Source: Rhodothermales bacterium (GTDB taxonomy: Bacteria > Bacteroidota > Rhodothermia > Rhodothermales > VXPQ01). Taken from it: a DNA stretch of 64,000 nucleotides. The notes under the pieces were generated by a model that saw only the letters and a list, made by a program, of their open reading frames with translations, was not told the DNA's origin and made no database searches. The position numbers and the translations under genes are program-made. Of this stretch, positions 1-64,000 are shown in pieces. How positions within the stretch are numbered: the stretch's first letter is position 1; each line of letters begins with the position of its first letter. The stretch lies in contig OX638293.1 of the NCBI GenBank assembly GCA_951812335.1, positions 1,224,731 to 1,288,730 on the forward strand. Reading direction: 5' to 3'.

Positions 1-2
1 TG

Positions 3-305
3 GATGTGGCGACGGACGCCCCCCGGTTGCTGGTGCTCAGCGAAGTGTTTTATCCGGCAGGGTGGAGGGCTACGGTCGGCGGCGAGGAGGCTCCCATTTT
101 GCAGGTCGATCATATGTTGCGCGGCGTGCCGGTTCCGGCGGGCGCGCATCAGGTGGTCATGCGTTTCGACCCGCCCCGGCACCGTATTGGCGTAGCGGTC
201 GGCGCCGGTTCGACCGTGCTGGTGTACGGGGGCGTGCTTATGTTGCTGGTCATGGGCTGGCGCCGCAGGCAGCGACAAATCAGTTTCTCGGCATCGGAGG
301 CATGA
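3..305 (+). CDS. C-terminal end of a YfhO-family membrane protein (partial)
   Basis: The gene enters from outside the window, so only about 100 residues are visible. The fragment has a soluble beta-rich stretch (VLSEVFYPAGW, then a VPVPAGAHQVVMRF segment) followed by one hydrophobic helix and a short basic tail (WRRRQRQ). This is the usual ending of large YfhO-type multi-pass membrane proteins, which are linked to glycosylation of surface polymers. The stop overlaps the start of the next gene by ATGA, suggesting translational coupling to the glycosyltransferase. The family call rests on the tail only. Confidence 0.6.
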   Translation, partial: DVATDAPRLLVLSEVFYPAGWRATVGGEEAPILQVDHMLRGVPVPAGAHQVVMRFDPPRHRIGVAVGAGSTVLVYGGVLMLLVMGWRRRQRQISFSASEA

Positions 306-1615
306 AGCGGCTTCTCTTCGTCACATACTACTTTCCGCCGTCGGGCGGGTCGGGGGTGCAGCGCGGCCTTAAATTCGTGAAGTATCTGCCCGAATTCGGA
401 TGGCAGCCCACCGTGCTTACCGTGCGTCCGGAGAGCGCTTCCTGGCCCGATCCCGATCCGGATTCGGTGGCGGATATTCCGGAAGGGACCCGGGTGGAAC
501 GCACCGGGGCATGGGATCCCTATGCATGGTACGCCCGCCTGCTTGGCCGGAAAAAACAGGACGTCATATCGGTCGGATTTATCGGAGAGGATGGAGCGGT
601 TTCCCGCCGCCGGTTCGCGCGGTGGATCCGGGCCAACCTGTTTCTTCCGGATGCGCGGGTCGGATGGGTTCCGTTCGCCGCGGCGCGTGCGCGGGCGCTC
701 ATGCGACAGCAATACGATGCGGTGCTTACTACGGGCCCGCCGCATTCCACCCATTTTGCGGGGCTGGCGCTGCAGCGTACGCACGGCATGCCCTGGCTGG
801 CCGATTTCCGGGACCCCTGGACAGAGATATATTATTATTATGCCGATTTGCCGATGACCGCCCCTGCCCGGGCGCTTGACGCCTTTCTTGAACGATGGGT
901 GTTGCGGAATACCGACGGATTCGTAGTCGAAAACGTGTCCACGCAGCGCCGGTTTGCAGAGCGGGGGTATGCGTCGGAGGTAATCGAAAACGGGTTCGAC
1001 CCGGCCGATTTCGAGGAATCCGCATCCTCTCACACGGTTTCCGGCGATGCGTTTGTGGTGGCCCATGTGGGAAATATGACCCGAACCCAGAATCCGGCAG
1101 CGCTCTGGAAGGCGCTGTCCGATCCGGCAACCCCATCGGAGTGCCCCGACCTGCAATGCCGGTTTACGGGGAATGTCGATGCCTCCGTGCTTGCTTCTGC
1201 GTCCGCCACCTGTCCCGACGTACGTCTCGATACGTTGCCGTACGTTCCTCATCGGACAGCCATTGGCCGGATGCGCGAAGCCGCGTTGCTGCTGCTTCCC
1301 ATCAACCGGGTTGAGGGCGCGGAGGGCATTACGCCCGGCAAACTGTACGAATACCTTGCATCGGGCCGTCCTGTGCTGGCGTTGGGTCCTGTGGACGGAA
1401 ACCCCGCTCGTATTTTACAGGAAACCGGCGCCGGGCGTATGTTCGATTTCGACGATGTGGACGGGGTGCGCGCCTTCCTGCATGCGCACTACGAGGCGTG
1501 GCGCGCGGGTTCTCCCATGCAAGGAGCGCCTCCGGACCGGATTACCCGGTACAGCCGCCGCGAACAGGCCCGGCGGCTCGCTGCATTGCTTTCCGGCCTT
1601 TCCGACCGGTCATAG
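302..1615 (+). CDS. Glycosyltransferase, GT4-like
   Basis: A protein of 437 residues. It starts at ATG 302 with MKRLLFVTYYFPPSGGSGVQ, the glycine-rich N-terminal loop of GT-B glycosyltransferases. The C-terminal half carries the nucleotide-sugar-binding pattern (GKLYEYLASGRPVLAL) with the conserved glutamate. It probably transfers a sugar from a nucleotide donor to a surface glycan; donor and acceptor cannot be read from sequence. The start is chosen because it overlaps the upstream stop (ATGA) and because upstream in-frame sequence is not protein-like. It sits with a UDP-GlcNAc 2-epimerase and a second glycosyltransferase. Confidence 0.85.
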   Translation: MKRLLFVTYYFPPSGGSGVQRGLKFVKYLPEFGWQPTVLTVRPESASWPDPDPDSVADIPEGTRVERTGAWDPYAWYARLLGRKKQDVISVGFIGEDGAVSRRRFARWIRANLFLPDARVGWVPFAAARARALMRQQYDAVLTTGPPHSTHFAGLALQRTHGMPWLADFRDPWTEIYYYYADLPMTAPARALDAFLERWVLRNTDGFVVENVSTQRRFAERGYASEVIENGFDPADFEESASSHTVSGDAFVVAHVGNMTRTQNPAALWKALSDPATPSECPDLQCRFTGNVDASVLASASATCPDVRLDTLPYVPHRTAIGRMREAALLLLPINRVEGAEGITPGKLYEYLASGRPVLALGPVDGNPARILQETGAGRMFDFDDVDGVRAFLHAHYEAWRAGSPMQGAPPDRITRYSRREQARRLAALLSGLSDRS

Positions 1616-1645
1616 AACCTGTTCTGTGCGTATAGCGCGCCTGCC

Positions 1646-2695
1646 ATGCATATTGTAACCGTCGTCGGCGCTCGCCCCCAGTTCGTCAAGGCAGCTCCCC
1701 TGCGCTGCGCCCTCATGGACGCCGGCATTCGGGAAACGCTGGTGCATACCGGGCAGCACTACGATCCGGAGATGAGCGCCGTTTTTTTCGAGGAACTGGG
1801 GCTGCCCGATCCCGATGCGAACCTCGGAACGGGGTCCGGCACGCACGCCGTACAGACCGGCGAAACGATGATGCGCCTCGAAGCCCTGCTTATGCAAGGG
1901 GCGCTTCCCGATGGATTGATGGTATACGGCGATACGAACGGCACGCTGGCCGGCGCGCTGGTGGCCGCCAAACTGGGTATTCCGCTCATTCATGTGGAAG
2001 CCGGGTTGCGTTCCTTCAACCGGCGCATGCCGGAGGAAATCAACCGGATCGTAACCGACCTGCTGGCCTCGGTGCTCTGTTGTCCGACGGAAACTTCGGT
2101 CCGGAATCTTGCCGCCGAAGGCATCGTGGAGGGCGTACACTTGACGGGCGACGTAATGCTGGACGCCACGCGCTTTTTTGCGGAGGCGGCCGGACGGCGG
2201 GCACCGCTGTCGTCCGTGACGACGCATGGCCCGGGCGCGTATTATGCGGCCACGGTGCATCGGGCGGGGAATACCGACGATCCCGAACGGCTGGCGGGTA
2301 TTTTCGAAGGGCTGGGGCGGCTGGACGCTCCGGTCGTGGTCCCGCTGCATCCGAGGACGCAAGCCTGTCTTTCCGGGATTTCCGTTCCGGAGAATGTGGA
2401 GATTACGGACCCCCTGAGTTACCTGCGCATGCTCACGCTGGTGCGTTCCGCCCGCGCCGTGCTGACCGATTCGGGAGGGCTGCAAAAAGAATCCCTATGG
2501 CTGGGCGTGCCGTGCATTACCCTGCGCGAAGAAACCGAATGGGTGGAAACGCTGGAGGGGGGCTGGAACCGGCTGGCCGGCGCCGATCCGGTCCGCATTG
2601 CGGAAGCCGCCCGGATGCGTCCGGAGACGCCTGCCCCCGAGGCGGGAGAACCGGGCGCCGCCGCCCGGATCGCCGCGCTGCTTTCGAACCGATAA
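1646..2695 (+). CDS. wecB: UDP-N-acetylglucosamine 2-epimerase, non-hydrolysing
   Basis: A protein of 349 residues, slightly shorter than the usual 360-380. Family signatures are VVGARPQFVKAAPL at the N-terminus, HTGQHYD near residue 33, GDTNGTLAGALVAAKLGIP, HVEAGLRS, PEEINR and TDSGGLQKES near the C-terminus. The enzyme interconverts UDP-GlcNAc and UDP-ManNAc, which feeds ManNAc or ManNAcA into surface polysaccharide. It lies 30 bp after one glycosyltransferase and 18 bp before another, so it probably belongs to one glycan operon. Confidence 0.93.
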   Translation: MHIVTVVGARPQFVKAAPLRCALMDAGIRETLVHTGQHYDPEMSAVFFEELGLPDPDANLGTGSGTHAVQTGETMMRLEALLMQGALPDGLMVYGDTNGTLAGALVAAKLGIPLIHVEAGLRSFNRRMPEEINRIVTDLLASVLCCPTETSVRNLAAEGIVEGVHLTGDVMLDATRFFAEAAGRRAPLSSVTTHGPGAYYAATVHRAGNTDDPERLAGIFEGLGRLDAPVVVPLHPRTQACLSGISVPENVEITDPLSYLRMLTLVRSARAVLTDSGGLQKESLWLGVPCITLREETEWVETLEGGWNRLAGADPVRIAEAARMRPETPAPEAGEPGAAARIAALLSNR

Positions 2696-2713
2696 CGCCG
2701 TATCCTGTACGTC

Positions 2714-3802
2714 ATGCTGCCGAAATTGCTCTTCATCTATATCCGTCCCGCCTCGTTCACCCGAGAGGATATACGCTTGCTCGAAGAAGCGTACGAGGTG
2801 GTGCCGTTCGAATTCCGGGGGGCGAAAAAGCCGGGCCTGTTTGCGTTTTTGGGATTGTTTTTTAAACAATTCCTCTGGCTGCTTCGGGAGCTTCCCGGGG
2901 CGGTGGCCGTCTACGGCTGGTTTGTGGATTATCACATGGCGCTGCCGGTTGCGGCGGCCCGCTTTTTTGGGAAACCCGTGCTGGCGGTGGTGGGGGGCTT
3001 CGATGCGATTTCCTTGCCTTCGTTGGGGTATGGCGTGGCGCTGAGCGGCTGGCGCCGCCGGATTGCCCGCATGGTGTATCGCCGGGTGGACGCCCTGCTT
3101 CCCGTGTCGTCGTCGCTGGTCCGGTCGAAGAACCGTTTTTCGGAGGGGCCGGAAGAACGGGAATATGGCTTGCGGATGCTTGCGCCGGATACGCCCGCCG
3201 CTGTCCGCGTGGTCCCCACGGGCTATGATCCGGAGGTATGGGTGGCAGGGCCTGACGAGCGTGCTTCTATTGTTGGCACGATCGGATTAATTGACGAGGG
3301 ATACACCTTCCAGCGTAAAGGGATCGATTTATTCTTCGACGCGGCCCGCCTGATGCCGGACGTCCGTTTTCGGGTCGTAGGCGTACGGAACCGGGAAGTG
3401 ATCGCAGCGCGGTACGATCCGCCGCCGAACGTCGAGATGATTCCGCCCATGCCGCGTGAACAGTTGCCGGCGCAGTACCACGAAATGTCCGTGTATGTGC
3501 AGTTGTCGAGGGCAGAGGGCTTGCCGAACGTGTTGTGCGAGGCGATGCTGTGCGGATGCGTGCCGGTGGGAAGCCGGGTCTTCGGCATTCCGGAGGGTAT
3601 CGGGGAGGCCGGATTTCTGGTGGACGAGCCGCGCGCCGCCGCCGTGTGCGAGGTGATCCGGGCAGCGTTGCGCGCAGCGGATCCGGCCTTGCGCGCGGCG
3701 GCCCGCGCGCGTATCGAGCGCCTTTTTCACCGGGATCGCCGCCGCGAGAGCCTCCTGAACATTTTAGCCGAACTCACAGGGGAGGAGCGTCATGACCGCT
3801 GA
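2714..3802 (+). CDS. Glycosyltransferase, GT4/GT1-like
   Basis: A protein of 362 residues. The C-terminal half has the GT-B signature: VYVQLSRAEGLPNVLCEAML followed by GCVPVGSRVFGIPE, with the conserved E(x7)E arrangement. The N-terminal part contains hydrophobic stretches around residues 45-75 that may be monotopic membrane contacts. It is probably cytoplasmic and acts on a lipid-linked or growing glycan. Its stop overlaps the next start by 11 bp, indicating coupling to the HprK-like protein. Confidence 0.82.
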   Translation: MLPKLLFIYIRPASFTREDIRLLEEAYEVVPFEFRGAKKPGLFAFLGLFFKQFLWLLRELPGAVAVYGWFVDYHMALPVAAARFFGKPVLAVVGGFDAISLPSLGYGVALSGWRRRIARMVYRRVDALLPVSSSLVRSKNRFSEGPEEREYGLRMLAPDTPAAVRVVPTGYDPEVWVAGPDERASIVGTIGLIDEGYTFQRKGIDLFFDAARLMPDVRFRVVGVRNREVIAARYDPPPNVEMIPPMPREQLPAQYHEMSVYVQLSRAEGLPNVLCEAMLCGCVPVGSRVFGIPEGIGEAGFLVDEPRAAAVCEVIRAALRAADPALRAAARARIERLFHRDRRRESLLNILAELTGEERHDR

Positions 3803-4910
3803 GCGAATGTCCGCATATCGCATGATGGGACGGAATGTGGAGGTCCGCTTCGACGCTTCGAAGGGCGCAGCCATTCTGCAGGAAGAACTGGCGGCGTATC
3901 CTTCTGCGGCTGCGACGGGGGGCGCGGATATGGTTGTTCGGTATGCGCCGGTCGAGTACGCCGGGTTGCGATTCGCCAATCCTTCCATCCACTGTGAAAT
4001 GGAAGACGGCTTCATCGTCAAGGGACGCATGGCGACCATGCGTTTTCGCCTGGAAGGGGATCGTCTTTCCAGCGTCGATTTTTACCCGGCCTCCGGAAGG
4101 TCTCCCCTGATGCGGGGATTGCGCCGCATGGCGGATATGCAGTACACCTCCCGCGAGGAACGCGCCGGGGTTATTTTTCACGAGTCGGTGGCCGGACCCG
4201 CGGCCTATTGGGCGCCGGATCTGGCGCTTGTGCATGCGTCCTCCTTTTCGGATGCGCGCGGCGTAACGCTGATTGGGGGCACGGGCGGCGCAGGCAAGAC
4301 GTCGCTGGCGCTGGAGTTGTGCCGCAGGCCCGGCTTCCGGTTCGTCGCCGACGACATCTCCTTCGTAGGGGAGGACGGGCACGTATGGCCTAATCTGGCA
4401 TGGCCCAAGATATATGGGTACAACCTCGAAGGCGATCCGGAGTTGACTGCCCGGTTGCTGGGCGGGCGCACTGCGGCAGACCGCCTGCACTGGGCCTTGC
4501 ACCGTCGCCGGGGGGCGGCCTTCGTTCGCCGCCGGATGGCGCCTGCCGACCTGTACGATGGGTATGACAGGGAAGGCGGTCCTTTATACCGATATGTCAT
4601 CCTGATCCGCGAGGACCGCTCGGACCTCCATATTTCCGACCTTTCTCCGGCCCGTGCAGCGGCGATGAGCATCCACGTGATGCAGGCGGAATACGCCGGG
4701 TTTCATAATCATCTCCACTGGCATGCGGTGAACCGGGCGGCCGAGGATCGCCTGCCGACCGTCTCCGTAACCGAGGTGCTCCACAGGTGGCGGGAAATGC
4801 TGGCTCGCGTGCTGGGCGGGGCGTCGTGCCAGCTTGCCCGGATTCCTCGCTCCATGGAACACGGCGCATTCCGCCGCCGGATGGCCGGGTTGCTGGCCGA
4901 CGCCGAGTAG
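3792..4910 (+). CDS. HprK-like P-loop kinase domain protein
   Basis: A protein of 372 residues. A Walker A motif GGTGGAGKTSLALEL lies near residue 160, followed by a FVADDISFV segment that resembles the acidic Walker B region of HPr kinase-related proteins. The N-terminal ~120 residues have no family I recognise. True HPr kinase/phosphorylase is linked to PTS control, but no HPr or PTS gene is seen here. HprK-related proteins in glycan or peptide-modification clusters are known, and their substrates are often unknown. It overlaps the upstream glycosyltransferase by 11 bp. Confidence 0.7.
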   Translation: MTAERMSAYRMMGRNVEVRFDASKGAAILQEELAAYPSAAATGGADMVVRYAPVEYAGLRFANPSIHCEMEDGFIVKGRMATMRFRLEGDRLSSVDFYPASGRSPLMRGLRRMADMQYTSREERAGVIFHESVAGPAAYWAPDLALVHASSFSDARGVTLIGGTGGAGKTSLALELCRRPGFRFVADDISFVGEDGHVWPNLAWPKIYGYNLEGDPELTARLLGGRTAADRLHWALHRRRGAAFVRRRMAPADLYDGYDREGGPLYRYVILIREDRSDLHISDLSPARAAAMSIHVMQAEYAGFHNHLHWHAVNRAAEDRLPTVSVTEVLHRWREMLARVLGGASCQLARIPRSMEHGAFRRRMAGLLADAE

Positions 4911-4923
4911 CCAGGATTCCTTT

Positions 4924-4969
4924 GGGGAGCGTAGCGGGGGTTTCTTCGGGAGCGTTAGCGGGGTTTCAA
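4924..4969. repeat. Two tandem 23-bp imperfect direct repeats
   Basis: Between the HprK-like gene and the YbbR-like gene there are two adjacent 23-bp units, 4924-4946 and 4947-4969. Each carries GGGAGCG, TAGCGGGG and GTTTC. They lie in the non-coding gap, although an open frame continues through them. No function is evident. Confidence 0.6.
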
Positions 4970-5023
4970 GGGCGTCGAACAAACCTGCCGGCGGGTGCGT
5001 CTAATGGCGGACCTTTCATTTCG

Positions 5024-6058
5024 TTGTCTGCCGTGTCTCGAATCGATCCGGAATCGGGCAGGAAATCCCTGCAAACCACGCTCCGGCGGCGTCTGCGTCA
5101 GGCGCTTGGGGCCCGTCTGTTGCTGACGCGCCCCTCCGACCGGAATGCGGCGGGTTCGCAACGCCGCACCGTGGAAATCGCCCTGGCGATTCTCCTTTCG
5201 ATGCTCCTCTGGTTCACGTTCACCATGCGCGAGACGCATACGAGGACCGTCGAACTGCCTGTCGAGGTGGTTAATGTCCCCGCAGAGCAGGCGCTCTCGC
5301 AGTATCCCCCGGAGACGGTGCGTGTGCAGGCTGCCGGCGAGGGGTGGACCCTTCTCAGGCTCGGATTACGTTCGCCGGTCGTTTCCATTGACGCCTCCCA
5401 GTCGCAGGTGCAGATTATTGACGCCGTCTCGGAGTTTCTGCCGGAAGTGCAGGTGCAGTCCGTCACGCCGGCGGTCGCCAATTTGTTCAAGGAGCGACGG
5501 ATCGTGCGCGTGGTCCCCATCCGGGCCAATGTGACGCTCGAAACGCCCGCCACATACGATTTGCTTGCGCCGCCCGAGGTGTTTCCCGATTCCGTGGCTG
5601 TGGCGGGAGCCGTTTCCGTCGTGAGCGGCCTGACTGAGTGGCCCACGGGCACCCAAACGTTCGAGGCGGTGCGCGATACGTTCGAGGTGCGTCTGGCGCT
5701 TGCGGATACGCTGGGGGGGCTTGTGGAGAAGAACGTCGAGGATGTACTGCTGCGGGCGATTTCCCGGGAGTTTACGGAGGATACCCGCGAAATCGTCGTG
5801 ACAGTGCAAGGGCAACCGTCCACGCGCCAACTCGTATCGCTTGAACCTTCGGCGGTGCAAGTACGCTACCGGGTCATGTTGTCGCAATACCAGGACGCCC
5901 AGCGGGCCATGGATTTTTTCGCAACGGTTTCCTGGGATGACATCCGCAGGGACACCACCGGCTATGTGGAGCCGCATCTGGAGGCGCCGGACGGTATTGT
6001 GCTTCGGGATGTGGAAATGATTCCCCGGCGCCTTGCGTATTACCAACGCATCGACTGA
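5024..6058 (+). CDS. YbbR-like (CdaR-like) membrane-anchored protein
   Basis: About 344 residues if started at TTG 5024; GTG 5033 is an alternative. A GGCGGA sequence at 5006-5011 is better spaced for TTG 5024. One transmembrane segment (VEIALAILLSMLLWFTFTM) follows a basic N-terminus, and the rest is extracytoplasmic. The first repeat begins ELPVEVVNVP and later ones include VRVVPIRANV, a pattern typical of YbbR domains. In other bacteria CdaR regulates the diadenylate cyclase CdaA, but no cdaA is adjacent. The gene ends 22 bp before menF. Confidence 0.72.
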   Translation: MSAVSRIDPESGRKSLQTTLRRRLRQALGARLLLTRPSDRNAAGSQRRTVEIALAILLSMLLWFTFTMRETHTRTVELPVEVVNVPAEQALSQYPPETVRVQAAGEGWTLLRLGLRSPVVSIDASQSQVQIIDAVSEFLPEVQVQSVTPAVANLFKERRIVRVVPIRANVTLETPATYDLLAPPEVFPDSVAVAGAVSVVSGLTEWPTGTQTFEAVRDTFEVRLALADTLGGLVEKNVEDVLLRAISREFTEDTREIVVTVQGQPSTRQLVSLEPSAVQVRYRVMLSQYQDAQRAMDFFATVSWDDIRRDTTGYVEPHLEAPDGIVLRDVEMIPRRLAYYQRID

Positions 6059-6080
6059 GGCGGCCGGATACGGCGCACGC

Positions 6081-7496
6081 ATGCTTGACGAACAAGACAT
6101 TCTTGTTTTCGACGACATCCTCGACGATTCCGGCTATGTGCAACGTGTGCTTGCGCGGCGGGTGGAGGAGGTCCTGTGCGAGGCAGGGGACACCGACGGG
6201 GAACGGCGCATTGTGCGCCTGATCGTCCCGATGGCGCCGCTCGATGCGCCCGCGTGGCTGGCGGCGCAGACCCTGCTTCCGAAAGTGTACTGGCACGCGC
6301 GCCGGGACAGTATGGTGACGGCGGCGGTCGGCGAGGCGGACCGGTGCATGGGCGGCCCGGACGCCGGGTACGGCACGCTGCGCACGCAACTCGATGCCGT
6401 GTTGCCGAAAAGCGATGCCCGGGCGCGCTACTTCGGAGGATTTCGGTTCGATCCGAGCGCTCCCGACGACGAGGTCTGGCAAGGTTTTCCGACGTTCCTG
6501 TTCACGCTGCCCCGGTTTGCGTATTTGCGCAACGAAGACAGGGGGGTATTGGCGTGTAACCTTTTTCTGCCCCGTGACCTGTCCCGCAAGGACGCTATTC
6601 TGGAGGATATCGAGCAACTCCGGTTCCCGGATCGTTTTGCAGAGTCGGCGTTCGGCGCGCGCAAGCCGCTTCTGCTTTCACGGACGGATGAACCGGACCG
6701 GGCGGGTTGGGAGCAGAGCGTCGAATGGGCGCTAGACGCTTTCGCGCAGCGCCGCCGCCATCTCGAAAAAGTAGTACTTGCTCGCCGCACGCTCCTGACC
6801 TTTGGAGAATCGCTCGATGCCTTCGCCTTGCTGAAGAAGCTCCGGGAGGCCACCCCGAATTGTTTTCATTACGGATTCCAGTTCGAGCCGGACGCTGTTT
6901 TCGTAGGGGCTACGCCGGAGCGCCTTTTCCATCGCAGCGGGCGGTACATACGAACGGAGGCCGTGGCCGGCACCTGTGTGCGGGGCGATACGGAGGCCGA
7001 AGACGCCAAAGCTCTGGCCTCGTTGCTCGCTAGCGAGAAAGACCAGCGCGAGCATGCGTACGTGCGGGAAAGCATTCGTACTGCGCTCGATCCGTTGTGT
7101 CAGGAATTTCGCATAGATGACGAGGCGTCCGGGTTGCAGCAAGCCTGGAGGTGGCATCTCGTTTCGCGCAGCAGCGGCCTGTTGCAACGCGGCGTGCACG
7201 GAAGCGATGTCATGGGGGCGCTCCATCCCACCCCTGCCGTAGGCGGATATCCCGTCGAGCCTGCGTTGGCGGTCATTCGCAATCTGGAAGGGTTCGACCG
7301 GGGTTGGTATACGGGGCCGGTAGGGTGGATAGGTCCTCAGGGGGCGGAATTTGCGGTGGCGCTCCGGTGCGGTCTCGTCCGGGATCGCGTCTTGTATCTG
7401 TTTGCCGGCGCCGGGATTGTGGAGGGATCCGATCCGGTGGCCGAATGGAAGGAAATCGAGCAGAAGACCAGCGATATTCTGGGGGTGCTGGAGTGA
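6081..7496 (+). CDS. menF: Isochorismate synthase
   Basis: A protein of 471 residues from ATG 6081; an earlier in-frame ATG at 6033 would overlap the upstream gene. The C-terminal chorismate-binding domain has ALHPTPAVGGYPVE, RGWYTGPVGW and the final GAGIVEGSDPVAEWKEIEQK. These match isochorismate synthases, which convert chorismate to isochorismate, the first committed step of classical menaquinone synthesis. It is first of a men cluster (menF-D-B-A-E). The gap before menD holds a truncated copy of the dispersed repeat. Confidence 0.93.
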   Translation: MLDEQDILVFDDILDDSGYVQRVLARRVEEVLCEAGDTDGERRIVRLIVPMAPLDAPAWLAAQTLLPKVYWHARRDSMVTAAVGEADRCMGGPDAGYGTLRTQLDAVLPKSDARARYFGGFRFDPSAPDDEVWQGFPTFLFTLPRFAYLRNEDRGVLACNLFLPRDLSRKDAILEDIEQLRFPDRFAESAFGARKPLLLSRTDEPDRAGWEQSVEWALDAFAQRRRHLEKVVLARRTLLTFGESLDAFALLKKLREATPNCFHYGFQFEPDAVFVGATPERLFHRSGRYIRTEAVAGTCVRGDTEAEDAKALASLLASEKDQREHAYVRESIRTALDPLCQEFRIDDEASGLQQAWRWHLVSRSSGLLQRGVHGSDVMGALHPTPAVGGYPVEPALAVIRNLEGFDRGWYTGPVGWIGPQGAEFAVALRCGLVRDRVLYLFAGAGIVEGSDPVAEWKEIEQKTSDILGVLE

Positions 7497-7534
7497 GGGT
7501 ATGGGGTTTTTACCGGGTGCGCCGATCCGACCCG

Positions 7535-7677
7535 TGCGCCTCTCTGCCTCCCGAAGGGCGCTTCCTGCCAGCGATGCCCCGAATGCGCAGTATCCCCCTA
7601 ATTCCGACGATGGAATCATGATGTACTGTACTTGCGAACGTGAAGTGCTGAGCGAAGTGGTTTTGATCAGAGTATCC
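7535..7677 (+). repeat. Truncated copy (D) of the dispersed inverted-repeat element
   Basis: This ~143-bp stretch between menF and menD matches the right half of the full element at 49445-49702. Shared features are TCCCGAAGGGCGCTTC near its left side, TAATTCCGACGATG, GTGAAGTGCTGA and the terminal TGATCAGAGTATCC ending at 7677. The left terminus is absent, since it would fall inside menF. The right end lies 35 bp before the menD start. Confidence 0.85.
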
Positions 7678-7712
7678 CGTTATTTTCAGGCAGATGAAAT
7701 CCAGCGATACAC

Positions 7713-9713
7713 ATGACCGATTCCGAACCGTCCGGCATCAACCAGATATGGGCCGATCTTCTTGTGGAAGAGTTGGTTCGCGCCGGCGTCGGCCTGTTCT
7801 GTATCGCGCCGGGTTCCCGGAGCGCTCCGCTGGCGCTTGCCGTGGCGGCCCATCCCCGGGCGGAATGTGTCATGCACTATGACGAGCGGGGGACGGCGTT
7901 TTGCGCCCTCGGGTACGGGCGCGCTACGCGGCGCCCTGCCGCATGGATTACGACCTCCGGGACGGCGGTGGCGAACGGTATGCCGGCCGTGGTGGAAGCG
8001 TCGATGGACGCCGTGCCGATGTTGCTCGTTACGGCGGATCGCCCTCCGGAGCTGCGGGCTGCCGGCGCCAATCAGACCATTGACCAGGTAAAGATATTCG
8101 GAAACTACGTGCGGTGGCAATTCGACCTGCCCGCCCCGGATCCGGCGATCGACCCGGCGGTCGTGCTCACCACGGCGGATCAGGCCGTGTACCGGGCAAG
8201 ACGAATACCCGCCGGTCCGGTGCATCTCAACGCGATGTACCGCGAGCCGCTGTTTTCCAATCCCGATAGAAGCCGCTACACAGAATACCTCGATAGATTG
8301 CGGGCGTGGCGGGATGCGGAGACCCCGTATACCCGGTACGGCTCGGTCACAGATATTTCAAAAACCCCTATATCCGGCCCTGAATCAGCCACGGACATTT
8401 CAAAAACTCCCATATCCGGGCATGGATCGGCCGCAGACATTCCGAAAACTCCTGTTTCCGGGTTGAGCTCAGCCAATAATATTTTAGAAATTCTTATAAC
8501 ATATTCCTTCGATGCGCCCCGATTCCATTCCCTGACGCATGATCTGCGCCAGGCGAAGTGCGGGCTGGTGGTGGCCGGGCGGCTCCACACCCGAACCCAG
8601 GCCGATGCGGTGCGGAGGCTGGCGAGCAAACTGGGCTGGCCGTTGCTGCCCGATGTATGTTCGCAACTCCGATTTTCGGGCGCATCGCCTGTGGATTGGT
8701 ATACGGACGGGATGGCGGAAGGCGGCGGCGTGATGGCTTCGCGGTACGACCTGGCGCTGGCGAGCGAGGCGTTCCGGGCATCCCATGCGCCGGACGCCGT
8801 ATTGCATTTTGGCGGCGCCACCGTATCGAAGCGGCTGAATGTCTGGTTGGCCGATGTGCGTCCCGCCTTGTTTGCGGTGGTGCGTGAATCCCCCGACCGG
8901 ATGGATCCCGGCCACTGCGTGACGGAGTATGTCGAGACCGGTATTGCGCCCTTCTGCCAGTCTGTTATCGATCATCTGGAAACGGCGCCAGGAGAGGGCG
9001 AAGGGACGGGTAATAAGGATTGGGCGGCAAGCTGGGCTGCTGTCTCCGATACCGTGGCCCGCACGGTGGATGAACACATGCCGGACGACCTTTCCGAACC
9101 TGCTGTGGCCCGGTTGCTCTCGCGGCATACCCCGGACGAGGCCACGCTTGTGCTCGCAAGCAGTATGCCGATCCGGGACATGGATATGTTCGGGGATGTT
9201 GCCGGCAGGGCGCCGTTCGTAGCCGCCAATCGCGGCGCTTCCGGCATCGACGGCGCCGTGGCTACGGCGGTCGGACTGGCGTACGGGCGCCGGGCGCCGG
9301 TTACTCTGCTGGTGGGGGATCTCGGATTATTGCACGACCTGAACAGTCTGGCTCTGGCGGCGTCTGCCCCGGAGTCGGTCGTTATCGTAGTAATCAATAA
9401 CCACGGCGGGGGTATTTTTTCGTTTCTTCCCGTAGCTCGTTGCGGCGAGGCGTTCGAACCCATGTTCGGGACGCCGCACCCGTATCGTTTCGAGCAGGCC
9501 GCTCGCATGTTCGGCCTCGGCTACGACCACGTTCAGGACATGGATGCCCTGTCGGAAGCATACGCAAGAGCGCTTTCGTCCGGCGAAAGTCGGATCATTG
9601 AAGTCACGACCGACCGCACTGAAAACCTGCAGCTGCACCGGCGGATGGAAGCCCTGATCTGCGAGCGGTTTGCAGACGCCGTTCCCGTTTTTACCAACAA
9701 CCCTGACCCATGA
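7713..9713 (+). CDS. menD: SEPHCHC synthase (2-oxoglutarate-dependent, ThDP enzyme)
   Basis: A protein of 666 residues, longer than the usual ~560-580. The N-terminal pyrimidine-binding domain shows [13 protein letters not shown] and HYDERGTAF with the conserved glutamate. The C-terminal ThDP domain shows [20 protein letters not shown], then [14 protein letters not shown] and [12 protein letters not shown]. The enzyme condenses isochorismate with 2-oxoglutarate. Extra length comes partly from a tandem-repeat insert at residues ~211-262 in the linker before the central domain. The stop overlaps menB by ATGA. Confidence 0.95.
8343..8501 (+). repeat. 42-bp coding minisatellite inside menD
   Basis: Three in-frame 42-bp units lie at 8343-8384, 8385-8426 and 8427-8468, with a decayed fourth from 8469. 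Each encodes the 14-residue pattern S-x-x-D-I-x-K-T-P-x-S-G-x-x. The fourth reads [10 protein letters not shown]. They form an inter-domain loop in MenD. Base composition is more A/T-rich than flanking menD, which suggests a later insertion or expansion. Confidence 0.88.
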
Positions 9714-10537
9714 CTCCTGCAATAGACTGGCAAGAAGCGAAATCCTACCGGGATATCACGTATCACAAGGCGGAAGGAATCGCCAGGATCACCATCGATC
9801 GCCCCGAAGTACGTAACGCCTTCCGGCCCCTTACGATCACGGAGATGCGCGACGCGCTCCAGGATGCTCGCGACGATCATGGCATCGGCGTGATTATTCT
9901 TACCGGCGAGGGGCCGGACGCTTTCTGCTCCGGCGGAGATCAGAAGATTCGCGGAGACGCCGGGTATACGGAAGAAGGCACGGGCGTCATGCGGCTGAAT
10001 GTGCTTGATTTTCAGCGGGAGATACGGAGTTGCCCCAAGCCAGTTATCGCCATGGTGGCCGGTTGGGCTGTCGGTGGCGGGCATGTGCTGCATGTGATGT
10101 GCGATCTTACCATTGCTGCGGAAAACGCCCGGTTCATGCAGACGGGACCCAGGGTGGGATCGTTCGACGGGGGGTACGGGGCCTCGTATCTTGCCCGCAT
10201 TGTGGGGCAGAAAAAGGCCCGCGAGATATGGTTTCTGTGCCGTCCCTACGATGCCAGTCAGGCGCTGGAGATGGGGCTGGTGAATACCGTCGTGCCCCTG
10301 GAGCAACTGGAAGAGGAAACCGTGCGCTGGTGCCGGGACATTTTGCAGAATTCGCAAATGGCCATTCGTTGTCTGAAAGCCGGGTTGAACGCCGATTGCG
10401 ACGGGCAGGCAGGCTTGCAGGAACTGGCAGGCAACGCCACGTTGCTTTTCTATATGACCGAGGAAGGGCAGGAAGGGCGCAACGCCTTCAACGAGAAGCG
10501 CCAGCCGGACTTCTCGCAGTTCCCGTATCGTCCTTGA
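9710..10537 (+). CDS. menB: 1,4-dihydroxy-2-naphthoyl-CoA synthase
   Basis: A protein of 275 residues of the crotonase fold. MenB signatures are [14 protein letters not shown] at the N-terminus, AFCSGGDQ, the oxyanion-hole segment [13 protein letters not shown], and the C-terminal [13 protein letters not shown] tail. The enzyme cyclises O-succinylbenzoyl-CoA to DHNA-CoA. The start overlaps the menD stop by 4 bp. The downstream menA frame is continuous through the menB stop. Confidence 0.96.
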
Positions 10538-10578
10538 ACGCGCCCTCGACATCCGCTTCCGCCTCCGGGCAGTCTCCC

Positions 10579-11472
10579 ATGCGATCGGAGCAGGGGCGTC
10601 CGAAATGGGCGATCTGGATATGGGCGGCGCGCCCGAAGACGCTGTGGGCCGCGGTGGCCCCGGTGCTGCTCGGGACGACCTTCGCCTTTGGAGAAGAGGC
10701 CTTTCATGCGCTTTCCGCGTGCTGCGCACTCCTCGTTGCCCTGTTCATCCAGGTGGGCACGAACTATGCGAACGATTATCAGGATTTCGCGCAGGGCGCC
10801 GATACGGAAGATCGCAAGGGGCCCATGCGCATCACGCAGGCGGGTCTGGCCAGTCCCCGAGCGGTCCGCGCCGCGGCGGCTATTGCTTTTCTGATCGCTT
10901 TTCTGGCCGGGCTGTACCTGGTCGTGCGCGGAGGGTGGGTCCTCCTGTTCGTCGGACTGGCGTCCATTTTGTGCGGGGCGATCTACTCGGCGGGACGCTA
11001 TTCGTTGGCGTATCTGGGCCTTGCCGATCTTTTTGTGCTGGTCTTTTTCGGTCCGGTGGCCGTGGCCGGGACGCACTATGTGCAGGCGCTGGCGTTTTCG
11101 TGGCCGGTTGCGCTGGCCGGGTTGGGTCCGGGGTTTTTCGCTACCGCTATTCTGCTTGTGAACAATACGCGCGACATCGCGGAGGATCGGGCCGCCGGGA
11201 AGAAAACCCTGGTGGTGCGATGGGGGCGCAGTGCAGGCGTACTACTCTACGGCGTATGCGTGGCGGGCGCGGCCATCGTGGTCATGGTCTCGGCGATGCT
11301 CGCCGGCAATTGGTGGATGCTCATTGCGTTGATTGCAATACCCTGGGGGTTGGCCAACATGCGGACGCTGCGCGCCACGAGCGATCCCGCGGTATTGAAC
11401 CCGCTTCTGGGGTCCACCTCGCGGCTTCTGCTCGCCTACTGTCTGCTTTTCAGCTTCGGACGGATCATGTAA
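10579..11472 (+). CDS. menA: 1,4-dihydroxy-2-naphthoate polyprenyltransferase
   Basis: A protein of 297 residues from ATG 10579; TTG 10534, overlapping the menB stop as TTGA, is an alternative giving 15 more residues. It is a UbiA-family integral membrane enzyme with about eight or nine hydrophobic helices. Motifs are RPKTLWAAVAPVLLG, the first Asp-rich motif NYANDYQDFAQGAD and the second NNTRDIAEDRAAGKKT. It prenylates DHNA in the inner membrane to form demethylmenaquinone. Confidence 0.93.
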   Translation: MRSEQGRPKWAIWIWAARPKTLWAAVAPVLLGTTFAFGEEAFHALSACCALLVALFIQVGTNYANDYQDFAQGADTEDRKGPMRITQAGLASPRAVRAAAAIAFLIAFLAGLYLVVRGGWVLLFVGLASILCGAIYSAGRYSLAYLGLADLFVLVFFGPVAVAGTHYVQALAFSWPVALAGLGPGFFATAILLVNNTRDIAEDRAAGKKTLVVRWGRSAGVLLYGVCVAGAAIVVMVSAMLAGNWWMLIALIAIPWGLANMRTLRATSDPAVLNPLLGSTSRLLLAYCLLFSFGRIM

Positions 11473-11488
11473 CCGGCTGTCCTGATAC

Positions 11489-12889
11489 ATGGACATTTCC
11501 TGCCTGCTTTCGACGGCGGCGCTCCGGGCGCCTCTTGAAACGGCGCTGTCTTTTCCCGGCGTCGAGGTGTCGTATGGCGAACTCGACCGCCTTGTCTCGG
11601 GGACGGCCCGCCGCATAGCGGAAAAAGGGGTGGGCAGGGGAGATCGCGTGGCGCTCGTCATGGACCGGAGCGTGGAAGCGGTGATCCTGCTTTTTGCGGC
11701 AATGCGGGCAGGGGCCGTCGCCTGTCCGGTTTCGACGCGCCTCCCGGAGGTTACGTTATTTGAGCGATCCCGCAGTCTGGGCGTATCGCTTACGGTCGGC
11801 GACCGGTCGTTCGAAACGGCCGTGGCGGCAAAAGCCCTGGTCGAACGGAGCCCGCACGAAAACCCTGGCGCCGCGCCGCCGTTTTCCGAGCATGCTCCCG
11901 CCACCATCGTGTTTACCTCCGGGTCTTCTGGCGCTGCCCGCCCCGCGCTTCATACGTACGGGAATCATTATTTCAGTGCACTGGGCGCGCAGGACAACAT
12001 GCCGCTGGTTTGCGGAGATCGCTGGCTCTTGTCGTTGCCGCTCTGGCATGTGGGGGGGCTTGCGATTCTTTTTCGTTGTTTGCTTGCCGCCGCCACGGTG
12101 GTATTGCCCGATCCGGTGGACTCCCTTGCCGCATCCGTCCGGAAAGTCACCCACGCGTCCATGGTGTCCACCCAGCTCCGGCGGCTGTTGCGCGAAGCGG
12201 AGTCCGGGGAAGCGCACCCGGAGAAGGCTCTGTTGCTTGGCGCCGCCGCCGTATCGCCGGCCCTGATCGACGAGGCCGTACGGCGCGGAATCCCCGTACA
12301 TACCAGCTACGGCCTTACGGAAATGGCTTCGCAAGTGACAGCTACGCCTCTCGGTGCGGCGCCGGAGGCCTTGCGTACATCGGGTCGGGTGTTGCCCTGG
12401 CGGGAACTCCGCTGCGACGAAGAGGGGCAGATCATGGTGCGGGGGCGCACACGCTTTGCCGGATATGTGGAGGGGGAGCGGCTTGTGCGTCCTTTTGACG
12501 AAGAAGAATGGTTCGCAACCGGGGATATGGGTCGGCTGGATGCTTCCGGACGGCTTATCGTTCGGGGGCGCATGGATCACCTGCTCGTGTCAGGCGGCGA
12601 GAACATCCTTCCTGAGGAAATCGAGGTCGTTCTGGCGGGTGTGGCGGGCGTCGAGCGCGCGGTCGTCGTAGGCGTGGCGGACGAGGAATACGGCCAGCGC
12701 CCGGTGGCTTTTGTCGAAACGGCGGACGGGGAAATCGATGCGTCCGGCCTACGCGCTGCCGTCGAAGCCGTACTCCCCCGATTCATGACGCCGGATGCGT
12801 TCTATCCGTGGCCGACGGACCTTGCCGGAGGGGGTTTCAAGCCGGATCGTCGCCTGCTCCGGCGGCGGGCCGAGGCGTTGCGGGCGTAG
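11489..12889 (+). CDS. menE: O-succinylbenzoate-CoA ligase
   Basis: A protein of 466 residues of the acyl-adenylate-forming family. The AMP-binding core is TIVFTSGSSGAARPALHT; later motifs are YGLTEMASQV, TGDMGRLD and GRMDHLLVSGGENI. The C-terminal lysine lies in GGGFKPDRRLLR. It activates O-succinylbenzoate for MenB. It is last in the cluster by gene order even though it acts before MenB. menC and menH are not in the window and must be elsewhere or replaced. Confidence 0.93.
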   Translation: MDISCLLSTAALRAPLETALSFPGVEVSYGELDRLVSGTARRIAEKGVGRGDRVALVMDRSVEAVILLFAAMRAGAVACPVSTRLPEVTLFERSRSLGVSLTVGDRSFETAVAAKALVERSPHENPGAAPPFSEHAPATIVFTSGSSGAARPALHTYGNHYFSALGAQDNMPLVCGDRWLLSLPLWHVGGLAILFRCLLAAATVVLPDPVDSLAASVRKVTHASMVSTQLRRLLREAESGEAHPEKALLLGAAAVSPALIDEAVRRGIPVHTSYGLTEMASQVTATPLGAAPEALRTSGRVLPWRELRCDEEGQIMVRGRTRFAGYVEGERLVRPFDEEEWFATGDMGRLDASGRLIVRGRMDHLLVSGGENILPEEIEVVLAGVAGVERAVVVGVADEEYGQRPVAFVETADGEIDASGLRAAVEAVLPRFMTPDAFYPWPTDLAGGGFKPDRRLLRRRAEALRA

Positions 12890-12895
12890 GGTATT

Positions 12896-13015
12896 TCATT
12901 TCATAAGCGTCATCAGCCCCGTACGCGCCCGCCCCGCGGTTTCGAGGCGGTAGAAGCCAGGTTCCGCTGAGCTCGGAGGTATCCGTAAGGATGATTTCAG
13001 TGAGACAATATTCAT
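12896..13015 (-). pseudogene. Possible remnant of a secreted-protein C-terminus
   Basis: On the minus strand a short frame ends at TGA 12898-12896 and reads PGFYRLETAGRARTGLMTLMK at its end. This resembles the terminal strand pair of T9SS type A sorting domains. No upstream domain is visible before it meets the lptC-like gene. It may be chance; the call is tentative. Confidence 0.25.
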
Positions 13016-13094
13016 GAACCCATCGCACCGGCGCGCGTAAAGCATGGTCCAATTCTTTCGGTCCGCTTACCCTTTCCTGCCGACGCGCCGCGCC

Positions 13095-13679
13095 ATGCGT
13101 TGCAGTCTGAATCTCGTTCTGTTGCTGTGTGTGGGCATGCTTGCAGCCTGCGGTCGCATCACCGCTCCTCCCGCGGCTATGCAAGACATTCGCTCCGAGG
13201 CGGATCCCGTGCAGGAAAGCTGGGGCGCCGAGTATTATGTAACGGAAACGATTCCCGGCAACGCATCCTCGCGTCCGCGTCTGAAGATGCGCGCAGATCA
13301 TATGGCGACGTTCGAGGCAGGGGACAGCACATGGACCGTTTTGCAGAGCGACTCGATCGGGGGGCGCGTGACAATCCTGTTGTACGATGAAGCCGGGGAC
13401 TCCCCCGTTACCGTTTTCGCCGACCGGGTTACGCTTCTCGACAATAAAAAGCGATTCGAGGCGATAGGGAACGTCGAAGTCCGTGCACAGGACGACAAGG
13501 CGCTGTGGAGCGAGCATCTTGTATGGTTAGAACGTGAGGAGGCCCTTCGAACGCCTGGATTCGTTCGCATCTCGACGCCCGACGAACAGGTTCAGGGATA
13601 CGCGCTGGAAGCGGACGAGCGTCTGGACGAGTATACGTTGCGCAACATGACCGGCCGGGTGACCGTGCGCGAAGAATGA
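13095..13679 (+). CDS. LptC-like lipoprotein (LPS export)
   Basis: A protein of 194 residues from ATG 13095; an ATG at 13044 would add 17 residues before an otherwise good lipoprotein signal. The N-terminus has a hydrophobic segment ending in the lipobox LAAC. The body has the LptC-type beta pattern (LKMRADHM, FADRVTLLDNKKRFEAIGNV). LptC links the inner-membrane LptB2FG transporter to periplasmic LptA. Its stop overlaps the OstA-like gene by ATGA, and an LptB ATPase follows, which supports the role. Confidence 0.78.
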   Translation: MRCSLNLVLLLCVGMLAACGRITAPPAAMQDIRSEADPVQESWGAEYYVTETIPGNASSRPRLKMRADHMATFEAGDSTWTVLQSDSIGGRVTILLYDEAGDSPVTVFADRVTLLDNKKRFEAIGNVEVRAQDDKALWSEHLVWLEREEALRTPGFVRISTPDEQVQGYALEADERLDEYTLRNMTGRVTVREE

Positions 13680-15178
13680 GATACGGCGCCGTATCCATAT
13701 GTCGTTTTGTGGCGGGTCTGTGCATTGTTGTCGGCGCGACCTTGCCGATCTATGCGCAGGAGGCCGACACCACCCGCTTGCAGGAGGTGGATGTCCGCGC
13801 CGATTTACTGGAAGGCGGTGAAGATCGGGGCGAACGCATCCGGCGTCTCATCGGAAATGTGCGCTTGCAGCAGGAGGATACGCGCTTGCGAGCGAGCCAG
13901 GCCGTCCAGTTCCCGGAACGCCGGGAAATCCTTTTCACGGGAGATGTGCTGGTGATCGAGCGCGGCGATACGCTGCGCGCCGATACGGTGCTTTACAACA
14001 GCCGTGACAAGACGGGCCATGCGCGCGGCGGCATACGTCTTTCAGACGGAGACGTTCTGCTCGAAGCGCCGTCCGGCTTGTATTTCATGCGCTCGAAACG
14101 CGCCCGTTTTTCGGAAGGCGTCACATTGATTGATCGCACTGCTGTATTGACCAGTCTGGCTGGAGAATACCTTTCTGACGAGAAGCGGGCCGATTTTTAC
14201 GGGGATGTGGTCCTGGTGGAAGACAACGCGTCGCTGCGGGCGGACACGGTGACCTACCATCGGGAAACGGACATATCGCTCGCTCGCGGCAACGTGTTTG
14301 TCGAACGCGTCGATACGACCGGACAGGCCGATACAAAACGACAGCTCGTCCGGTCTCTTCTTTTCGGAGACCGGGCATACAACGAGGATAGCACCGGCTA
14401 CAGCCGTATGGAAGGCCATCCTTTGTTGCTGCGGATCCGGGAGGATTCGACCGGCGCCGACACGGATACGTTGATGGTGCGCGCTCGTATCCTCGAATCG
14501 TCCCGGCAGGATTCGCTGGAGCGGATCGTGGCCGTCGACTCGGTGCGTGTTCTGCAGGGAGACCTTACGGCGGTTGCGGACTCTGTGGTTTACGACCGGG
14601 TAGTCACCGTGGGCGAAGACGGGGAAGACATCCGGCGCACCGCAGCCTGGTTTTTCGGCAATCCTCTGGCCTGGTTCCGGAATAATCAGTTAAGCGGAGA
14701 TACGCTGCAGGTCGAGGAGGGCGGCGAAGAAGCGGAAACCCTGCTTGTGCTGGGAAGCGCCTTTGCAGCCCGTGCGGATTCGGCGACGAACCGGATCCGC
14801 CAGTTGCGCGGCAAGCGGATCGAAGCGGTGTTCGAACAGGATTCCCTGCGTACGCTTTCGGCGGGTCCCCAGGCCGAAGCCATTCATTTCAGAACCGGCG
14901 AGGATGGTTTGTCCGAGGGCGCCGTCCATATGTCCGCAGACCGCATCCTGCTCCATTTTCGCGACGGAAACATCGACCGGCTCGAAGCGATCCGCGATAT
15001 GGAAGGCGTATATTATCCGGAGGAAATTCTGCCCGATTCGCTTTCGCTCGACGGATTCGTATGGCGTCCCGAGCGGCGCCCGTTGAAACGGGAATTTCTC
15101 CAGCGCGTCGAATGGCAAGGGCGCAATGGCTCCCGGCCTTCCGATGCCCCCGATCCGCTTCCGAAACCAATGGATTGA
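13676..15178 (+). CDS. OstA/LptA-like periplasmic protein
   Basis: A protein of 500 residues with a signal peptide (cleavage near IYAQ/EAD). Many OstA-type beta repeats follow ([40 protein letters not shown], then [20 protein letters not shown]). Short LptA proteins are ~180 residues; this long form is seen in Bacteroidota and may bridge more of the periplasm. It lies between an LptC-like lipoprotein and LptB, so a role in LPS transport is well supported by context. Confidence 0.83.
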
Positions 15179-15183
15179 CCTGT

Positions 15184-15945
15184 ATGGCGTTTTTCGGCGA
15201 CCCTGTTGCCCCCGTGACGCTCCGCGCCGAGCGCCTCACGAAGCGGTACAAGAAGCGCAACGTGGTAGACGATGTGAGCATCCATGTGTCGCAGGGCGAG
15301 ATCGTGGGCCTGCTTGGCCCCAACGGCGCCGGAAAAACGACCACGTTTCATATGATCGTCGGGATGGTTCGGCCCAACGCAGGGCGGATTTATGTGGGGG
15401 AACAGGACATTACGTCCATGCCGATGTACAAACGGGCCCGCCTGGGCCTCGGCTACCTTGCCCAGGAAGCGTCCATTTTTTCGAAACTCTCCGTAGAGGA
15501 TAATCTGCATGCGGTGCTCGAATTTCAGGGTATCGGGCGGGATGAGCGCCATGCTCGCGTCGATGCACTCATCGCCGAATTCGACCTCGAGCGCGTACGT
15601 CGCTCGAGAGGATATGCCTTGTCGGGCGGGGAGCGGCGGCGCACCGAGATTGTTCGGGCCATGGCCATCGAGCCGAAATTCTTTTTGCTGGACGAACCCT
15701 TTGCAGGCGTGGACCCCATCGCTGTCGAGGATATCCAGGGGGTGGTGGCCAACCTGAAGGCGCGCGGTATCGGCGTACTTATTACCGACCACAACGTACA
15801 CGAAACCCTGGCTATTACGGATCGTGCCTGCCTGCTTTACGAGGGGCGTATTCTGAAGCAGGGCACTGCCGAGGCGCTAGCCCGCGACCCCGAGGTGCGT
15901 GAACGGTATCTGGGAGAGAAATTCACGCTCGAACGGTACCAGTGA
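15184..15945 (+). CDS. lptB: LPS export ABC transporter ATP-binding protein
   Basis: A protein of 253 residues starting at ATG 15184 ([10 protein letters not shown]). Walker [15 protein letters not shown], signature [11 protein letters not shown], Walker [14 protein letters not shown] and switch histidine TDHNVHETL are all present. The match is to LptB, the cytoplasmic ATPase that powers LPS extraction. It follows the OstA-like gene by 5 bp. Confidence 0.95.
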
Positions 15946-16143
15946 CGGTACCTTGCCATCGGAATCGTATTCTGTAATTTGCTTGGGAACCGGCCACCAT
16001 GAAACCGGGCATACGCCATACGGCGTTTATAGCGTACAGCGGATTGTCCGTTGAATAAAAACCGAAGTTGCAGCCCGTGCGGTGCGCCCCGTTGCTCACC
16101 CGGTTTTCCTGTCACGCGCTTACCATCCATTCCATTCCTTCCA

Positions 16144-17178
16144 ATGATCGTAGTTTTTCGACCAGGTGCGGAAGAAAGCCGGATTCAGGACGTTATCGAG
16201 CGTCTGAACGAATACGGATTCGACGTACACCGTTCCAGCGGGGTTAACCAGACGGTAGTAGGCGCCATTGGCGTGAAGCCCGAATTCGATCCCCGGCATA
16301 TCCGGGTCATGGAGGGCGTGGCGGAGGTGTATCGGGTAACCGAGCAGTACAAATTCGCCAGCCGGTCCTGGAAAAAAGAAAATACGGTGATCGACGTGGG
16401 TGGTGTGCGCATAGGCAACGAGGAACTGGTGGTGATGGCCGGTCCCTGTTCGGTCGAAGACGAACGGCAGATCGAGGATACGGCGGCGCATGTATCCGCC
16501 TGTGGGGCGGCGTTTTTGCGCGGCGGCGCATTCAAGCCGCGCACCTCTCCCTATTCTTTCCAGGGTTTGGGAGAAGAGGGGTTGAAATTGTTGCGTGCCG
16601 CTGCCGACAGGCACGGCCTCAAGACCGTTACCGAAGTGATGGAGGTCGGTCAGGTTGAACTGGTTGCGCGGTATGCGGACGTTTTGCAAATCGGTGCGCG
16701 CAACATGCAGAATTTTCCGCTCCTGAAAGAGGTCGGGAAACTTCGGAAACCCGTCTTTCTGAAGCGCGGTCCTTCGGCAACGACCGACGAGTGGCTGATG
16801 AGCGCCGAGTATGTGCTTTCGGAAGGCAATCCGCACGTCATGCTATGCGAGCGCGGCATCCGCACGTTCGAGACGTATACGCGCAATACTCTGGACCTGT
16901 CTGCGGTGCCGGTGATCAAAAAGCGCAGCCATCTCCCGATTATTGTCGATCCAAGCCATGGGACGGGCATACGCGGCAAGGTCATTCCGATGGCTCGTGC
17001 AGCGGTGGCTGCCGGGGCCGATGGCATCATGGTGGAGGTACATCCGAATCCCGACATGGCGAAGAGCGATGGCCCGCAATCGCTCTATTTCGAGCAATTC
17101 GTCGATCTGATGGCGCAGATCCGGCTCATTGCGCAGGCGATCGGACGGGTGATTCGCGATGCGCCGGCTTTGGCCTGA
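16144..17178 (+). CDS. aroF: 3-deoxy-7-phosphoheptulonate synthase (DAHP synthase)
   Basis: A protein of 344 residues from ATG 16144. An N-terminal ~70-residue ACT-like regulatory extension precedes the class I DAHP synthase barrel. Barrel motifs are [54 protein letters not shown] and VDPSHGTG. It joins PEP and erythrose 4-phosphate at the entry to the shikimate pathway, which also supplies chorismate to the men pathway. The ~200-bp gap before it holds no gene; a GGTACC inverted pair at 15937-15953 was noted. Confidence 0.93.
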
Positions 17179-17193
17179 GGCGCCGCAGGGGCC

Positions 17194-18282
17194 ATGATTC
17201 GTCTCGATGCACTTCAGGAAATTAAAGATCGGTTCGAGGAAATCAACCGGCTGATGGCCCAGGGGGATGTGGCCACCGATCCACAGCGCCTCCGGGAACT
17301 GGGACAGGAACGCACGACGCTTGAAGCCCTTGTTCAAGCAATCGATGCCTACGAGCAAACGACCTCGGAACGGGACGATTTATACGCCATCCTGGCGGAG
17401 GACCCGGTCGGTGAACTGGCGGATATCGCCCGCGCCGAATTGGAAACCATCGAGGCCAATTTGCCCGCCATCGAGACCGATCTGCGCCTGAAAATGATTC
17501 CGAAAGCCCCTGAGGACGCCCGGGATGCGATCCTCGAAATTCGTGCGGGAACCGGCGGAGACGAGGCAGGGCTTTTCGCTGGCGATCTGTACCGCATGTA
17601 TCGGAAATTCGCCGAGAGTCGGGAGTGGAAGGTCGAAGTAATGAATGTATCTCCGGGCGCCAGGGGTGGGTTCAAGGAGATCGCGCTGTCGATCCGGGGA
17701 GAAGACGTATTTGGTTTCATGAAGTTCGAGAGCGGTGTGCACCGTGTGCAGCGCGTGCCGGTTACGGAATCTTCCGGGCGTCTGCATACGTCCGCCGCCA
17801 CGGTGGCCGTACTGCCGGAAGCGGAAGACATTGATGTGCGCCTCGACCCGAACGACGTCAAGGTGGATGTATATCGTTCGAGCGGTCCGGGCGGGCAGTC
17901 GGTCAATACGACGGATTCGGCGGTCCGTCTTACGCATGTACCCACCGGCCTCGTCGTGACGTGCCAGGACGAAAAAAGCCAGCACAAGAACAAGGACAAG
18001 GCGCTTCGGGTACTGCGTTCGCGTCTCTACGATCAGGAAATGGAAAAACGCAGGGCGGAGCGCAGCGAAGTCCGCCGGTCCATGGTGGGCTCCGGCGACC
18101 GTTCGGCCAAGATACGAACCTATAATTTTCCTCAGGACCGCGTCACCGATCACCGCTTGGGAGGCGACGACAAAAATCATCCCCTCCACAAAGTGATGGA
18201 CGGGGCACTAGAGGAGGTTATTACTGCGCTGAAAACCGCGGACAATATGGAGCGGTTAGCCGATTTGGCCTTCGGGTCGTAG
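17194..18282 (+). CDS. prfA: Peptide chain release factor 1
   Basis: A protein of 362 residues, the normal RF1 length. The catalytic loop [20 protein letters not shown] carries the GGQ tripeptide. Domain 2 carries the RF1 anticodon-like PVTESSGR segment. It reads UAA and UAG. It begins 15 bp after the DAHP synthase stop. No prmC methyltransferase gene, often adjacent, is present here. Confidence 0.97.
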
Positions 18283-18299
18283 CGGCCCGGGCCAGTGAC

Positions 18300-18977
18300 A
18301 TGGTCCCGTACAGGATCAATCGGGCGCTTCTCTCGTTCCTTCTGGTTATGTCCGTTACGAAAACGCTGTTTCGAACGATACAACCCATGCAGTTACCGGA
18401 ACCTGCGCCGATACAGGAGATCGATGTGGTAGAGGAACCGATCGTCATGGTGGCCCGGGACGAACATGTCCGCTATGCGTCTGCGGTCAGCCGCCTTATC
18501 GAAGAGGCGGCGGCGGCCAGGGGGACCGGCATCGCCCAGCGCGCCCCGGAGTATGTGCAGGCAAGGATTGAAGAAGGCAAGGCGGTCATTGCTCTGGCCG
18601 GCGACCGTCTGGCCGGATTTTGCTACATCGAGAACTGGAGCCACGGGAAGTACGTGGCCCATTCCGGGCTGATCGTGGCTCCCGATTTTCGAAAGATGGG
18701 GTTGGCGAAGAAGATAAAGAGACGGATTTTCGAGCTGTCGCGCGAAAAATACCCGGAGGCCCGGGTCTTCGGCATCACGACGAGTTTGGCCGTGATGAAA
18801 ATAAACTCCGACCTCGGATACAAGCCGGTGACGTTTTCCGAGTTGACGGATGACGATGTGTTCTGGGAGGGGTGCCGGAGCTGCCCCAACTACGACGTGC
18901 TCACGCGTACCGAGCGCAAAATGTGTCTTTGCACCGGCATGTTGTACGATCCGAAGGAAGACAAGGGCAACGAGTAA
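18300..18977 (+). CDS. GNAT-family acetyltransferase with a C-terminal cysteine cluster
   Basis: A protein of 225 residues; ATG 18387 (MQLPEPAPIQ) is a plausible later start. The acetyl-CoA-binding GNAT core includes LIVAPDFRKMGLAKKIKRRI and FGITTSLAVMKINSDLGYK. A C-terminal C-x2-C and C-x-C pair (GCRSCPNYD then MCLCTGML) could bind a metal. Similar GNAT proteins in Bacteroidota are found at the head of arginine biosynthesis operons, but no arg gene follows here. Substrate unknown. Confidence 0.75.
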   Translation: MVPYRINRALLSFLLVMSVTKTLFRTIQPMQLPEPAPIQEIDVVEEPIVMVARDEHVRYASAVSRLIEEAAAARGTGIAQRAPEYVQARIEEGKAVIALAGDRLAGFCYIENWSHGKYVAHSGLIVAPDFRKMGLAKKIKRRIFELSREKYPEARVFGITTSLAVMKINSDLGYKPVTFSELTDDDVFWEGCRSCPNYDVLTRTERKMCLCTGMLYDPKEDKGNE

Positions 18978-19143
18978 CGAGTAGAGAGGCGCCGGCAGTC
19001 AGGGAACGTCGTTTCGTTTCGGTCGTATGACGACACGCATTTTTATACCGGTTTCCGTAGCCGTAACCCTGTCTTGTCCGTTTGCGCGCTTCACTACGCG
19101 GTGCAATCCCCGGCAGGCAGAACGGGAAAGGGAATCGGTATAA

Positions 19144-19190
19144 TCCCTGCTCGCCGCAAGGACGGCGGGCGTGATTTTATTCCACAGGGA
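19144..19190 (+). promoter_or_regulatory. Structured rpsF leader, possible S6:S18 autoregulatory element
   Basis: Directly before rpsF, an 8-bp stem GCTCGCCG (19149-19156) / CGGCGGGC (19163-19170, one G-T pair) closes a CAAGGA loop. An outer stem TCCCT (19144-19148) / AGGGA (19186-19190) can sequester the GGGAG ribosome-binding site. Leaders with a conserved CCG bound by S6:S18 are known upstream of rpsF in many bacteria. Assigning this hairpin to that class is inference. Confidence 0.5.
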
Positions 19191-19193
19191 GTT

Positions 19194-19901
19194 ATGTCGA
19201 AAAATATCTACGAAATTACGTATGTCGTCAACAGCGTACTCGGCGACGACCAGATAAAGAATCTGGTCAGCCGGATTACGAAGTTTATCGAGAAAGAGGG
19301 CGGCAATATCATTGAAGTGGATGAGTGGGGAGCACAGCGTCTTGCCTATCCCATCGACAAAAAGCGCACCGGGTACTATGTGAATGCCTATTTCGAGGCG
19401 GGGGGCGACCTGATCGCCCGCCTCGAACGCGCGTTGACCCTTGAGGACGATATTCTTCGTTTTCTCACGCTGAAAATGGACGCCGTCATGCTCCGTCACT
19501 ACGAGGAGCGCAAGGAGGCAAGGGCGCGCGCGCAGGCGGAATCTTCGGCTGCCTCGAAGGAGGAGAAGAAAGCCGAGGCGCCCGCCGAGGAGACAAAAGT
19601 CGAAGTGCCCGCTTCGGGCAAGAAAGCCGCCGACGAGCAGGCGGAACCCTCGCCTGCTCCGAAGGAGGAGAAGAAAGCCGAGGCGCTCGCCGAGGAGACA
19701 AAAGTCGAAGTGTCCGCTTCGGGCAAGAAAGCCGCCGACGAGCAGGCGGAACCCTCGCCTGCTTCGAAGGAGGAGGCGCCTGCTGAGGAGAAGAAAGCCG
19801 AAGCATCTGCCCAGGAGGTGAAAGCCGAGGCGCTCGCCCCGAAAAAAGAGACAGAAGCCGAAACGTCCGCTGAGGATGCGAAAGCCGCCGATCGAGCATA
19901 A
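19194..19901 (+). CDS. rpsF: 30S ribosomal protein S6 with long repetitive tail
   Basis: A protein of 235 residues from ATG 19194. Residues 1-~100 are S6 (YEITYVVNSVLGDDQIKNLV; WGAQRLAYPIDKKRTGYYV). The remaining ~130 residues are a low-complexity Ala/Glu/Lys/Ser/Pro tail made partly of a 35-residue tandem repeat. Most S6 proteins are 95-140 residues. rpsR and rplI follow, the standard S6-S18-L9 order. The start is set by the GGGAG site 3-8 bp upstream. Confidence 0.95.
   Translation: MSKNIYEITYVVNSVLGDDQIKNLVSRITKFIEKEGGNIIEVDEWGAQRLAYPIDKKRTGYYVNAYFEAGGDLIARLERALTLEDDILRFLTLKMDAVMLRHYEERKEARARAQAESSAASKEEKKAEAPAEETKVEVPASGKKAADEQAEPSPAPKEEKKAEALAEETKVEVSASGKKAADEQAEPSPASKEEAPAEEKKAEASAQEVKAEALAPKKETEAETSAEDAKAADRA
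19536..19773 (+). repeat. 105-bp coding tandem repeat in the rpsF tail
   Basis: Two near-identical 105-bp units start at 19571 and 19676, preceded by a partial unit from ~19536. They encode 35-residue blocks beginning KAEAPAEETKVEVPASGKKA. The period is divisible by three, so copy-number change would keep the frame. The tail is expected to be disordered and highly charged. Confidence 0.9.
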
Positions 19902-19943
19902 ATCCTCCGGGCAGAAGATTTTAGCACATTGACAGGATATTCC

Positions 19944-20153
19944 ATGACCGAAACCCGTTTCGATCCCGACCGCATCGATTTTGTCGATTACAAGGATATC
20001 GAGCTCCTGAAGCGCTATCTCAACGAGCAGGGCAAGATTATGCCCCGGCGCATCACGGGAGTGCCCCAGAAATTTCAGCGCAAGCTTACCAGGGCGGTAA
20101 AGCGCGCCCGTCACCTTGCAATGTTGCCTTTTGTGGCAGATAATGTTCGATAG
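19944..20153 (+). CDS. rpsR: 30S ribosomal protein S18
   Basis: A protein of 69 residues from ATG 19944; an upstream in-frame start at 19929 adds 5 residues. S18 signatures are [39 protein letters not shown] and [10 protein letters not shown]. It lacks the Cys-rich N-terminus some S18 proteins carry. It lies between rpsF and rplI and likely shares their transcript. Confidence 0.95.
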
Positions 20154-20168
20154 GAGGAAACTACCGCG

Positions 20169-20615
20169 ATGAAGCTTTTACTGCTGCAGGACGTGGAAAA
20201 CCTCGGTCACGAGGGAGACATCGTGACAGTCCGGGACGGCTATGGTCGTAATTACCTGATACCGGGCCGTATGGCGGTGATTGCTTCGGATTCCGTGGTT
20301 CGTCATAAAAAAGAACTCGCACGTCAGCGCGCAAGGAAAATTGCCCAGGAGATTGGGGATGCAGAGCGCGTAAAGGAGCAACTGGAGGCTGCGAAAGTGG
20401 TCATTGCCGCGAAAGTCGGACAGGAAAACCGGATTTTCGGGACGGTCACATCGACGCAGATAGCGGAAGCGCTTGGTCAGCAGGGGTTCCGGATCGACCG
20501 CAAACATATCGAGCCCGACGAGGACATTCGGATGCTTGGCGTTTATACGGCTACCGTGAAGGTACACAAGGAAGTCTCGGCCAAACTCAAGGTCGAGGTG
20601 GTTCCGGAAGCGTAG
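20169..20615 (+). CDS. rplI: 50S ribosomal protein L9
   Basis: A protein of 148 residues. The N-terminal domain reads MKLLLLQDVENLGHEGDIV and DGYGRNYLIPGRMA, followed by the long connecting helix and the C-terminal domain (KVGQENRIFGTVTSTQIAEA). A good AGGAGG-like ribosome-binding site (TAGGAGGAAAC) lies before the start. The downstream gap has an imperfect hairpin at 20615-20639 without a strong T tract. Confidence 0.97.
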   Translation: MKLLLLQDVENLGHEGDIVTVRDGYGRNYLIPGRMAVIASDSVVRHKKELARQRARKIAQEIGDAERVKEQLEAAKVVIAAKVGQENRIFGTVTSTQIAEALGQQGFRIDRKHIEPDEDIRMLGVYTATVKVHKEVSAKLKVEVVPEA

Positions 20616-20676
20616 ACGCGGCGGAATACGCCGGGCGTCCGTCCCGCTCCCGGCATCGTTTTAGCCCAGTACGGTT

Positions 20677-22704
20677 TTGCGCCACTACGGTTTTGGATTT
20701 GTGCAGTGTCTCGCCCGCATAGGCTGGCTGGCTGCGCTTGTTCCGTGTACAGGGTTCGTGTGTGTGCAAGCGTTTGCGCAGGATTTCCTGTCGGCTACGG
20801 ACTATGTGACGTGGACCGTGGAGGTTGCCCCCGAAAAAGTCGCTTCCGGGGAGGCATTCGAGGCGGTGATCGAGGCGGATATATCGGAAGGCTGGAAGAT
20901 GTACGCGCTCGATTCGCCGCGCCCGAGTTTTGCCGTCGATTTCGCATGGGAGGAAGAGGGGCTGTTGCTCACAGGCCCGATGCGCCAGAGTACCCCCGTC
21001 GAGGCGCACGATCCCTGGTTTGACGCGACGGTTCGCTATTTCACCGGGCAGGCCCGGTTTATCGCCCCATTCCGGGTTGGCGAGGATATCCCCGCAGGAA
21101 ATCGCCCGCTCAGTGGCGTGGTGCGGTTCATGATTTGCACCGAAGAGGTGTGTCTACCTCCTGCACCGGCGCCGCTCCAGACCGTAATACATGTTACCGG
21201 AGGCGGTCCTTTCGCCCAAGGCTCCGTATCCGACGCCGGGACGGCCATCGAAGACGAGGAGAATGACTCGCTCCGCGCTGTACCCGATTTGACCGGGGGC
21301 GTCCCTGCGGTCTTGTCTCCCGATCCGGCCGCCGCCGATGCGCACGCCGGCGGGCTATGGCGCTTTATTCTGCTGGCGATCGGGGCCGGGCTTGCCTCTC
21401 TCCTGACGCCCTGTGTATTTCCGATGATTCCGTTGACCGTTTCCTGGTTTTCGGGGCATGCTTCGAAGCGTTCCGAATCGGTTCGTATGGCGCTGGCCTT
21501 CGGGGCGGCGATCGTCCTTACCTTCACGGTGCTCGGCGTGCTGGCGGCCTCTTTGCTGGGCGCTGCCGGGGCGCATACCATTGCGGCCAATCCCTGGGTC
21601 AATCTTTTGATCGGGGGGATATTTGCCGTGTTTGCGCTTTCGCTGCTCGGCATGTTCGAATTGACGCTGCCGGGTCGTTTCGTCAATTATTTTAATCGCC
21701 AAGGGAACGAACGGTCGGGGTATACGGGCACATTTTTCATGGGGCTGACCCTGACGCTGGTGCACTTTACCTGCACCGTTCCGTTCGTGGGTGGCCTGCT
21801 CGCTGTCGCCACTGCGACCGGCGAGTGGACGTATCCCGTCATCGGTATGACGGTCTTCTCGGCTACGTTTGCCGTGCCGTTCGTAGCGTTCGCCCTGTTC
21901 CCGAAGGCGCTGCAGTCGTTACCCGGAACGGGATCCTGGATGCATCGCATTCAGGTCACACTGGGTTTCGTGGAACTTGCCGCCGCTCTCAAGTTTTTGT
22001 CGAACGCGGACCTTGTTATGGGGTGGGGGCTGATTTCACGACCTGTGGCCATCGCCCTCGCCATGGTGATTTTCGGGCTTGCCGGATTCTATCTGCTTGG
22101 CAAGATCCGGATGCCCCATGAGCCGACATCCCAGCCCGTCGGGGTCGGGCGGCTACTTTTTGCCGCCGCTTTTCTGGGGATTTCGCTGTATATGCTGCCG
22201 GGCCTCTTTGGGGCGCCGCTGCCCAGGATCGATGCCTGGCTTCCTCCGGCGCAAGCAACGGAGGCCCGATCCGGCGTGTTTTCGGGGAGCGCAGACGATG
22301 AACCGGTCTGGAGTGAAGATATAGATGCGGTTTTCGAGCAGGCGCAAAGCATACGCAAACCCGTGTTCATCGACTTCACCGGCTATACCTGTGCAAACTG
22401 TCGCCAGATGGAAACCGGCGTGTTTCGCCAGGAGCCCGTGGCGTCCCTGCTTCGGAACGATTTCGTGCTGCTGCGCCTCTATACCGATGCGCGCGATATA
22501 GGCCCGGCATTACAGCAGTACCAGATTGCGCTGGCGGGCACTGTGGCGCTTCCGACCTATGTCGTTGCGGATCCGTATTCCGGTACCCTGCTGCACAGGC
22601 ACACAGGCACTGCATCGGTTTCGGAATTCGCCGAATTTCTCAGGCAGGGCGCGGCCGCCTTCGACGCCGATGCGCCTGCGCCCTCTTTGCCCGGTTCTTC
22701 ATAA
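20677..22704 (+). CDS. dsbD: Thiol:disulfide interchange protein DsbD
   Basis: About 675 residues if started at TTG 20677; GTG 20701 is an equally good signal-peptide start. Domain order: signal peptide, N-terminal periplasmic domain (YALDSPRPSF, FMICTEEVCLPP), eight-helix membrane domain (SLLTPCVFPMIPLTVSWFSG; FTCTVPFVGG), then a thioredoxin-like domain with the DFTGYTCANCRQME active site. The cysteines of all three domains are present. It passes electrons from cytoplasmic thioredoxin to the periplasm. Confidence 0.93.
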   Translation: MRHYGFGFVQCLARIGWLAALVPCTGFVCVQAFAQDFLSATDYVTWTVEVAPEKVASGEAFEAVIEADISEGWKMYALDSPRPSFAVDFAWEEEGLLLTGPMRQSTPVEAHDPWFDATVRYFTGQARFIAPFRVGEDIPAGNRPLSGVVRFMICTEEVCLPPAPAPLQTVIHVTGGGPFAQGSVSDAGTAIEDEENDSLRAVPDLTGGVPAVLSPDPAAADAHAGGLWRFILLAIGAGLASLLTPCVFPMIPLTVSWFSGHASKRSESVRMALAFGAAIVLTFTVLGVLAASLLGAAGAHTIAANPWVNLLIGGIFAVFALSLLGMFELTLPGRFVNYFNRQGNERSGYTGTFFMGLTLTLVHFTCTVPFVGGLLAVATATGEWTYPVIGMTVFSATFAVPFVAFALFPKALQSLPGTGSWMHRIQVTLGFVELAAALKFLSNADLVMGWGLISRPVAIALAMVIFGLAGFYLLGKIRMPHEPTSQPVGVGRLLFAAAFLGISLYMLPGLFGAPLPRIDAWLPPAQATEARSGVFSGSADDEPVWSEDIDAVFEQAQSIRKPVFIDFTGYTCANCRQMETGVFRQEPVASLLRNDFVLLRLYTDARDIGPALQQYQIALAGTVALPTYVVADPYSGTLLHRHTGTASVSEFAEFLRQGAAAFDADAPAPSLPGSS

Positions 22705-22715
22705 GACCTGTCGTC

Positions 22716-23138
22716 ATGTTCCAGCGGGATATCATCATGCGGGAGATCGAGCAGGCCATTCGGGTGTTGCTCCATGTGTTTGCGCAGGTACTTCGACTGA
22801 AGTCCGAAGAACGGTATGAAGAGGCCCTTGCGCACCTGCGTGAGGCGTTCGGAGAAGCCGACCTTTCTCCCCGCCCCGTGGGCGAACTGTCGCCCCGCGA
22901 ACTGGTCGCGCTTTGCGAATACCCGCGCGGATTCGAATACGGTCTTGCGCTTTCCATCGCCGATTTGCTGTGCGAGGAAGCCGATCTGCTGACGCAACTT
23001 GGATCGCTGCCGGAAGCCCGGGCCCGTGCTGTCGGGGCCAGGGCATTGTACGAAGCAGCGCTGGCCACGGAGGGAGCCGTGCTTCCGGTGGACATTGCGC
23101 AGAAACTGCTGCGCGCCGAACGGCTTGCAGAGGAATAA
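22716..23138 (+). CDS. DUF6483-like helical protein
   Basis: A protein of 140 residues, predicted all-helical with no signal peptide or membrane segment. The opening MFQRDIIMREIEQAIRVLLH and the YEEALAHLREAFGE segment resemble small DUF6483 proteins with a TPR-like arrangement. Function is unknown. It lies 12 bp after dsbD and 2 bp before the glycosylase gene, so it is probably co-transcribed. Confidence 0.65.
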   Translation: MFQRDIIMREIEQAIRVLLHVFAQVLRLKSEERYEEALAHLREAFGEADLSPRPVGELSPRELVALCEYPRGFEYGLALSIADLLCEEADLLTQLGSLPEARARAVGARALYEAALATEGAVLPVDIAQKLLRAERLAEE

Positions 23139-23140
23139 AT

Positions 23141-24118
23141 ATGCCATCCTCCGATCCCGTACTGACCATCGAATGCCCTCCTTCGTTTCGTTTCCGGTCG
23201 ACGCTTCTGAGTCATGGCTGGATCGAGCTCGAGCCATTCAGCCACGACGAGGAGTATGCGCGGCTGCGGCGCATCGAATCCCTGCCGGACGGGCGCATTG
23301 TCCGCCTTGCATTTACAGCGGATAGGGACGAGGCCGGGGCCGTGTCCTGCGGCGAAAGATTGCATGTGCATATCGAGGAGACGCTGGAATATGGGTCCGG
23401 TGTGGCGAAGCATGCCGCGAATGCTTCGCTTTCTCCCCCGGTCCATGCGCATTTTCAAGAGGTGGCCCGGCGCATTTTCAACCTTGACATGGACCTGGAC
23501 CCCTTTTATGCTCTGCTTTCGAGCGTTCCGCGCTATGCCTGGGTGTTTGCGCACAGGGCCGGGCGGCTGCTGCGGGCTCCCACGGTTTGGGAAGATTTGG
23601 CGAAAACGCTGCTCACCACCAACACGACCTGGGCGATGACGCGGCAGATGACACAGCGGTTGAACGAGTTGGGGCATGCCGGTGCATTTCCTTCGCCTGA
23701 AACGATTGCGAATCTGTCCCTCGATTCGCTTGTCGATCATGTGCGGGCCGGATATCGGAATGCATATCTTTACGAACTGGCCTGCCTCATAGCGGAGAAA
23801 AGGGTCGATGTAGAGGGATGGGTATCTACGGAGATGTCTTCCGCCGATCTGTTTGCAGAGATACGTTCCCTGAGAGGATTCGGCCCGTACGCCGCCGGCG
23901 TCGTCATGAAACTGCTGGGGCGGTTCGATTACCTCGCGCTCGATTCCGCGGCCCGGTCGATGTTTGCCCGGAAATTCGGCGGAGGCACGGATACGGACAT
24001 TCGTCGCCACTACGCGCCCTATGGTTCATGGCAGGGATTGGCGGTATGGATGGATGTAATGCAGGACTGGTTTTTGCAAAACAGCGTACCTGAGATCGCC
24101 CTGAATACCTCGATGTAA
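23141..24118 (+). CDS. HhH-GPD DNA glycosylase
   Basis: A protein of 325 residues from ATG 23141. The N-terminal ~110 residues resemble an AlkA/OGG-type accessory domain. The C-terminal HhH-GPD domain has LLTTNTTWAMTRQMTQRL, the helix-hairpin-helix LRGFGPYAAGVVMKLLGRFD and the catalytic-aspartate LDSAARSMF. It probably excises alkylated or oxidised bases; the exact substrate cannot be read from sequence. It starts 2 bp after the upstream stop. Confidence 0.82.
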   Translation: MPSSDPVLTIECPPSFRFRSTLLSHGWIELEPFSHDEEYARLRRIESLPDGRIVRLAFTADRDEAGAVSCGERLHVHIEETLEYGSGVAKHAANASLSPPVHAHFQEVARRIFNLDMDLDPFYALLSSVPRYAWVFAHRAGRLLRAPTVWEDLAKTLLTTNTTWAMTRQMTQRLNELGHAGAFPSPETIANLSLDSLVDHVRAGYRNAYLYELACLIAEKRVDVEGWVSTEMSSADLFAEIRSLRGFGPYAAGVVMKLLGRFDYLALDSAARSMFARKFGGGTDTDIRRHYAPYGSWQGLAVWMDVMQDWFLQNSVPEIALNTSM

Positions 24119-24257
24119 CGTTTATCTGTTCGTTGAGGAAACCCATATCCGTTAACGGGGTACACAAGGGGTCATTTTACCTTGCCGCATATACTGTATT
24201 GCGCATAACGCGTTGAAATACACAGGCTGCGGCGCCATTAGAACACGGAAAAAGAAC

Positions 24258-24470
24258 ATGCCTCGTGGAAGAGTAAAGTGGTTTAGCGTGGATAAAGGTT
24301 TTGGCTTTATCGCGCCGGACGACGGCAGCAAGGACGTATTTGTCCATCGTAACAACATACCCGGTCTCGGATACGACGAAGGATTGCGGGACGGGGAAGA
24401 AGTGGAATATGATGTGGAGCAGACGCCCAAAGGCCTCAGCGCCATGAACGTAGAGCGTGTCGGCGGGTAA
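24258..24470 (+). CDS. Cold-shock domain protein
   Basis: A protein of 70 residues. RNP1 is KGFGFIAPDDG and RNP2 is DVFVHRNNI, with the standard start RGRVKWFSVDKGFGF. It is an RNA or single-stranded DNA chaperone. The ~140-bp untranslated leader is long, as in many csp genes, but no specific thermosensor structure was identified. Confidence 0.93.
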   Translation: MPRGRVKWFSVDKGFGFIAPDDGSKDVFVHRNNIPGLGYDEGLRDGEEVEYDVEQTPKGLSAMNVERVGG

Positions 24471-24545
24471 TCTGCTTTAGGGCATTTCAGAACGGTTGAC
24501 GGCGCTTTGTCTGTCGGTCGGATTTTTCCTGGTTCTTTTGGGCAT

Positions 24546-24576
24546 GCACCCCACAGGGGTGCGTGTTGCATATTTT
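24546..24576 (+). terminator. Hairpin downstream of the cold-shock gene, terminator-like
   Basis: A perfect 7-bp stem GCACCCC (24546-24552) / GGGGTGC (24556-24562) with an ACA loop is followed by GTGTTGCATATTTT. The T tract is delayed, so efficiency is uncertain. It lies between the cold-shock gene and a TonB-dependent receptor. Confidence 0.45.
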
Positions 24577-24660
24577 CGGGAAATATCCAGGGTTCCTGTA
24601 CGAGTCGGATCTGGTCCATTTTTGTGGATGAGGCGGGTGCGTACATACGGCCTGCATCGC

Positions 24661-26703
24661 ATGATGTGTACCATATCTTCTGTTCGGTGCTGGCTGGCGG
24701 CTGCTTGTTTGTTTCCGGGGATTGTTGTTGCCCAGGACACGTTATCGGTATCGGTTCTTCCGGGGCAGGCGCTGCCGGAATTGACGGTTGAGGCGGTCCG
24801 GGGCACGGCGAACGCGGCATCGGCTCCATACGCCCTTGCCGTCGAGACGAATACCCCGGACGCGTTGCCGCGCTCCGTACTTTCCATGGAACGCGTACTG
24901 CGTTCGCTCCCCGGTGCGTGGATTAACGACCGTGGCCATTTTGCGCTTGGAGAGCGTATCTCCGTGCGTGGTATGGGCGCCCGTGCTCCGTTCGGCGTGC
25001 GGGGTATGCAGGTTGTGCTCGATGGTATTCCGCTCACGATGCCGGATGGGCAGACGGTGCTCGATGTGGTGGAATCTTCCGTCCTGCTTCGAACGGAACT
25101 CTTGCGCAGTCCCGCCTCCCTTTTTTGGGGAAACGGTTCCGGAGCCGTGCTTTTTCTGTCGAGCGCTGCCGTGCCGGAAGGCGTTCGTTCGGCTCCCCGT
25201 TTGCGAGCGCAGGCGCTCGCCGGCTCCTTCGGGCAGCGCCGGATACTTATGGATGGGTTGCTGCCGTTCGGTGCGCATTCCGTGCAGTTTTACGCGTCGA
25301 ATCACACACAGAGCGGGTATCGGGCATATTCCTCCGGTATTCGTCGCCGTGCCGGAGCCTCCGCCCGATTTCGCATCGGCTCCTCCTCGCATATCCGTAT
25401 TCTGACTGCCCTTGGCTTGCAGGATACCGAGCACCCCGGCTCACTGACGCGCGAACAGTTCAAAGCGAATCCCTCCATGGCTCGTCCGGCCTTTGAGGAA
25501 GCCCGTGCCGGCAAGAAGAGCCTTCATGCCCAGGCTGGCGCTGCGTTCGAGCGCGAAGCCGACTTCGGGACGCTTCGCATAACCGGTTACGGCGTACGCC
25601 GGCAACTCGATAACCCCTTGTCCTTTGCGTATATCGATCTTGATCGGAAGGCGGGGGGAATGCGGGCGGCGCTGCGGCGGGACAGGGAACGGATCCGGTG
25701 GGGCGTGGGAGCCGATGGAGCTTTACAACACGATATTCGCAAAAATTTCAATAACGCCCGCGGCGTTCCCGGTGAAAAGATTCAGTTGAATCAGGTTGAG
25801 AACGTGTCTTCGGCAGGCGCCTTTGCCTATGCGGGTTTCCAGCCCGTGCAAAACATGCAGGTGCTGGCCGGACTGCGCTATGGAACGGTGCGGTTTGAAA
25901 TGGACGATCGCTTGTTTACCAATGGCGACCAATCCGGCAGCAGGCTCTTTAGTTCATGGAGCCCCATGCTGGGCGTGTCCTGGCGGGGAAACGGATGGCT
26001 GCTTTTTGCGAACTATGGCACTGCCTTCGAGACGCCTACGACCACGGAACTCGTCAATCGCCCGGACTTGACGGGTGGATTCAATCCTTCACTCGATCCG
26101 CAGATCGCGAGGGGCGTGGAAGTTGGTCTGCGCGGCGCGCCGAGCGCGCATCTGTTCGTGGATGCGGCTATTTTTTCCATGAATGTGGACGGAAGATTGA
26201 TTTCCTTCGAAAACGAACTCGGACGGGATTTTTTCCGGAATGCGGGCAAGAATACGCACCGGGGCATTGAGGGAGCGGTGCAGTGGTTCCCGCATCCTCG
26301 CTGGGAAGCGGTTTTTGTTGCTGCCGTTAGTCGTTTCGTTTTTCGGGAGGCGGACTTGAACGGAAACCTCTTGCCGGGCGTACCCGAACAGCGTTTTTTC
26401 GGGCGTGTGCGGACAGATCGGAGGGGCTTTCGGGTCACAGTGGAAGCAGAAGCCGTAAGCGAGTATTTTACGAACGATGTCAATACGGCCGTCAACGACG
26501 GATACGTTGTTTTCGACGCGTCGCTCGGGCACGAGGGATTTGCCGCCGGTTCGGTGCGTATTGCGCCGTTTGTCGAGGTGCGCAATATGCTGAATACCCG
26601 GTATAGCGGTTCCGTGTCGATCAATGCATTCGGAGGTCGTTACTATGAACCCGCACCCGGTCGGGCGTTCCTGGCCGGATTACAACTCCATATACTTCCT
26701 TGA
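24661..26703 (+). CDS. TonB-dependent outer-membrane receptor
   Basis: A protein of 680 residues from ATG 24661; an earlier in-frame TTG at 24496 would disrupt the signal peptide. Signal peptide ends near IVVAQ. The plug domain carries the TonB-box-like PELTVEAVR, then ERISVRGMGARAPFGVRG and VVLDGIPLTMPDGQ. A beta barrel follows, ending in LAGLQLHIL. It imports an unknown ligand. It is followed 2 bp later by a DUF1080 protein. Confidence 0.9.
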   Translation: MMCTISSVRCWLAAACLFPGIVVAQDTLSVSVLPGQALPELTVEAVRGTANAASAPYALAVETNTPDALPRSVLSMERVLRSLPGAWINDRGHFALGERISVRGMGARAPFGVRGMQVVLDGIPLTMPDGQTVLDVVESSVLLRTELLRSPASLFWGNGSGAVLFLSSAAVPEGVRSAPRLRAQALAGSFGQRRILMDGLLPFGAHSVQFYASNHTQSGYRAYSSGIRRRAGASARFRIGSSSHIRILTALGLQDTEHPGSLTREQFKANPSMARPAFEEARAGKKSLHAQAGAAFEREADFGTLRITGYGVRRQLDNPLSFAYIDLDRKAGGMRAALRRDRERIRWGVGADGALQHDIRKNFNNARGVPGEKIQLNQVENVSSAGAFAYAGFQPVQNMQVLAGLRYGTVRFEMDDRLFTNGDQSGSRLFSSWSPMLGVSWRGNGWLLFANYGTAFETPTTTELVNRPDLTGGFNPSLDPQIARGVEVGLRGAPSAHLFVDAAIFSMNVDGRLISFENELGRDFFRNAGKNTHRGIEGAVQWFPHPRWEAVFVAAVSRFVFREADLNGNLLPGVPEQRFFGRVRTDRRGFRVTVEAEAVSEYFTNDVNTAVNDGYVVFDASLGHEGFAAGSVRIAPFVEVRNMLNTRYSGSVSINAFGGRYYEPAPGRAFLAGLQLHILP

Positions 26704-26705
26704 CC

Positions 26706-27500
26706 ATGACACGCATTATGTCTTTTATCGCCGCCGTTCTTTTCGCTGCGTCGCCGGCGCTTGGCCAGGACACCGAAGGGCAGGGTAGCCGCACCCCGGC
26801 GGACTGGGATGTACACGATAGGGAACGGCCCCGGCCCATGGTGGTCTCCCCGGCAATACCGAGCACAGATCAGGCGGTCGGACACGCCCCTTCCGACGCC
26901 ATCGTTCTTTTCGGGGACGTATCGTCTCCGGAAGGGTTGTCCGTCTGGGAGAGCTTCAACGGCGATCCGGCGCCCTGGAAGGTGGTCGACGGTTATTTCG
27001 AAGTGCAGCCCCGCACCGGGGGCATTCGAACGAAGCAGGGCTTCGGTGACGTGCAATTGCACATCGAATGGTCGGCGCCCATGCCACCCGACGGCGAGGA
27101 TCAGAACCGTGGCAACAGCGGCGTTTTTCTGATGGAAACCTATGAGGTGCAGATACTGGATTCCTACGAGAACGACACGTATCCCGATGGACAGGCTGCT
27201 TCGTTGTACGGCCAGTATCCGCCGCTCGTCAACGCGATGAGCGCGCCGGGCGAGTGGAATGTCTATGACATCGTATTCCGCCGCCCCCGTTTCGATGAAG
27301 ACGGCGCATTCGTTTCTCCGGCCTACGTGACCGTTTTGCACAACGGGGTACTGGTTCAGAACCACGAGGAAATGACCGGCCCTTCGGGGCATCGGTCGCG
27401 GCCGCCGTACGAGGCCCACGCCGACCGACTTCCGATTTCCCTGCAGGATCACGACCACCCGGTGCGTTTTCGGAATATCTGGGTCAGGGAACTGGAGTAG
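26706..27500 (+). CDS. DUF1080 exported protein (3-keto-disaccharide hydrolase-like)
   Basis: A protein of 264 residues from ATG 26706 with a signal peptide (cleavage near ALGQ). The DUF1080 lectin-like fold is shown by IVLFGDVSSPEGLSVWES, GDVQLHIEWSAPM, NSGVFLMETYEVQILDSYE and the terminal VRFRNIWVREL. Family members include hydrolases of 3-keto sugars and also uncharacterised proteins. It is probably periplasmic or surface-exposed and may be partnered with the receptor upstream. Confidence 0.85.
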   Translation: MTRIMSFIAAVLFAASPALGQDTEGQGSRTPADWDVHDRERPRPMVVSPAIPSTDQAVGHAPSDAIVLFGDVSSPEGLSVWESFNGDPAPWKVVDGYFEVQPRTGGIRTKQGFGDVQLHIEWSAPMPPDGEDQNRGNSGVFLMETYEVQILDSYENDTYPDGQAASLYGQYPPLVNAMSAPGEWNVYDIVFRRPRFDEDGAFVSPAYVTVLHNGVLVQNHEEMTGPSGHRSRPPYEAHADRLPISLQDHDHPVRFRNIWVRELE

Positions 27501-27525
27501 GCAAGTGAATACGTCCGGGTTAGTT

Positions 27526-28554
27526 ATGAAAACGGTTACGTTCGGCGAAGTCATGCTCCGCCTGTCGCCTCCTGGGCATGGGCGTTTTGTGCAAACGCCT
27601 TCCCTCGATGTGTCCTTCGGAGGCGGGGAGGCCAATGTGGCCGTCGCGTTGGCCGGCTTCGGATTCGACAGTTTTTTCCTGTCCAAAATTCCCGGGCACG
27701 AGATCGGGCAAGCCTGCGTCAACGAATTGCGGCGCTACGGCGTATCCGATCGGTTTATCGTACGTGGAGGCGATCGCCTGGGCATTTATTTTCTCGAAAC
27801 GGGAGCGAGTCAGCGAGGGTCCAAGGTCCTCTACGACCGCGCCGGGAGCGCCGTAACGACGCTTGTGCCCGACGACGTCGATATGGAGGCCGTATTCGAC
27901 GGCGCAGCGTGGTTCCACTGGACCGGCATCACCCCGGCGCTCGGCGAGGCTCCTCGTCGGATACTCGAGGAAGCCTGTCGGGCAGCCCGTCGTGCTGGCG
28001 CCTCCATAAGCTGCGACCTGAACTTCCGAGCAAAGTTGTGGACGGAAAAAGAAGCGCAGGCCGTGATGCGCCCCCTCATGGAGTATGTGGACGTATGCAT
28101 CGCTAACGAAGAAGATGCTGAACGCAGCCTAGGATTCAGGGCAGGGGCATCCGATGTGGAAGCTGCCGAACTCGACGAAGAGGCGTATTTCGGTCTTGCC
28201 CGGCAGCTCAAAAAAGAGTACGGATTTCGCGCTGTAGCGATTACGCTGCGAGAGAGTTTTTCGGCGTCCATGAACGGCTGGAGCGCCCTGTTGCACGACG
28301 ACGGGGCATGCGTCGAGCCGCAACGTTCAACCCGCTACGAGATCCGGCTTGTAGATCGCGTAGGCGGCGGCGATGCGTTTGCAGCGGGCCTGATTGCCGG
28401 TTTGTTGACGAAGAGCGACTCCCGGGAAGCCCTTGAGTTTGCGGTAGCGGCCTCCTGCCTCAAACAGACCGTTCCGGGCGATTTCAATCTGGTCTCGGTG
28501 CAGGAAGTCGAAAATCTGGCGAAGGGATCCGGTTCCGGACGCGTGGAGCGTTAG
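27526..28554 (+). CDS. kdgK: PfkB sugar kinase, 2-keto-3-deoxygluconate kinase-like
   Basis: A protein of 342 residues from ATG 27526; GTG 27505 is possible. The ribokinase fold has the N-terminal FGEVMLRLSPPG, GGGEANVAVALAGFG and the C-terminal catalytic DRVGGGDAFAAGLIAGL. This pattern matches KDG kinases, which phosphorylate 2-keto-3-deoxygluconate in uronate or Entner-Doudoroff catabolism. Other PfkB sugar kinases are possible. An SDR of the mannonate-type lies 5 kb away. Confidence 0.8.
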   Translation: MKTVTFGEVMLRLSPPGHGRFVQTPSLDVSFGGGEANVAVALAGFGFDSFFLSKIPGHEIGQACVNELRRYGVSDRFIVRGGDRLGIYFLETGASQRGSKVLYDRAGSAVTTLVPDDVDMEAVFDGAAWFHWTGITPALGEAPRRILEEACRAARRAGASISCDLNFRAKLWTEKEAQAVMRPLMEYVDVCIANEEDAERSLGFRAGASDVEAAELDEEAYFGLARQLKKEYGFRAVAITLRESFSASMNGWSALLHDDGACVEPQRSTRYEIRLVDRVGGGDAFAAGLIAGLLTKSDSREALEFAVAASCLKQTVPGDFNLVSVQEVENLAKGSGSGRVER

Positions 28555-28594
28555 AGGAACGCGGACGTGTTTTGGCCCGTGTCTATTCCACAGG

Positions 28595-29545
28595 TTACCT
28601 GCGCCGGTACGCGGCGGCGATGTCCGAGAGCGCCTCGAATTCCGGGCCTTCTTCCGGGATGGGGATCCCGAACGCCTCGGCGACGATACTGGTCCATCCG
28701 TACAGGAAATAGGTCCAGCCATCCACCGTCTTTACTCCCTGGCGGCATTGCTCCGCCTGATTCAGGAAGATAAAATCGCCTCGGTAATTGTAATCCCATG
28801 CATAGCCGTCTCGTGGAAAAACGGCGGCGTCGGATACCGGTGAGCCCGGGCGGTCCTTGCCCATGCCCGTACCGTTTATGACCACCGAGCATGCGGGGAG
28901 GGTCTGCATTGCCGCATCGTTGCCCGCCGTGTCCCGGACGAGGAGATACTGTACGTTTGCGTCGTGTTCCACCCGGTCGTGCACGGCCTGGATACTGCGT
29001 ATCCGGCCAGGATCCACATCCGTCACCGTAATCCGTGCCGGTTGTTCGTCGTTCGGCGCGGTCAGGAGCAAACTCGTGGTTGCTACGGTAGCGCCGCCGG
29101 CTCCCAGGAAGAGGATTTCGGCGTCGGTTTCTTTCCAGTATCCGTTCGGAAGAAACGCATCGAGTGCTCGGCGGCCCGTCACAGCATCCTTCGCATGGCC
29201 GACGAGATGTTCGCCTTGCTTGGAAATGCAGGAAATTTCTCCGAGCAGGTGCGCATACGGGTCCAGTTCGTCGAACAGGTCCCGGCTCGCCGCGAGAAGG
29301 TCGATTTTATGGGTGGTGATTAGTGCGCCCATCGAGAGCGGGTCGTTCTTTATGAAGCCCACGATGTCCCGGTAGGTATCCGGACTTGCGCCGATCGGAA
29401 CGTCCACGCCCACGAGGCGCGCATCGTCCAGTCCGAGGCGCCTGGCCCATTTCGGGAAGATGGGCACAATGGAAGATTGCTTTGTGGTTACGCCGATGAA
29501 ATACAGGGTCGGGGCGGTTGCCGGCCGGAAGAGTGTCGAGGACAT
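28595..29545 (-). CDS. Shikimate dehydrogenase-like NAD(P)-binding protein
   Basis: A protein of 316 residues. The N-terminal catalytic domain has ALITTHKIDLLAAS with the catalytic lysine. The C-terminal Rossmann domain has LFLGAGGATVATT and the VINGTGMGKDRPGSP loop. The canonical shikimate-binding SxS and NxP segments are altered, so the substrate may not be shikimate. It faces the KDG-kinase-like gene convergently (40-bp gap) and may act on a related sugar acid. Confidence 0.72.
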   Translation of the reverse strand: MSSTLFRPATAPTLYFIGVTTKQSSIVPIFPKWARRLGLDDARLVGVDVPIGASPDTYRDIVGFIKNDPLSMGALITTHKIDLLAASRDLFDELDPYAHLLGEISCISKQGEHLVGHAKDAVTGRRALDAFLPNGYWKETDAEILFLGAGGATVATTSLLLTAPNDEQPARITVTDVDPGRIRSIQAVHDRVEHDANVQYLLVRDTAGNDAAMQTLPACSVVINGTGMGKDRPGSPVSDAAVFPRDGYAWDYNYRGDFIFLNQAEQCRQGVKTVDGWTYFLYGWTSIVAEAFGIPIPEEGPEFEALSDIAAAYRRR

Positions 29546-29710
29546 GCTGACCGGTCATCGAAGGGAAGAAGGCCGTGTGGAGCGGCTAATATACTGAAGC
29601 CTTCGCGCACTTTCTAAAGCAGTTTGCGATGCGATGAAGAGATTCATGGCATAGTATTTGCCTAGTTCATTATGCATCGAATCGTACACCCTAATTCGTG
29701 GAGGCCCATC

Positions 29711-30445
29711 ATGTTATCTCGTTACGGAGTATTCGTTTGTATGCTTTTTCTGTTTTCGGCGTTAACCGCCTGCGACAGTGTGGAAACCGAAGACATGCTG
29801 ACGGAGCAGGAGGTGAATGCGCTTCTGAAGGCTATCGACACCGGTTTCCGGGCACTGGGCACGGATTCCGTGGTGAATGAAGTGATATCCGGCGCCATTC
29901 CGGATGAAGATATGCCGGTAAATCCGGAAGATCTGCTTTCAGGGATACCGGTGGATACGACCTATGCGTGTTTCGAGGGAGGTTCGATCAACCTGCAAGG
30001 TACGATCACGCCCAGCGTTTCGGATGGCGGAGAGTTGATCCCAAATTACGATTTTTCGTTCGTTCCATCGAGATGCGTGGTGACCGTTGAGAACGCTACC
30101 TTCACGCTCGATAGCCAGTCCGGAATGCGCCAGCAGGGTATGGTATCCCTTGAGGTGCTCGAAGGTGACAATGCGCTGACGCTTGCCACTACGAGAATAA
30201 GCACCGGAACGGGCATGGTGGATTGGAAGCTGGATGATCGATCCGATATGTGCGATATGGATCTGTCTACTGATGTGACGCTCAGCGTAACCTTGAGGTC
30301 CGACCCGGATTCCGCAACACTTATTGACGACAATATTGATGTGAAAGGAGGTACTACTGGTACCCTGTGCGGTATTGAGGTGGAGCTCTCCGCCGATTTG
30401 CCGGAGAACCCGGAAGTATTTTTCCCTGTGGACACATTGCAATGA
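29711..30445 (+). CDS. Hypothetical lipoprotein
   Basis: A protein of 244 residues from ATG 29711. The lipobox LTAC is at residues ~20-23, followed by an acidic N-terminus. The mature part is mostly beta-rich with two Cys pairs that could form disulfides. No domain recognised. It is divergently placed relative to the shikimate-dehydrogenase-like gene; a TTTG (29623-29626) and TA-x3-TTTG (29652-29660) pair may be promoter elements but spacing is unusual. Confidence 0.75.
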   Translation: MLSRYGVFVCMLFLFSALTACDSVETEDMLTEQEVNALLKAIDTGFRALGTDSVVNEVISGAIPDEDMPVNPEDLLSGIPVDTTYACFEGGSINLQGTITPSVSDGGELIPNYDFSFVPSRCVVTVENATFTLDSQSGMRQQGMVSLEVLEGDNALTLATTRISTGTGMVDWKLDDRSDMCDMDLSTDVTLSVTLRSDPDSATLIDDNIDVKGGTTGTLCGIEVELSADLPENPEVFFPVDTLQ

Positions 30446-30813
30446 GCGAAGCGTCCTGTTCGCGCTTGCCTCGTTTCGGATTCGCCGCTGGCGTTTAGCC
30501 CAGTCGGGCCACGTTGAGCCGGTCGATTAAAGTGCTCGGAGCTTTTCCGGATTCACATAGGATTCTTCAAGACTGCGAGGCGTGCTTTTGCGCGCCTCGC
30601 ATCTTTTTTCGCGTCACTCCGATATACATGCAGGCAACAAGATTTCTGCGACGGCGTTTTAAACATTGCCGGGGATGTTCATGGAATGGATTTCCCGTTC
30701 TGCAGGTCTTATACGTGTGATTCTTACATCTTCTTGCCGGGAACCCGGGCCGCAGGCTTTTTCTGACGTTTCTTTGCACAAGTTCATCCATTCCCTGAAA
30801 GGATATTGCCGTT
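30446..30813. other. 368-bp non-coding gap with a terminator
   Basis: The gap separates the hypothetical lipoprotein from a large outer-membrane receptor. It contains the terminator described separately (30574-30609). After it lies ~200 bp that probably holds the promoter of the receptor gene. No convincing small gene or riboswitch was seen. Confidence 0.6.
30574..30609 (+). terminator. Rho-independent terminator
   Basis: A strong stem TGCGAGGCG / CGCCTCGC (30574-30600) with a loop containing CTTTTG is followed by a run of six T residues ending at 30609. It closes the lipoprotein gene and separates it from the receptor gene at 30814. Confidence 0.85.
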
Positions 30814-33342
30814 ATGCTACGCTCTACGATGCTTATCGCTGCCTTCCTGTTGTTTGCCGTCTCTCCTGTCCAGTCGGCTTATGCCCAGCAGTTCGGTAAC
30901 AATGGGAGAGGCGAAAGGCCTGGGGGACAGATGCCCTCGACGCAAATTTCCGGAAGCATTCTCGACGGAGAAACGCGCGAATCCATTCCGTCCGCTTCCG
31001 TGGCCGTGTGGAGCCTACGGGACTCTTTGCTTACCACCGGAGCGATCAGCGACGCCGACGGCGCTTTTCTGATCGAAGGGCTTCGCCCGGGAAGATATTA
31101 CGTCCGGGTCAGCTTTGTAGGGTATCTCACGGAGGAGATTTCGGATGTGGCCCTTGTGCCGGGATCATGGACCGCCGATCTTGGCTCCATCGAATTGATG
31201 CCCGATACGCAGATGCTGGACGAAGTGATTGTCGAGGAGCGCCGCGAGTTTATGGAAGTCGGCATTGACCGGACCGTGTACAACACCAGAGACCAACTGG
31301 TGTCCGCCGGGGGCGACGCCAGCCAGGTGCTGGAAGAGATTCCTTCGGTGGAAGTCGATATAGACGGCAATATCAGTCTGCGGGGCAACCAGAACGTGGC
31401 CATTCTTCTCAATGGCCGTCCTACGTCCATGACCGGGCAGGCGCTCATCGGTTTCCTGCAGGGATTGCCGGCGAGTACGGTCGATCGGGTCGAGGTCATA
31501 CCCAATCCGTCCGCCAAGTACGAACCCGACGGCATGTCCGGTATCCTGAACATCGTATTGCGCAAGGACCAGGATCTCGGTTTAGGTGGAAGCCTTACGG
31601 CCGGAGGCGGTACCCAGGAGAGTTACAATGTCGGAGGCTCGCTCAATTTTCTGCAAGGCAAGTTCTCATCGTTCGTGAACTACGGATTCCGGCACGGCGT
31701 GCGCAACTCGACAGGGGATCGTTGGCAGGAAAATCGCGTGGCCGATCCGCTGACCGTGATAGACCAGGATGATCGGGGCGAGCGCGGCGGCGATTCGCAT
31801 AACCTTAGCGCCAGCGTCGATTACAATATGAGCGACAAGAACGTACTGTCGCTGGCTACGAGGCTGAGCGTGCGCGGCGGGAATCAGGACGGGCTGAATG
31901 CCTACCGCCTTCTTGATGCGAACCTGGTGGAGATGAACAGCTACGACCGGACGCGTCTTGGAGACCGGACGGATTTCAACCAGGATTACCGACTGACGTT
32001 TTCCCGAATCATTGCGCCGGGGAGCCACGAACTACAGGTGGAGGCGCGGTTCGAAAAAGAGAAGGAGGACGACAAGAACAGCTATGTGCTGGATGGGCTT
32101 CGCCTGGGGGAGGTTGTTCCCGGCGTCGGGGTAGATCCGTTCATGCAGCGTTCGACGCAGCAGGAGAACGACGGCGAGAGTTCATTCCAGTTGGATTACA
32201 CCCGCCCGCTGGGCAATGGCAAACTGGAGGCCGGATACAAGGGGTCCATCGATTTGCTGGACAGCCGTTTTGGGGTTGAGACGTTCGATCACGGCGCGAA
32301 CGCATACCTGACGGACGCGCACAGGACGAACACATTCGATTATCGGCAGAATATCCAGGCTGCCTACGGTATCGTGCAGCAGGCGTTCGGGCCTTTCGGC
32401 ACGCAGGTCGGTTTGCGTTACGAGCAGGCGCGGACGACATTCGATTTGACCACGGTAAACGAGCGGTACGAGAACGATTACAACAGTTTCTTCCCGAGCG
32501 CATTTCTGACCTGGGAATTGTCCCGATCCGAAACGAGCTGGAAACAGATCAAGTTCAGCTACAGCAAGCGCATCCGTCGTCCAAGCACCTGGCGGCTGAA
32601 TCCTTTCAACGACAACCTGGACCCGTATTCCCGGCGTGAGGGAAATCCGTACCTCGAACCGGAATACACGCATTCGATGGAGGGCAGTTACATTCACTTT
32701 GCCGGTCCCGTTTCCATCACGCTCACCCCGTATTATCGCAAGACGATCAATCGGATACAGTGGTACGAATTCATTAACGATCAGGGAGTATCGATTACGA
32801 CGTTCCGCAACTTCGATACAAGCAGTTCGTCGGGCTTCGAATCCATCGGTACGCTGCGGCTTACGGACCGGCTGAATGCGTTCGGCAGCTTCAATGCCTT
32901 TCGGATGCAGACGGACGGATCTAACGTGGAGAGCAGCCTCGGCAACGATGCCTGGGGCTGGTCGGCGCGCGGCAACGCCACGATCAGTGTTCGGCAGGGA
33001 CTATCCGTCCAGCTTTCTTATTTCTACCGAGCGCCCATGGACATCGAAAACGGTCGTATCGGTTCGTTTTCGAGGGTGAGCATTGGCGCGCGCCAGCAGT
33101 TGTTGAACGAGCGAGCCAGCCTCAGCCTGCAGATCCGCGATCCGTTCGACATGATGCAGTTTAACATCACGCGCGAAACGCCCCGATTCTATCATGAGAG
33201 CGTCCGCAGTTTCAACGCCCGTCAGGTCAATCTTTCCCTGACGTACAACTTCGGACGGCAACAGCGCAGGCAGCGCCAGCAACGCGAGGACTACGAACAA
33301 GGCGGCGGGAATGACGAGGAGATGCAGCAAATGCAGATGTAG
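30814..33342 (+). CDS. Outer-membrane beta-barrel receptor with CarboxypepD_reg domain
   Basis: A protein of 842 residues with a signal peptide (VQSAYAQ). Residues ~45-125 form a carboxypeptidase regulatory-like domain (SGSILDGETRESIPSASVAV; GRYYVRVSFVGYLTEEISDV). A plug-like region (VEVDIDGNISLRGNQNVAIL; NGRPTSMTGQAL) and a large C-terminal barrel follow. This architecture is typical of Bacteroidota outer-membrane beta-barrel family 3 receptors. The substrate is unknown. The Gln/Arg-rich C-terminus (QQRRQRQQRED) is unusual for a barrel end. Confidence 0.88.
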   Translation: MLRSTMLIAAFLLFAVSPVQSAYAQQFGNNGRGERPGGQMPSTQISGSILDGETRESIPSASVAVWSLRDSLLTTGAISDADGAFLIEGLRPGRYYVRVSFVGYLTEEISDVALVPGSWTADLGSIELMPDTQMLDEVIVEERREFMEVGIDRTVYNTRDQLVSAGGDASQVLEEIPSVEVDIDGNISLRGNQNVAILLNGRPTSMTGQALIGFLQGLPASTVDRVEVIPNPSAKYEPDGMSGILNIVLRKDQDLGLGGSLTAGGGTQESYNVGGSLNFLQGKFSSFVNYGFRHGVRNSTGDRWQENRVADPLTVIDQDDRGERGGDSHNLSASVDYNMSDKNVLSLATRLSVRGGNQDGLNAYRLLDANLVEMNSYDRTRLGDRTDFNQDYRLTFSRIIAPGSHELQVEARFEKEKEDDKNSYVLDGLRLGEVVPGVGVDPFMQRSTQQENDGESSFQLDYTRPLGNGKLEAGYKGSIDLLDSRFGVETFDHGANAYLTDAHRTNTFDYRQNIQAAYGIVQQAFGPFGTQVGLRYEQARTTFDLTTVNERYENDYNSFFPSAFLTWELSRSETSWKQIKFSYSKRIRRPSTWRLNPFNDNLDPYSRREGNPYLEPEYTHSMEGSYIHFAGPVSITLTPYYRKTINRIQWYEFINDQGVSITTFRNFDTSSSSGFESIGTLRLTDRLNAFGSFNAFRMQTDGSNVESSLGNDAWGWSARGNATISVRQGLSVQLSYFYRAPMDIENGRIGSFSRVSIGARQQLLNERASLSLQIRDPFDMMQFNITRETPRFYHESVRSFNARQVNLSLTYNFGRQQRRQRQQREDYEQGGGNDEEMQQMQM

Positions 33343-33549
33343 GGGACTATTGCCCGACTTTGGTTTCATGCATTTTCAGGCATCCTGTACTTCCCTGTAC
33401 GTGCGGTGTTCTACTGGCTCGAAGGTGTTTTTCGGGCTCTTTCTTACCTGACAAGGCGCTCTTCCCCGGGCGCTTGGCGATCGAATTTCCGAGGGCGTAT
33501 TTGCGTACAAGGCCCGGCACGCAACACGGTATGCAATCGGATCAACCAC

Positions 33550-33801
33550 TTGGCCTATGCGCCGGAAATCGCTTCGGCGATGCTTCAGCGGCAGCAGGCG
33601 GGGGCCATCATTGCTGCCCGGAGCCAGATTGTTGAGGGCGCCGTGAGCATGGTGCAGATGGCGCTCGACGATCTGTCCAATCGGGGCATCGTCGAGCTCG
33701 ACGAGGAGCGCAAGGCGGCCATGGTGAGCAATTTGCTGGTCGTGCTCTGTGCCGATAAGAGCACACAGCCGATCATCAATACGGGCGAACTTAATCAGTA
33801 A
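33550..33801 (+). pseudogene. C-terminal fragment of an SPFH (band 7/flotillin-like) protein
   Basis: The reading frame keeps about 83 residues of an SPFH-domain protein C-terminus ([55 protein letters not shown]). The N-terminal membrane and band 7 parts are missing. Upstream in-frame codons (from 33406) do not look like SPFH sequence. The frame is open, so a short product could still be made, but it would lack the core domain. Confidence 0.72.
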
Positions 33802-33818
33802 CCCGGCTGTATTTTCCG

Positions 33819-34676
33819 CTATACTCCGCTGAACGCGCCGAAGCCTCCATCCACAGGCACGACCACGCCGGTAACGAACTGCGAGGCGTCGCTGCACAGC
33901 CAGACGAGCGTTCCAGCGAGTTCGTCCACCTCGCCGAAGCGTCCCATGGGCGTATGGTCGATGATTTGCCGGCCCCGTTCGGTCAGCGAGCCGTCTTCGT
34001 TCAGGAGCAGGCTCCGGTTCTGTTCTCCAATGAAGAACCCCGGCGCGATAGCGTTCACGCGGAGTCCATCGCCGAATATCCGGGCAAGTTCCACGGCCAT
34101 CCACCGGGTAAAATTCTCGACGGAGGCCTTGGCTGCGGAATAGCCCACGACCCGGGTGAGTGCACGGGCCGCCGCCATGGAGGAAACATTGACGATGGAG
34201 CCGGCGCACGGGGTTTCTGTCTCTTCTTCCCTGGCGTTGTTTTTTTCTGCCCCCATTAGCTCTCCGAAAACCTGTGTAGGCAATACGGTTCCGATCAGGT
34301 TGAGTTCGAAGACTTGCCGGAAGGCGGTTTCCGGCATATTGAAAATGCTGTCTCCGGGCTTGAGCGTAGCGGACTTGATGTTGCCGCCGGCGGCGTTCAC
34401 GAGAATATCCACCCGCCCGAAGCGTTCGACGATGAGGTCGCGGGCAGTCACAAGCTGATCTTTCTTCAGCACGTCTGCAGGGATGCCCGCCGCCGCCGTC
34501 GCTCCGGCTTCTTCCAGCGTCCGGGCCGCGTCCTCGACCCGCTTTTTATTGCGCGCCAGGATCACTACCGAGGCGCCCGCTTCGGCCAGTCCGCGGCAGC
34601 AGGCCGATCCCAGTGCCCCCGATCCGCCTGTGACGACGGCCACGCGTCCCGTAAGGTCATAGATGGAATGTTGCAT
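33819..34676 (-). CDS. SDR-family oxidoreductase, D-mannonate-type
   Basis: A protein of 285 residues. The Rossmann motif TGGSGALGSACCRGLAE, NAAGGN, catalytic VSSMA and YSAAK, and the C-terminal PVDGGFGAF are present. Its length and C-terminus fit the SDR subgroup acting on D-mannonate/D-fructuronate in uronate catabolism. Context (symporter, sugar isomerase-like gene and KDG-kinase-like gene) supports sugar-acid metabolism. The exact substrate is inference. Confidence 0.75.
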   Translation of the reverse strand: MQHSIYDLTGRVAVVTGGSGALGSACCRGLAEAGASVVILARNKKRVEDAARTLEEAGATAAAGIPADVLKKDQLVTARDLIVERFGRVDILVNAAGGNIKSATLKPGDSIFNMPETAFRQVFELNLIGTVLPTQVFGELMGAEKNNAREEETETPCAGSIVNVSSMAAARALTRVVGYSAAKASVENFTRWMAVELARIFGDGLRVNAIAPGFFIGEQNRSLLLNEDGSLTERGRQIIDHTPMGRFGEVDELAGTLVWLCSDASQFVTGVVVPVDGGFGAFSGV

Positions 34677-34704
34677 AATCGTTACGAAAAATTGCCTTGC
34701 GTGT

Positions 34705-34727
34705 CGTTTATTCTATGTGGATAAACG
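34705..34727. promoter_or_regulatory. Inverted repeat, candidate operator in the divergent promoter region
   Basis: The arms CGTTTAT (34705-34711) and ATAAACG (34721-34727) are perfect inverted repeats with a 9-bp spacer. A second palindrome, GGATCG (34733-34738) / CGATCC (34745-34750), lies next to it. Both sit in the 144-bp gap between the divergent SDR and fucose-isomerase-like genes. They may bind a regulator of sugar catabolism; no regulator gene is adjacent. Confidence 0.45.
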
Positions 34728-34820
34728 TAGAGGGATCGCGGAAACGATCCTGCTTCGGGGGGCAGGCGCAGGATATATGCGCATCGGACATCGCATGGAA
34801 AATACGAAGAACGGGATCAT

Positions 34821-36251
34821 ATGACGAACGATAATCCGGTGAAGCTTGGCGTTATCGTCGGCAATCGGGGCTTTTTTCCGGATCGTCTGTGCGCTGCCGG
34901 CCGCCGGCAGATTATAGCCTTGCTGGAAAAGGAAGGCATCCACGTCGTGATCACGCCCGAAGAGGCCACGAACAACGGCGCGGTGGAAACGCTTGCGGAA
35001 GCGCGCCTGTGCGCCGATCTGTTTCGCGCCCGCCGTGACGACATCGACGGGGTGCTGGTCACGCTGCCCAATTTCGGGGACGAGCGGGCCGTGGCGAACG
35101 TGCTGCGGTGGGCCGATCTCGGCGTGCCTGTTCTTGTGCATGCTTTTGCGGATTCGAAATCGGACATGTCGCTGTCGAGCCGCCGGGACAGTTTTTGCGG
35201 CAAGATATCGGTCTGCAACAACCTGCGGCAGTACGGCATCCCGTTCTCGCTCACCAGCCGCCACACGATGGACCCCGAGAGCGAGGCGTTTGCGGAGGAC
35301 CTGCGCCGCTTTGCGGCCACCTGCCGCGTCGTGCGCTCGCTCAAAAACCTGCGCCTGGGCCAGATCGGCGCCCGGCCTGCTGCATTCAATACGGTGCGCT
35401 ACAGCGAGAAACTGCTGGAACGGTCCGGTATTTCCGTCGAAACGCTGGATTTGTCCGAATTGCTCGGATGGATTCGCCGCATGGACGACGACGAGCCCCC
35501 CGTCGCCGACAAGATCGAGGCGATGCGCGCCTATACGCGGATAGACGGCATTCCCCGGGAGAGCCTGCTGAAGATGGCCAAGCTGGGCGTGTGCATCGAC
35601 CGGTTCATGGAAGACCAGGGCCTTGCCGCGACAGCCATTCAGTGCTGGACCTCGCTGGAAGAGTTCTACGGGGTGGTGCCCTGTACGGCGATGAGCATGA
35701 TGAGCGACCGGCTCATGGCGAGCGCCTGCGAGGCGGATATCGTGGGGGCGCTGAGCATGTACGTGTTGCAGGAAGCGGCCCGCGTGCCCGCAGCGCTCCT
35801 CGACTGGAACAACGACTACGGAGACGATCCGAATAAGGGGGTCGTATTTCACTGCTCGAACCTGCCCAAATCCTTTTTTGTGGACGAGGGGGCGGACGCG
35901 CACCGCATGGATTTTCAGGAAATCATCGCCGGGTCGGTCGGCAAGGAGAATACGTACGGAACCATTGTGGGGCGGGTCGCTCCCGGGTCGTTCACGTTCG
36001 CCCGCATTACCACGGACGACCTGGAGGGCCGCATGCGTGCCTACGTGGGAGAGGGCGCTTTCACGTCGGACGAACTCCGAACCTTCGGAGGGTACGGGGT
36101 GTTCGAAGTGGCGAACATGCAGGGATTGCTCCGGTACATGTGCGAAGCTGGATTTGAACACCATGTAGCGGCCACGCGTGCGCGTGTAGCCGGAGCCGTC
36201 CGCGAAGCGCTCGACAAGTACATGAATTGGGAAGTATATCGTCATGGATAA
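34821..36251 (+). CDS. L-fucose/L-arabinose isomerase-family protein
   Basis: A protein of 476 residues. The fold is suggested by VIVGNRGFFP, VVITPEEATNNGAVET, IDGVLVTLPNFGDE and the central TAIQCWTSLEEFYG with ESELMMS-like SMMSDRLMASACEADI. Family members bind a divalent metal and isomerise aldoses to ketoses. Several subgroups are uncharacterised, so the sugar cannot be named. It begins a four-gene plus-strand set with a symporter, an ARMT1-like phosphatase and a sialidase-like protein. Confidence 0.78.
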   Translation: MTNDNPVKLGVIVGNRGFFPDRLCAAGRRQIIALLEKEGIHVVITPEEATNNGAVETLAEARLCADLFRARRDDIDGVLVTLPNFGDERAVANVLRWADLGVPVLVHAFADSKSDMSLSSRRDSFCGKISVCNNLRQYGIPFSLTSRHTMDPESEAFAEDLRRFAATCRVVRSLKNLRLGQIGARPAAFNTVRYSEKLLERSGISVETLDLSELLGWIRRMDDDEPPVADKIEAMRAYTRIDGIPRESLLKMAKLGVCIDRFMEDQGLAATAIQCWTSLEEFYGVVPCTAMSMMSDRLMASACEADIVGALSMYVLQEAARVPAALLDWNNDYGDDPNKGVVFHCSNLPKSFFVDEGADAHRMDFQEIIAGSVGKENTYGTIVGRVAPGSFTFARITTDDLEGRMRAYVGEGAFTSDELRTFGGYGVFEVANMQGLLRYMCEAGFEHHVAATRARVAGAVREALDKYMNWEVYRHG

Positions 36252-36269
36252 GAGATCGACGCCGAAATC

Positions 36270-37943
36270 ATGACCCCCATTGACTGGATTATCGTACTTG
36301 CCTACTTCATGGTGCTTGTCTGGATCGTGTGGTGGTCCGCACGCCAGACAAAGACCACCAAGGATTACTTCCTTGCCGGGCGCAATGTCGGTTGGGTCGT
36401 GGTAGGAGCCTCGCTATTCGCCTCGAACATCGGCTCCGAACACATTGTGGGCCTTGCGGGAAGCGGCGCCCTGAACGGGATGGCGCAGGCGCACTGGGAG
36501 TTGCATGCCTGGATCATGATCCTGCTGGCCTGGGTGTTCGTGTCGTTCTACTACCGCTCCGGCGTGTTCACCATGCCGGAATTCCTCGAACGCCGGTTCG
36601 ACGCCCGGTCCCGCTGGGTACTTTCGATCGTTTCCCTTGTCGCCTATGTGTTTACGAAGGTGTCCGTCACGGTCTACGCCGGCGCGCTCGTATTCCGCAC
36701 CCTTCTTCCCGACACGTTCGGGACGCCGGACAACGCGTTCTGGGTCGGCGCCTTCGTCACGGTGGTGCTGACGGGGGTTTACACCATCTTTGGCGGTCTG
36801 CGCGCCGTCGTATACACGGAAGTGCTACAAACGGTGCTTCTGCTCATGGGGTCGGCGTTTATCACGATGTTCGGGTTGTCCGAATTGGGGGGATGGAACG
36901 AGCTGCGGGGCATCGTGGGCGAAAACGCCAAACAATTTGCGCTTTGGCGACCCAATTCCGACCCGAATTTTCCCTGGCTGGCGGTGATGATCGCCTCGCC
37001 CGTTGTCGGGATATGGTACTGGTGTACCGATCAGTATATCATCCAGCGCACCCTTGCAGCCCGGTCGCTGACGGATGCGCGCCGCGGGGCCATTTTCGGG
37101 GGATTTCTGAAGGTGTGGCCCGTGTTCATCTTTCTTGTGCCGGGCATGATCGGGTATGCGCTCCACCAACAGGGCCTGCTTGCCATCCCGGTATCCGCCG
37201 AGGGGAATCTCATGGGCGATATGGTGTTTCCCACGATGGTGGCGGAACTGCTTCCGGCGGGGCTGCGAGGACTCGTGGTGGGCGGCTTGCTGTCCGCGCT
37301 GATGAGCTCGCTGGCGTCGCTTTTCAACTCGTGCGCCACGCTCTTCACCGTCGATATCTACGAGAAACTGCGTCCAAAGGCGTCCGAGGCGCGGCTCATT
37401 CGGGTCGGGCGGATCGCCACCGGCGTGGTGGTGGGTTTCGGTCTCTTGTGGATTCCGATCATGAAGGTCATTTCGGAAAACAACGAGGGGCTCTACGATT
37501 ACCTGCAGAACGTGCAGAGTTTTCTGGCGCCGCCCATTACCGCCGTGTTCCTGCTGGGCATTTTCTTCAAACGCATCAACGGACACGGGGCGTTCTGGGG
37601 CATGGTCGTCGGGTTCGTGCTGGGCATGCTGAAGCTTACGCTCCAGACGCTGGTCCAGAGCGGCGTGATGGAGCCGACGGGCATTCTGGGCGGGATCGGC
37701 GCCTTCAACGGGTATTATTTCTCCGGGGTGCTCTTTCTCATCAGCGTCGTCCTTGTCGTTGCGCTATCCTATGCGAAGGACGCCGATGCGCTGGGCAAGT
37801 TGAAGGGCCTTACCTGGGGCACGCTCACAGCCGAAGAACAGCTCGAAACCCGTTCTTCCTGGGGCTGGCTCGATGTGGCGGGTACGGTACTGGTGCTGGG
37901 GCTCGTGCTCTGCATCTACCTGTATTTCAGTTTCTGGCTGTAA
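36270..37943 (+). CDS. Sodium:solute symporter (SSS/SGLT family)
   Basis: A protein of 557 residues with about 14 transmembrane helices. The SSS signatures are DYFLAGRNVGWVVVGASLFA, SNIGSEHIVGLAGSGA and the TIFGGLRAVVYTEVLQ helix. Members couple Na+ import to sugars, sialic acid, uronates or vitamins. It lies 18 bp after the isomerase-like gene and 12 bp before the ARMT1-like gene, so it probably imports the sugar that this set processes. Confidence 0.9.
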   Translation: MTPIDWIIVLAYFMVLVWIVWWSARQTKTTKDYFLAGRNVGWVVVGASLFASNIGSEHIVGLAGSGALNGMAQAHWELHAWIMILLAWVFVSFYYRSGVFTMPEFLERRFDARSRWVLSIVSLVAYVFTKVSVTVYAGALVFRTLLPDTFGTPDNAFWVGAFVTVVLTGVYTIFGGLRAVVYTEVLQTVLLLMGSAFITMFGLSELGGWNELRGIVGENAKQFALWRPNSDPNFPWLAVMIASPVVGIWYWCTDQYIIQRTLAARSLTDARRGAIFGGFLKVWPVFIFLVPGMIGYALHQQGLLAIPVSAEGNLMGDMVFPTMVAELLPAGLRGLVVGGLLSALMSSLASLFNSCATLFTVDIYEKLRPKASEARLIRVGRIATGVVVGFGLLWIPIMKVISENNEGLYDYLQNVQSFLAPPITAVFLLGIFFKRINGHGAFWGMVVGFVLGMLKLTLQTLVQSGVMEPTGILGGIGAFNGYYFSGVLFLISVVLVVALSYAKDADALGKLKGLTWGTLTAEEQLETRSSWGWLDVAGTVLVLGLVLCIYLYFSFWL

Positions 37944-37955
37944 GCGCGGATCGCC

Positions 37956-39158
37956 ATGCAACGGGACGATTTGCCGCCTCCGGTTCGGACCGACAAGAGC
38001 AATGCGTTTGCGCATCGCTCCATGGGGGTCCGGGTGCCTTCGATCATCGACGACACGATCGTACGGAATGCGTACGCCGATCCCGTGGCGGACGCGCTGA
38101 AACGGCTCCGGGACGAGGTGGCCGGGAACGCGCCGCTACGCCTTTTCGAGGCGCCGGCTCCCGATTATGCATTGTGGCTGCCCCGGTACGCGTCGCACGA
38201 AGGGGAGACCTGGCTGGGCACGGAATGGCTGTTTGCGGAAATGCTCGTGTACCGCATGATGGTCGAGGCGACCGGGTTTCTCGAATCGGGAAAGGACCCG
38301 TTTGCGCCCTTCAAGCAGGAAGAAATGGCTTCCGAGGCGTTGTGGACGACGCTGGAAGAGGTGCTGGCTTTCGAGGGGCCGCTGCCTGAGCGCCTTGCGC
38401 GTACGCTGAAGGCCATGTTGTGGGGCAATCGCATCGATCTGAGCATCATGACCGTGGCTGAGCAGGGCGTGCATGCGACCGACGAACAGCTTCTGACGGA
38501 CCGGTCGGAAGCGATCGTGGCGGGATTGCTGGGCCGCCCTCCGGGTTCCGTGCATATCGTTATGGACAATGCGGGGACCGAGGAGGCGATGGATCTGGCG
38601 TGGACCGATCTGCTCCTTTCGGAGGGGTTGGCTACGGAGATTGTGCTTCACGTAAAAATGCTGCCCGTCCTGGTGAGCGACGTAATCCCCGCAGACCTTT
38701 ACGACATGCTGCGGGCCATGACGGCTCGTGGAGGGGCCGCCGCCGGTCTTTCCGCCCGCCTTTCCGGGTACATGCAGGAAGGCCGCCTTCGCATGCAGGC
38801 GGATTATTTCTGGAACACGGACGGGCGGTATTGGGAATTGCCGTCCCATATAGCACATGCTCTCGGAGGGGCGACACTGGCGATCAGCAAGGGCGACGCC
38901 AACTACCGCCGGGCGACGAACGACGCGATCTGGCCGCTCGAAACGAGCATGAGCGAAGCGCTGGGGCCGTTTCCTGCCCCGCTGGCGCTTCTTCGCACGC
39001 TCAAAAGCGATACGCTGGTGGAGGTCCCCCTGGAGCGGGCCGCCGAACTGGAGGTCGAACATCCGCAGTGGCGGGCCAACGGGACCTACGGCGTGATGCA
39101 ATATGCCGCCGGGCAGGCGCATTCTGTTTTCCATGAAGAAGATTCTGCCTATGCATAG
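37956..39158 (+). CDS. ARMT1-like (DUF89) damage-control phosphatase
   Basis: A protein of 400 residues. The catalytic signature IVMDNAGTEEAMDLAW with the metal-binding Asp-Asn and the ISKGDANYRRATND segment match DUF89 proteins. These remove phosphate from misplaced or toxic sugar phosphates such as fructose-1-phosphate. A dedicated sugar-phosphate repair role in this cluster is plausible. Its C-terminal end overlaps the start of the sialidase-like gene by 26 bp. Confidence 0.85.
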   Translation: MQRDDLPPPVRTDKSNAFAHRSMGVRVPSIIDDTIVRNAYADPVADALKRLRDEVAGNAPLRLFEAPAPDYALWLPRYASHEGETWLGTEWLFAEMLVYRMMVEATGFLESGKDPFAPFKQEEMASEALWTTLEEVLAFEGPLPERLARTLKAMLWGNRIDLSIMTVAEQGVHATDEQLLTDRSEAIVAGLLGRPPGSVHIVMDNAGTEEAMDLAWTDLLLSEGLATEIVLHVKMLPVLVSDVIPADLYDMLRAMTARGGAAAGLSARLSGYMQEGRLRMQADYFWNTDGRYWELPSHIAHALGGATLAISKGDANYRRATNDAIWPLETSMSEALGPFPAPLALLRTLKSDTLVEVPLERAAELEVEHPQWRANGTYGVMQYAAGQAHSVFHEEDSAYA

Positions 39159-40335
39159 CCATCGCCATCCATTTTTTGTTGCCTTTATTTTGTTATCGGG
39201 CCTGGTTTCCTGTACGCAGCAAGGTGAAGATATGACCGCCTCCGCCGAAGGGACGGCTGTCCGTCGCGGGTTTACGATCCCGCTGATCGATCTGGCCGAC
39301 GAGACGCACCGGCAGGTGGTGGTCGACAAGGAAGAGGGGCAATACCTCGGCCACCCGACTACGGTCCTGCTCGAAGATAACCGGACCATTATTACGGTCT
39401 ACCCGAAAGGGCACGGCGCCGGCGCCATCGTAATGAAACGGAGTACCGACGGCGGCCTGACCTGGAGCGATCGCCTGCCAGTACCCGATAGCTGGGCCAC
39501 TTCCCGCGAGGTTCCTACAATCCATCGTGTCGTCGATCCGGCCGGCGTCAAGCGGCTGATCCTGTTCTCGGGTCTCCATCCGATCCGTATGGCGGTTTCC
39601 GAAGACGACGGCCTCACTTGGAGCGAGCTTGAACCCATCGGCGACTTTGGCGGCATCGTTGCCATGGGGTCGGTCGAGCGGCTGAAAAACGGGAACTACA
39701 TGGCGCTTTTTCACGACGACGGGCGTTTCATCGGCCCGGAAGATCAGGGGCAGGACCCGCCCGTCTTCCACGTCTACAAAACGCTCTCTCGCGACGGCGG
39801 CCTGACGTGGTCCGCGCCGGAAGTCATCGCCACGCATCCGACGGCGCATTTGTGCGAGCCCGGCCTTGTCCGCTCGCCCGACGGCAATCAGATCGCTTTG
39901 TTGCTGCGCGAAAACAGCCGCACCCTCAATTCCTTCATCATGTTTTCCGACGATGAAGGCGAGACCTGGAGTACGCCGCGCGAGGTCCCCGGCGCACTCA
40001 CCGGCGACCGGCACACGGCCAGGTACGCCCCCGATGGCCGCCTCTTCATCTCCTTCCGCGACACGGCGCACGAGACGCCGACGCAGGGCGACTGGGTCGG
40101 CTGGGTAGGCGCCTACGAGGACCTTGTCGAGGGGCGCGAAGGCCAGTACCGCGTACGCCTGATGGACAACAAACACCAGCGGGATACCGCCTATCCCGGC
40201 GTGGAGATTCTTCCGGACGGCGTGTTCGTCGTAACGACCTACGGTCATTGGGACGAAGGGCAGGAACCCTATATCGTCAGCGTCCGCTTTACGCTCGACG
40301 AGTTGGACGATAAAGCGGAGGCGATGCAGGGGTAG
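39133..40335 (+). CDS. Sialidase-like (BNR/Asp-box repeat) lipoprotein
   Basis: A protein of 400 residues from ATG 39133; ATG 39151 also works. The lipobox LVSC indicates a lipoprotein, probably on the cell surface or in the periplasm. Four Asp-box motifs (STDGGLTWS, SEDDGLTWS, SRDGGLTWS, SDDEGETWS) mark a six-bladed propeller as in exo-alpha-sialidases. Many such propellers in environmental Bacteroidota act on other glycosides, so sialic acid specificity is unproven. Confidence 0.83.
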   Translation: MKKILPMHSHRHPFFVAFILLSGLVSCTQQGEDMTASAEGTAVRRGFTIPLIDLADETHRQVVVDKEEGQYLGHPTTVLLEDNRTIITVYPKGHGAGAIVMKRSTDGGLTWSDRLPVPDSWATSREVPTIHRVVDPAGVKRLILFSGLHPIRMAVSEDDGLTWSELEPIGDFGGIVAMGSVERLKNGNYMALFHDDGRFIGPEDQGQDPPVFHVYKTLSRDGGLTWSAPEVIATHPTAHLCEPGLVRSPDGNQIALLLRENSRTLNSFIMFSDDEGETWSTPREVPGALTGDRHTARYAPDGRLFISFRDTAHETPTQGDWVGWVGAYEDLVEGREGQYRVRLMDNKHQRDTAYPGVEILPDGVFVVTTYGHWDEGQEPYIVSVRFTLDELDDKAEAMQG

Positions 40336-40448
40336 GCTTATTCGCCGGTCGATGGCGCGCGTCGCTGCGGGGGAAAGCCCGGTACCGCTGCAAGGCGACA
40401 GCTCCGTGGCGTTCTCCCTTCCGGAATAGCGCACACATTCAGAAATCC

Positions 40449-40659
40449 ATGCCGAACAAACACAAGACATTTAAGACATTTAAGACATTTGCCATGATCG
40501 TTCCCTTCGTGCTGGCGTTTTCCGCCGCAACTTCTTCCGCGTAGGACCGGGACTACGATCCCGAGGCGCGTCTCGCCGAACTGGGCATTACGCTGCGCAA
40601 AGCGTCCTCGCCCGTGGCCAATTACGTCAACGCCGTACGGGCGTACTCCTCCACCGTCA
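40449..40659 (+). pseudogene. Disrupted RidA-family gene with signal peptide
   Basis: A signal peptide begins at ATG 40449 and reaches TAG at 40542-40544 directly at the expected cleavage site (SSA then stop then DRDYDPEARLAELGIT). A CAG to TAG change would restore Ala-Gln-Asp. The frame after the stop reads like the N-terminus of RidA-family proteins (ASSPVANYVNAVR) but the rest is lost. The signal region carries a 9-bp repeat AAGACATTT three times (40464-40490). Confidence 0.7.
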
Positions 40660-41227
40660 TGGATTGGGGCGGGAGGGGACCCTTTCCGGTTATCGCATGG
40701 ATTTCGGTCGTTGTTGTCGTCACGGTCCTACCTCCCTGAAAGAATGGTCCAATAGAAATGTTCGCAAAAGAATAAAGCGCCTGATCCGGTCTTTTTTCCG
40801 GTTAATTGGAACTATTTCCGTGTACATGTTGGTCGGATTTGTTCTGCATTTATTCTGCGTATATCCTGCAAGGCGCGAGGATGGAGTCCTGGGCGATCAA
40901 GTGTTCCGGATGCGTTTCCATCTTCCTGTCTGTGGAGACTTGGGATCGATATTTATGGAACCGAGAGGCTACGCTACGCTCGTATCCCGATCCGCTCATT
41001 CTCATTGTTCCGATGACGAGACCTATGCGGCGGAATTTGCAGGCCCTTGACGAACAATGCCCGGTAGTGTATTCTTCGTACAGTAACCGCCTCGGGCAAC
41101 AGCATGGTCGATTCCGGCGCATTGCATCAATTCAGGGCTGTCCGGGACGCTATCCCTGGAACTGTCGGAGCGGCGGTGGGGCATTTCGCCCCGTCGGTTG
41201 GAATACGGCTTTCGGGTTTTTTCTACT
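40660..41227. other. ~570-bp stretch with no recognisable gene
   Basis: Several frames are open here, but none has family signatures, and they conflict with one another. The base composition is more A/T-rich around 40735-40870. A short hydrophobic helix (SVYMLVGFVLHLFCV) appears in one frame. It may be decayed sequence downstream of the RidA pseudogene, or the 5' region of the AlbA_2 gene. Confidence 0.5.
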
Positions 41228-42409
41228 ATGGAGTGGCTGGATATTCTCAAGCGCATCGAGGCAGGTGAAAACCGGCGAACCGAATTCAAGCGCGGGCTTG
41301 GCGACTTGTCGGCGGTCGGCAAGGCGATATGCGCCTTTGCAAACACCGAGGGAGGCATTCTCATCTTCGGTGTCGACGATGCGCAGGAAATCGTAGGCGT
41401 GAAAGAGAATGCCGAAAAGGTGCAGGAGCGCTTGACCTCGTTTTTTCAATCCGGTTGCAGTGCGCCTGTCTCGGCGCAAGGCGGTCGCCATAAGGATCCG
41501 AATGGTTGGGTGCATTGGATCGAAGTTCCGCAGCAGCGAGGGTTCGAACCGTTGCGATACGATGGACGAGTATGGGTGCGACGCGAACGAAGCAGCGTCG
41601 AACCTTCGCCGAGCGAACTGCAGGAACTGTATAACGCGTTCGGCTACATCCTGACGGAGGAGCGCGCGATCCAGCCTGCAACGCCAAGGCATATCGATCT
41701 TGAGGGCTTTCGCGAGTATCTGCAGGCAATGGGGATCGATACGCATGGAGAACCCCAACTAGACGATATGGACGATCTCGATAATCGGGGGGTTCTGGCG
41801 GACCTGGGGGGCGTATTGCACCCGACGCTTTACGGCGTAATGGCGTTTGGCAAGGAGCCGCAGCGTTATCCGCAAACGGGCAACTTTCGTATAGAATGCG
41901 TTGCTCACGAGGGTAACGACCGCGCCTCACGGGTGTTGCAGGTTTCCGATGCTCGGGGAACCCTTGACGAGCAGGTAAGAAGAGCGGTCGGATGGTTTTC
42001 GGGCCTGGGGCGGTTCGAATCGTATCGGGGCATGATCCGGGAAGATCGCCCGCTTCTGCCGGAAAAGGCGATTCGGGAGGCGCTGGTCAATGCCGTGGTG
42101 CACCGCGACTATGCTATCACCGGCTCGAAAATTCTCCTCGAAATTTTCTCCGGGTATGTCGATGTAACCAGTCCGGGAGGGTTGCCCAATCACATGAGCG
42201 TGGAGAGCGTGCGCGCCGGGGCGCATCCAAGATCACGGAACGAACTGATGGCGAATTATATGGTCGTAAAAGGGCTCATGGAGCAACGGGGCAGAGGCTG
42301 GCCGGTGATGCGCAAGACCATGCGCGAGTTTAATGGAACCGAACCCGGGATTGTTGCCGAGATCACGCACGTCAGAGTAACATTCCGGCTCGATCCGGTC
42401 AGCATCTGA
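41228..42409 (+). CDS. AlbA_2 (Schlafen-like) ATP-binding transcriptional regulator
   Basis: A protein of 393 residues from ATG 41228. The N-terminal AlbA_2 domain reads RRTEFKRGL and ICAFANTEGGILIFGVDDAQ. A C-terminal HATPase-like segment reads KAIREALVNAVVHRDY. Such proteins are common accessory regulators near mobile or defence islands. It sits between the RidA pseudogene and a toxin-antitoxin pair. Confidence 0.82.
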   Translation: MEWLDILKRIEAGENRRTEFKRGLGDLSAVGKAICAFANTEGGILIFGVDDAQEIVGVKENAEKVQERLTSFFQSGCSAPVSAQGGRHKDPNGWVHWIEVPQQRGFEPLRYDGRVWVRRERSSVEPSPSELQELYNAFGYILTEERAIQPATPRHIDLEGFREYLQAMGIDTHGEPQLDDMDDLDNRGVLADLGGVLHPTLYGVMAFGKEPQRYPQTGNFRIECVAHEGNDRASRVLQVSDARGTLDEQVRRAVGWFSGLGRFESYRGMIREDRPLLPEKAIREALVNAVVHRDYAITGSKILLEIFSGYVDVTSPGGLPNHMSVESVRAGAHPRSRNELMANYMVVKGLMEQRGRGWPVMRKTMREFNGTEPGIVAEITHVRVTFRLDPVSI

Positions 42410-42419
42410 CTCGGCAACG

Positions 42420-42538
42420 CCCCGTCCCCTCCATTCGCCATCCTCCGCCCGCACCAGCGCCACCGTATCCTTGCCGTCCGGACCTTGCTGCGCGGTGCCG
42501 ATAGAAGGGATGAATCCGAGCGCGAAAAAGCAGAACAA
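42420..42538 (-). pseudogene. Possible N-terminal remnant of an exported protein
   Basis: On the minus strand the frame starting near 42538 reads a signal-peptide-like segment (FCFFALGFIPSIGTAQQ) then PDGKDTVALVRAEDGEWR. It then runs into the 3' end of the AlbA_2 gene. It looks like a cut-off secreted-protein start. No downstream part of that gene exists. The call is tentative. Confidence 0.3.
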
Positions 42539-42562
42539 AAAATTTTATTCCACAGAACCCGC

Positions 42563-42591
42563 TTGACACTATATGCATTATATGCTATCAT
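42563..42591 (+). promoter_or_regulatory. Promoter of the toxin-antitoxin operon
   Basis: TTGACA (42563-42568) and TATCAT (42586-42591) are separated by 17 bp, close to the sigma-70 consensus. The surrounding A/T-rich stretch has overlapping ATGC/GCAT inverted motifs that could serve as an antitoxin operator. A TGGAGG-type ribosome-binding site precedes the antitoxin start. Confidence 0.6.
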
Positions 42592-42615
42592 ATATATCAT
42601 ATTCTGGAGGCTGTG

Positions 42616-42855
42616 ATGCCTAAAAATCTGCAAGTTCGTAATCTTGACGAAGAGCTGGTCATTCGGCTGAAACGCCGTGCGGCGCGCCACGGGCGTTCGG
42701 CTGAAGCGGAGCATCGTGAAATTCTGCGTCAGGCGCTTTCGGCGGAAGTGGAACCTGCGTTTGACGAATTAGCGGCTCGGCTGCGATCCATGACACAGGG
42801 GCGCCCGCAGACCCCTTCAGAGGTGCTCCAGCGCGAAGGACGGGAGGAACGGTGA
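42616..42855 (+). CDS. FitA-like ribbon-helix-helix antitoxin
   Basis: A protein of 79 residues from ATG 42616. The N-terminal RHH motif is NLQVRNLDEELVIRLKRRAA, followed by GRSAEAEHREILRQAL, the typical FitA-type pattern. The C-terminus is expected to bind and block the toxin. The stop overlaps the toxin start (GTGA), and an AT-rich promoter lies upstream. Confidence 0.9.
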   Translation: MPKNLQVRNLDEELVIRLKRRAARHGRSAEAEHREILRQALSAEVEPAFDELAARLRSMTQGRPQTPSEVLQREGREER

Positions 42856-43292
42856 ATCGCTTTGTTATTGACGCAAGCATCGTTATCAAATGGGTTGTGC
42901 ATGAGGAAAATTCCCTAAATGCACTGGCCATTTTGCAAAATTTCCCTCTCTCATCTCCCGATCTTTTGATTGCCGAATGTTCGAATATTCTTTGGAAGAA
43001 GGTAAAACGCACGGAGCTTACTACCGATGAGGCGATCATGGCCGTGCACCTCATACAAAGAGCCGATGTCGAACTATTGCCCACGCGGCGCCTGATGGAG
43101 AGGGCCACGCGTCTTGCAATAGAGCTGGATCATGCTGCGTACGATTGTATCTATCTGGCGCTGGCCATCGAGAGAGATTGGCCTTTCGTTACGGCGGACG
43201 AGCGTTTCCGTCGCAAACTCGCTCAGGTTGCCGATACGCGCTTGAACCAGAGCGTTCTTTCGATGCAGGAAGCCCTGGCGATGCGGGCATAG
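42852..43292 (+). CDS. VapC-like PIN-domain toxin (RNase)
   Basis: A protein of 146 residues, starting at GTG 42852. The PIN fold has the acidic residues in FVIDASIVIKWV, LLIAECSNIL, DHAAYDCIYLALA and FVTADERF. These toxins cleave RNA and are held by the cognate antitoxin just upstream. It is slightly longer than the usual ~130 residues. Confidence 0.9.
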   Translation: MNRFVIDASIVIKWVVHEENSLNALAILQNFPLSSPDLLIAECSNILWKKVKRTELTTDEAIMAVHLIQRADVELLPTRRLMERATRLAIELDHAAYDCIYLALAIERDWPFVTADERFRRKLAQVADTRLNQSVLSMQEALAMRA

Positions 43293-43323
43293 TCAGGTAC
43301 CCTCAATCTTCATCCGTCCTCCC

Positions 43324-44271
43324 TCACACCCCATTCCACTGCTCCAGCCCCAGCAGCCGCTTGCCGAGGTCGGTCAGGTCGGCATGTCCGTATACCTTCT
43401 TTTCCAGTTCGCGCGGGTCGCCCGGGAAGGCGATGCCCTTGGGCGGTTCGCAGTGGCGCCATGAATGTATGCGCTGCTGCCGGAGCTCCTCGTTGTCCTC
43501 GCTGGCCGGGTACATGGAGACGTACTGCGCCATCCGCACCCGATCCTTCGACATGTTCGGACGGATGCCGTGCGCCTGCAGGGAGTTCCAGATGATCAGG
43601 TCCCCGGCGCGCAACGGTATGAACCGCACCTCGAAGCCGGTCGTGTCCGGCCGGAACGGGTCCCGGTCCGCAGGCTGCGTCCTGACCCATTCGTCAAAGG
43701 TGCGGAACAGGTCCGGCACGCATTGCAATCCGCCGACCTCTGCGTCCGTATCCACGAGGGACAGCACGCCCTGCACGTTCACGGGCAGCGGATCCTGCGA
43801 CGTGTCCACATCCCAGTGGATGAAACCCCCGAACTTCCGCCCGTCCCGGTTGGGCGTGTTCAGGTTCGCCCGGTCGATGGTGACCCACAAGTCCTCGCGG
43901 TCCCAGATGTCCACATAGGCGTCGTAGACCCGGCGCGATTGCCGGGTGTCCCACAGGAGCTGGTGATTGTACACCTCCACCATGCCCGAATTGCTGAGTT
44001 CCGCCATCCCGTGGGCCCGCCGGTCCGTGGCGCTCCACGTGGACAGGTCGTTGGGGTCCATATCCTGAAATTCCCACAAAAAAGCCTTCAGCCGCTCGAC
44101 ATGGTCGGGTGGGATGGCGTCGCGTACGATCACATAGCCCCAGGTGGTCCAGTGCTCCCAGTCTTCTTCGGAGAGCACCCGGAGGGGGAGCGTTTTTTCA
44201 ATATCCTTGAGTTGGACGCCCAGAAGCGCCTGATTGCCCTCGTGATCCGGGCCTTTCATGGTTTCTCGCAT
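43324..44271 (-). CDS. Phytanoyl-CoA dioxygenase (PhyH)-family protein
   Basis: A protein of 315 residues; ATG 44259 is a close alternative start. The Fe(II)/2-oxoglutarate double-stranded beta helix is shown by an HxD pair (FIHWDVDTSQ) and the distal QAHGIRPNMSKDRVRMAQYV region carrying the second His and Arg. Such enzymes hydroxylate many small substrates. It lies downstream of the PVC-type dehydrogenase gene in the same direction, with one isolated end of the dispersed repeat between them. Confidence 0.82.
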   Translation of the reverse strand: MRETMKGPDHEGNQALLGVQLKDIEKTLPLRVLSEEDWEHWTTWGYVIVRDAIPPDHVERLKAFLWEFQDMDPNDLSTWSATDRRAHGMAELSNSGMVEVYNHQLLWDTRQSRRVYDAYVDIWDREDLWVTIDRANLNTPNRDGRKFGGFIHWDVDTSQDPLPVNVQGVLSLVDTDAEVGGLQCVPDLFRTFDEWVRTQPADRDPFRPDTTGFEVRFIPLRAGDLIIWNSLQAHGIRPNMSKDRVRMAQYVSMYPASEDNEELRQQRIHSWRHCEPPKGIAFPGDPRELEKKVYGHADLTDLGKRLLGLEQWNGV

Positions 44272-44285
44272 GGATTCCGGTACAG

Positions 44286-44303
44286 GTTTTGATCAGAGTA
44301 TCC
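44286..44303. repeat. Isolated end (E) of the dispersed inverted-repeat element
   Basis: The 18 bases GTTTTGATCAGAGTATCC match the right terminus of the full element but without the interior. It lies between the stop of the PVC-type gene and the start of the PhyH gene. It may be a remnant of a deleted copy. Confidence 0.7.
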
Positions 44304-46922
44304 TTAATTGTCTTGTTCGTCGCTTTCCGCCTGCTCTACGAACTGGTTGAGGCCGTCGATAATCACGGCCTGTTTATCCGCGTCTTCCAGCGTGCCCAGG
44401 TACCCGGACAGCAAGGCGAGCGCCTCTTCCGTGCCCGTAGCTGCGATGCGGCTTACGGTGAAGGGCAAGATACGGGGCAACTCGGCCGAGAGCGCCATGT
44501 CCATGGCCCGGGGCATGTCTGTCGGCGCCAGAGGCTCCAGGGCATACCATGCCATCAGCGGGATATTCCGGTCTCCGGCGTCTTCGGCCCGTTTCGTGAG
44601 CGCGTCCAGCGCATCCCATCGCCGATCGGGCGCCATGCGCTGGAGGGCGCTTGCGATGTAGAGCCGGACCAGGGCGGAAGCATCCTCCCCGGCCATTCGC
44701 GCGAACGCCTGCGCCGCCTCTTCGGGCACGTTCCGGTCTTCGACCAGAAGATGGATCGCCCATGCCCGGACGTGTTCGTTGTCGTGGTCGAGCAGGCCGG
44801 TCAGCGACTCGTCCGAAAGGCCGCCTGTTACATGCAGCGCCCAGAGTGCCCGCAGCTTCCGCGTATCGTCCGGATTTTCCTCGAACCGGGTCCATAGCGC
44901 TTCGTGCACGGCTTCGTCCGATCCCCGGTCCTGCAGGATGCGCCGCGCGGTGCGCACGTACCAGTCGTTCGGGTGCATCTGGAGTTCGGCCAGTTCCAGG
45001 GAAGAGAGCCGCTCCAGATCGACCGGCGTCCACTCGTCGTTTTCGTGCGAAATCCGGTAGATGCGCCCGGTCTCGTGGTCGTGGCTATCGGGGTTGCCGT
45101 GATGGCACTGGTTCTTGTCGTACCAGTCGATGACATGCACGGACCCGTCCGGGCCGTATACGAGGTCCAGCATCTGGGACCAACTGTCGTGAGTCAGCAG
45201 AAAATCCTCTCCGTGCCGCCCCACGTACCCGGAGCCGCTTCGTTCGAGAATGTCCGTGTTTGCCCGGAATCCGTGGATGTTGTGCATGAAAATGCGCCCG
45301 TGGTATGTTTCCGGCCACGAGCCGCCCTGGTAGATCATGGCGCCTGCATGGGCATGTCCGCCGCCCGCTGCACCGGACCGCCGGTTGCCCGCATGGGGTC
45401 CCAGATTGCCCACCCAGTGCACATGGTCGCCGATCGGGTCCAGATCGTCGTACACGTACGGATTGAAATGCGCGCCGGCCTGCCGGATCATACGGGCGCC
45501 GGGAATGACATGGTGCAAGTGCGGAATGACGCAGGCCGTCAGGAACAGTTGCCCGTGCGCATCCCAGTCCAGCCCCCAGGAATTGCTGGTGCCGTACGCA
45601 AACACTTCGAAGATGTGCTTCGTCGGGTGATACCGCCATACGCCCGCATTGAGTTTTTCGCGGTCGGCGTCTTCCGCCCCCGGCTTGCCCACGTTCGAGT
45701 GGGTGAATACGCCGTGCGTACCGTAGAGCCAGCCGTCCGGTCCCCACATGAAGGAATTCAGGGTCTCGTGCGTGTCGTGGTAGCCGAACCCGTCCAGTAG
45801 CACCTCCGGGGGACCTGCGGGCCGGTCTCCGGATGCGTCGACAGGGATGTAGAGCAAGTAGGGAGCCGCCCCGACCCATACCCCTCCGAATCCCAGTTCC
45901 AGGCCGCTCACCAGATTCAATCCTTCCATGAAGACTTTCCGCACATCGAACGTCCCGTCTCCGTCGGTGTCTTCAAAAATGAGAATCCGATCTTTGCCTT
46001 CGCCTTCCGGGGCCCGGACCGGATAGGTCCGCCCCTCGACAATCCACACGCGCCCCCGGTGGTCGAGCGCCATTGCAATCGGATTGACGACATCCGGTTC
46101 CGTCGCCGCCAGTTGCACCTGGAAACCGTCCGGCACGGTCATCGTTTGTGCGGCTTCCTGTGCGCTTCCTCCTTCCAGCAATACTTCGTCCCAGGCCGGT
46201 AGCCTCGCGATACCGGAAGGATCGAGTTCATCCGGGAAGGAAGGCCGCTCCGCATGAAAACGAAAGTGATCGAAGTTGATGTGCGCATACGCGTTCTCGG
46301 GGATATAGGCTGCCGTGGAGCCGCCGGTGTCCTCGTCCACAAGACGGATGAAGATCGTTTCGCCGACATGCTTCTCCAGATCGGCCACGACGGGACGCAG
46401 GGCAAGGTCGTTGTCGCCGCTCGTCGAAAAAATGACGGCCCCGTCTCCGGCCCGGACCAGTTCCGCCCGGGTGCTTTCCAGCGCACCCCCGGAAATCAGA
46501 AAACTCGCGTACGGATGCGTCACCTCGAAAGGGGAAGACGTCAGCGTACCTTGGCTCGCCGGTCCGTGCACCACGCCGGAACTAACCCAACGGGCGCCCT
46601 TATGCCCGCTGCGCAAGGTCGCCGGTTCCTGTCCGCGCCGTTCCCGCAGCGACTGGATCATTTCCGCGACAACCGCTTCGCCCGAGGCGAACAGGTCGCC
46701 CTCGACGGGTTCGTTTCCGAAGGCTTCGCCTTCGACCGTCCAGTCGGTCAGATCACCTACCTCAAAGTCGAAGTTCAGCGTGCCCCCGTCGGCTGCCGGC
46801 GCATGCCCGGCATCCTGTGCAGCCGCCGGTACAGAATCTATTGAGACGGCGAACAAGACGGCAGCGACGGCAAGGGCGCTGCAAATAAAACCAGGTCGGA
46901 GCAGGGACAGGGCGACAGGCAT
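44304..46922 (-). CDS. PVC-type membrane-bound dehydrogenase domain protein with HEAT repeats
   Basis: A protein of 872 residues from ATG 46922, which has an AGAGG site in front; a longer start at 46982 is possible. Signal peptide ends near PAAAQ. A glucose/sorbosone-dehydrogenase-like beta-propeller (VPDGFQVQLAATEPDVVNPI; NSFMWGPDGWLYGTHGVF) follows, then HEAT repeats at the C-terminus. No heme-binding CxxCH motif was seen, which differs from many family members. The last ~160 residues are homologous to the C-terminus of the 48208 gene. Confidence 0.82.
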   Translation of the reverse strand: MPVALSLLRPGFICSALAVAAVLFAVSIDSVPAAAQDAGHAPAADGGTLNFDFEVGDLTDWTVEGEAFGNEPVEGDLFASGEAVVAEMIQSLRERRGQEPATLRSGHKGARWVSSGVVHGPASQGTLTSSPFEVTHPYASFLISGGALESTRAELVRAGDGAVIFSTSGDNDLALRPVVADLEKHVGETIFIRLVDEDTGGSTAAYIPENAYAHINFDHFRFHAERPSFPDELDPSGIARLPAWDEVLLEGGSAQEAAQTMTVPDGFQVQLAATEPDVVNPIAMALDHRGRVWIVEGRTYPVRAPEGEGKDRILIFEDTDGDGTFDVRKVFMEGLNLVSGLELGFGGVWVGAAPYLLYIPVDASGDRPAGPPEVLLDGFGYHDTHETLNSFMWGPDGWLYGTHGVFTHSNVGKPGAEDADREKLNAGVWRYHPTKHIFEVFAYGTSNSWGLDWDAHGQLFLTACVIPHLHHVIPGARMIRQAGAHFNPYVYDDLDPIGDHVHWVGNLGPHAGNRRSGAAGGGHAHAGAMIYQGGSWPETYHGRIFMHNIHGFRANTDILERSGSGYVGRHGEDFLLTHDSWSQMLDLVYGPDGSVHVIDWYDKNQCHHGNPDSHDHETGRIYRISHENDEWTPVDLERLSSLELAELQMHPNDWYVRTARRILQDRGSDEAVHEALWTRFEENPDDTRKLRALWALHVTGGLSDESLTGLLDHDNEHVRAWAIHLLVEDRNVPEEAAQAFARMAGEDASALVRLYIASALQRMAPDRRWDALDALTKRAEDAGDRNIPLMAWYALEPLAPTDMPRAMDMALSAELPRILPFTVSRIAATGTEEALALLSGYLGTLEDADKQAVIIDGLNQFVEQAESDEQDN

Positions 46923-47004
46923 GGAAACCTCTTGTGGGTAATGTGATATACTGTAACAGGTATTTCTACGCCGGCGCTGCACATGCTCGCATCCGCCGGG
47001 CTGT

Positions 47005-48204
47005 TTACCGGATTTTCTGGCGAAATATATACGTGCCTTTCTTGTTTACGACCAGAATGTCCGGATACTCGTCGCCGTTCGCATCCTCCACCGCAAGCGC
47101 GACCCCGACCCCTGAATCGTCGTCGACGAGATGGGGGGTCCAGACAACCTCGCCGTTCTCCGTCCGCGTGAGCCGGAACCAGTAGAGCACAGGTGGGGCA
47201 TTCGGTTCGGGGTCCATGGCCTCGCCGTGCGCCCGGAATCGTTTTCCGGTCACGATATCCTTCAGTCCGTCCCGGTCCATGTCCACCAGCGCTACGGCAT
47301 GCAACTGGGAGAACCGGGCCCTGCCCGGCTCGTTCGCCGCATCTTCCCGAAGAATAATGTATTTCTCGAATCCGCCGCCCGGGAGCTGACGAAACCATGA
47401 AAGCCCCCAGCCGTGCGCGTCGCGGCTCGTGATCACGTCGTTCAGCCCGTCTCCGTCCACATCGTAGGCGTACATTTGCGCGCCGCCGAGGGCGAACGCT
47501 TCTTCATGGTGTTTCCAGGAAGTGTCCACATCGAATCCCGGGTTTTCCCACCATCCGTTCGACATGAGCAGGTCAGGCAACGCGTCGCCGTTCACATCTC
47601 CGACCCCGAACCCGTGCGTGAAGCGCAATAACTCCTCGTACGGACCGGCGACCTGCCGAAACGTCCACGGTTCGGTCGGACGCTCCGGATCGTACGAGGC
47701 ATAGCCCAGATATCCTTCCACATGGCAGACGATGTCCGGATGTCCGTTTCCGGTGATATCCAGAATGTGAGGCGACTCGTTATCCACGGTGGGGAAGGCG
47801 AGATGCCGCGTCCAGTACCCGATTTCCTCTGCATCCGGATCTCCGGGATTTTCGTACCAGAACGCCTCTTGTCCCGGAAATCCGATCACAAGAATGTCGT
47901 TCCGCCCGTCGTCGTTGAAATCGTGCACGTCGACGATGAAGTTGTCCGAATACGAAAAGCCCTTGATGCTGAACGGCTTGGGTTCGTAGAACGCATGACG
48001 CGCCTCGAACGAAGGACCGGCGTACCAGTACGGCCCCGCTACCAGGTCCGCCGCGCCGTCGCCGTTCAGGTCTCCGATAGCGCCTCCTTCTGCAAAAAAT
48101 ACATCGGTGAGATGTGTTTTGTCGAAGGCGGATTGTCCCGTTGCGGCGCCTGCCGAACAGAACAAGAGGCCTGCGCAGAAGGCCGCATACATTGTTTTAG
48201 TCAT
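47005..48204 (-). CDS. FG-GAP/VCBS repeat exported protein
   Basis: A protein of 399 residues with a signal peptide (GAATGQ). At least six calcium-binding-like loops (DLNGDGAAD, DFNDDGRND, DVNGDALPD, DVDGDGLND, DMDRDGLKD, DANGDEYPD) mark a seven-bladed beta propeller. It is probably extracytoplasmic and may bind a ligand or polysaccharide. It is 3 bp after the cupredoxin-HEAT gene and 82 bp before the dehydrogenase gene, all on the minus strand. Confidence 0.88.
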   Translation of the reverse strand: MTKTMYAAFCAGLLFCSAGAATGQSAFDKTHLTDVFFAEGGAIGDLNGDGAADLVAGPYWYAGPSFEARHAFYEPKPFSIKGFSYSDNFIVDVHDFNDDGRNDILVIGFPGQEAFWYENPGDPDAEEIGYWTRHLAFPTVDNESPHILDITGNGHPDIVCHVEGYLGYASYDPERPTEPWTFRQVAGPYEELLRFTHGFGVGDVNGDALPDLLMSNGWWENPGFDVDTSWKHHEEAFALGGAQMYAYDVDGDGLNDVITSRDAHGWGLSWFRQLPGGGFEKYIILREDAANEPGRARFSQLHAVALVDMDRDGLKDIVTGKRFRAHGEAMDPEPNAPPVLYWFRLTRTENGEVVWTPHLVDDDSGVGVALAVEDANGDEYPDILVVNKKGTYIFRQKIR

Positions 48205-48207
48205 AGG

Positions 48208-49284
48208 TCAGTCGGGTTTGACGATCCGGTTGATGCCGTACAGGATGGTTTTTCGTGCTTCGGCGTTCGCTTCGGGCAGATGCCCGGAAAGGACGCGAAG
48301 CGCTTCCTGCGATCCTTCCGCAGCGATACGTTCTACAGTAAAGGATAATACATTTGGCCATTCCGAAACCAGTGCCAGCACCAGCGCCCGATCCATATCC
48401 ACCGGCACGGCGGCCTCGGTGGCGTGCCAGATCAGTATCGCCAGCGCTGCAGCGTCTTCTGCATGGCTGTGCAGTCCTTCCAGTACATCCCAGCGGCGTT
48501 CTGGCGCGACTCGCCGCAACGTTTCTGCGAGATACATTCTCACCAGGGCGGAGGTATCCTCGCGGGCTATGCGCACAAAAGCGTTCAGGACATGCTCCGG
48601 GGCATTCCCGTCCTCGGCAAGCAGTTGGACGGCTCTTGCCCGGATGTGCTCGTTGCGGTGATCCAGAAAACCCGTCAGCTCTGTGTTTGTGAGGCTGTCG
48701 GTTGTCTGCAAATCTGCATGGAGCGGCAGTTCCAGCGCAGGAAGGGGAATATCTTCCGGAGGGGGCAGCTCGCTCAGGGAAGGCACGCGCGTTGTATTTC
48801 TGTCATCCCCATTCGCTTCCGGCGCAGGCCCGGCGGCAACCCCTGCTTCCCGTATAATTTTAAATCGTCCTTCCATGCCGGCGGCCCGGTGCCCCGGAAT
48901 CGTGCAGTAATAGATATCGTCTTCCACGGCGATAAACGTGAGGTCGGTCCGCTCGCCGATGTCCAGGATCTCCTTCGTTTTAATTAGCAATGTTTCGAGG
49001 GCCAGATCGTGAACCAGCGGCTCGATGTTCACAATGACGATACGCACGGTTTCGCCTTTCTCTGCCCGCAACACCGGATTGCGCACCCCGTCGATATCGC
49101 CGCCCACGCCCCAGTATCCGAGGATGTTGGTTTCAAGGACATATTCGCGGTCCGCATCCACAGCCTCCTGCGCGAGGACGGGGCGCAAGGCGAGGAGGAG
49201 TATTGCTATGAAACCCGGCAACAGGATGCAGATGCGGCGGCAAAGCATGATCCGAACAGCAAATGAATTTCGGCGATTATGCAT
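48208..49284 (-). CDS. Cupredoxin-HEAT-repeat fusion protein
   Basis: A protein of 358 residues with a signal peptide (RPVLAQ). The first half is a cupredoxin: an early His in PLVHDLAL and the C-x4-H-x4-M ligand set in CTIPGHRAAGM, as in type 1 copper proteins. A Pro-rich linker (PPPEDIPLPALEL) follows. The second half aligns along ~160 residues with the HEAT C-terminus of the PVC-type protein (LDHRNEHIRARAVQLLAEDG). It may shuttle electrons to the dehydrogenase; this is inference. Confidence 0.83.
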   Translation of the reverse strand: MHNRRNSFAVRIMLCRRICILLPGFIAILLLALRPVLAQEAVDADREYVLETNILGYWGVGGDIDGVRNPVLRAEKGETVRIVIVNIEPLVHDLALETLLIKTKEILDIGERTDLTFIAVEDDIYYCTIPGHRAAGMEGRFKIIREAGVAAGPAPEANGDDRNTTRVPSLSELPPPEDIPLPALELPLHADLQTTDSLTNTELTGFLDHRNEHIRARAVQLLAEDGNAPEHVLNAFVRIAREDTSALVRMYLAETLRRVAPERRWDVLEGLHSHAEDAAALAILIWHATEAAVPVDMDRALVLALVSEWPNVLSFTVERIAAEGSQEALRVLSGHLPEANAEARKTILYGINRIVKPD

Positions 49285-49750
49285 AGAGTCTACGGCGTCT
49301 GCTTTGGCCGGGCCGATTAGAAAATGCTCCGCCTATCCGGCATCCGCTTCCTGCAAGCGCATGCACCTCAATCAATATGGCCGAAGAGGCAAACCGCATC
49401 ACGGGATAATTTCACGAAGAATGTAAAATCTTCGCAAAGATGGTGGATACTCTGATTACGTCCGCGAGGTTCAGAGGCTGAGAGGGGTGTGCTGGCAAGG
49501 AAGGACGAAGCAAGGTGGCAGGCCCCACATAATGAGAAATGACGCAGCCAGCATATTTTTGGCAGCTTCCCGAACGGCGCTTCACGCACGCGATGCCTCG
49601 AATCCGCATCGTTTCCTGCTAATTCCGACGATGCAATTATGATACCCTTATAATACGCGCGAATGTGAAGTGCTGATCGAAGTGGATTTAATCAGAGTAT
49701 CCATATTATATTGCTTACTGAATTTACAATGCTCGTATCGCTTAAACATT
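49285..49750. other. 466-bp non-coding gap containing element copy A
   Basis: This divergent gap lies between the cupredoxin gene (minus) and the Gfo/Idh/MocA gene (plus). It contains the full repeat copy A (49445-49702), so promoters for both directions may be displaced or supplied by the repeat. No gene recognised. Confidence 0.6.
49445..49702 (+). repeat. Full copy (A) of a 258-bp dispersed element with terminal inverted repeats
   Basis: The left end reads GGATACTCTGATTA and the right end reads TAATCAGAGTATCC, a perfect 14-bp inverted repeat. The interior has CTGGCAAGGA and GCCAGC arms that can form a long hairpin. The interior has no protein-like frame. It lies 48 bp before the Gfo/Idh/MocA start. 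No clear target-site duplication is visible. Confidence 0.9.
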
Positions 49751-50860
49751 ATGCCTGACAAGATCAAAGTTGCGGTCGTCGGACTGGGTTTCGGCGCCGA
49801 GTTCATACCGATATATCAACGCCATCCCGACGCCGAACTGTGGGCGATTTGCAAGCGGGACGAAAAGGGTCTGCGCGAGATTGGAGATCAGTTCGGCGTA
49901 GAGCGCCGCTATACGGACCTGAAAGCGCTTCTTGCGGATCCGGAAGTGGACGCTATTCACATCAACACCCCGATTGCGTCCCATGCTCCAATGTCTCTGG
50001 CCGCCCTGGAAGCAGGCAAGCACACGGCTTGTACCGTGCCTATGGCGACCACCGTGGAAGAATGTCTCCGGATAGCGGAGGCTCGTCGCCGGAGCGGAAA
50101 GGTGTATATGATGATGGAAACGGCCATCTACACCCGAGAATTCCTGTATGCCCTCGAACTTCTCGAGTCGGGGCGTCTCGGGAAAATACAGTTTCTGCGC
50201 GGCTCGCATCAGCAGAACATGGGCCTGCCCGGATGGCCCGCCTACTGGTACGGATTTCCCCCTATGCACTACGCTACGCACGCGGTCAGCCCGTTGCTGT
50301 TGCTCGCCGGGGCGCGCGCCGAATCCGTCGTGTGTTTCGGCTCCGGGCGTATCCAGGACGATTATATCGAGCCCTACGGCTCCCCGTTTGCCGTCGAGTC
50401 CGCGCTGGTCTCGATGGTGGATTCGGACCTGGCCTGCGAAGTGACCCGGTCCCTTTTCAACACCATTCGGCAGTATCGGGAAAGCTTCGACGTATACGGC
50501 ACGGAAAGTTCGTTCGAGTGGGAACAGACGATCGGCGACGGGCCGGTCGTATACTCCGGCTACGAAGACGCCGAGCGCATCGAGGTACCCGACTACGCCC
50601 ACTTGCTTCCCGGCGAGATTGCGCGCTTTACCACCGGCGGCGTCTACGATGACGAGCACGAGCACACGTCGTTCATTCAGGGCGGCGGGCATGGCGGGTC
50701 GCACCCGCACATGATCCACGAATTTCTTCGGGCGATTCTGGAAGACCGCGAGTCGATCTCCGATGCGGCTCCTGCAGCCAACTGGACGATGACGGGCATT
50801 TGCGCCCACGAATCGGCCATGCAGGGAGGGCGGCGCATCGACATCCCCGAAATCCCCTGA
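49751..50860 (+). CDS. Gfo/Idh/MocA-family oxidoreductase
   Basis: A protein of 369 residues from ATG 49751. The NAD(P)-binding motif is VAVVGLGFGAEFIP, with INTPIASHAPMSLAALEAGK and the catalytic-domain ending near the HMIHEFLRAILED region. A canonical EKP lysine is replaced in the TACTVPMATT segment, which is unusual. It probably oxidises a sugar or inositol-like compound. An MFS transporter follows 31 bp later. Confidence 0.83.
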   Translation: MPDKIKVAVVGLGFGAEFIPIYQRHPDAELWAICKRDEKGLREIGDQFGVERRYTDLKALLADPEVDAIHINTPIASHAPMSLAALEAGKHTACTVPMATTVEECLRIAEARRRSGKVYMMMETAIYTREFLYALELLESGRLGKIQFLRGSHQQNMGLPGWPAYWYGFPPMHYATHAVSPLLLLAGARAESVVCFGSGRIQDDYIEPYGSPFAVESALVSMVDSDLACEVTRSLFNTIRQYRESFDVYGTESSFEWEQTIGDGPVVYSGYEDAERIEVPDYAHLLPGEIARFTTGGVYDDEHEHTSFIQGGGHGGSHPHMIHEFLRAILEDRESISDAAPAANWTMTGICAHESAMQGGRRIDIPEIP

Positions 50861-50891
50861 AACTTTCGTTCATTCATCCCGCAACACCATT

Positions 50892-52271
50892 ATGGTCAAT
50901 AAAAACCGTCTTTTCGTAGGAAGCATCGTGGCGCTGGTCGCCACGTCTTTCGGCTTCGTTATCCGGGCAGGCCTTCTTTTCGAATGGGGCACAGAGTTCA
51001 ATCTGAGCGGTGTAGAGTTGGGATGGATTACCGGGGCCGGCGTCCTCGGCTTCCCTCTTACGATCATTCTGTTCAGTCTGATCATCGACAAGATCGGGTA
51101 CCATACGTCGATCCGCATCGCGTGTGCGGGGCATGTGCTCTCCGCGCTCGTAACGATATGCGCCGGGCATATAGGCGACCCGTTCTGGGTGCTCTACATC
51201 GGCACATTCATACTGGCGCTTGCAAACGGTATCGTGGAGGCTGTCATCAATCCGGCGGTAGCCACCTTGTACCCCAATTCCAAGACGCATCACCTGAATA
51301 TCCTGCATGCGGGGTGGCCGGGCGGCCTCGTGGCGGGCGGTATCCTGCTTATCGCGGTCGGCGACATCGGCTGGCGCTGGCAGGTGGCGTTCGTGATTCT
51401 GCCCACGCTGGTTTACGGCTGGATGCTGATTCGGGAGACCTGGCCGGTGCAGGAGCGCGTGGCCGCGGGCGTCGGGTACGGGGGTATGCTCAAGACCATG
51501 CTCCACCCCCTGTTTATCATCTTGCTCATCATCATGGTCCCCTTGGCCATTACAGAATTGGGGACGGACAGCTGGATTACGGCGCTGATGACCAGCGTCC
51601 TGAGTAACACTCCCGTGCATCCGCTGTGGGTCCTGGTGTACACCTCGGCCATTATGTTCGTGCTTCGGTTTTTCGCCGGGCCGATCGTTCACCGGATCAA
51701 TCCGCTGGGTCTCCTCGCATGCAGCGCCGGGATCGCCTGCATAGGGCTTGTTCTGCTTTCGCAGGCGGGGTCGGTACTTTGGTACGTATTCCTTGCCGCC
51801 ACCTGCTATGGTCTCGGCAAAACCTTCTTCTGGCCGACGACGCTGGGCGTGGTTTCCGAGCAGTTTCCTCAGGGCGGCGCCATGACGATCAACACGATTG
51901 CGGGCGTCGGCATGCTTGCGGCGGGTGCGCTTGGCGGTCCGATCATTGGCGCCATACAGGATAACTCCATTACGAACCAGGTACAGGAGCAGGTTGCAGA
52001 CCTCAGTGAACAGATACTTGGCGAGGAGCGTACCGCCCTGCTCGGGACCGTACCCTATCGTCCGCTTGACGACGATGCCGTAGCGATGCTGCCCGAGGAA
52101 GATCAGGAACGTGTCGTGGCTGTGCAATCGACAGCGAGCCAGTTGGCGTTGAAGACCGTGGCATGGCTTCCGGCCTTCATGTTCATATGCTACATACTCC
52201 TGATCCTGTACTTCCGGTCGAAGGGCGGGTACAAGGCCGTCGAACTGAAGGTGGAGGAAGAAACCGGCTGA
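50892..52271 (+). CDS. MFS transporter
   Basis: A protein of 459 residues with about 12 transmembrane helices. The first helices include ATSFGFVIRAGLLFEWG and the loop DKIGYHTSIRIACAGH resembles the MFS signature. A long cytoplasmic or periplasmic acidic loop (around residues 355-420) sits before the last helix. It likely imports the substrate of the adjacent oxidoreductase. Confidence 0.86.
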   Translation: MVNKNRLFVGSIVALVATSFGFVIRAGLLFEWGTEFNLSGVELGWITGAGVLGFPLTIILFSLIIDKIGYHTSIRIACAGHVLSALVTICAGHIGDPFWVLYIGTFILALANGIVEAVINPAVATLYPNSKTHHLNILHAGWPGGLVAGGILLIAVGDIGWRWQVAFVILPTLVYGWMLIRETWPVQERVAAGVGYGGMLKTMLHPLFIILLIIMVPLAITELGTDSWITALMTSVLSNTPVHPLWVLVYTSAIMFVLRFFAGPIVHRINPLGLLACSAGIACIGLVLLSQAGSVLWYVFLAATCYGLGKTFFWPTTLGVVSEQFPQGGAMTINTIAGVGMLAAGALGGPIIGAIQDNSITNQVQEQVADLSEQILGEERTALLGTVPYRPLDDDAVAMLPEEDQERVVAVQSTASQLALKTVAWLPAFMFICYILLILYFRSKGGYKAVELKVEEETG

Positions 52272-52289
52272 AATTTAGCGCCGGTCTTC

Positions 52290-52303
52290 TGATCAGAGTA
52301 TCC
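52290..52303. repeat. Isolated end (F) of the dispersed element
   Basis: The 14 bases TGATCAGAGTATCC occur just after the MFS stop and 85 bp before the full copy B. The interior is absent. It may be the relic of an adjacent or earlier copy. Confidence 0.7.
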
Positions 52304-52332
52304 TGATACATACATCCATTGCAACGTACGGT

Positions 52333-52365
52333 CGGAGCGCCGCCGGGGAAACCGGGGGCGCTCCG
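52333..52365. terminator. Strong hairpin between element end F and copy B
   Basis: A perfect 9-bp stem CGGAGCGCC (52333-52341) / GGCGCTCCG (52357-52365) with an inner CCGG/CCGG pair forms a stable hairpin. There is no T tract, so it may act as an mRNA-stabilising or factor-dependent terminator rather than an intrinsic one. It follows the MFS gene. Confidence 0.5.
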
Positions 52366-52387
52366 GCGCGTCTCTGCGATAATCCAT

Positions 52388-52645
52388 GGGATGCTCTGAT
52401 CAAGTCCACTTCGATCAGCGCTTCACTTTCACGCGTAAAGGACGATATGCTTGCATCGTTGAAATCAGCTAAAAACACGGCGGATTCGGGTCGTCTCGGC
52501 CGTGAAGCGCCCTTCGGGAGGCAGACAGAGGCGCGCTGGCTGTGTCATTCCTCATTTATGTGGGGCCTACCACATTGCTTCGTCATTCCTTGCCAGCGCC
52601 CCCCTTTCAGCCTCTGAATCTTTGCGGACTTAATCAGAGCATCCC
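52388..52645 (-). repeat. Full copy (B) of the dispersed element
   Basis: 258 bp, inverted relative to copy A. Its ends are GGGATGCTCTGATC and TAATCAGAGCATCCC, so both termini share a compensating change (TATC to CATC and its partner). The interior stem GCGCTGGC (52533-52540) / GCCAGCGC (52592-52599) is intact. CATG flanks on both sides may be a target duplication. It ends 36 bp before the DUF1080 start. Confidence 0.9.
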
Positions 52646-52681
52646 ATGCAACAAATCTTTTCTCATCATATCCCTGACGCC

Positions 52682-53446
52682 ATGAAATCGACACGCTATG
52701 CACTTTCGCTCTGCATGATTCTGTTGCTCGCGCTGTGCGCTGCGCCCCGGACGACCCATGCCCAGATGGAGGCCCCGGAGGGCTACACGTCCATATTCAA
52801 CGGGGAAAACCTCGACGGCTGGGTCATTCCCGAAGGCGACGGCGGCCACTGGAATGTGATCGACGGCGTGATCGACTATGATGCGGAAAGCGAGGCCGAA
52901 GGGGACAAGAGCCTCTGGACCGAAAAGGAGTATTGCGACTACACGCTCAAGATCGACTGGCGTATTACCACCGTCGAGCCGTACACGAATCCCAATGTGC
53001 CGATTATCCTTGCCGACGGCACCCACAAGAAGGACCAGGACGGCAAGGTCATGGTGATGTCCGTGCCCGATTCCGATTCGGGTATTATTCCGCGCGGCCA
53101 TGGAAAGGCTCAGCACAACATCTGGAACTGGCCGTACGGGTCCGGAGAAGTCTATGGCTACCGTATGGATGCGAACCAGCCGCCGGAAGTTCGCCGGGCC
53201 GCCTTGCCGCTCGTCAATGCGGACCATGCCATCGGGGAATGGAACGCTTCGAAGATCGTCGTTCGGGGTCAGTTCATGACTATCCGGATCAATGGGCAAC
53301 TTGTCATCGATCGCATTCATCTGAACGAAATTCCCGACTGCGGCCCTATCGGCTTACAGCACCATGGCCACAAGAACGACGCCGGGGAATGGGTCAGCCC
53401 GCCTGCGCTCGTGCAATTCCGTAATATCCATGTAAAGGAGCACTGA
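52682..53446 (+). CDS. DUF1080 exported protein
   Basis: A protein of 254 residues from ATG 52682 with a signal peptide (TTHAQ). The DUF1080 signature is GYTSIFNGENLDGWVIPEGD, YTLKIDWRI and the terminal VQFRNIHVKEH. It resembles 3-keto-disaccharide hydrolase proteins. It is preceded by full element copy B and follows the MFS transporter. Confidence 0.87.
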   Translation: MKSTRYALSLCMILLLALCAAPRTTHAQMEAPEGYTSIFNGENLDGWVIPEGDGGHWNVIDGVIDYDAESEAEGDKSLWTEKEYCDYTLKIDWRITTVEPYTNPNVPIILADGTHKKDQDGKVMVMSVPDSDSGIIPRGHGKAQHNIWNWPYGSGEVYGYRMDANQPPEVRRAALPLVNADHAIGEWNASKIVVRGQFMTIRINGQLVIDRIHLNEIPDCGPIGLQHHGHKNDAGEWVSPPALVQFRNIHVKEH

Positions 53447-53489
53447 GCCGGGATTCCGCGTAACCGGGGCGCTGCGGTTGTGCGGTGCC

Positions 53490-56400
53490 CTACCGCACGA
53501 CCGTGAACGTCCGCATGGCGGAGAAATCCTCGCCCCGGATGCGCAGGATATAGACGCCGCTAGCCAACGCTCCTCCGTCCACGACGAGCGTCTCGATCGT
53601 TTCGGACGCCACCGTGCCGTTCAGGATGCTGCGCACCTCGCGCCCAAGCATGTCGTATAGCGTGGCGCGGACATGTTGCGTGCTGCCGACGGTCAGGTGG
53701 GTGCGGGCCATGCCCTGCGTCGGGTTGGGGTACGCCGGCGACAGATCGAACGCCCGGCCGTATAACTCAGGAGGATCGGGTGGGCGTTCGACCGGGTGTA
53801 CGGCGAGGGTCCGCATCACCGTTCCCCAGTGCGCCGGGTCGCTGCCGAGGCCGGCAACGTTGGTCCGGTACAGCGCAGCTCCTCCGCCGTCCGCGCTCTC
53901 CGGCCATGGCGCCGTATCGGTCCAGGTTACCCGTTCTTCGAGTATTTCCGGAACGAATTCCGGGTCTTCCGCCGGGGGATCGTCCGGGCGGTTCAGTTCG
54001 AGGGTTTCTCCTTCGTTCGCAAGGCGGCCTTCCCAGCCCCCGATCAGCCGCCGTTCGTCGTCCCAGCCGTACGCGAGCCTAAGCGTGGCTTCGTTTTCGG
54101 TTTGAAGGGCCGGGTCGAAGGCCACCACGAACAGACTGTCCCCCGCTGCAAGCCGGAGTCCGTCCGGAAACGTGAAGTCTACGCCCCTCCGCAAGGTCCA
54201 CCCGGTCAGGTTTTCCGTGCCGTTGCCTGCGTTGTAGAGCGCAACGTATTCGAGATTCGGGTTGTTGCCCGGAGGGTGATACATAATCTCCCGGAACACG
54301 ACCTGCGCCGGTCTCGGTGCGCTGTTCGGGCCGCCAAGTGTGGGTTCCTGCAGGGGCACGAAGGCATCGATGCTTCCCGGGGGCAGGCCGATCGTTTCCC
54401 CGGTGCGCGTGGCGCCGAAGGCGACCTCGTCGGCGAACAGGGCGGGGTTCCCGTTCGCATCCGTGGCGGTCAGCCGCACTGCATCGCCGTATGCGCTGCT
54501 GAAGGCGAAGCCGTTTTCGGCGCCGGGGGCATTGAAATCGTTCTCGTCGAAGACAACGTATCCGCCGGCCTCGATGGTCGTCCCGTCGGGTATGCGGTAC
54601 TTGTCCAGCGGGGCGCCGTCGCTCAAAAGCCACCCGCCGATGTCGATCGACTGGCTTGTGGGGTTGTGCAGCTCGATGGCGTCCACCTCAGGGGGATCGC
54701 TGTGCGCAAGCAATTCGTTGACGATCACGTCGCGGAAGGAGGCGCGCGCCGGTGCGCCCGGCGATCCGCCGTATTCGATGCTTGCCCGCCACGCTCCGGC
54801 GCGGTCGCTATCTTCTGCGGCAGCGGGATCCAGCGTCAGCGAACTGCCGCTGCCATCGGCTCTTGCCGGCCAGGCGTCTCCGTCATTGTATTCGATGTGG
54901 ATCAGGCGTTCTCCGGCAGCGTTGCCGAGCGTCAGGGCCTCGCCGCCGTTGCTGAGCCTTCCCGAGGCGTAACTGCCGGCCACATCCGCTGCCGGTCCGT
55001 ACCGCATGCGGAAAGCGTTTTCGCTGGCGGCCACGACGATCCGAGCGCCCGGCGCAAGCATTTCATCCCCGAAGGCGAACGTAATCCCTTCGGTAAACGC
55101 CAGTCCGCCCAGCGCCACCGGCGCATTCGAGGGGTTGTGCAGTTCGATGAATTCGAAATCGTCGTTGTTGTCGAATCCCGCCGCGATTTCCGCGTCGGTG
55201 GGCTCCGTCGGATTGTAATGAATTTCCGCAACGACGAGTCGCGAAGAAACGGGGGAGGCTATCCCTGCAAAATATTCGGCTTCTTCCAGCGCCGACCATA
55301 TGCCTTCGTCCGAGCGGACACGCGCCAGTATCCGATTGTACCCGGATAGGGCTATCCCCATGGTGTCGTACGCCATGGCCGATGCGGAAACGTCCCCGCC
55401 GGGCATGCGGGGGTCGGCGCCGTCCAGCGTATAGAAAACGGTTCCGCCCGACGGCGTCTGCATGGTCAGCGTAAAAGAGTCGGACGATTCGCCTTCCTGG
55501 TGACTGAACACGGGCGCATCCGCGGCCGGATACAGGGGCGCGTCCACGAGGGCATCGCCCGGCCTTCCCGATGCATACCGGCGGGTTCGTTTGAGTTGTT
55601 CGAGGATAACGGGAGTTCGCGTGGAGAGGAACCCGTTTCGTACGGAAGTCACTTCCCGGAGCCAGTCGGTAGGTGTTAAGGGCGGCTCTCTTTTGGAGTC
55701 TCCCCACCGGGCCGATTCCGCAAGAATAATCGGGCGCACTTCGTCGGTCCGACTTGTCCACCGGGCCACGGCCTCCGGGCCGGTCAAGGTCCCGTTTCCG
55801 GACAGGTGGCGCTGCACAAGGTCCGCGAACCGGAGCCGGTATTCGTTCGATCCCATCAACTGCTGCTGCAGCCACTGCGGGTTGCTGAACTGGAACTGGT
55901 CTCCTCCAGGAAAGGGGCCGGTCCGGTTGTGACCGTCCCCGAATTGGGAAGTCGTAAAGAGTGAATGTTCGCTGTCATGCGCAAACCAGGTGAAGCCCCG
56001 CTCGCCGCCGCGCTCCCGGATGCCGAAGAAATTGTTGGTTCCGTTGAACGGCGTAATGGGCGAATCCGTGTTTCCGGTCCAGAAAATGACGAGCATGTAC
56101 TGGATCAGATTGTCCGCATCCAGCAGCACCGGGTAGTCGGGGTTGCGCGATCCGTCCGGGTTCAGCCCTTGCAGTTTCATGTAGAGCGCGTCGCGCTCCC
56201 CCTCCGTGGGCAAGGCGGCCAGCCGATTGGCTTCGTCGTAAAGCAGGCGCCAGTCGTCGAAGACCCCCGCCGTAACCTCCACCGTGTATCCGCCGTCCAG
56301 TCCGGCGGACTTGACGACGTCGTAGTCTTCCGGGTTGCCGCCGAGATACGAAGCGCCGTACCAGTGATCGGATCGTTCCTGGGTTTGGAAGAGTCCCCAG

Positions 56401-58436
56401 TACTGACCGTTCAGATACAAATGGTAATAGCGGCTTCGGGTGTAGGGGACGCCCATGTCGCGCTGCGTATCCCGGGAGAATACCTCCCGGACCATTGTGT
56501 TGGCCGAAGAACCGTTGAACGACCACGAATAATTCTGGGCGGTGCGCAGGTCGAACTTGTCGAATTCGTCCACGCCCTCGTCGCCGAAGAGCGCATAGGC
56601 AAGGATGCTCGGCCCGTATTCGCCCCGGAAGTACAGGCGAAAGGCATGCTTGGGATTCTCGTCGTTGCGGCTCCATCCCCCGCGGATGCGCACGCCCGCG
56701 TTGACCGCGAATCCGTCCCGCCCGCCGTGTCGGGCGCGCGGACCGGTCTCGGGCGGGAAGTCCGGGGGATAGATGAGTTCGATGGAGGCGGGGCGCTCCC
56801 AGTCCCGCCCGTAGTTGAGCGCGTTGGCGTATATCCCCCGTGCGCCGTCGAAGAGGGAGTCGAACGGGAGAACGATAGAGAAGGAGGGGGCGGCCGTCAG
56901 CGCCGCCATCACGTCGTCTTCCTGTCCCTCGACGACATCCGGGTCCATCCCCATATCCACGTCGTTGCCGCCCCAGTACGCAGGCCATCCCTTTGCCACC
57001 ATGTTCGCCCGCGATTGCCGGATCACGTCTTCCGGGAAGACATACGTGCGCGTCACGCTGGACGAGGGCTCGACACCTTCCATGAAGGCGGCGGCGCGCA
57101 CCACGGTCGTTTCGTCTATGTAGAGCGGTCCGGTCCAGGGCGTTCCGTTCTCTTCCGAGGGGTCCGAATGGTCCAGCGTATAGCGGACGATGCTGCCGGG
57201 CGTTTCGGGGAACAGGTACAGCGAGAACGGTTCGTCGAGAATAGCCCCCGCCGCGCTGAACGTGGGCGGCTCGAGGACATCGCTCATGCCCGGCACGTTG
57301 GGCCCGCCCGGCGTGGGCAGTTCGAACCAGGTATACCCTCCGTCGATCAGGCCGTAGGAAACGTCGGGGCGCTGCTCCGGGTATTCCGGCGCGAACTCGG
57401 ATGCGGGTTGCCCGGACGGGTCGATGAGCCCAAGGTATTCGCCGCCGCGGGAAAGGCGGAAGTTGGTATGAAACTCGGTCCGGGAAGCGAACGTGATTTC
57501 CGGGGCCGTCCCTCGGTACGCTGCCGGTTGCGCCTCCGTTTGCAGGGAAAGGAACGGGATGAGCGTAAGGTCCGAGGAGGTGGCGTTTGCATTATGCACC
57601 TCGACGGCCAGCACGTTCGCGCCTGCCCGCAGCAGGTCCTGCGGATTCGATATGGCGAACGGCTCCGGCTCGCCGCCCTGGTAGATCATTGCCTCGTGCA
57701 GGCCCGAAGCCGGGGTGTCGAAGGAGGGGACGCCCGGACTCATGAAACTGCGGGCGATTTCCTGCCCGTTCAGGTACGCCACGAACCCGTCGTCGTAATC
57801 CATGTGCAACACGGCCTGGAGTACGTCGTCCGGGTTGTCCACCGTAAACTCGATGCGCGCGTACAGGGAGAGCAGATTTTCAATATCCACCTCGGTCTGA
57901 ATATCCGCGCCCGCGCCGTCCCGTTCGTATCCGAGCGCACTGGCGCCCTGGTCCCATGCGCTTGCGTCGAACCCCGGCTCGTTCCAGGTAGCCGGGGGTT
58001 GTTCGGTACCCGGAAAATAGCGAAACAGGTCGCCGCGCCGCACCACACTGTTCCACACGCCTGCCCTTGGGCTCCGGTCCTTTCCGGAAGCGAACACGAC
58101 GAAGTATTCGCCGGCGCCCAGTGTTTTTTCCGAAAATATCCACTTGTCCGGCTCATCCTCGTTATCGGTGAGCGCCCATCCGCCGAGATCGATCGCCTGT
58201 CCGGTCGGGTTATGCAGTTCGATCCAGTCCGAAGCGTCGCCGTCCTCGTCGTACAGCGTGGTCGAGTTCGACGCCATGAATTCGTTCACGACCGGCGCCG
58301 CATCCTGCGCAGCAGCGGTTCCGAAAACGAGCGCGAGCAGCGCGATCAGCGCCGGGAATGCCGTCCGGAGGAACTGTCCGATGAAGGACCATGGGGGTGA
58401 GTTTCTGGCAGATCTCAACAAATGGATTGCGTTCAC
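53490..58436 (-). CDS. CotH kinase/lamin-tail/T9SS protein, copy 1
   Basis: A protein of 1,648 residues; start GTG 58436, matched to the ATG of copy 2. Order: signal peptide (TAAAQ), lamin-tail domain 1 (~48-125), a Fn3_assoc/chitobiase-C-like segment (~400-470), a CotH kinase-like domain (~535-900), a second chitobiase-C-like segment, three more lamin-tail domains and a C-terminal T9SS sorting domain (LSPAYPNPTQGMARTHLTVG). CotH kinases phosphorylate surface proteins. A lysine in NPKHAFRLYF and an acidic pair in AHDSEHSLF fit the kinase. It is probably secreted through T9SS. Confidence 0.88.
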   Translation of the reverse strand: MNAIHLLRSARNSPPWSFIGQFLRTAFPALIALLALVFGTAAAQDAAPVVNEFMASNSTTLYDEDGDASDWIELHNPTGQAIDLGGWALTDNEDEPDKWIFSEKTLGAGEYFVVFASGKDRSPRAGVWNSVVRRGDLFRYFPGTEQPPATWNEPGFDASAWDQGASALGYERDGAGADIQTEVDIENLLSLYARIEFTVDNPDDVLQAVLHMDYDDGFVAYLNGQEIARSFMSPGVPSFDTPASGLHEAMIYQGGEPEPFAISNPQDLLRAGANVLAVEVHNANATSSDLTLIPFLSLQTEAQPAAYRGTAPEITFASRTEFHTNFRLSRGGEYLGLIDPSGQPASEFAPEYPEQRPDVSYGLIDGGYTWFELPTPGGPNVPGMSDVLEPPTFSAAGAILDEPFSLYLFPETPGSIVRYTLDHSDPSEENGTPWTGPLYIDETTVVRAAAFMEGVEPSSSVTRTYVFPEDVIRQSRANMVAKGWPAYWGGNDVDMGMDPDVVEGQEDDVMAALTAAPSFSIVLPFDSLFDGARGIYANALNYGRDWERPASIELIYPPDFPPETGPRARHGGRDGFAVNAGVRIRGGWSRNDENPKHAFRLYFRGEYGPSILAYALFGDEGVDEFDKFDLRTAQNYSWSFNGSSANTMVREVFSRDTQRDMGVPYTRSRYYHLYLNGQYWGLFQTQERSDHWYGASYLGGNPEDYDVVKSAGLDGGYTVEVTAGVFDDWRLLYDEANRLAALPTEGERDALYMKLQGLNPDGSRNPDYPVLLDADNLIQYMLVIFWTGNTDSPITPFNGTNNFFGIRERGGERGFTWFAHDSEHSLFTTSQFGDGHNRTGPFPGGDQFQFSNPQWLQQQLMGSNEYRLRFADLVQRHLSGNGTLTGPEAVARWTSRTDEVRPIILAESARWGDSKREPPLTPTDWLREVTSVRNGFLSTRTPVILEQLKRTRRYASGRPGDALVDAPLYPAADAPVFSHQEGESSDSFTLTMQTPSGGTVFYTLDGADPRMPGGDVSASAMAYDTMGIALSGYNRILARVRSDEGIWSALEEAEYFAGIASPVSSRLVVAEIHYNPTEPTDAEIAAGFDNNDDFEFIELHNPSNAPVALGGLAFTEGITFAFGDEMLAPGARIVVAASENAFRMRYGPAADVAGSYASGRLSNGGEALTLGNAAGERLIHIEYNDGDAWPARADGSGSSLTLDPAAAEDSDRAGAWRASIEYGGSPGAPARASFRDVIVNELLAHSDPPEVDAIELHNPTSQSIDIGGWLLSDGAPLDKYRIPDGTTIEAGGYVVFDENDFNAPGAENGFAFSSAYGDAVRLTATDANGNPALFADEVAFGATRTGETIGLPPGSIDAFVPLQEPTLGGPNSAPRPAQVVFREIMYHPPGNNPNLEYVALYNAGNGTENLTGWTLRRGVDFTFPDGLRLAAGDSLFVVAFDPALQTENEATLRLAYGWDDERRLIGGWEGRLANEGETLELNRPDDPPAEDPEFVPEILEERVTWTDTAPWPESADGGGAALYRTNVAGLGSDPAHWGTVMRTLAVHPVERPPDPPELYGRAFDLSPAYPNPTQGMARTHLTVGSTQHVRATLYDMLGREVRSILNGTVASETIETLVVDGGALASGVYILRIRGEDFSAMRTFTVVR

Positions 58437-58860
58437 CGTATAATTCCAGGGGGTATTTGTACAATATATTAAGGATACTCTGATCAAAACCGCTTCGCCC
58501 AGCGCTTCACGTTTGCAAGTGCAGGACGTCATGATTCCATCGTTGAAATCAGCGGGAAACACTGCGGATTCGGAGCGTCGCGGGTGTGAAGCGCCCTTCG
58601 GGAGGCTGCGAGGGATACGCTGGCCGCGTCATTTCTCATTATGTAGGGGGTAGGCCGCACTGCTTCGTTATTCCTTGCCAGCGCACCCCTCGCAGCCTCT
58701 GAGCTTTGCGGACTTAATCAGAGTATCCTAAACAGGAATCCGCCCGTCCGGCAGGATGAGGGTGCTATCGGCGATTTCCTGAGAGTGAGGGATTGTGCAG
58801 AGGGGTTTCGTTCCGTGTTTCGATGTGCATCGGTTCGAACACGGGGATCGCATTGCCCTT
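58437..58860. other. 424-bp gap between the two CotH copies with element copy C
   Basis: This gap holds the promoter region of copy 1 (minus strand) and the full element copy C (58473-58728). Bases 58437-58470 match the sequence before copy 2 (GGGGGTATTTGT), showing that the upstream region was duplicated and then interrupted by the element in copy 1. The rest holds no gene. Confidence 0.65.
58473..58728 (-). repeat. Full copy (C) of the dispersed element
   Basis: 256 bp. Ends are GGATACTCTGATCA and TTAATCAGAGTATCC, with TAA directly repeated on both sides (target-site duplication candidate). Interior arms CGCTGGC and GCCAGCG remain paired although the loop has diverged. It ends 36 bp before the GTG start of CotH copy 1. 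Confidence 0.9.
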
Positions 58861-61800
58861 CTACCGTACGACTGTGAACGTCCGCATGGCGGAGAAATCC
58901 TCGCCCCGGATGCGCAGGATATAGACGCCGCTGGCCAACGCTCCTCCGTCCACGACGAGCGTCTCGATCGTTTCGGAAGCCACCGTACCGTTCAGGATGC
59001 TGCGCACCTCGCGTCCAAGCATGTCGTATAGCGTGGCGCGGACATGTTGCGTGCTGCCGACGGTCAGGTGGGTGCGGGCCATGCCCTGCGTCGGGTTGGG
59101 GTATGCCGGCGACAGATCGAACGCCCGGCCGTACAATTCAGGAGGATCGGGTGGGCGTTCGACCGGGTGTACGGCGAGGATCCGCATCACCGTTCCCCAG
59201 TGCGCCGGATCGCTGCCGAGGCCGGCAACGTTGGTCCGGTACAGCGCAGCCCCTCCGCCGTCCGCGCTTTCGGGCCACGGCGCCGTATCGGTCCAGGTTA
59301 CCCGTTCTTCGAGTATTTCCGGGACGAACGACGGGTCTTCCGCCGGGGGATCGTCCGGGCGGTTCAGTTCGAGGGTTTCTCCTTCGTTCGCAAGGCGGCC
59401 TTCCCAGCCCCCGATCATGCGCCGTTCGTCGCCCCAGTCGTACGCCAGCCGAAGCGTGGCTTCATTCTCGGCTTGAAGGGCCGGGTCGAAGGCCACCACG
59501 AACAGACTGTCCCCCGCTGCAAGCCGGAGTCCGTCCGGAAACGTGAAGTCTACGCCCCTCCGCAAGGTCCACCCGGTCAGGTTTTCCGTGCCGTTGCCTG
59601 CGTTGTAGAGCGCAACGTATTCGAGATTCGGATTGTTGCCCGGAGGGTGATACATAATCTCCCGGAACACGACCTGCGCCGGTCTCGGTGCGCTGTTCGG
59701 GCCGCCAAGTGTGGGTTCCTGCAGGGGCACGAAGGCATCGATGCTTCCCGGGGGCAGGCCGATCGTTTCCCCGGTGCGCGTGGCGCCGAAGGTGACCTCG
59801 TCGGCGAACAGGGCGGGGTTCCCGTTCGCATCCGTGGCGGTCAGCCGCACTGCATCGCCGTATGCGCTGCTGAAGGCGAAGCCGTTTTCGGCGCCGGGGG
59901 CATTGAAATCGTTCTCGTCGAAGACGACGTATCCGCCGGCCTCGATGGTCGTTCCATCAGGGATGCGGTATTTGTCCAGCGGGGCGCCGTCGCTCAAAAG
60001 CCACCCGCCGATGTCGATCGACTGGCTTGTGGGGTTGTGCAGCTCGATGGCGTCCACCTCAGGGGGATCGCTGTGCGCAAGCAATTCGTTGACGATCACG
60101 TCGCGGAAGGAGGCGCGCGCCGCTGCTCCCGGCGATCCGCCGTATTCGATGCTTGCCCGCCACGCTCCGGCGCGGTCGCTATCTTCTGCGGCAGCGGGAT
60201 CCAGCGTCAGCGAACTGCCGCTGCCATCGGCTCTTGCCGGCCAGGCGTCTCCGTCATTGTATTCGATGTGGATCAGGCGTTCTCCGGCAGCGTTGCCGAG
60301 CGTCAGGGCCTCGCCGCCGTTGCTGAGCCTTCCCGAGGCGTAACTGCCGGCCACATCCGCTGCCGGTCCGTACCGCATGCGGAAAGCGTTTTCGCTGGCG
60401 GCCACGACGATCCGAGCGCCCGGCGCAAGCATTTCATCCCCGAAGGCGAACGTAATCCCTTCGGTAAACGCCAGTCCGCCCAGCGCCACCGGCGCATTCG
60501 AGGGGTTGTGCAGTTCGATGAATTCGAAATCGTCGTTGTTGTCGAATCCCGCCGCGATTTCCGCGTCGGTGGGCTCCGTCGGATTGTAATGAATTTCCGC
60601 AACGACGAGTCGCGAAGAAACGGGGGAGGCTATCCCTGCAAAATATTCGGCTTCTTCCAGCGCCGACCATATGCCTTCGTCCGAGCGGACACGCGCCAGT
60701 ATCCGATTGTACCCGGATAGGGCTATCCCCATGGTGTCGTACGCCATGGCCGATGCGGAAACGTCCCCGCCGGGCATGCGGGGGTCGGCGCCGTCCAGCG
60801 TATAGAAAACGGTTCCGCCCGACGGCGTCTGCATGGTCAGCGTAAAAGAGTCGGACGATTCGCCTTCCTGGTGACTGAACACGGGCGCATCCGCGGCCGG
60901 ATACAGGGGCGCGTCCACGAGGGCATCGCCCGGCCTTCCCGATGCATACCGGCGGGTTCGTTTGAGTTGTTCGAGGATAACGGGAGTTCGCGTGGAGAGG
61001 AACCCGTTTCGTACGGAAGTCACTTCCCGGAGCCAGTCGGTAGGTGTTAAGGGCGGCTCTCTTTTGGAGTCTCCCCACCGGGCCGATTCCGCAAGAATAA
61101 TCGGACTCACTTCGTCGGCTCGGGCTTCCCACCGGGTTATGGTCTCTGCCCCGGTCAATGCCCCGTTACCGAAGAGATGACGCTGCGCAAGATCTGCGAA
61201 TCGGAGCCGGTATTCGCTCGATCCCATCAACTGCTGGTGCAGCCACTGCGGGTTGCTGAACTGGAACTGGTCTCCTGCAGGAAAGGGGCCGGTCCGGTTG
61301 TGACTGCCTCGTGAGGAGTTCGGAAAAAGCGAATGCTCGCTGTCGTGCGCAAACCAGGTGAAGCCCCGCTCGCCGCCGCGCTCCCGGATGCCGAAGAAAT
61401 TGTTGGTTTCGTTGGATGGCTTAATCGGCGCATCCGTGTTCCCGGTCCAGAAAATAATGAGCATGTACTGGATCAGATTGTCCGCATCCAGCAGCACCGG
61501 GTAGTCGGAGTTGCGCGATCCGTCCGGGTTCAGCCCTTGCAGCTCCATGTAGAGCGCGTCGCGCTCCCCCTCCGTGGGCAAGGCGGCCAGCCGATTGGCT
61601 TCGTCGTAAAGCAGGCGCCAGTCGTCGAAGACCCCCGCCGTAACCTCCACGGTGTATCCGCCGCCCAGTCCGGCGGACTTGACGACGTCGTAGTCTTCCG
61701 GGTTGCCGCCGAGATAGGTAGCGCCGTACCAGTGATCGGATCGTTCCTGGGTTTGGAAGAGTCCCCAGTACTGACCGTTCAGATACAAATGATAATAGCG

Positions 61801-63804
61801 GCTTCGGGTGTAGGGGACGCCCATGTCCCGCTGGGTATCCCGGGAAAACACTTCGCGAATCATCGTGTTGGCCTGAGAACCACTGCGCGACCACGAATGA
61901 TTCTGGGCGGTGCGCAGGTCGAACTTGTCGAATTCGTCCGCGCCCTCGTCGCCGAAGAGCGTATAGGCAAGGGTGCCCGGTCCGTATTCGCCCCGGAAAT
62001 ACAGGCGGAAGGCATGTTTGGGATTACTGTCTCTGCGACTCACTCCTCCGCGGATGCGCACGCCCGCGTTGACCGCGAATCCGTCCCGCCCGCCGTGCCT
62101 CGCGCGCGGGCCGGTCTCGGGCGGGAAGTCCGGGGGATAGATGAGTTCGATGGAGGCGGGGCGCTCCCAGTCCCGTCCGTAGTTGAGCGCGTTGGCGTAT
62201 ATCCCCCGTGCGCCGTCGAAGAGGGAGTCGAACGGGAGAACGATAGAGAAGGAGGGGGCGGCCGTCAGCGCCGCCATCACGTCGTCTTCCTGTCCTTCGA
62301 CGACATCCGGGTCCATCCCCATATCCACGTCGTTGCCGCCCCAGTACCCAGGCCATCCCTTTGCCACCATGTTCGCCCGCGATTGCCGGATCACGTCTTC
62401 CGGGAAGACATACGTGCGCGTCACGCTGGACGAGGGTTCCAAACCTTCCATGAAGGCGGCGGCGCGCACCACGGTCGTTTCGTCTATGTAGAGCGGTCCG
62501 GCATAGGGCGTCCCGTTCTCTTCCGAGGGGTCCGAATGGTCCAGCGTATAGCGGACGATGCTGCCGGGGGTTTCGGGAAACAGGTACAGCGAGAACGGTT
62601 CCTTGAGAATAGCCCCCGCCGCGCTGAACGTGGGTGGCTCGAGGACATCGCTCATGCCCGGCACGTTGGGCCCGCCCGGCGTGGGCAGTTCGAACCAGGT
62701 ATACCCTCCGTCGATCAGGCCGTAGGAAACGTCGGGGCGCTGCTCCGGGTATTCCGGCGCGAACTCGGATGCGGGTTGCCCGGACGGGTCGATGAGCCCA
62801 AGGTATTCGCCGCCGCGGGAAAGGCGGAAGTTGGTATGAAACTCGGTCCGGGAAGCGAACGTGATTTCCGGGGCCGGCCCCCGGTACGCTGCCGGTTGCG
62901 CCTCCGTTTGCAGGGAAAGGAACGGGATGAGCGTAAGGTCCGAGGAGGTGGCGTTTGCATTGTGCACCTCGACGGCCAGCACGTTCGCGCCTGCCCGCAG
63001 CAGGTCTTGCGGATTCGATATGGCGAACGGCTCCGGGGCGCCGCCCCGGTAGATTGTCGCCTCGTGCAGGCCCGAAGCCGGGGTGTCGAAGGAGGGGACG
63101 CCCGGGCTCATGAAACTGCGGGCGATTTCCTGCCCGTTCAGGTACGCCACGAACCCGTCGTCGTAGTCCATGTGCAACACGGCCTGGAGTACGTCGTCCG
63201 GGTTGTCCACCGTAAACTCGATGCGCGCGTACAGGGAGAGCAGGCTTGCAATGTCCACTTCCGTCTGAATATCCGCGCCCGCAGCATCTCGTTCGTATCC
63301 GAGCGCACTCATTCCCTCGTCCCATTCGCTTGCGTCGAATTCCGGCTCGTTCCAGTTGGCGGGGGGCTGTTCTGTCCCCGGAAAATAGCGAAACAGGTCG
63401 CCGCGCCGCACCACGCTGTTCCAGACGCCTGCCCTTGGGCTCCGGTCCTTTCCGGAAGCGAACACGACGAAGTATTCGCCGGCGTCGAGCGTTTTCCCCG
63501 AAAATATCCATTTGTCCGGCTCATCCTCGTTATCGGTGAGCGCCCATCCGCCGAGGTCGATGGCCTGTCCGGTCGGGTTATGCAGTTCGATCCAGTCCGA
63601 AGCGTCGCCGTCCTCGTCGTACAGCGTGGTCGAGTTCGACGCCATGAATTCGTTCACGACCGGCGCCGCATCCTGCGCGGCAGCGGTTCCGAAAACGAGC
63701 GGGAGCAGCGCGATCGGCGCCGGGAATGCCGCCCTGAAGAACCGTCTGCCGAGGGACCGCGACGACGAGTTTTCGACAGACCCCAACAAATTGATCGCAT
63801 TCAT
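58861..63804 (-). CDS. CotH kinase/lamin-tail/T9SS protein, copy 2
   Basis: A protein of 1,647 residues from ATG 63804, collinear with copy 1 (offset 5,368-5,371 bp). Domain order is identical: signal peptide, lamin-tail domain, chitobiase-C-like segment, CotH kinase-like domain, chitobiase-C-like segment, three lamin-tail domains and T9SS sorting domain. About 970 bp near the middle (60134-61104) shows no differences from copy 1. Substitutions cluster in the CotH domain (for example GVSRRDSNPKHAF versus GWSRNDENPKHAF). One codon is deleted near 61315. Confidence 0.88.
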   Translation of the reverse strand: MNAINLLGSVENSSSRSLGRRFFRAAFPAPIALLPLVFGTAAAQDAAPVVNEFMASNSTTLYDEDGDASDWIELHNPTGQAIDLGGWALTDNEDEPDKWIFSGKTLDAGEYFVVFASGKDRSPRAGVWNSVVRRGDLFRYFPGTEQPPANWNEPEFDASEWDEGMSALGYERDAAGADIQTEVDIASLLSLYARIEFTVDNPDDVLQAVLHMDYDDGFVAYLNGQEIARSFMSPGVPSFDTPASGLHEATIYRGGAPEPFAISNPQDLLRAGANVLAVEVHNANATSSDLTLIPFLSLQTEAQPAAYRGPAPEITFASRTEFHTNFRLSRGGEYLGLIDPSGQPASEFAPEYPEQRPDVSYGLIDGGYTWFELPTPGGPNVPGMSDVLEPPTFSAAGAILKEPFSLYLFPETPGSIVRYTLDHSDPSEENGTPYAGPLYIDETTVVRAAAFMEGLEPSSSVTRTYVFPEDVIRQSRANMVAKGWPGYWGGNDVDMGMDPDVVEGQEDDVMAALTAAPSFSIVLPFDSLFDGARGIYANALNYGRDWERPASIELIYPPDFPPETGPRARHGGRDGFAVNAGVRIRGGVSRRDSNPKHAFRLYFRGEYGPGTLAYTLFGDEGADEFDKFDLRTAQNHSWSRSGSQANTMIREVFSRDTQRDMGVPYTRSRYYHLYLNGQYWGLFQTQERSDHWYGATYLGGNPEDYDVVKSAGLGGGYTVEVTAGVFDDWRLLYDEANRLAALPTEGERDALYMELQGLNPDGSRNSDYPVLLDADNLIQYMLIIFWTGNTDAPIKPSNETNNFFGIRERGGERGFTWFAHDSEHSLFPNSSRGSHNRTGPFPAGDQFQFSNPQWLHQQLMGSSEYRLRFADLAQRHLFGNGALTGAETITRWEARADEVSPIILAESARWGDSKREPPLTPTDWLREVTSVRNGFLSTRTPVILEQLKRTRRYASGRPGDALVDAPLYPAADAPVFSHQEGESSDSFTLTMQTPSGGTVFYTLDGADPRMPGGDVSASAMAYDTMGIALSGYNRILARVRSDEGIWSALEEAEYFAGIASPVSSRLVVAEIHYNPTEPTDAEIAAGFDNNDDFEFIELHNPSNAPVALGGLAFTEGITFAFGDEMLAPGARIVVAASENAFRMRYGPAADVAGSYASGRLSNGGEALTLGNAAGERLIHIEYNDGDAWPARADGSGSSLTLDPAAAEDSDRAGAWRASIEYGGSPGAAARASFRDVIVNELLAHSDPPEVDAIELHNPTSQSIDIGGWLLSDGAPLDKYRIPDGTTIEAGGYVVFDENDFNAPGAENGFAFSSAYGDAVRLTATDANGNPALFADEVTFGATRTGETIGLPPGSIDAFVPLQEPTLGGPNSAPRPAQVVFREIMYHPPGNNPNLEYVALYNAGNGTENLTGWTLRRGVDFTFPDGLRLAAGDSLFVVAFDPALQAENEATLRLAYDWGDERRMIGGWEGRLANEGETLELNRPDDPPAEDPSFVPEILEERVTWTDTAPWPESADGGGAALYRTNVAGLGSDPAHWGTVMRILAVHPVERPPDPPELYGRAFDLSPAYPNPTQGMARTHLTVGSTQHVRATLYDMLGREVRSILNGTVASETIETLVVDGGALASGVYILRIRGEDFSAMRTFTVVR

Positions 63805-63917
63805 CGTATAACTCCAGGGGGTATTTGTGCACTATAAACAGGAAACTCGGCCCGGCAAGGCGGCAGGATCCCCCATGCCCCTCCAAAGATACGGGTCTTC
63901 ATTCACTCCATGATCCT

Positions 63918-64000
63918 ATGCCGCGACGCCTTCGCCTTCTTCTCTATATCATCATACCGCTCATCGTACTGAGCCTTTTTTCCTCGACCATTTTCGAATG
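63918..64000 (+). CDS. Start of a membrane protein (partial, cut by window end)
   Basis: ATG 63918 opens a frame reading MPRRLRLLLYIIIPLIVLSL. The basic start followed by a long hydrophobic helix looks like an N-terminal transmembrane anchor, as in sensor kinases or secretion proteins. Only 27 codons are visible, so the family cannot be named. Confidence 0.5.
   Translation, partial: MPRRLRLLLYIIIPLIVLSLFSSTIFE

Follow-up and report, generated by a model that had tools for sequence, protein, structure and literature searches.

Two neighbouring genes in the window, the 64,000-nucleotide stretch of DNA from a Rhodothermales bacterium analysed here, appear to derive from one enzyme that was split by duplication and reciprocal domain loss, and whose propeller passes electrons to a cupredoxin; we give this reading a probability of about 0.65. 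One gene (48208-49284, minus strand) is the split-off half that kept the copper carrier, and codes for a 358-residue protein combining a cupredoxin with a HEAT region. Its complementary half (44304-46922, minus strand) codes for an N-module, a TIGR02604/DUF7133 propeller and a second HEAT region. That their ancestor was a single secreted protein with the architecture cupredoxin - N-module - TIGR02604 propeller - HEAT, with an FG-GAP gene after it, is strongly supported. More than 100 other genomes from the Bacteroidota side encode a single protein of 905-1044 amino acids that has the same cupredoxin as its N-terminal domain. Proteins with a TIGR02604 propeller occur widely and have hardly been characterised, and the cupredoxin branch provides a concrete, testable candidate redox partner for the family.

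Architecture of the two genes and their neighbours

The cupredoxin-HEAT protein consists of a predicted signal peptide (residues 1-39, 49168-49284, read from the sequence, ending ...VLAQ before EA), a type-1 cupredoxin domain (residues 46-144, 48853-49149), a proline-rich linker and a HEAT region, all on the minus strand. The cupredoxin is recognized both by its PDB matches and by the conservation of the ligands H92 (49009-49011), C127 (48904-48906), H132 (48889-48891) and M137 (48874-48876), the last three spaced as C-x4-H-x4-M. All four are invariant in 29 sequences, namely the five genus homologues and 24 fused relatives. The nearest solved structures are the N-terminal cupredoxin domains of the Hyphomicrobium copper nitrite reductases (2dv6, E=3e-15; 3e-27 with a profile), while the two-domain T1Cu-T2Cu core of copper nitrite reductases gave no match. 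The Pfam Copper-bind model scores 18 bits on the window protein, under its cut-off of 21.2, which the fused relatives exceed. Judged from its sequence, the product is a secreted cupredoxin with a His-Cys-His-Met site of the type-1 class, predicted to function in copper binding and electron transfer. Within the linker, residues 166-192 (RVPSLSELPPPEDIPLPALELPLHADL; 48709-48789) comprise a segment discussed below as a scar. The HEAT region (copy 1, residues 199-356, 48217-48690) lacks the first ~65 residues of an intact HEAT region, and residues 192-356 align with the C-terminus of the propeller protein at 50% identity (E=3.6e-45), far beyond chance. The earlier note had pointed to the type 1 ligand set, to ~160 residues homologous to the C-terminus of a dehydrogenase encoded 1.3 kb away and to an FG-GAP gene in between, and each of these agrees with the ligands, alignment and coordinates given here.

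The FG-GAP repeat protein gene (47005-48204, minus strand) starts 3 bases past the stop of the cupredoxin gene and fills the ~1.3 kb up to the propeller gene, whose start we set at the ATG at 46922 in a frame open from a GTG at 46982. The N-module (46242-46778) is an unnamed domain that found no match in a Pfam search and no relative in a PDB profile search. It contains an 18-residue insertion (AVVAEMIQSLRERRGQEP; 46623-46676), which occurs only in the split form (5/5 genus sequences, 0/24 fused proteins), is probably helical and may be a docking place for the now-free partner. The TIGR02604 (Piru_Ver_Nterm)/DUF7133 propeller (45039-46142, minus strand; 363.3 bits against a cut-off of 122.2) likewise found no relative in a PDB profile search, and is followed by a full-length HEAT region (copy 2, 44334-45020). 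The protein has no cupredoxin, and the CxxCH motif is absent from it as from every other cupredoxin-branch protein checked; hence, we place it in the propeller family only, and not as a heme-binding protein. AlphaFold models from two-sequence alignments reached a mean pLDDT of 51 for the cupredoxin-HEAT protein and 42 for the propeller-HEAT protein, with the HEAT parts alone being usable.

On the plus strand, in a divergent group conserved in the genus, lie genes for a Gfo/Idh/MocA oxidoreductase (49670-50860), an MFS transporter (50892-52271) and a 3-keto-disaccharide hydrolase (PF06439; 52646-53446). Of 15 loci of family f48, 9 have a homologue of the hydrolase gene immediately upstream of the fused gene. 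A fusion of the FG-GAP protein to a 3-keto-disaccharide hydrolase domain occurs in families f2 and f5 (L050:12236-14323, L053:1453-3489, L054:4032-5978); the window's genus has them as separate genes ~4.4 kb apart, which is a second fusion/fission difference within the same gene cluster.

Fused relatives and the split genus

When other genomes were searched with the cupredoxin-HEAT protein, its cupredoxin and HEAT matches in other families fell within one open frame of about 950-1000 amino acids. A search with the cupredoxin profile recovered open frames of 905-1044 amino acids in 101 genomes (92 from family f48, 6 from the same order, 3 from the same class), with more fused frames in families f38, f39 and f62. 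Domain-by-domain mapping covered 24 complete genes, in all of which the architecture is uniform; the remaining fused frames were judged on frame length alone. Shorter frames mostly stop at contig ends (G604, G666, G223, G051), one carries a frameshift (G542) and one is of 780 amino acids (G755, length only). The two-ORF gene of G542 (L128:8097-11017) is not a second split, as the frameshift falls in the propeller and all domains are in order; it could be a sequencing error or a young pseudogene.

The fused form is found in at least eight families over several classes, with the split form confined to one genus. Here the two-gene form is seen in 5/5 readable genomes (the window's own, G000, and G001-G004), a sixth (G005) being left out of the count because its locus is broken by a contig end. 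The order is always cupredoxin-HEAT, FG-GAP and N-module-propeller-HEAT, so that the synteny to which the earlier note had tied its proposal holds in all five. The window's genome yielded no remaining fused copy. The two genes are complementary, one with the cupredoxin and HEAT, the other with the N-module, propeller and HEAT, the HEAT region being common to both. Of the 18 loci from families f18 and f48, 13 have the FG-GAP gene immediately downstream of the fused gene, which supports its suggested role as a conserved third component of the system. The earlier note had also proposed a search for the same fusion in other genomes: cupredoxin-HEAT proteins do recur in the genus, and only there, whereas elsewhere these two domains are the ends of the four-domain protein.

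With the undivided gene present in outgroups and the halves complementary, the situation fits a gene fission. It resembles the fission of the Drosophila monkey-king genes through duplication and degeneration, as cited in PMC3395120, where complementary loss likewise left two genes for one; relative to the case described there, the present one is bacterial, and involves the loss of whole domains, an internal linker scar and the retention of HEAT in both halves.

The linker scar and the probable origin of the split

The clue to the origin of the cupredoxin-HEAT gene is a segment of its linker, RVPSLSELPPPEDIPLPALEL (LRAPLPSELPPLEDIALPPLDL in other species), which aligns with ERPTFVNELHPDDVVILPPIDP, the linker that joins the N-module to the propeller in the fused proteins. 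When the five split linkers were compared as a profile with the 24 fused proteins, this block scored 36.4 against a mean of 17.9 for shuffled columns (z 5.2), a score that none of 1000 column shuffles reached. It was also the top among 60 blocks from the N-module, propeller and HEAT regions, the next unrelated block scoring 18.9. Shuffles of single sequences gave mixed results: out of 600, the score was reached by 0-2 in the case of two sequences, by 11-19 for another two and by 187 for the remaining one. The retention of this scar indicates that the cupredoxin-HEAT gene is a copy of the four-domain gene with its middle deleted, rather than a cupredoxin with a HEAT domain pasted on; further, its position between cupredoxin and HEAT, which keeps to the order of the four-domain gene, implies at least two internal deletions. 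In a phylogenetic tree of the HEAT region the two genus copies are sisters (support 88/67) inside a clade of fused proteins (95/91). The grouping of the two domains expected by the earlier note is therefore recovered, although AU tests leave alternative placements standing (p 0.19-0.30, not rejected).

The presence of the fused form in many families, the restriction of the split form to one genus and the position of the FG-GAP gene all fit a tandem duplication of the fused gene together with the FG-GAP gene, followed by reciprocal loss. In this proposed sequence of events, the block would have been duplicated in tandem in the ancestor of the genus. From the upstream copy the N-module would then have disappeared and, in a separate step, the propeller together with the first part of HEAT, so that the linker that had joined the two remained as a scar; the copy on the far side of the FG-GAP gene would have lost its cupredoxin. 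As a result, a tethered electron carrier would have become a separate, diffusible subunit. If so, the scar records reciprocal loss of whole domains after duplication in bacteria.

Three other histories of these genes were weighed against such a split. The earlier note had proposed that a free cupredoxin gene gained a copy of its neighbour's HEAT domain, as a docking surface shared by the two proteins. The 50% identity and grouping of the HEAT domains, and the conservation of gene order and neighbours in the genus, are compatible with this; however, the cupredoxin is itself a homologue of the domain at the N-terminus of the fused enzyme, and the persistence of a linker from deep inside that enzyme strongly disfavours copying, which we regard as very improbable. 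The idea of a shared docking surface fares no better. Comparisons among the genus sequences gave dN/dS values of 0.05-0.15 in the propeller and 0.11-0.17 in the cupredoxin; HEAT copy 1 had 0.18-0.50, and the corresponding stretch of HEAT copy 2 had 0.14-0.24, so that copy 1 is under constraint, but weaker than that on copy 2. Moreover, of the positions conserved in the fused HEAT regions 71% are retained in copy 1 and 85% in copy 2, and the changes W217R, S254E and M284L in copy 1 are fixed in 5/5 genomes. The faster evolution of copy 1 and its loss of residues conserved in the other copies argue against a preserved docking surface, though it may yet have some other binding role. Even less plausible is a history that begins with two genes and derives the one-gene proteins from them by fusion. 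A single deletion reaching from where the cupredoxin ends to where the N-module begins would yield the fused order directly, and the propeller tree leaves the root of the cupredoxin branch without resolution. Against this stand the distribution of the two forms, the need for the FG-GAP gene to be lost from between the genes and regained downstream, and the scar, which only deletion explains. The chance that the cupredoxin-HEAT gene is a decaying, functionless fragment of a duplicate, for which the loss of half its domains and the relaxed HEAT part might speak, is comparably slight: the gene is open in 5/5 genomes, retains its signal peptide and all copper ligands, and complements a gene that has no cupredoxin. 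Furthermore, the low dN/dS of the cupredoxin shows that it is maintained under strong purifying selection.

Proposed function and relationship to known systems

Under the preferred reading of a split redox enzyme, the propeller would work in the periplasm, oxidizing a sugar or glycoside; the type-1 copper site would take up the electrons singly and hand them towards the respiratory chain, a role presumably filled in the commoner members of the family by a C-terminal cytochrome c domain. That the copper site takes electrons from the propeller is suggested by domain architecture. More than 100 relatives have the carrier built covalently into the enzyme, which makes it very probable that the cupredoxin partners the dehydrogenase-like protein, as the earlier note had supposed, with electron transfer as the likely basis of the partnership. 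Cytochrome c takes the place of the cupredoxin in the other branch of the family (CxxCH in 6/6 checked). Tethering alone, however, is no proof of transfer, because the N-tethered cupredoxin of the Hyphomicrobium nitrite reductase is too distant from the enzyme core for efficient transfer (PMC7201279).

Two readings in which the cupredoxin is not an electron carrier for the propeller are both unlikely, if less so than the alternative histories above. In one, its task is to supply the propeller protein with copper, or to store or sense the metal for it. The many invariant histidines of the propeller could bind metal, and no PQQ synthesis gene was found (pqqE had no match above the cut-off in the window's genome or in relatives); but His-Cys-His-Met is a ligand set of the electron-transfer kind, and in the other branch a cytochrome c stands in for the cupredoxin. 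In the other, the propeller is a hydrolase or lyase, with the cupredoxin in an unrelated or regulatory role. Here the evidence comes from Lac161_ORF7, a TIGR02604-HEAT-cytochrome protein reported to hydrolyse lactose (PMC5342196), a reaction requiring no electron carrier, and the report therefore counts against a redox function. Nevertheless, heme or copper redox domains are attached to the propeller in both branches examined, and the apparent hydrolysis could be explained by a 3-keto mechanism. One PF06439 protein is BT2157, a 3-ketotrehalose hydrolase, and in the use of lactose proteins of this family work alongside a dehydrogenase (PMC9007349). Placed beside a hydrolase of this family, a Gfo/Idh/MocA oxidoreductase and a transporter, the proposed split redox enzyme has a genomic context that suggests a 3-keto-glycoside pathway as its likeliest setting.

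Comparison with known systems places the window proteins apart from each. The TIGR02604/TIGR02603 'PVC-type heme-binding CxxCH proteins' (Piru_Ver_Nterm, HEAT and cytochrome c), such as Lac161_ORF7 (PMC5342196), share the propeller, HEAT repeats and secretion, but the window's branch has a different N-terminal module and lacks the CxxCH heme domain, whose place is taken in the relatives by a cupredoxin at the N-terminus and in the window by a separate cupredoxin. The Hyphomicrobium denitrificans copper nitrite reductase (2dv6, 6tfd/6tfo; PMC7201279) shares the cupredoxin family, the four ligands and the N-terminal tether, whereas the catalytic part of the fused relatives is the TIGR02604 propeller rather than a T1Cu-T2Cu core, and the window's cupredoxin is on its own polypeptide. 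The LacABC dehydrogenase of the 3-keto-glycoside pathway, found with DUF1080 (PMC9007349), is a redox enzyme of the periplasm whose gene also neighbours one for a 3-keto-disaccharide hydrolase, but is unrelated to the propeller enzyme. The open-access literature yielded no description of the cupredoxin branch and no biochemistry for it; among 5.4 million open papers, a single one used the TIGR02604 name and none dealt with DUF7133.

The genus to which this marine bacterium belongs offers a natural experiment on the effect of the tether in electron transfer, a question raised by the tethered nitrite reductases (PMC7201279). More tentatively, and with the balance somewhat against it, the carrier might now be free and adjustable in stoichiometry, with the 18-residue insertion, perhaps together with the second HEAT copy, as a new element for docking in trans. 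If true, this would provide a natural tethered-versus-free pair and the first TIGR02604 branch with a redox assignment.

Several further observations concern the same genome. It codes for a second TIGR02604 protein of 1348 amino acids, with DUF6807, a propeller, HEAT and a C-terminal CSACH cytochrome (L040:1276-5319 = G000:C1:417275-421318). A radical SAM/SPASM protein conserved in the genus (G000:C1:280339-281334) scores 135 bits on the PqqE model against a cut-off of 381, and is probably a different peptide-modifying enzyme. The window also encodes a secreted protein of 1690 amino acids (53490-58562), and the matching site in L041 and L043 holds shorter proteins with lamin-tail, CotH kinase and Por-type sorting domains. 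Finally, an ORF at 42852-43292 (MNRFVIDASIVIKWV...) resembles, as judged by eye, a PIN-domain (VapC-like) protein.

Follow-up and report, generated by a model that had tools for sequence, protein, structure and literature searches.

The 258-bp non-coding stretch at 49445-49702 recurs within the 64-kb window (the whole stretch of Rhodothermales DNA analysed here, 64,000 nucleotides), and it raises the question of what kind of element it is, which enzyme spread it and whether its strong hairpin serves the cell. A sequence-only reading had called it a dispersed, MITE-like, non-autonomous element, which agrees with the copy number, the 4-bp target duplications, the empty sites and, in a genus-mate, an IS5-family transposase that shares the ends, all reported below. 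The element is almost certainly a gene-less MITE with IS5-type ends, presumably moved in trans by an IS5-type transposase.

Copies in the window

The copies and related features of the window are the following.

7533-7677, minus strand: truncated MITE copy, ~145 bp, one end retained
44290-44303, minus strand: solo MITE end, immediately past the stop codon of ORF 44304-46982
49445-49702, minus strand: full MITE copy 1, 258 bp, between divergent genes
52290-52303, minus strand: solo MITE end, downstream of an MFS transporter gene
52385-52388, no strand: left CATG target-site duplication of copy 2, from the empty-site comparison with genome G001
52389-52644, plus strand: full MITE copy 2, 256 bp, GGATGC/GCATCC subfamily
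52645-52648, no strand: right CATG target-site duplication of copy 2, from the same comparison with G001
58473-58728, plus strand: full MITE copy 3, 256 bp, flanked by a tandem pair of CotH-domain genes
58473-58493, plus strand: left terminal inverted repeat of copy 3, GGATACTCTGATCAAAACCGC, forming one side of the terminal stem
58499-58596 (approximate), minus strand: internal hairpin arm B of copy 3, from folding and covariation
58604-58704 (approximate), minus strand: internal hairpin arm A of copy 3, containing the GCTGGC/GCCAGC stem, from folding and covariation
58708-58728, minus strand: right terminal inverted repeat of copy 3, reading GGATACTCTGATTAAGTCCGC on the minus strand

The earlier count of three full copies stands, but it overlooked the truncated copy and the two solo ends. 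The limits given for copies 1 and 3 are exact, whereas copy 2, placed at 52388-52645, is a real copy whose limits included one base of the CATG duplication too many on each side. The outer ends of copies 1, 2 and 3 read GGATACTCTGATTA..., GGATGCTCTGATCA... and GGATACTCTGATCA..., respectively, with matching inverted ends, and the 14-mer GGATACTCTGATTA, allowing up to two mismatches, has 9 matches in the window compared to 0.15 expected. The copies appear to carry no open frame of their own, as had been stated: the ORF calls that enter them are extensions of neighbouring genes. This matters for annotation, as mechanical gene calls run frames into MITE copies.

Copy number, range and subfamilies

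The genome of the window (G000) is one contig of 2,686,407 bases (2.69 Mb), in which the exact ends GGATRCTCTGATYA occur 272 times, versus 0 for a reversed-pattern control. An HMM of the element was applied to an 864 kb sample, made up of the window and 40 stretches of 20 kb picked for holding ends, and it found 72 copies that reach 240 bp or more, another 19 measuring 100-239 bp and 49 below that length; scaling this sample by the exact ends gives an estimate of ~120 full copies genome-wide, plus many fragments. The window itself, a stretch taken without selection for ends, holds three full copies and one truncated copy. The genome-wide search thus bore out the dispersed nature of the element, with many further copies and conserved ends. 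The element measures 254-258 bp with terminal inverted repeats of about 20 bp, and its copies are mainly intergenic; their orientation relative to same-strand flanking genes is near random (22 same, 17 opposite, a count that rests on crude longest-ORF gene calls). Each of the six genomes searched within the genus carries the family, among them the genus-mate G004 (OX638295.1, assembled from a Rhodothermales metagenome), whereas 34 genomes from other families of the order Rhodothermales all lack it.

The joint change of both termini from TATCC to CATCC, first noticed in copy 2, is real and recurs in other copies. At position 5 of both ends, 67 of the 81 full copies of G000 have A/T and 9 have G/C, with few one-sided cases (Fisher p = 9e-9, related copies being counted as independent). 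The joint A-to-G change (9/81 copies) is a subfamily trait; the proposal that the two ends are functionally paired is a fair one, yet unproven. Copies within the genome have a median likeness of 83%, while subfamilies at separate places are 97-99% alike, and the family is therefore old and its bursts recent. Clusters of tandem and inverted copies are found at two distant places (L065, 1001-3423, and L088, 1001-2071), three of the copies being 99.6-100% alike; a composite block seems to have been duplicated here.

Target duplications and empty sites

Among 98 end pairs, 29 are flanked by identical 4-bp sequences, whereas 1000 shuffled re-pairings that preserve base preferences average 8.2 such pairs and never exceed 15. 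No excess over the re-pairings was seen for flanks of 3, 5 or 6 bp in the same 98 pairs, and a lesser one was seen for 2 bp (15 versus 5.5). TTAA is the most frequent target duplication. Non-palindromic duplications are also present (TACA, TTGA, ACGA, TAAC and TGAA), and those such as TGAA, TAAC and ACGA therefore indicate direct duplication. Target duplications of the YTAR type are characteristic of IS5 (PMC10359306); in the present family the duplication is 4 bp long, but targets outside YTAR also occur (CATG, TGCA and ACGA), which counts against an IS5-type mover.

Comparisons within the genus revealed the corresponding empty sites. At a TTAA site (L036 versus L060), G004 reads CGTACATTTAA[el]TTAAGACCGC, whereas G000 has the element-free CGTACATTTAATACCGC; at a TACA site (L034 versus L083), G001 reads GGCTACA[el]TACATTGATTC and G000 the element-free GGCTACATCGATTC. 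For copy 2, CCATG[el]CATGCAAC in G000 faces the empty site CCATACAAC in G001, and at the same site G004 lacks the element together with about ten flanking bases. The site of copy 3, CAATATATTAA[el]TAAACAG, is empty in G003 (CAATATAAACAG) and also in G004. Copy 1 is absent from G001, G002 and G003; G004 has a truncated element ending at the same point, and this insertion therefore predates the split of G000 and G004. Among 12 full-length G000 sites comparable with G004, 7 are empty there, and at L073 (12135) one copy has inserted into the TTAA that belongs to the end of another. Such empty sites are ready-made markers for comparing the species of the genus.

Solo ends and 37-bp double ends exist alongside the full copies, and with the numerous short palindromic intergenic units they resemble palindromes of the REPIN/BIME type, for whose spread a single-copy RAYT (Y1) transposase would be responsible. 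This reading is scarcely credible, however, because the Y1_Tnp model (PF01797) has no match in G000 and because clean 4-bp duplications and defined ends of ~20 bp indicate a DDE enzyme. Moreover, the forms of exactly 37 bp fit deletions between TCAG repeats near both ends, by which they probably arose, and for that reason we also rejected them as separate elements.

Search for the mobilising transposase

The absence of a matching transposase gene noted earlier holds for the window, and in all of G000 the search found none except for one 29-residue remnant outside the window. G000 has no match to the N-terminal part of the IS5-family transposase of G004 described below. Several candidates were rejected as partners or autonomous copies. 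The one DDE_Tnp_1 gene of G000 belongs to an unrelated insertion sequence whose ends (GGCGTGTTAACACT) differ from those of the MITE, and IS701-type DDE_5 transposases have no representative in the genus. Two ends lying 1822 bp apart (L089, 1001-2822; G000:C1:1401389-1403210) enclose a DASS-type transporter gene, a name assigned by eye; both are right-type ends with unequal flanks, which suggests that they belong to two copies, separate or truncated, and do not bound a composite transposon. An unrelated insertion sequence, bounded by TAGGGCGTGTTAACACTAA and carrying a frame-split DDE transposase, was seen once, at L056 (G000:C1:636280-636654), and a similar one occurs in G002 (L101).

A transposase with the same ends was found in the genus-mate G004, in which broken copies of an IS5-family gene sit between or beside the GGATACTCTGAT ends that the MITE has. 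Three DDE_Tnp_1 matches in G004 adjoin MITE-type ends. At L115/L104 both ends are retained 666 bp apart with the gene between them internally deleted, and a fourth piece, at L127, retains the left end; parts of one insertion sequence thus lie at four places in G004 and none of the four is intact. Of the models compared, NF033581 of the IS5 family is the nearest to the protein pieces, which also match PF01609 and PF05598; the C-terminal piece by itself scores 139.7 bits to NF033581, for which the cut-off is 140. No intact partner was found in the six genomes of the genus: besides the broken copies of G004, G000 and G001 have short remnants only, and G002, G003 and G005 have none.

A search of the GTDB release 220 species representatives placed the closest relatives outside the genus (59-68% identity) in Gammaproteobacteria and in two bins, one of Gemmatimonadetes and one of Latescibacterota. 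Four of these relatives have intact genes of 313-315 aa between GGAACCTCTGATTAAGTCCC-like ends, with TTAA or CTAA flanks; the right end of the MITE, GGATACTCTGATTAAGTCCG, differs from GGAACCTCTGATTAAGTCCC at 3 of 20 bases. In short form, the ends of the intact relatives elsewhere are GGAACCTCTGATTAAGTCC. Similarity between the MITE and the known copies of the insertion sequence is limited to the ends of ~20 bp; instead of descending from the G004 insertion sequence by internal deletion, the interior may come from elsewhere or from a different or older parent copy.

In the mechanism that we propose, a full-length IS5-type insertion sequence would have supplied a DDE transposase that bound the MITE's ends of ~20 bp (GGATACTCTGATYAA..CC) and moved the MITE in trans, duplicating AT-rich targets of 4 bp with a preference for TTAA; an intact partner would bear GGATACTCTGATTTAATCC/GGATACTCTGATCAATCCGG ends. 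What we observed directly is the sharing of ends with an IS5-family element of the genus, the 4-bp duplications, the empty orthologous sites, the lineage-specific insertions, the subfamilies up to 98-99% alike and the internally deleted derivatives. From these we infer that the mover was probably the G004-type IS5 enzyme, or else a closely related one that G000 has since lost, and that the family now likely persists in G000 in the absence of a functional partner. Alternatively, an unrelated resident transposase, for example that of the single other IS5-like insertion sequence, might still move the family in G000, considering that some subfamilies look recent (98-99% alike) and that many insertions are missing in G004, yet no partner was found in G000 itself. 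We consider this unlikely, since, among the transposase families searched, the sole resident DDE_Tnp_1 element has different ends. With a MITE abundant in every genome examined and a parent insertion sequence that is either broken or lost, this uncultured genus of Rhodothermales offers a system for studying how MITEs outlive their parents.

Folding and conservation of orthologous copies

The internal GCTGGC/GCCAGC arms had been said to fold into a long hairpin, and the folds computed for copy 3 are indeed strong. They comprise a terminal stem plus two long arms and reach -122.9 kcal/mol (z -8.5) for RNA and -60.2 (z -5.0) for DNA. The Alifold consensus from the MAFFT alignment alone was poor, and we therefore used the 65 pairs common to the consensus folds of both strands. 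On these pairs, two-sided changes that preserve pairing number 150 cells, compared to 1-13 when the partners are slid, which indicates that the inverted repeats have been maintained. Deviations of the G-U and A-C types, counted on strand-neutral pairs, stand at 305:231 overall and at 98:102 in arm B; the G-U surplus is moderate, is concentrated in arm A and the terminal stem, and stems from a small number of columns that the copies share by descent. Judged from these alignments, it does not establish selection on RNA.

These properties bear on the possibility that the element is, or became, a functional structured RNA, or an RNA-level regulatory hairpin, its copies being co-transcribed and their three-armed fold stabilising, terminating or processing transcripts. 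The very strong fold and the compensatory stem changes would agree with such a role, as would the observation that one strand folds better than the other in 89 of 101 copies. But the similar numbers of G-U and A-C deviations are what is expected of inverted repeats maintained at the DNA level, the orientation to flanking genes is close to random, and Rfam models gave no match in the copies, with only one chance-level snoRNA match outside them.

The orthologous copies of G000 and G004 also have to be weighed here. Two orthologous elements are 99.2% alike where most flanks are 90-94% alike, although the downstream flank of one of them is 99.3% alike as well, which points to short recombination tracts between the lineages that could explain the high likeness; the sites compared are few and partly picked for high scores, and selection is neither shown nor excluded by them. 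Other orthologues decay, copy 1 being truncated in G004. In one region (G000:C1:2400619 and 2403500 versus L158 of G004), elements and flanks are 98-100% identical, while the two species are otherwise about 91-93% alike; this suggests either recent exchange or strong conservation. Taken together, we regard the functional RNA as quite unlikely. It is also conceivable that the host co-opted the MITE after the loss of the transposase, so that selection now keeps the three-armed hairpin for some function in the cell, exerted by the dispersed copies as RNA or as DNA. If true, this would account for the compensatory changes and for the few orthologues that are better conserved than their flanks, but we hold it to be very unlikely.

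Comparison with known elements

A literature search that included the end sequences found no description of the present family in the library covered. We take it to be a new MITE family, of a kind of element that is already known. ERIC/IMU and Correia elements are short, hairpin-forming, intergenic and of high copy number, like the present MITE; they differ from it in their TA target duplication, in place of 4 bp, and in their hosts. IS5-family insertion sequences (NF033581) share with it the ends, the 4-bp duplications, the TTAA/CTAA targets and a transposase of the same family in a genus-mate, whereas the MITE is gene-less and resembles them over the outermost 20 bp or so. Among described elements, MITECca01 of Cardinium cOegibbosus comes nearest (169 copies); it also has a Bacteroidota host, is about 240 bp long, mostly intergenic and derived from an insertion sequence, namely IS982, of which intact copies lie in the same genome (PMC9769881). 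MITECca01 is confined to one strain and its IS982 parent is intact; the present MITE is genus-wide, has IS5-type ends, and its parent is missing or broken. The MITEs of Porphyromonas gingivalis, as far as their description goes, are likewise non-coding elements of Bacteroidota with terminal inverted repeats (for example PMC4596501).

Other features of the window

The CotH/lamin-tail-domain genes around copy 3 (53490-63804) are two tandem genes of ~5 kb each that are near-identical in parts (94-97%). G003 and G004 have a single CotH/lamin-tail gene where the window has two, copy 3 lying between the two. At 19529-19897, the window holds a coding-like stretch rich in Glu, Ala and Lys, with tandem repeats of periods 105 bp and about 27 bp.
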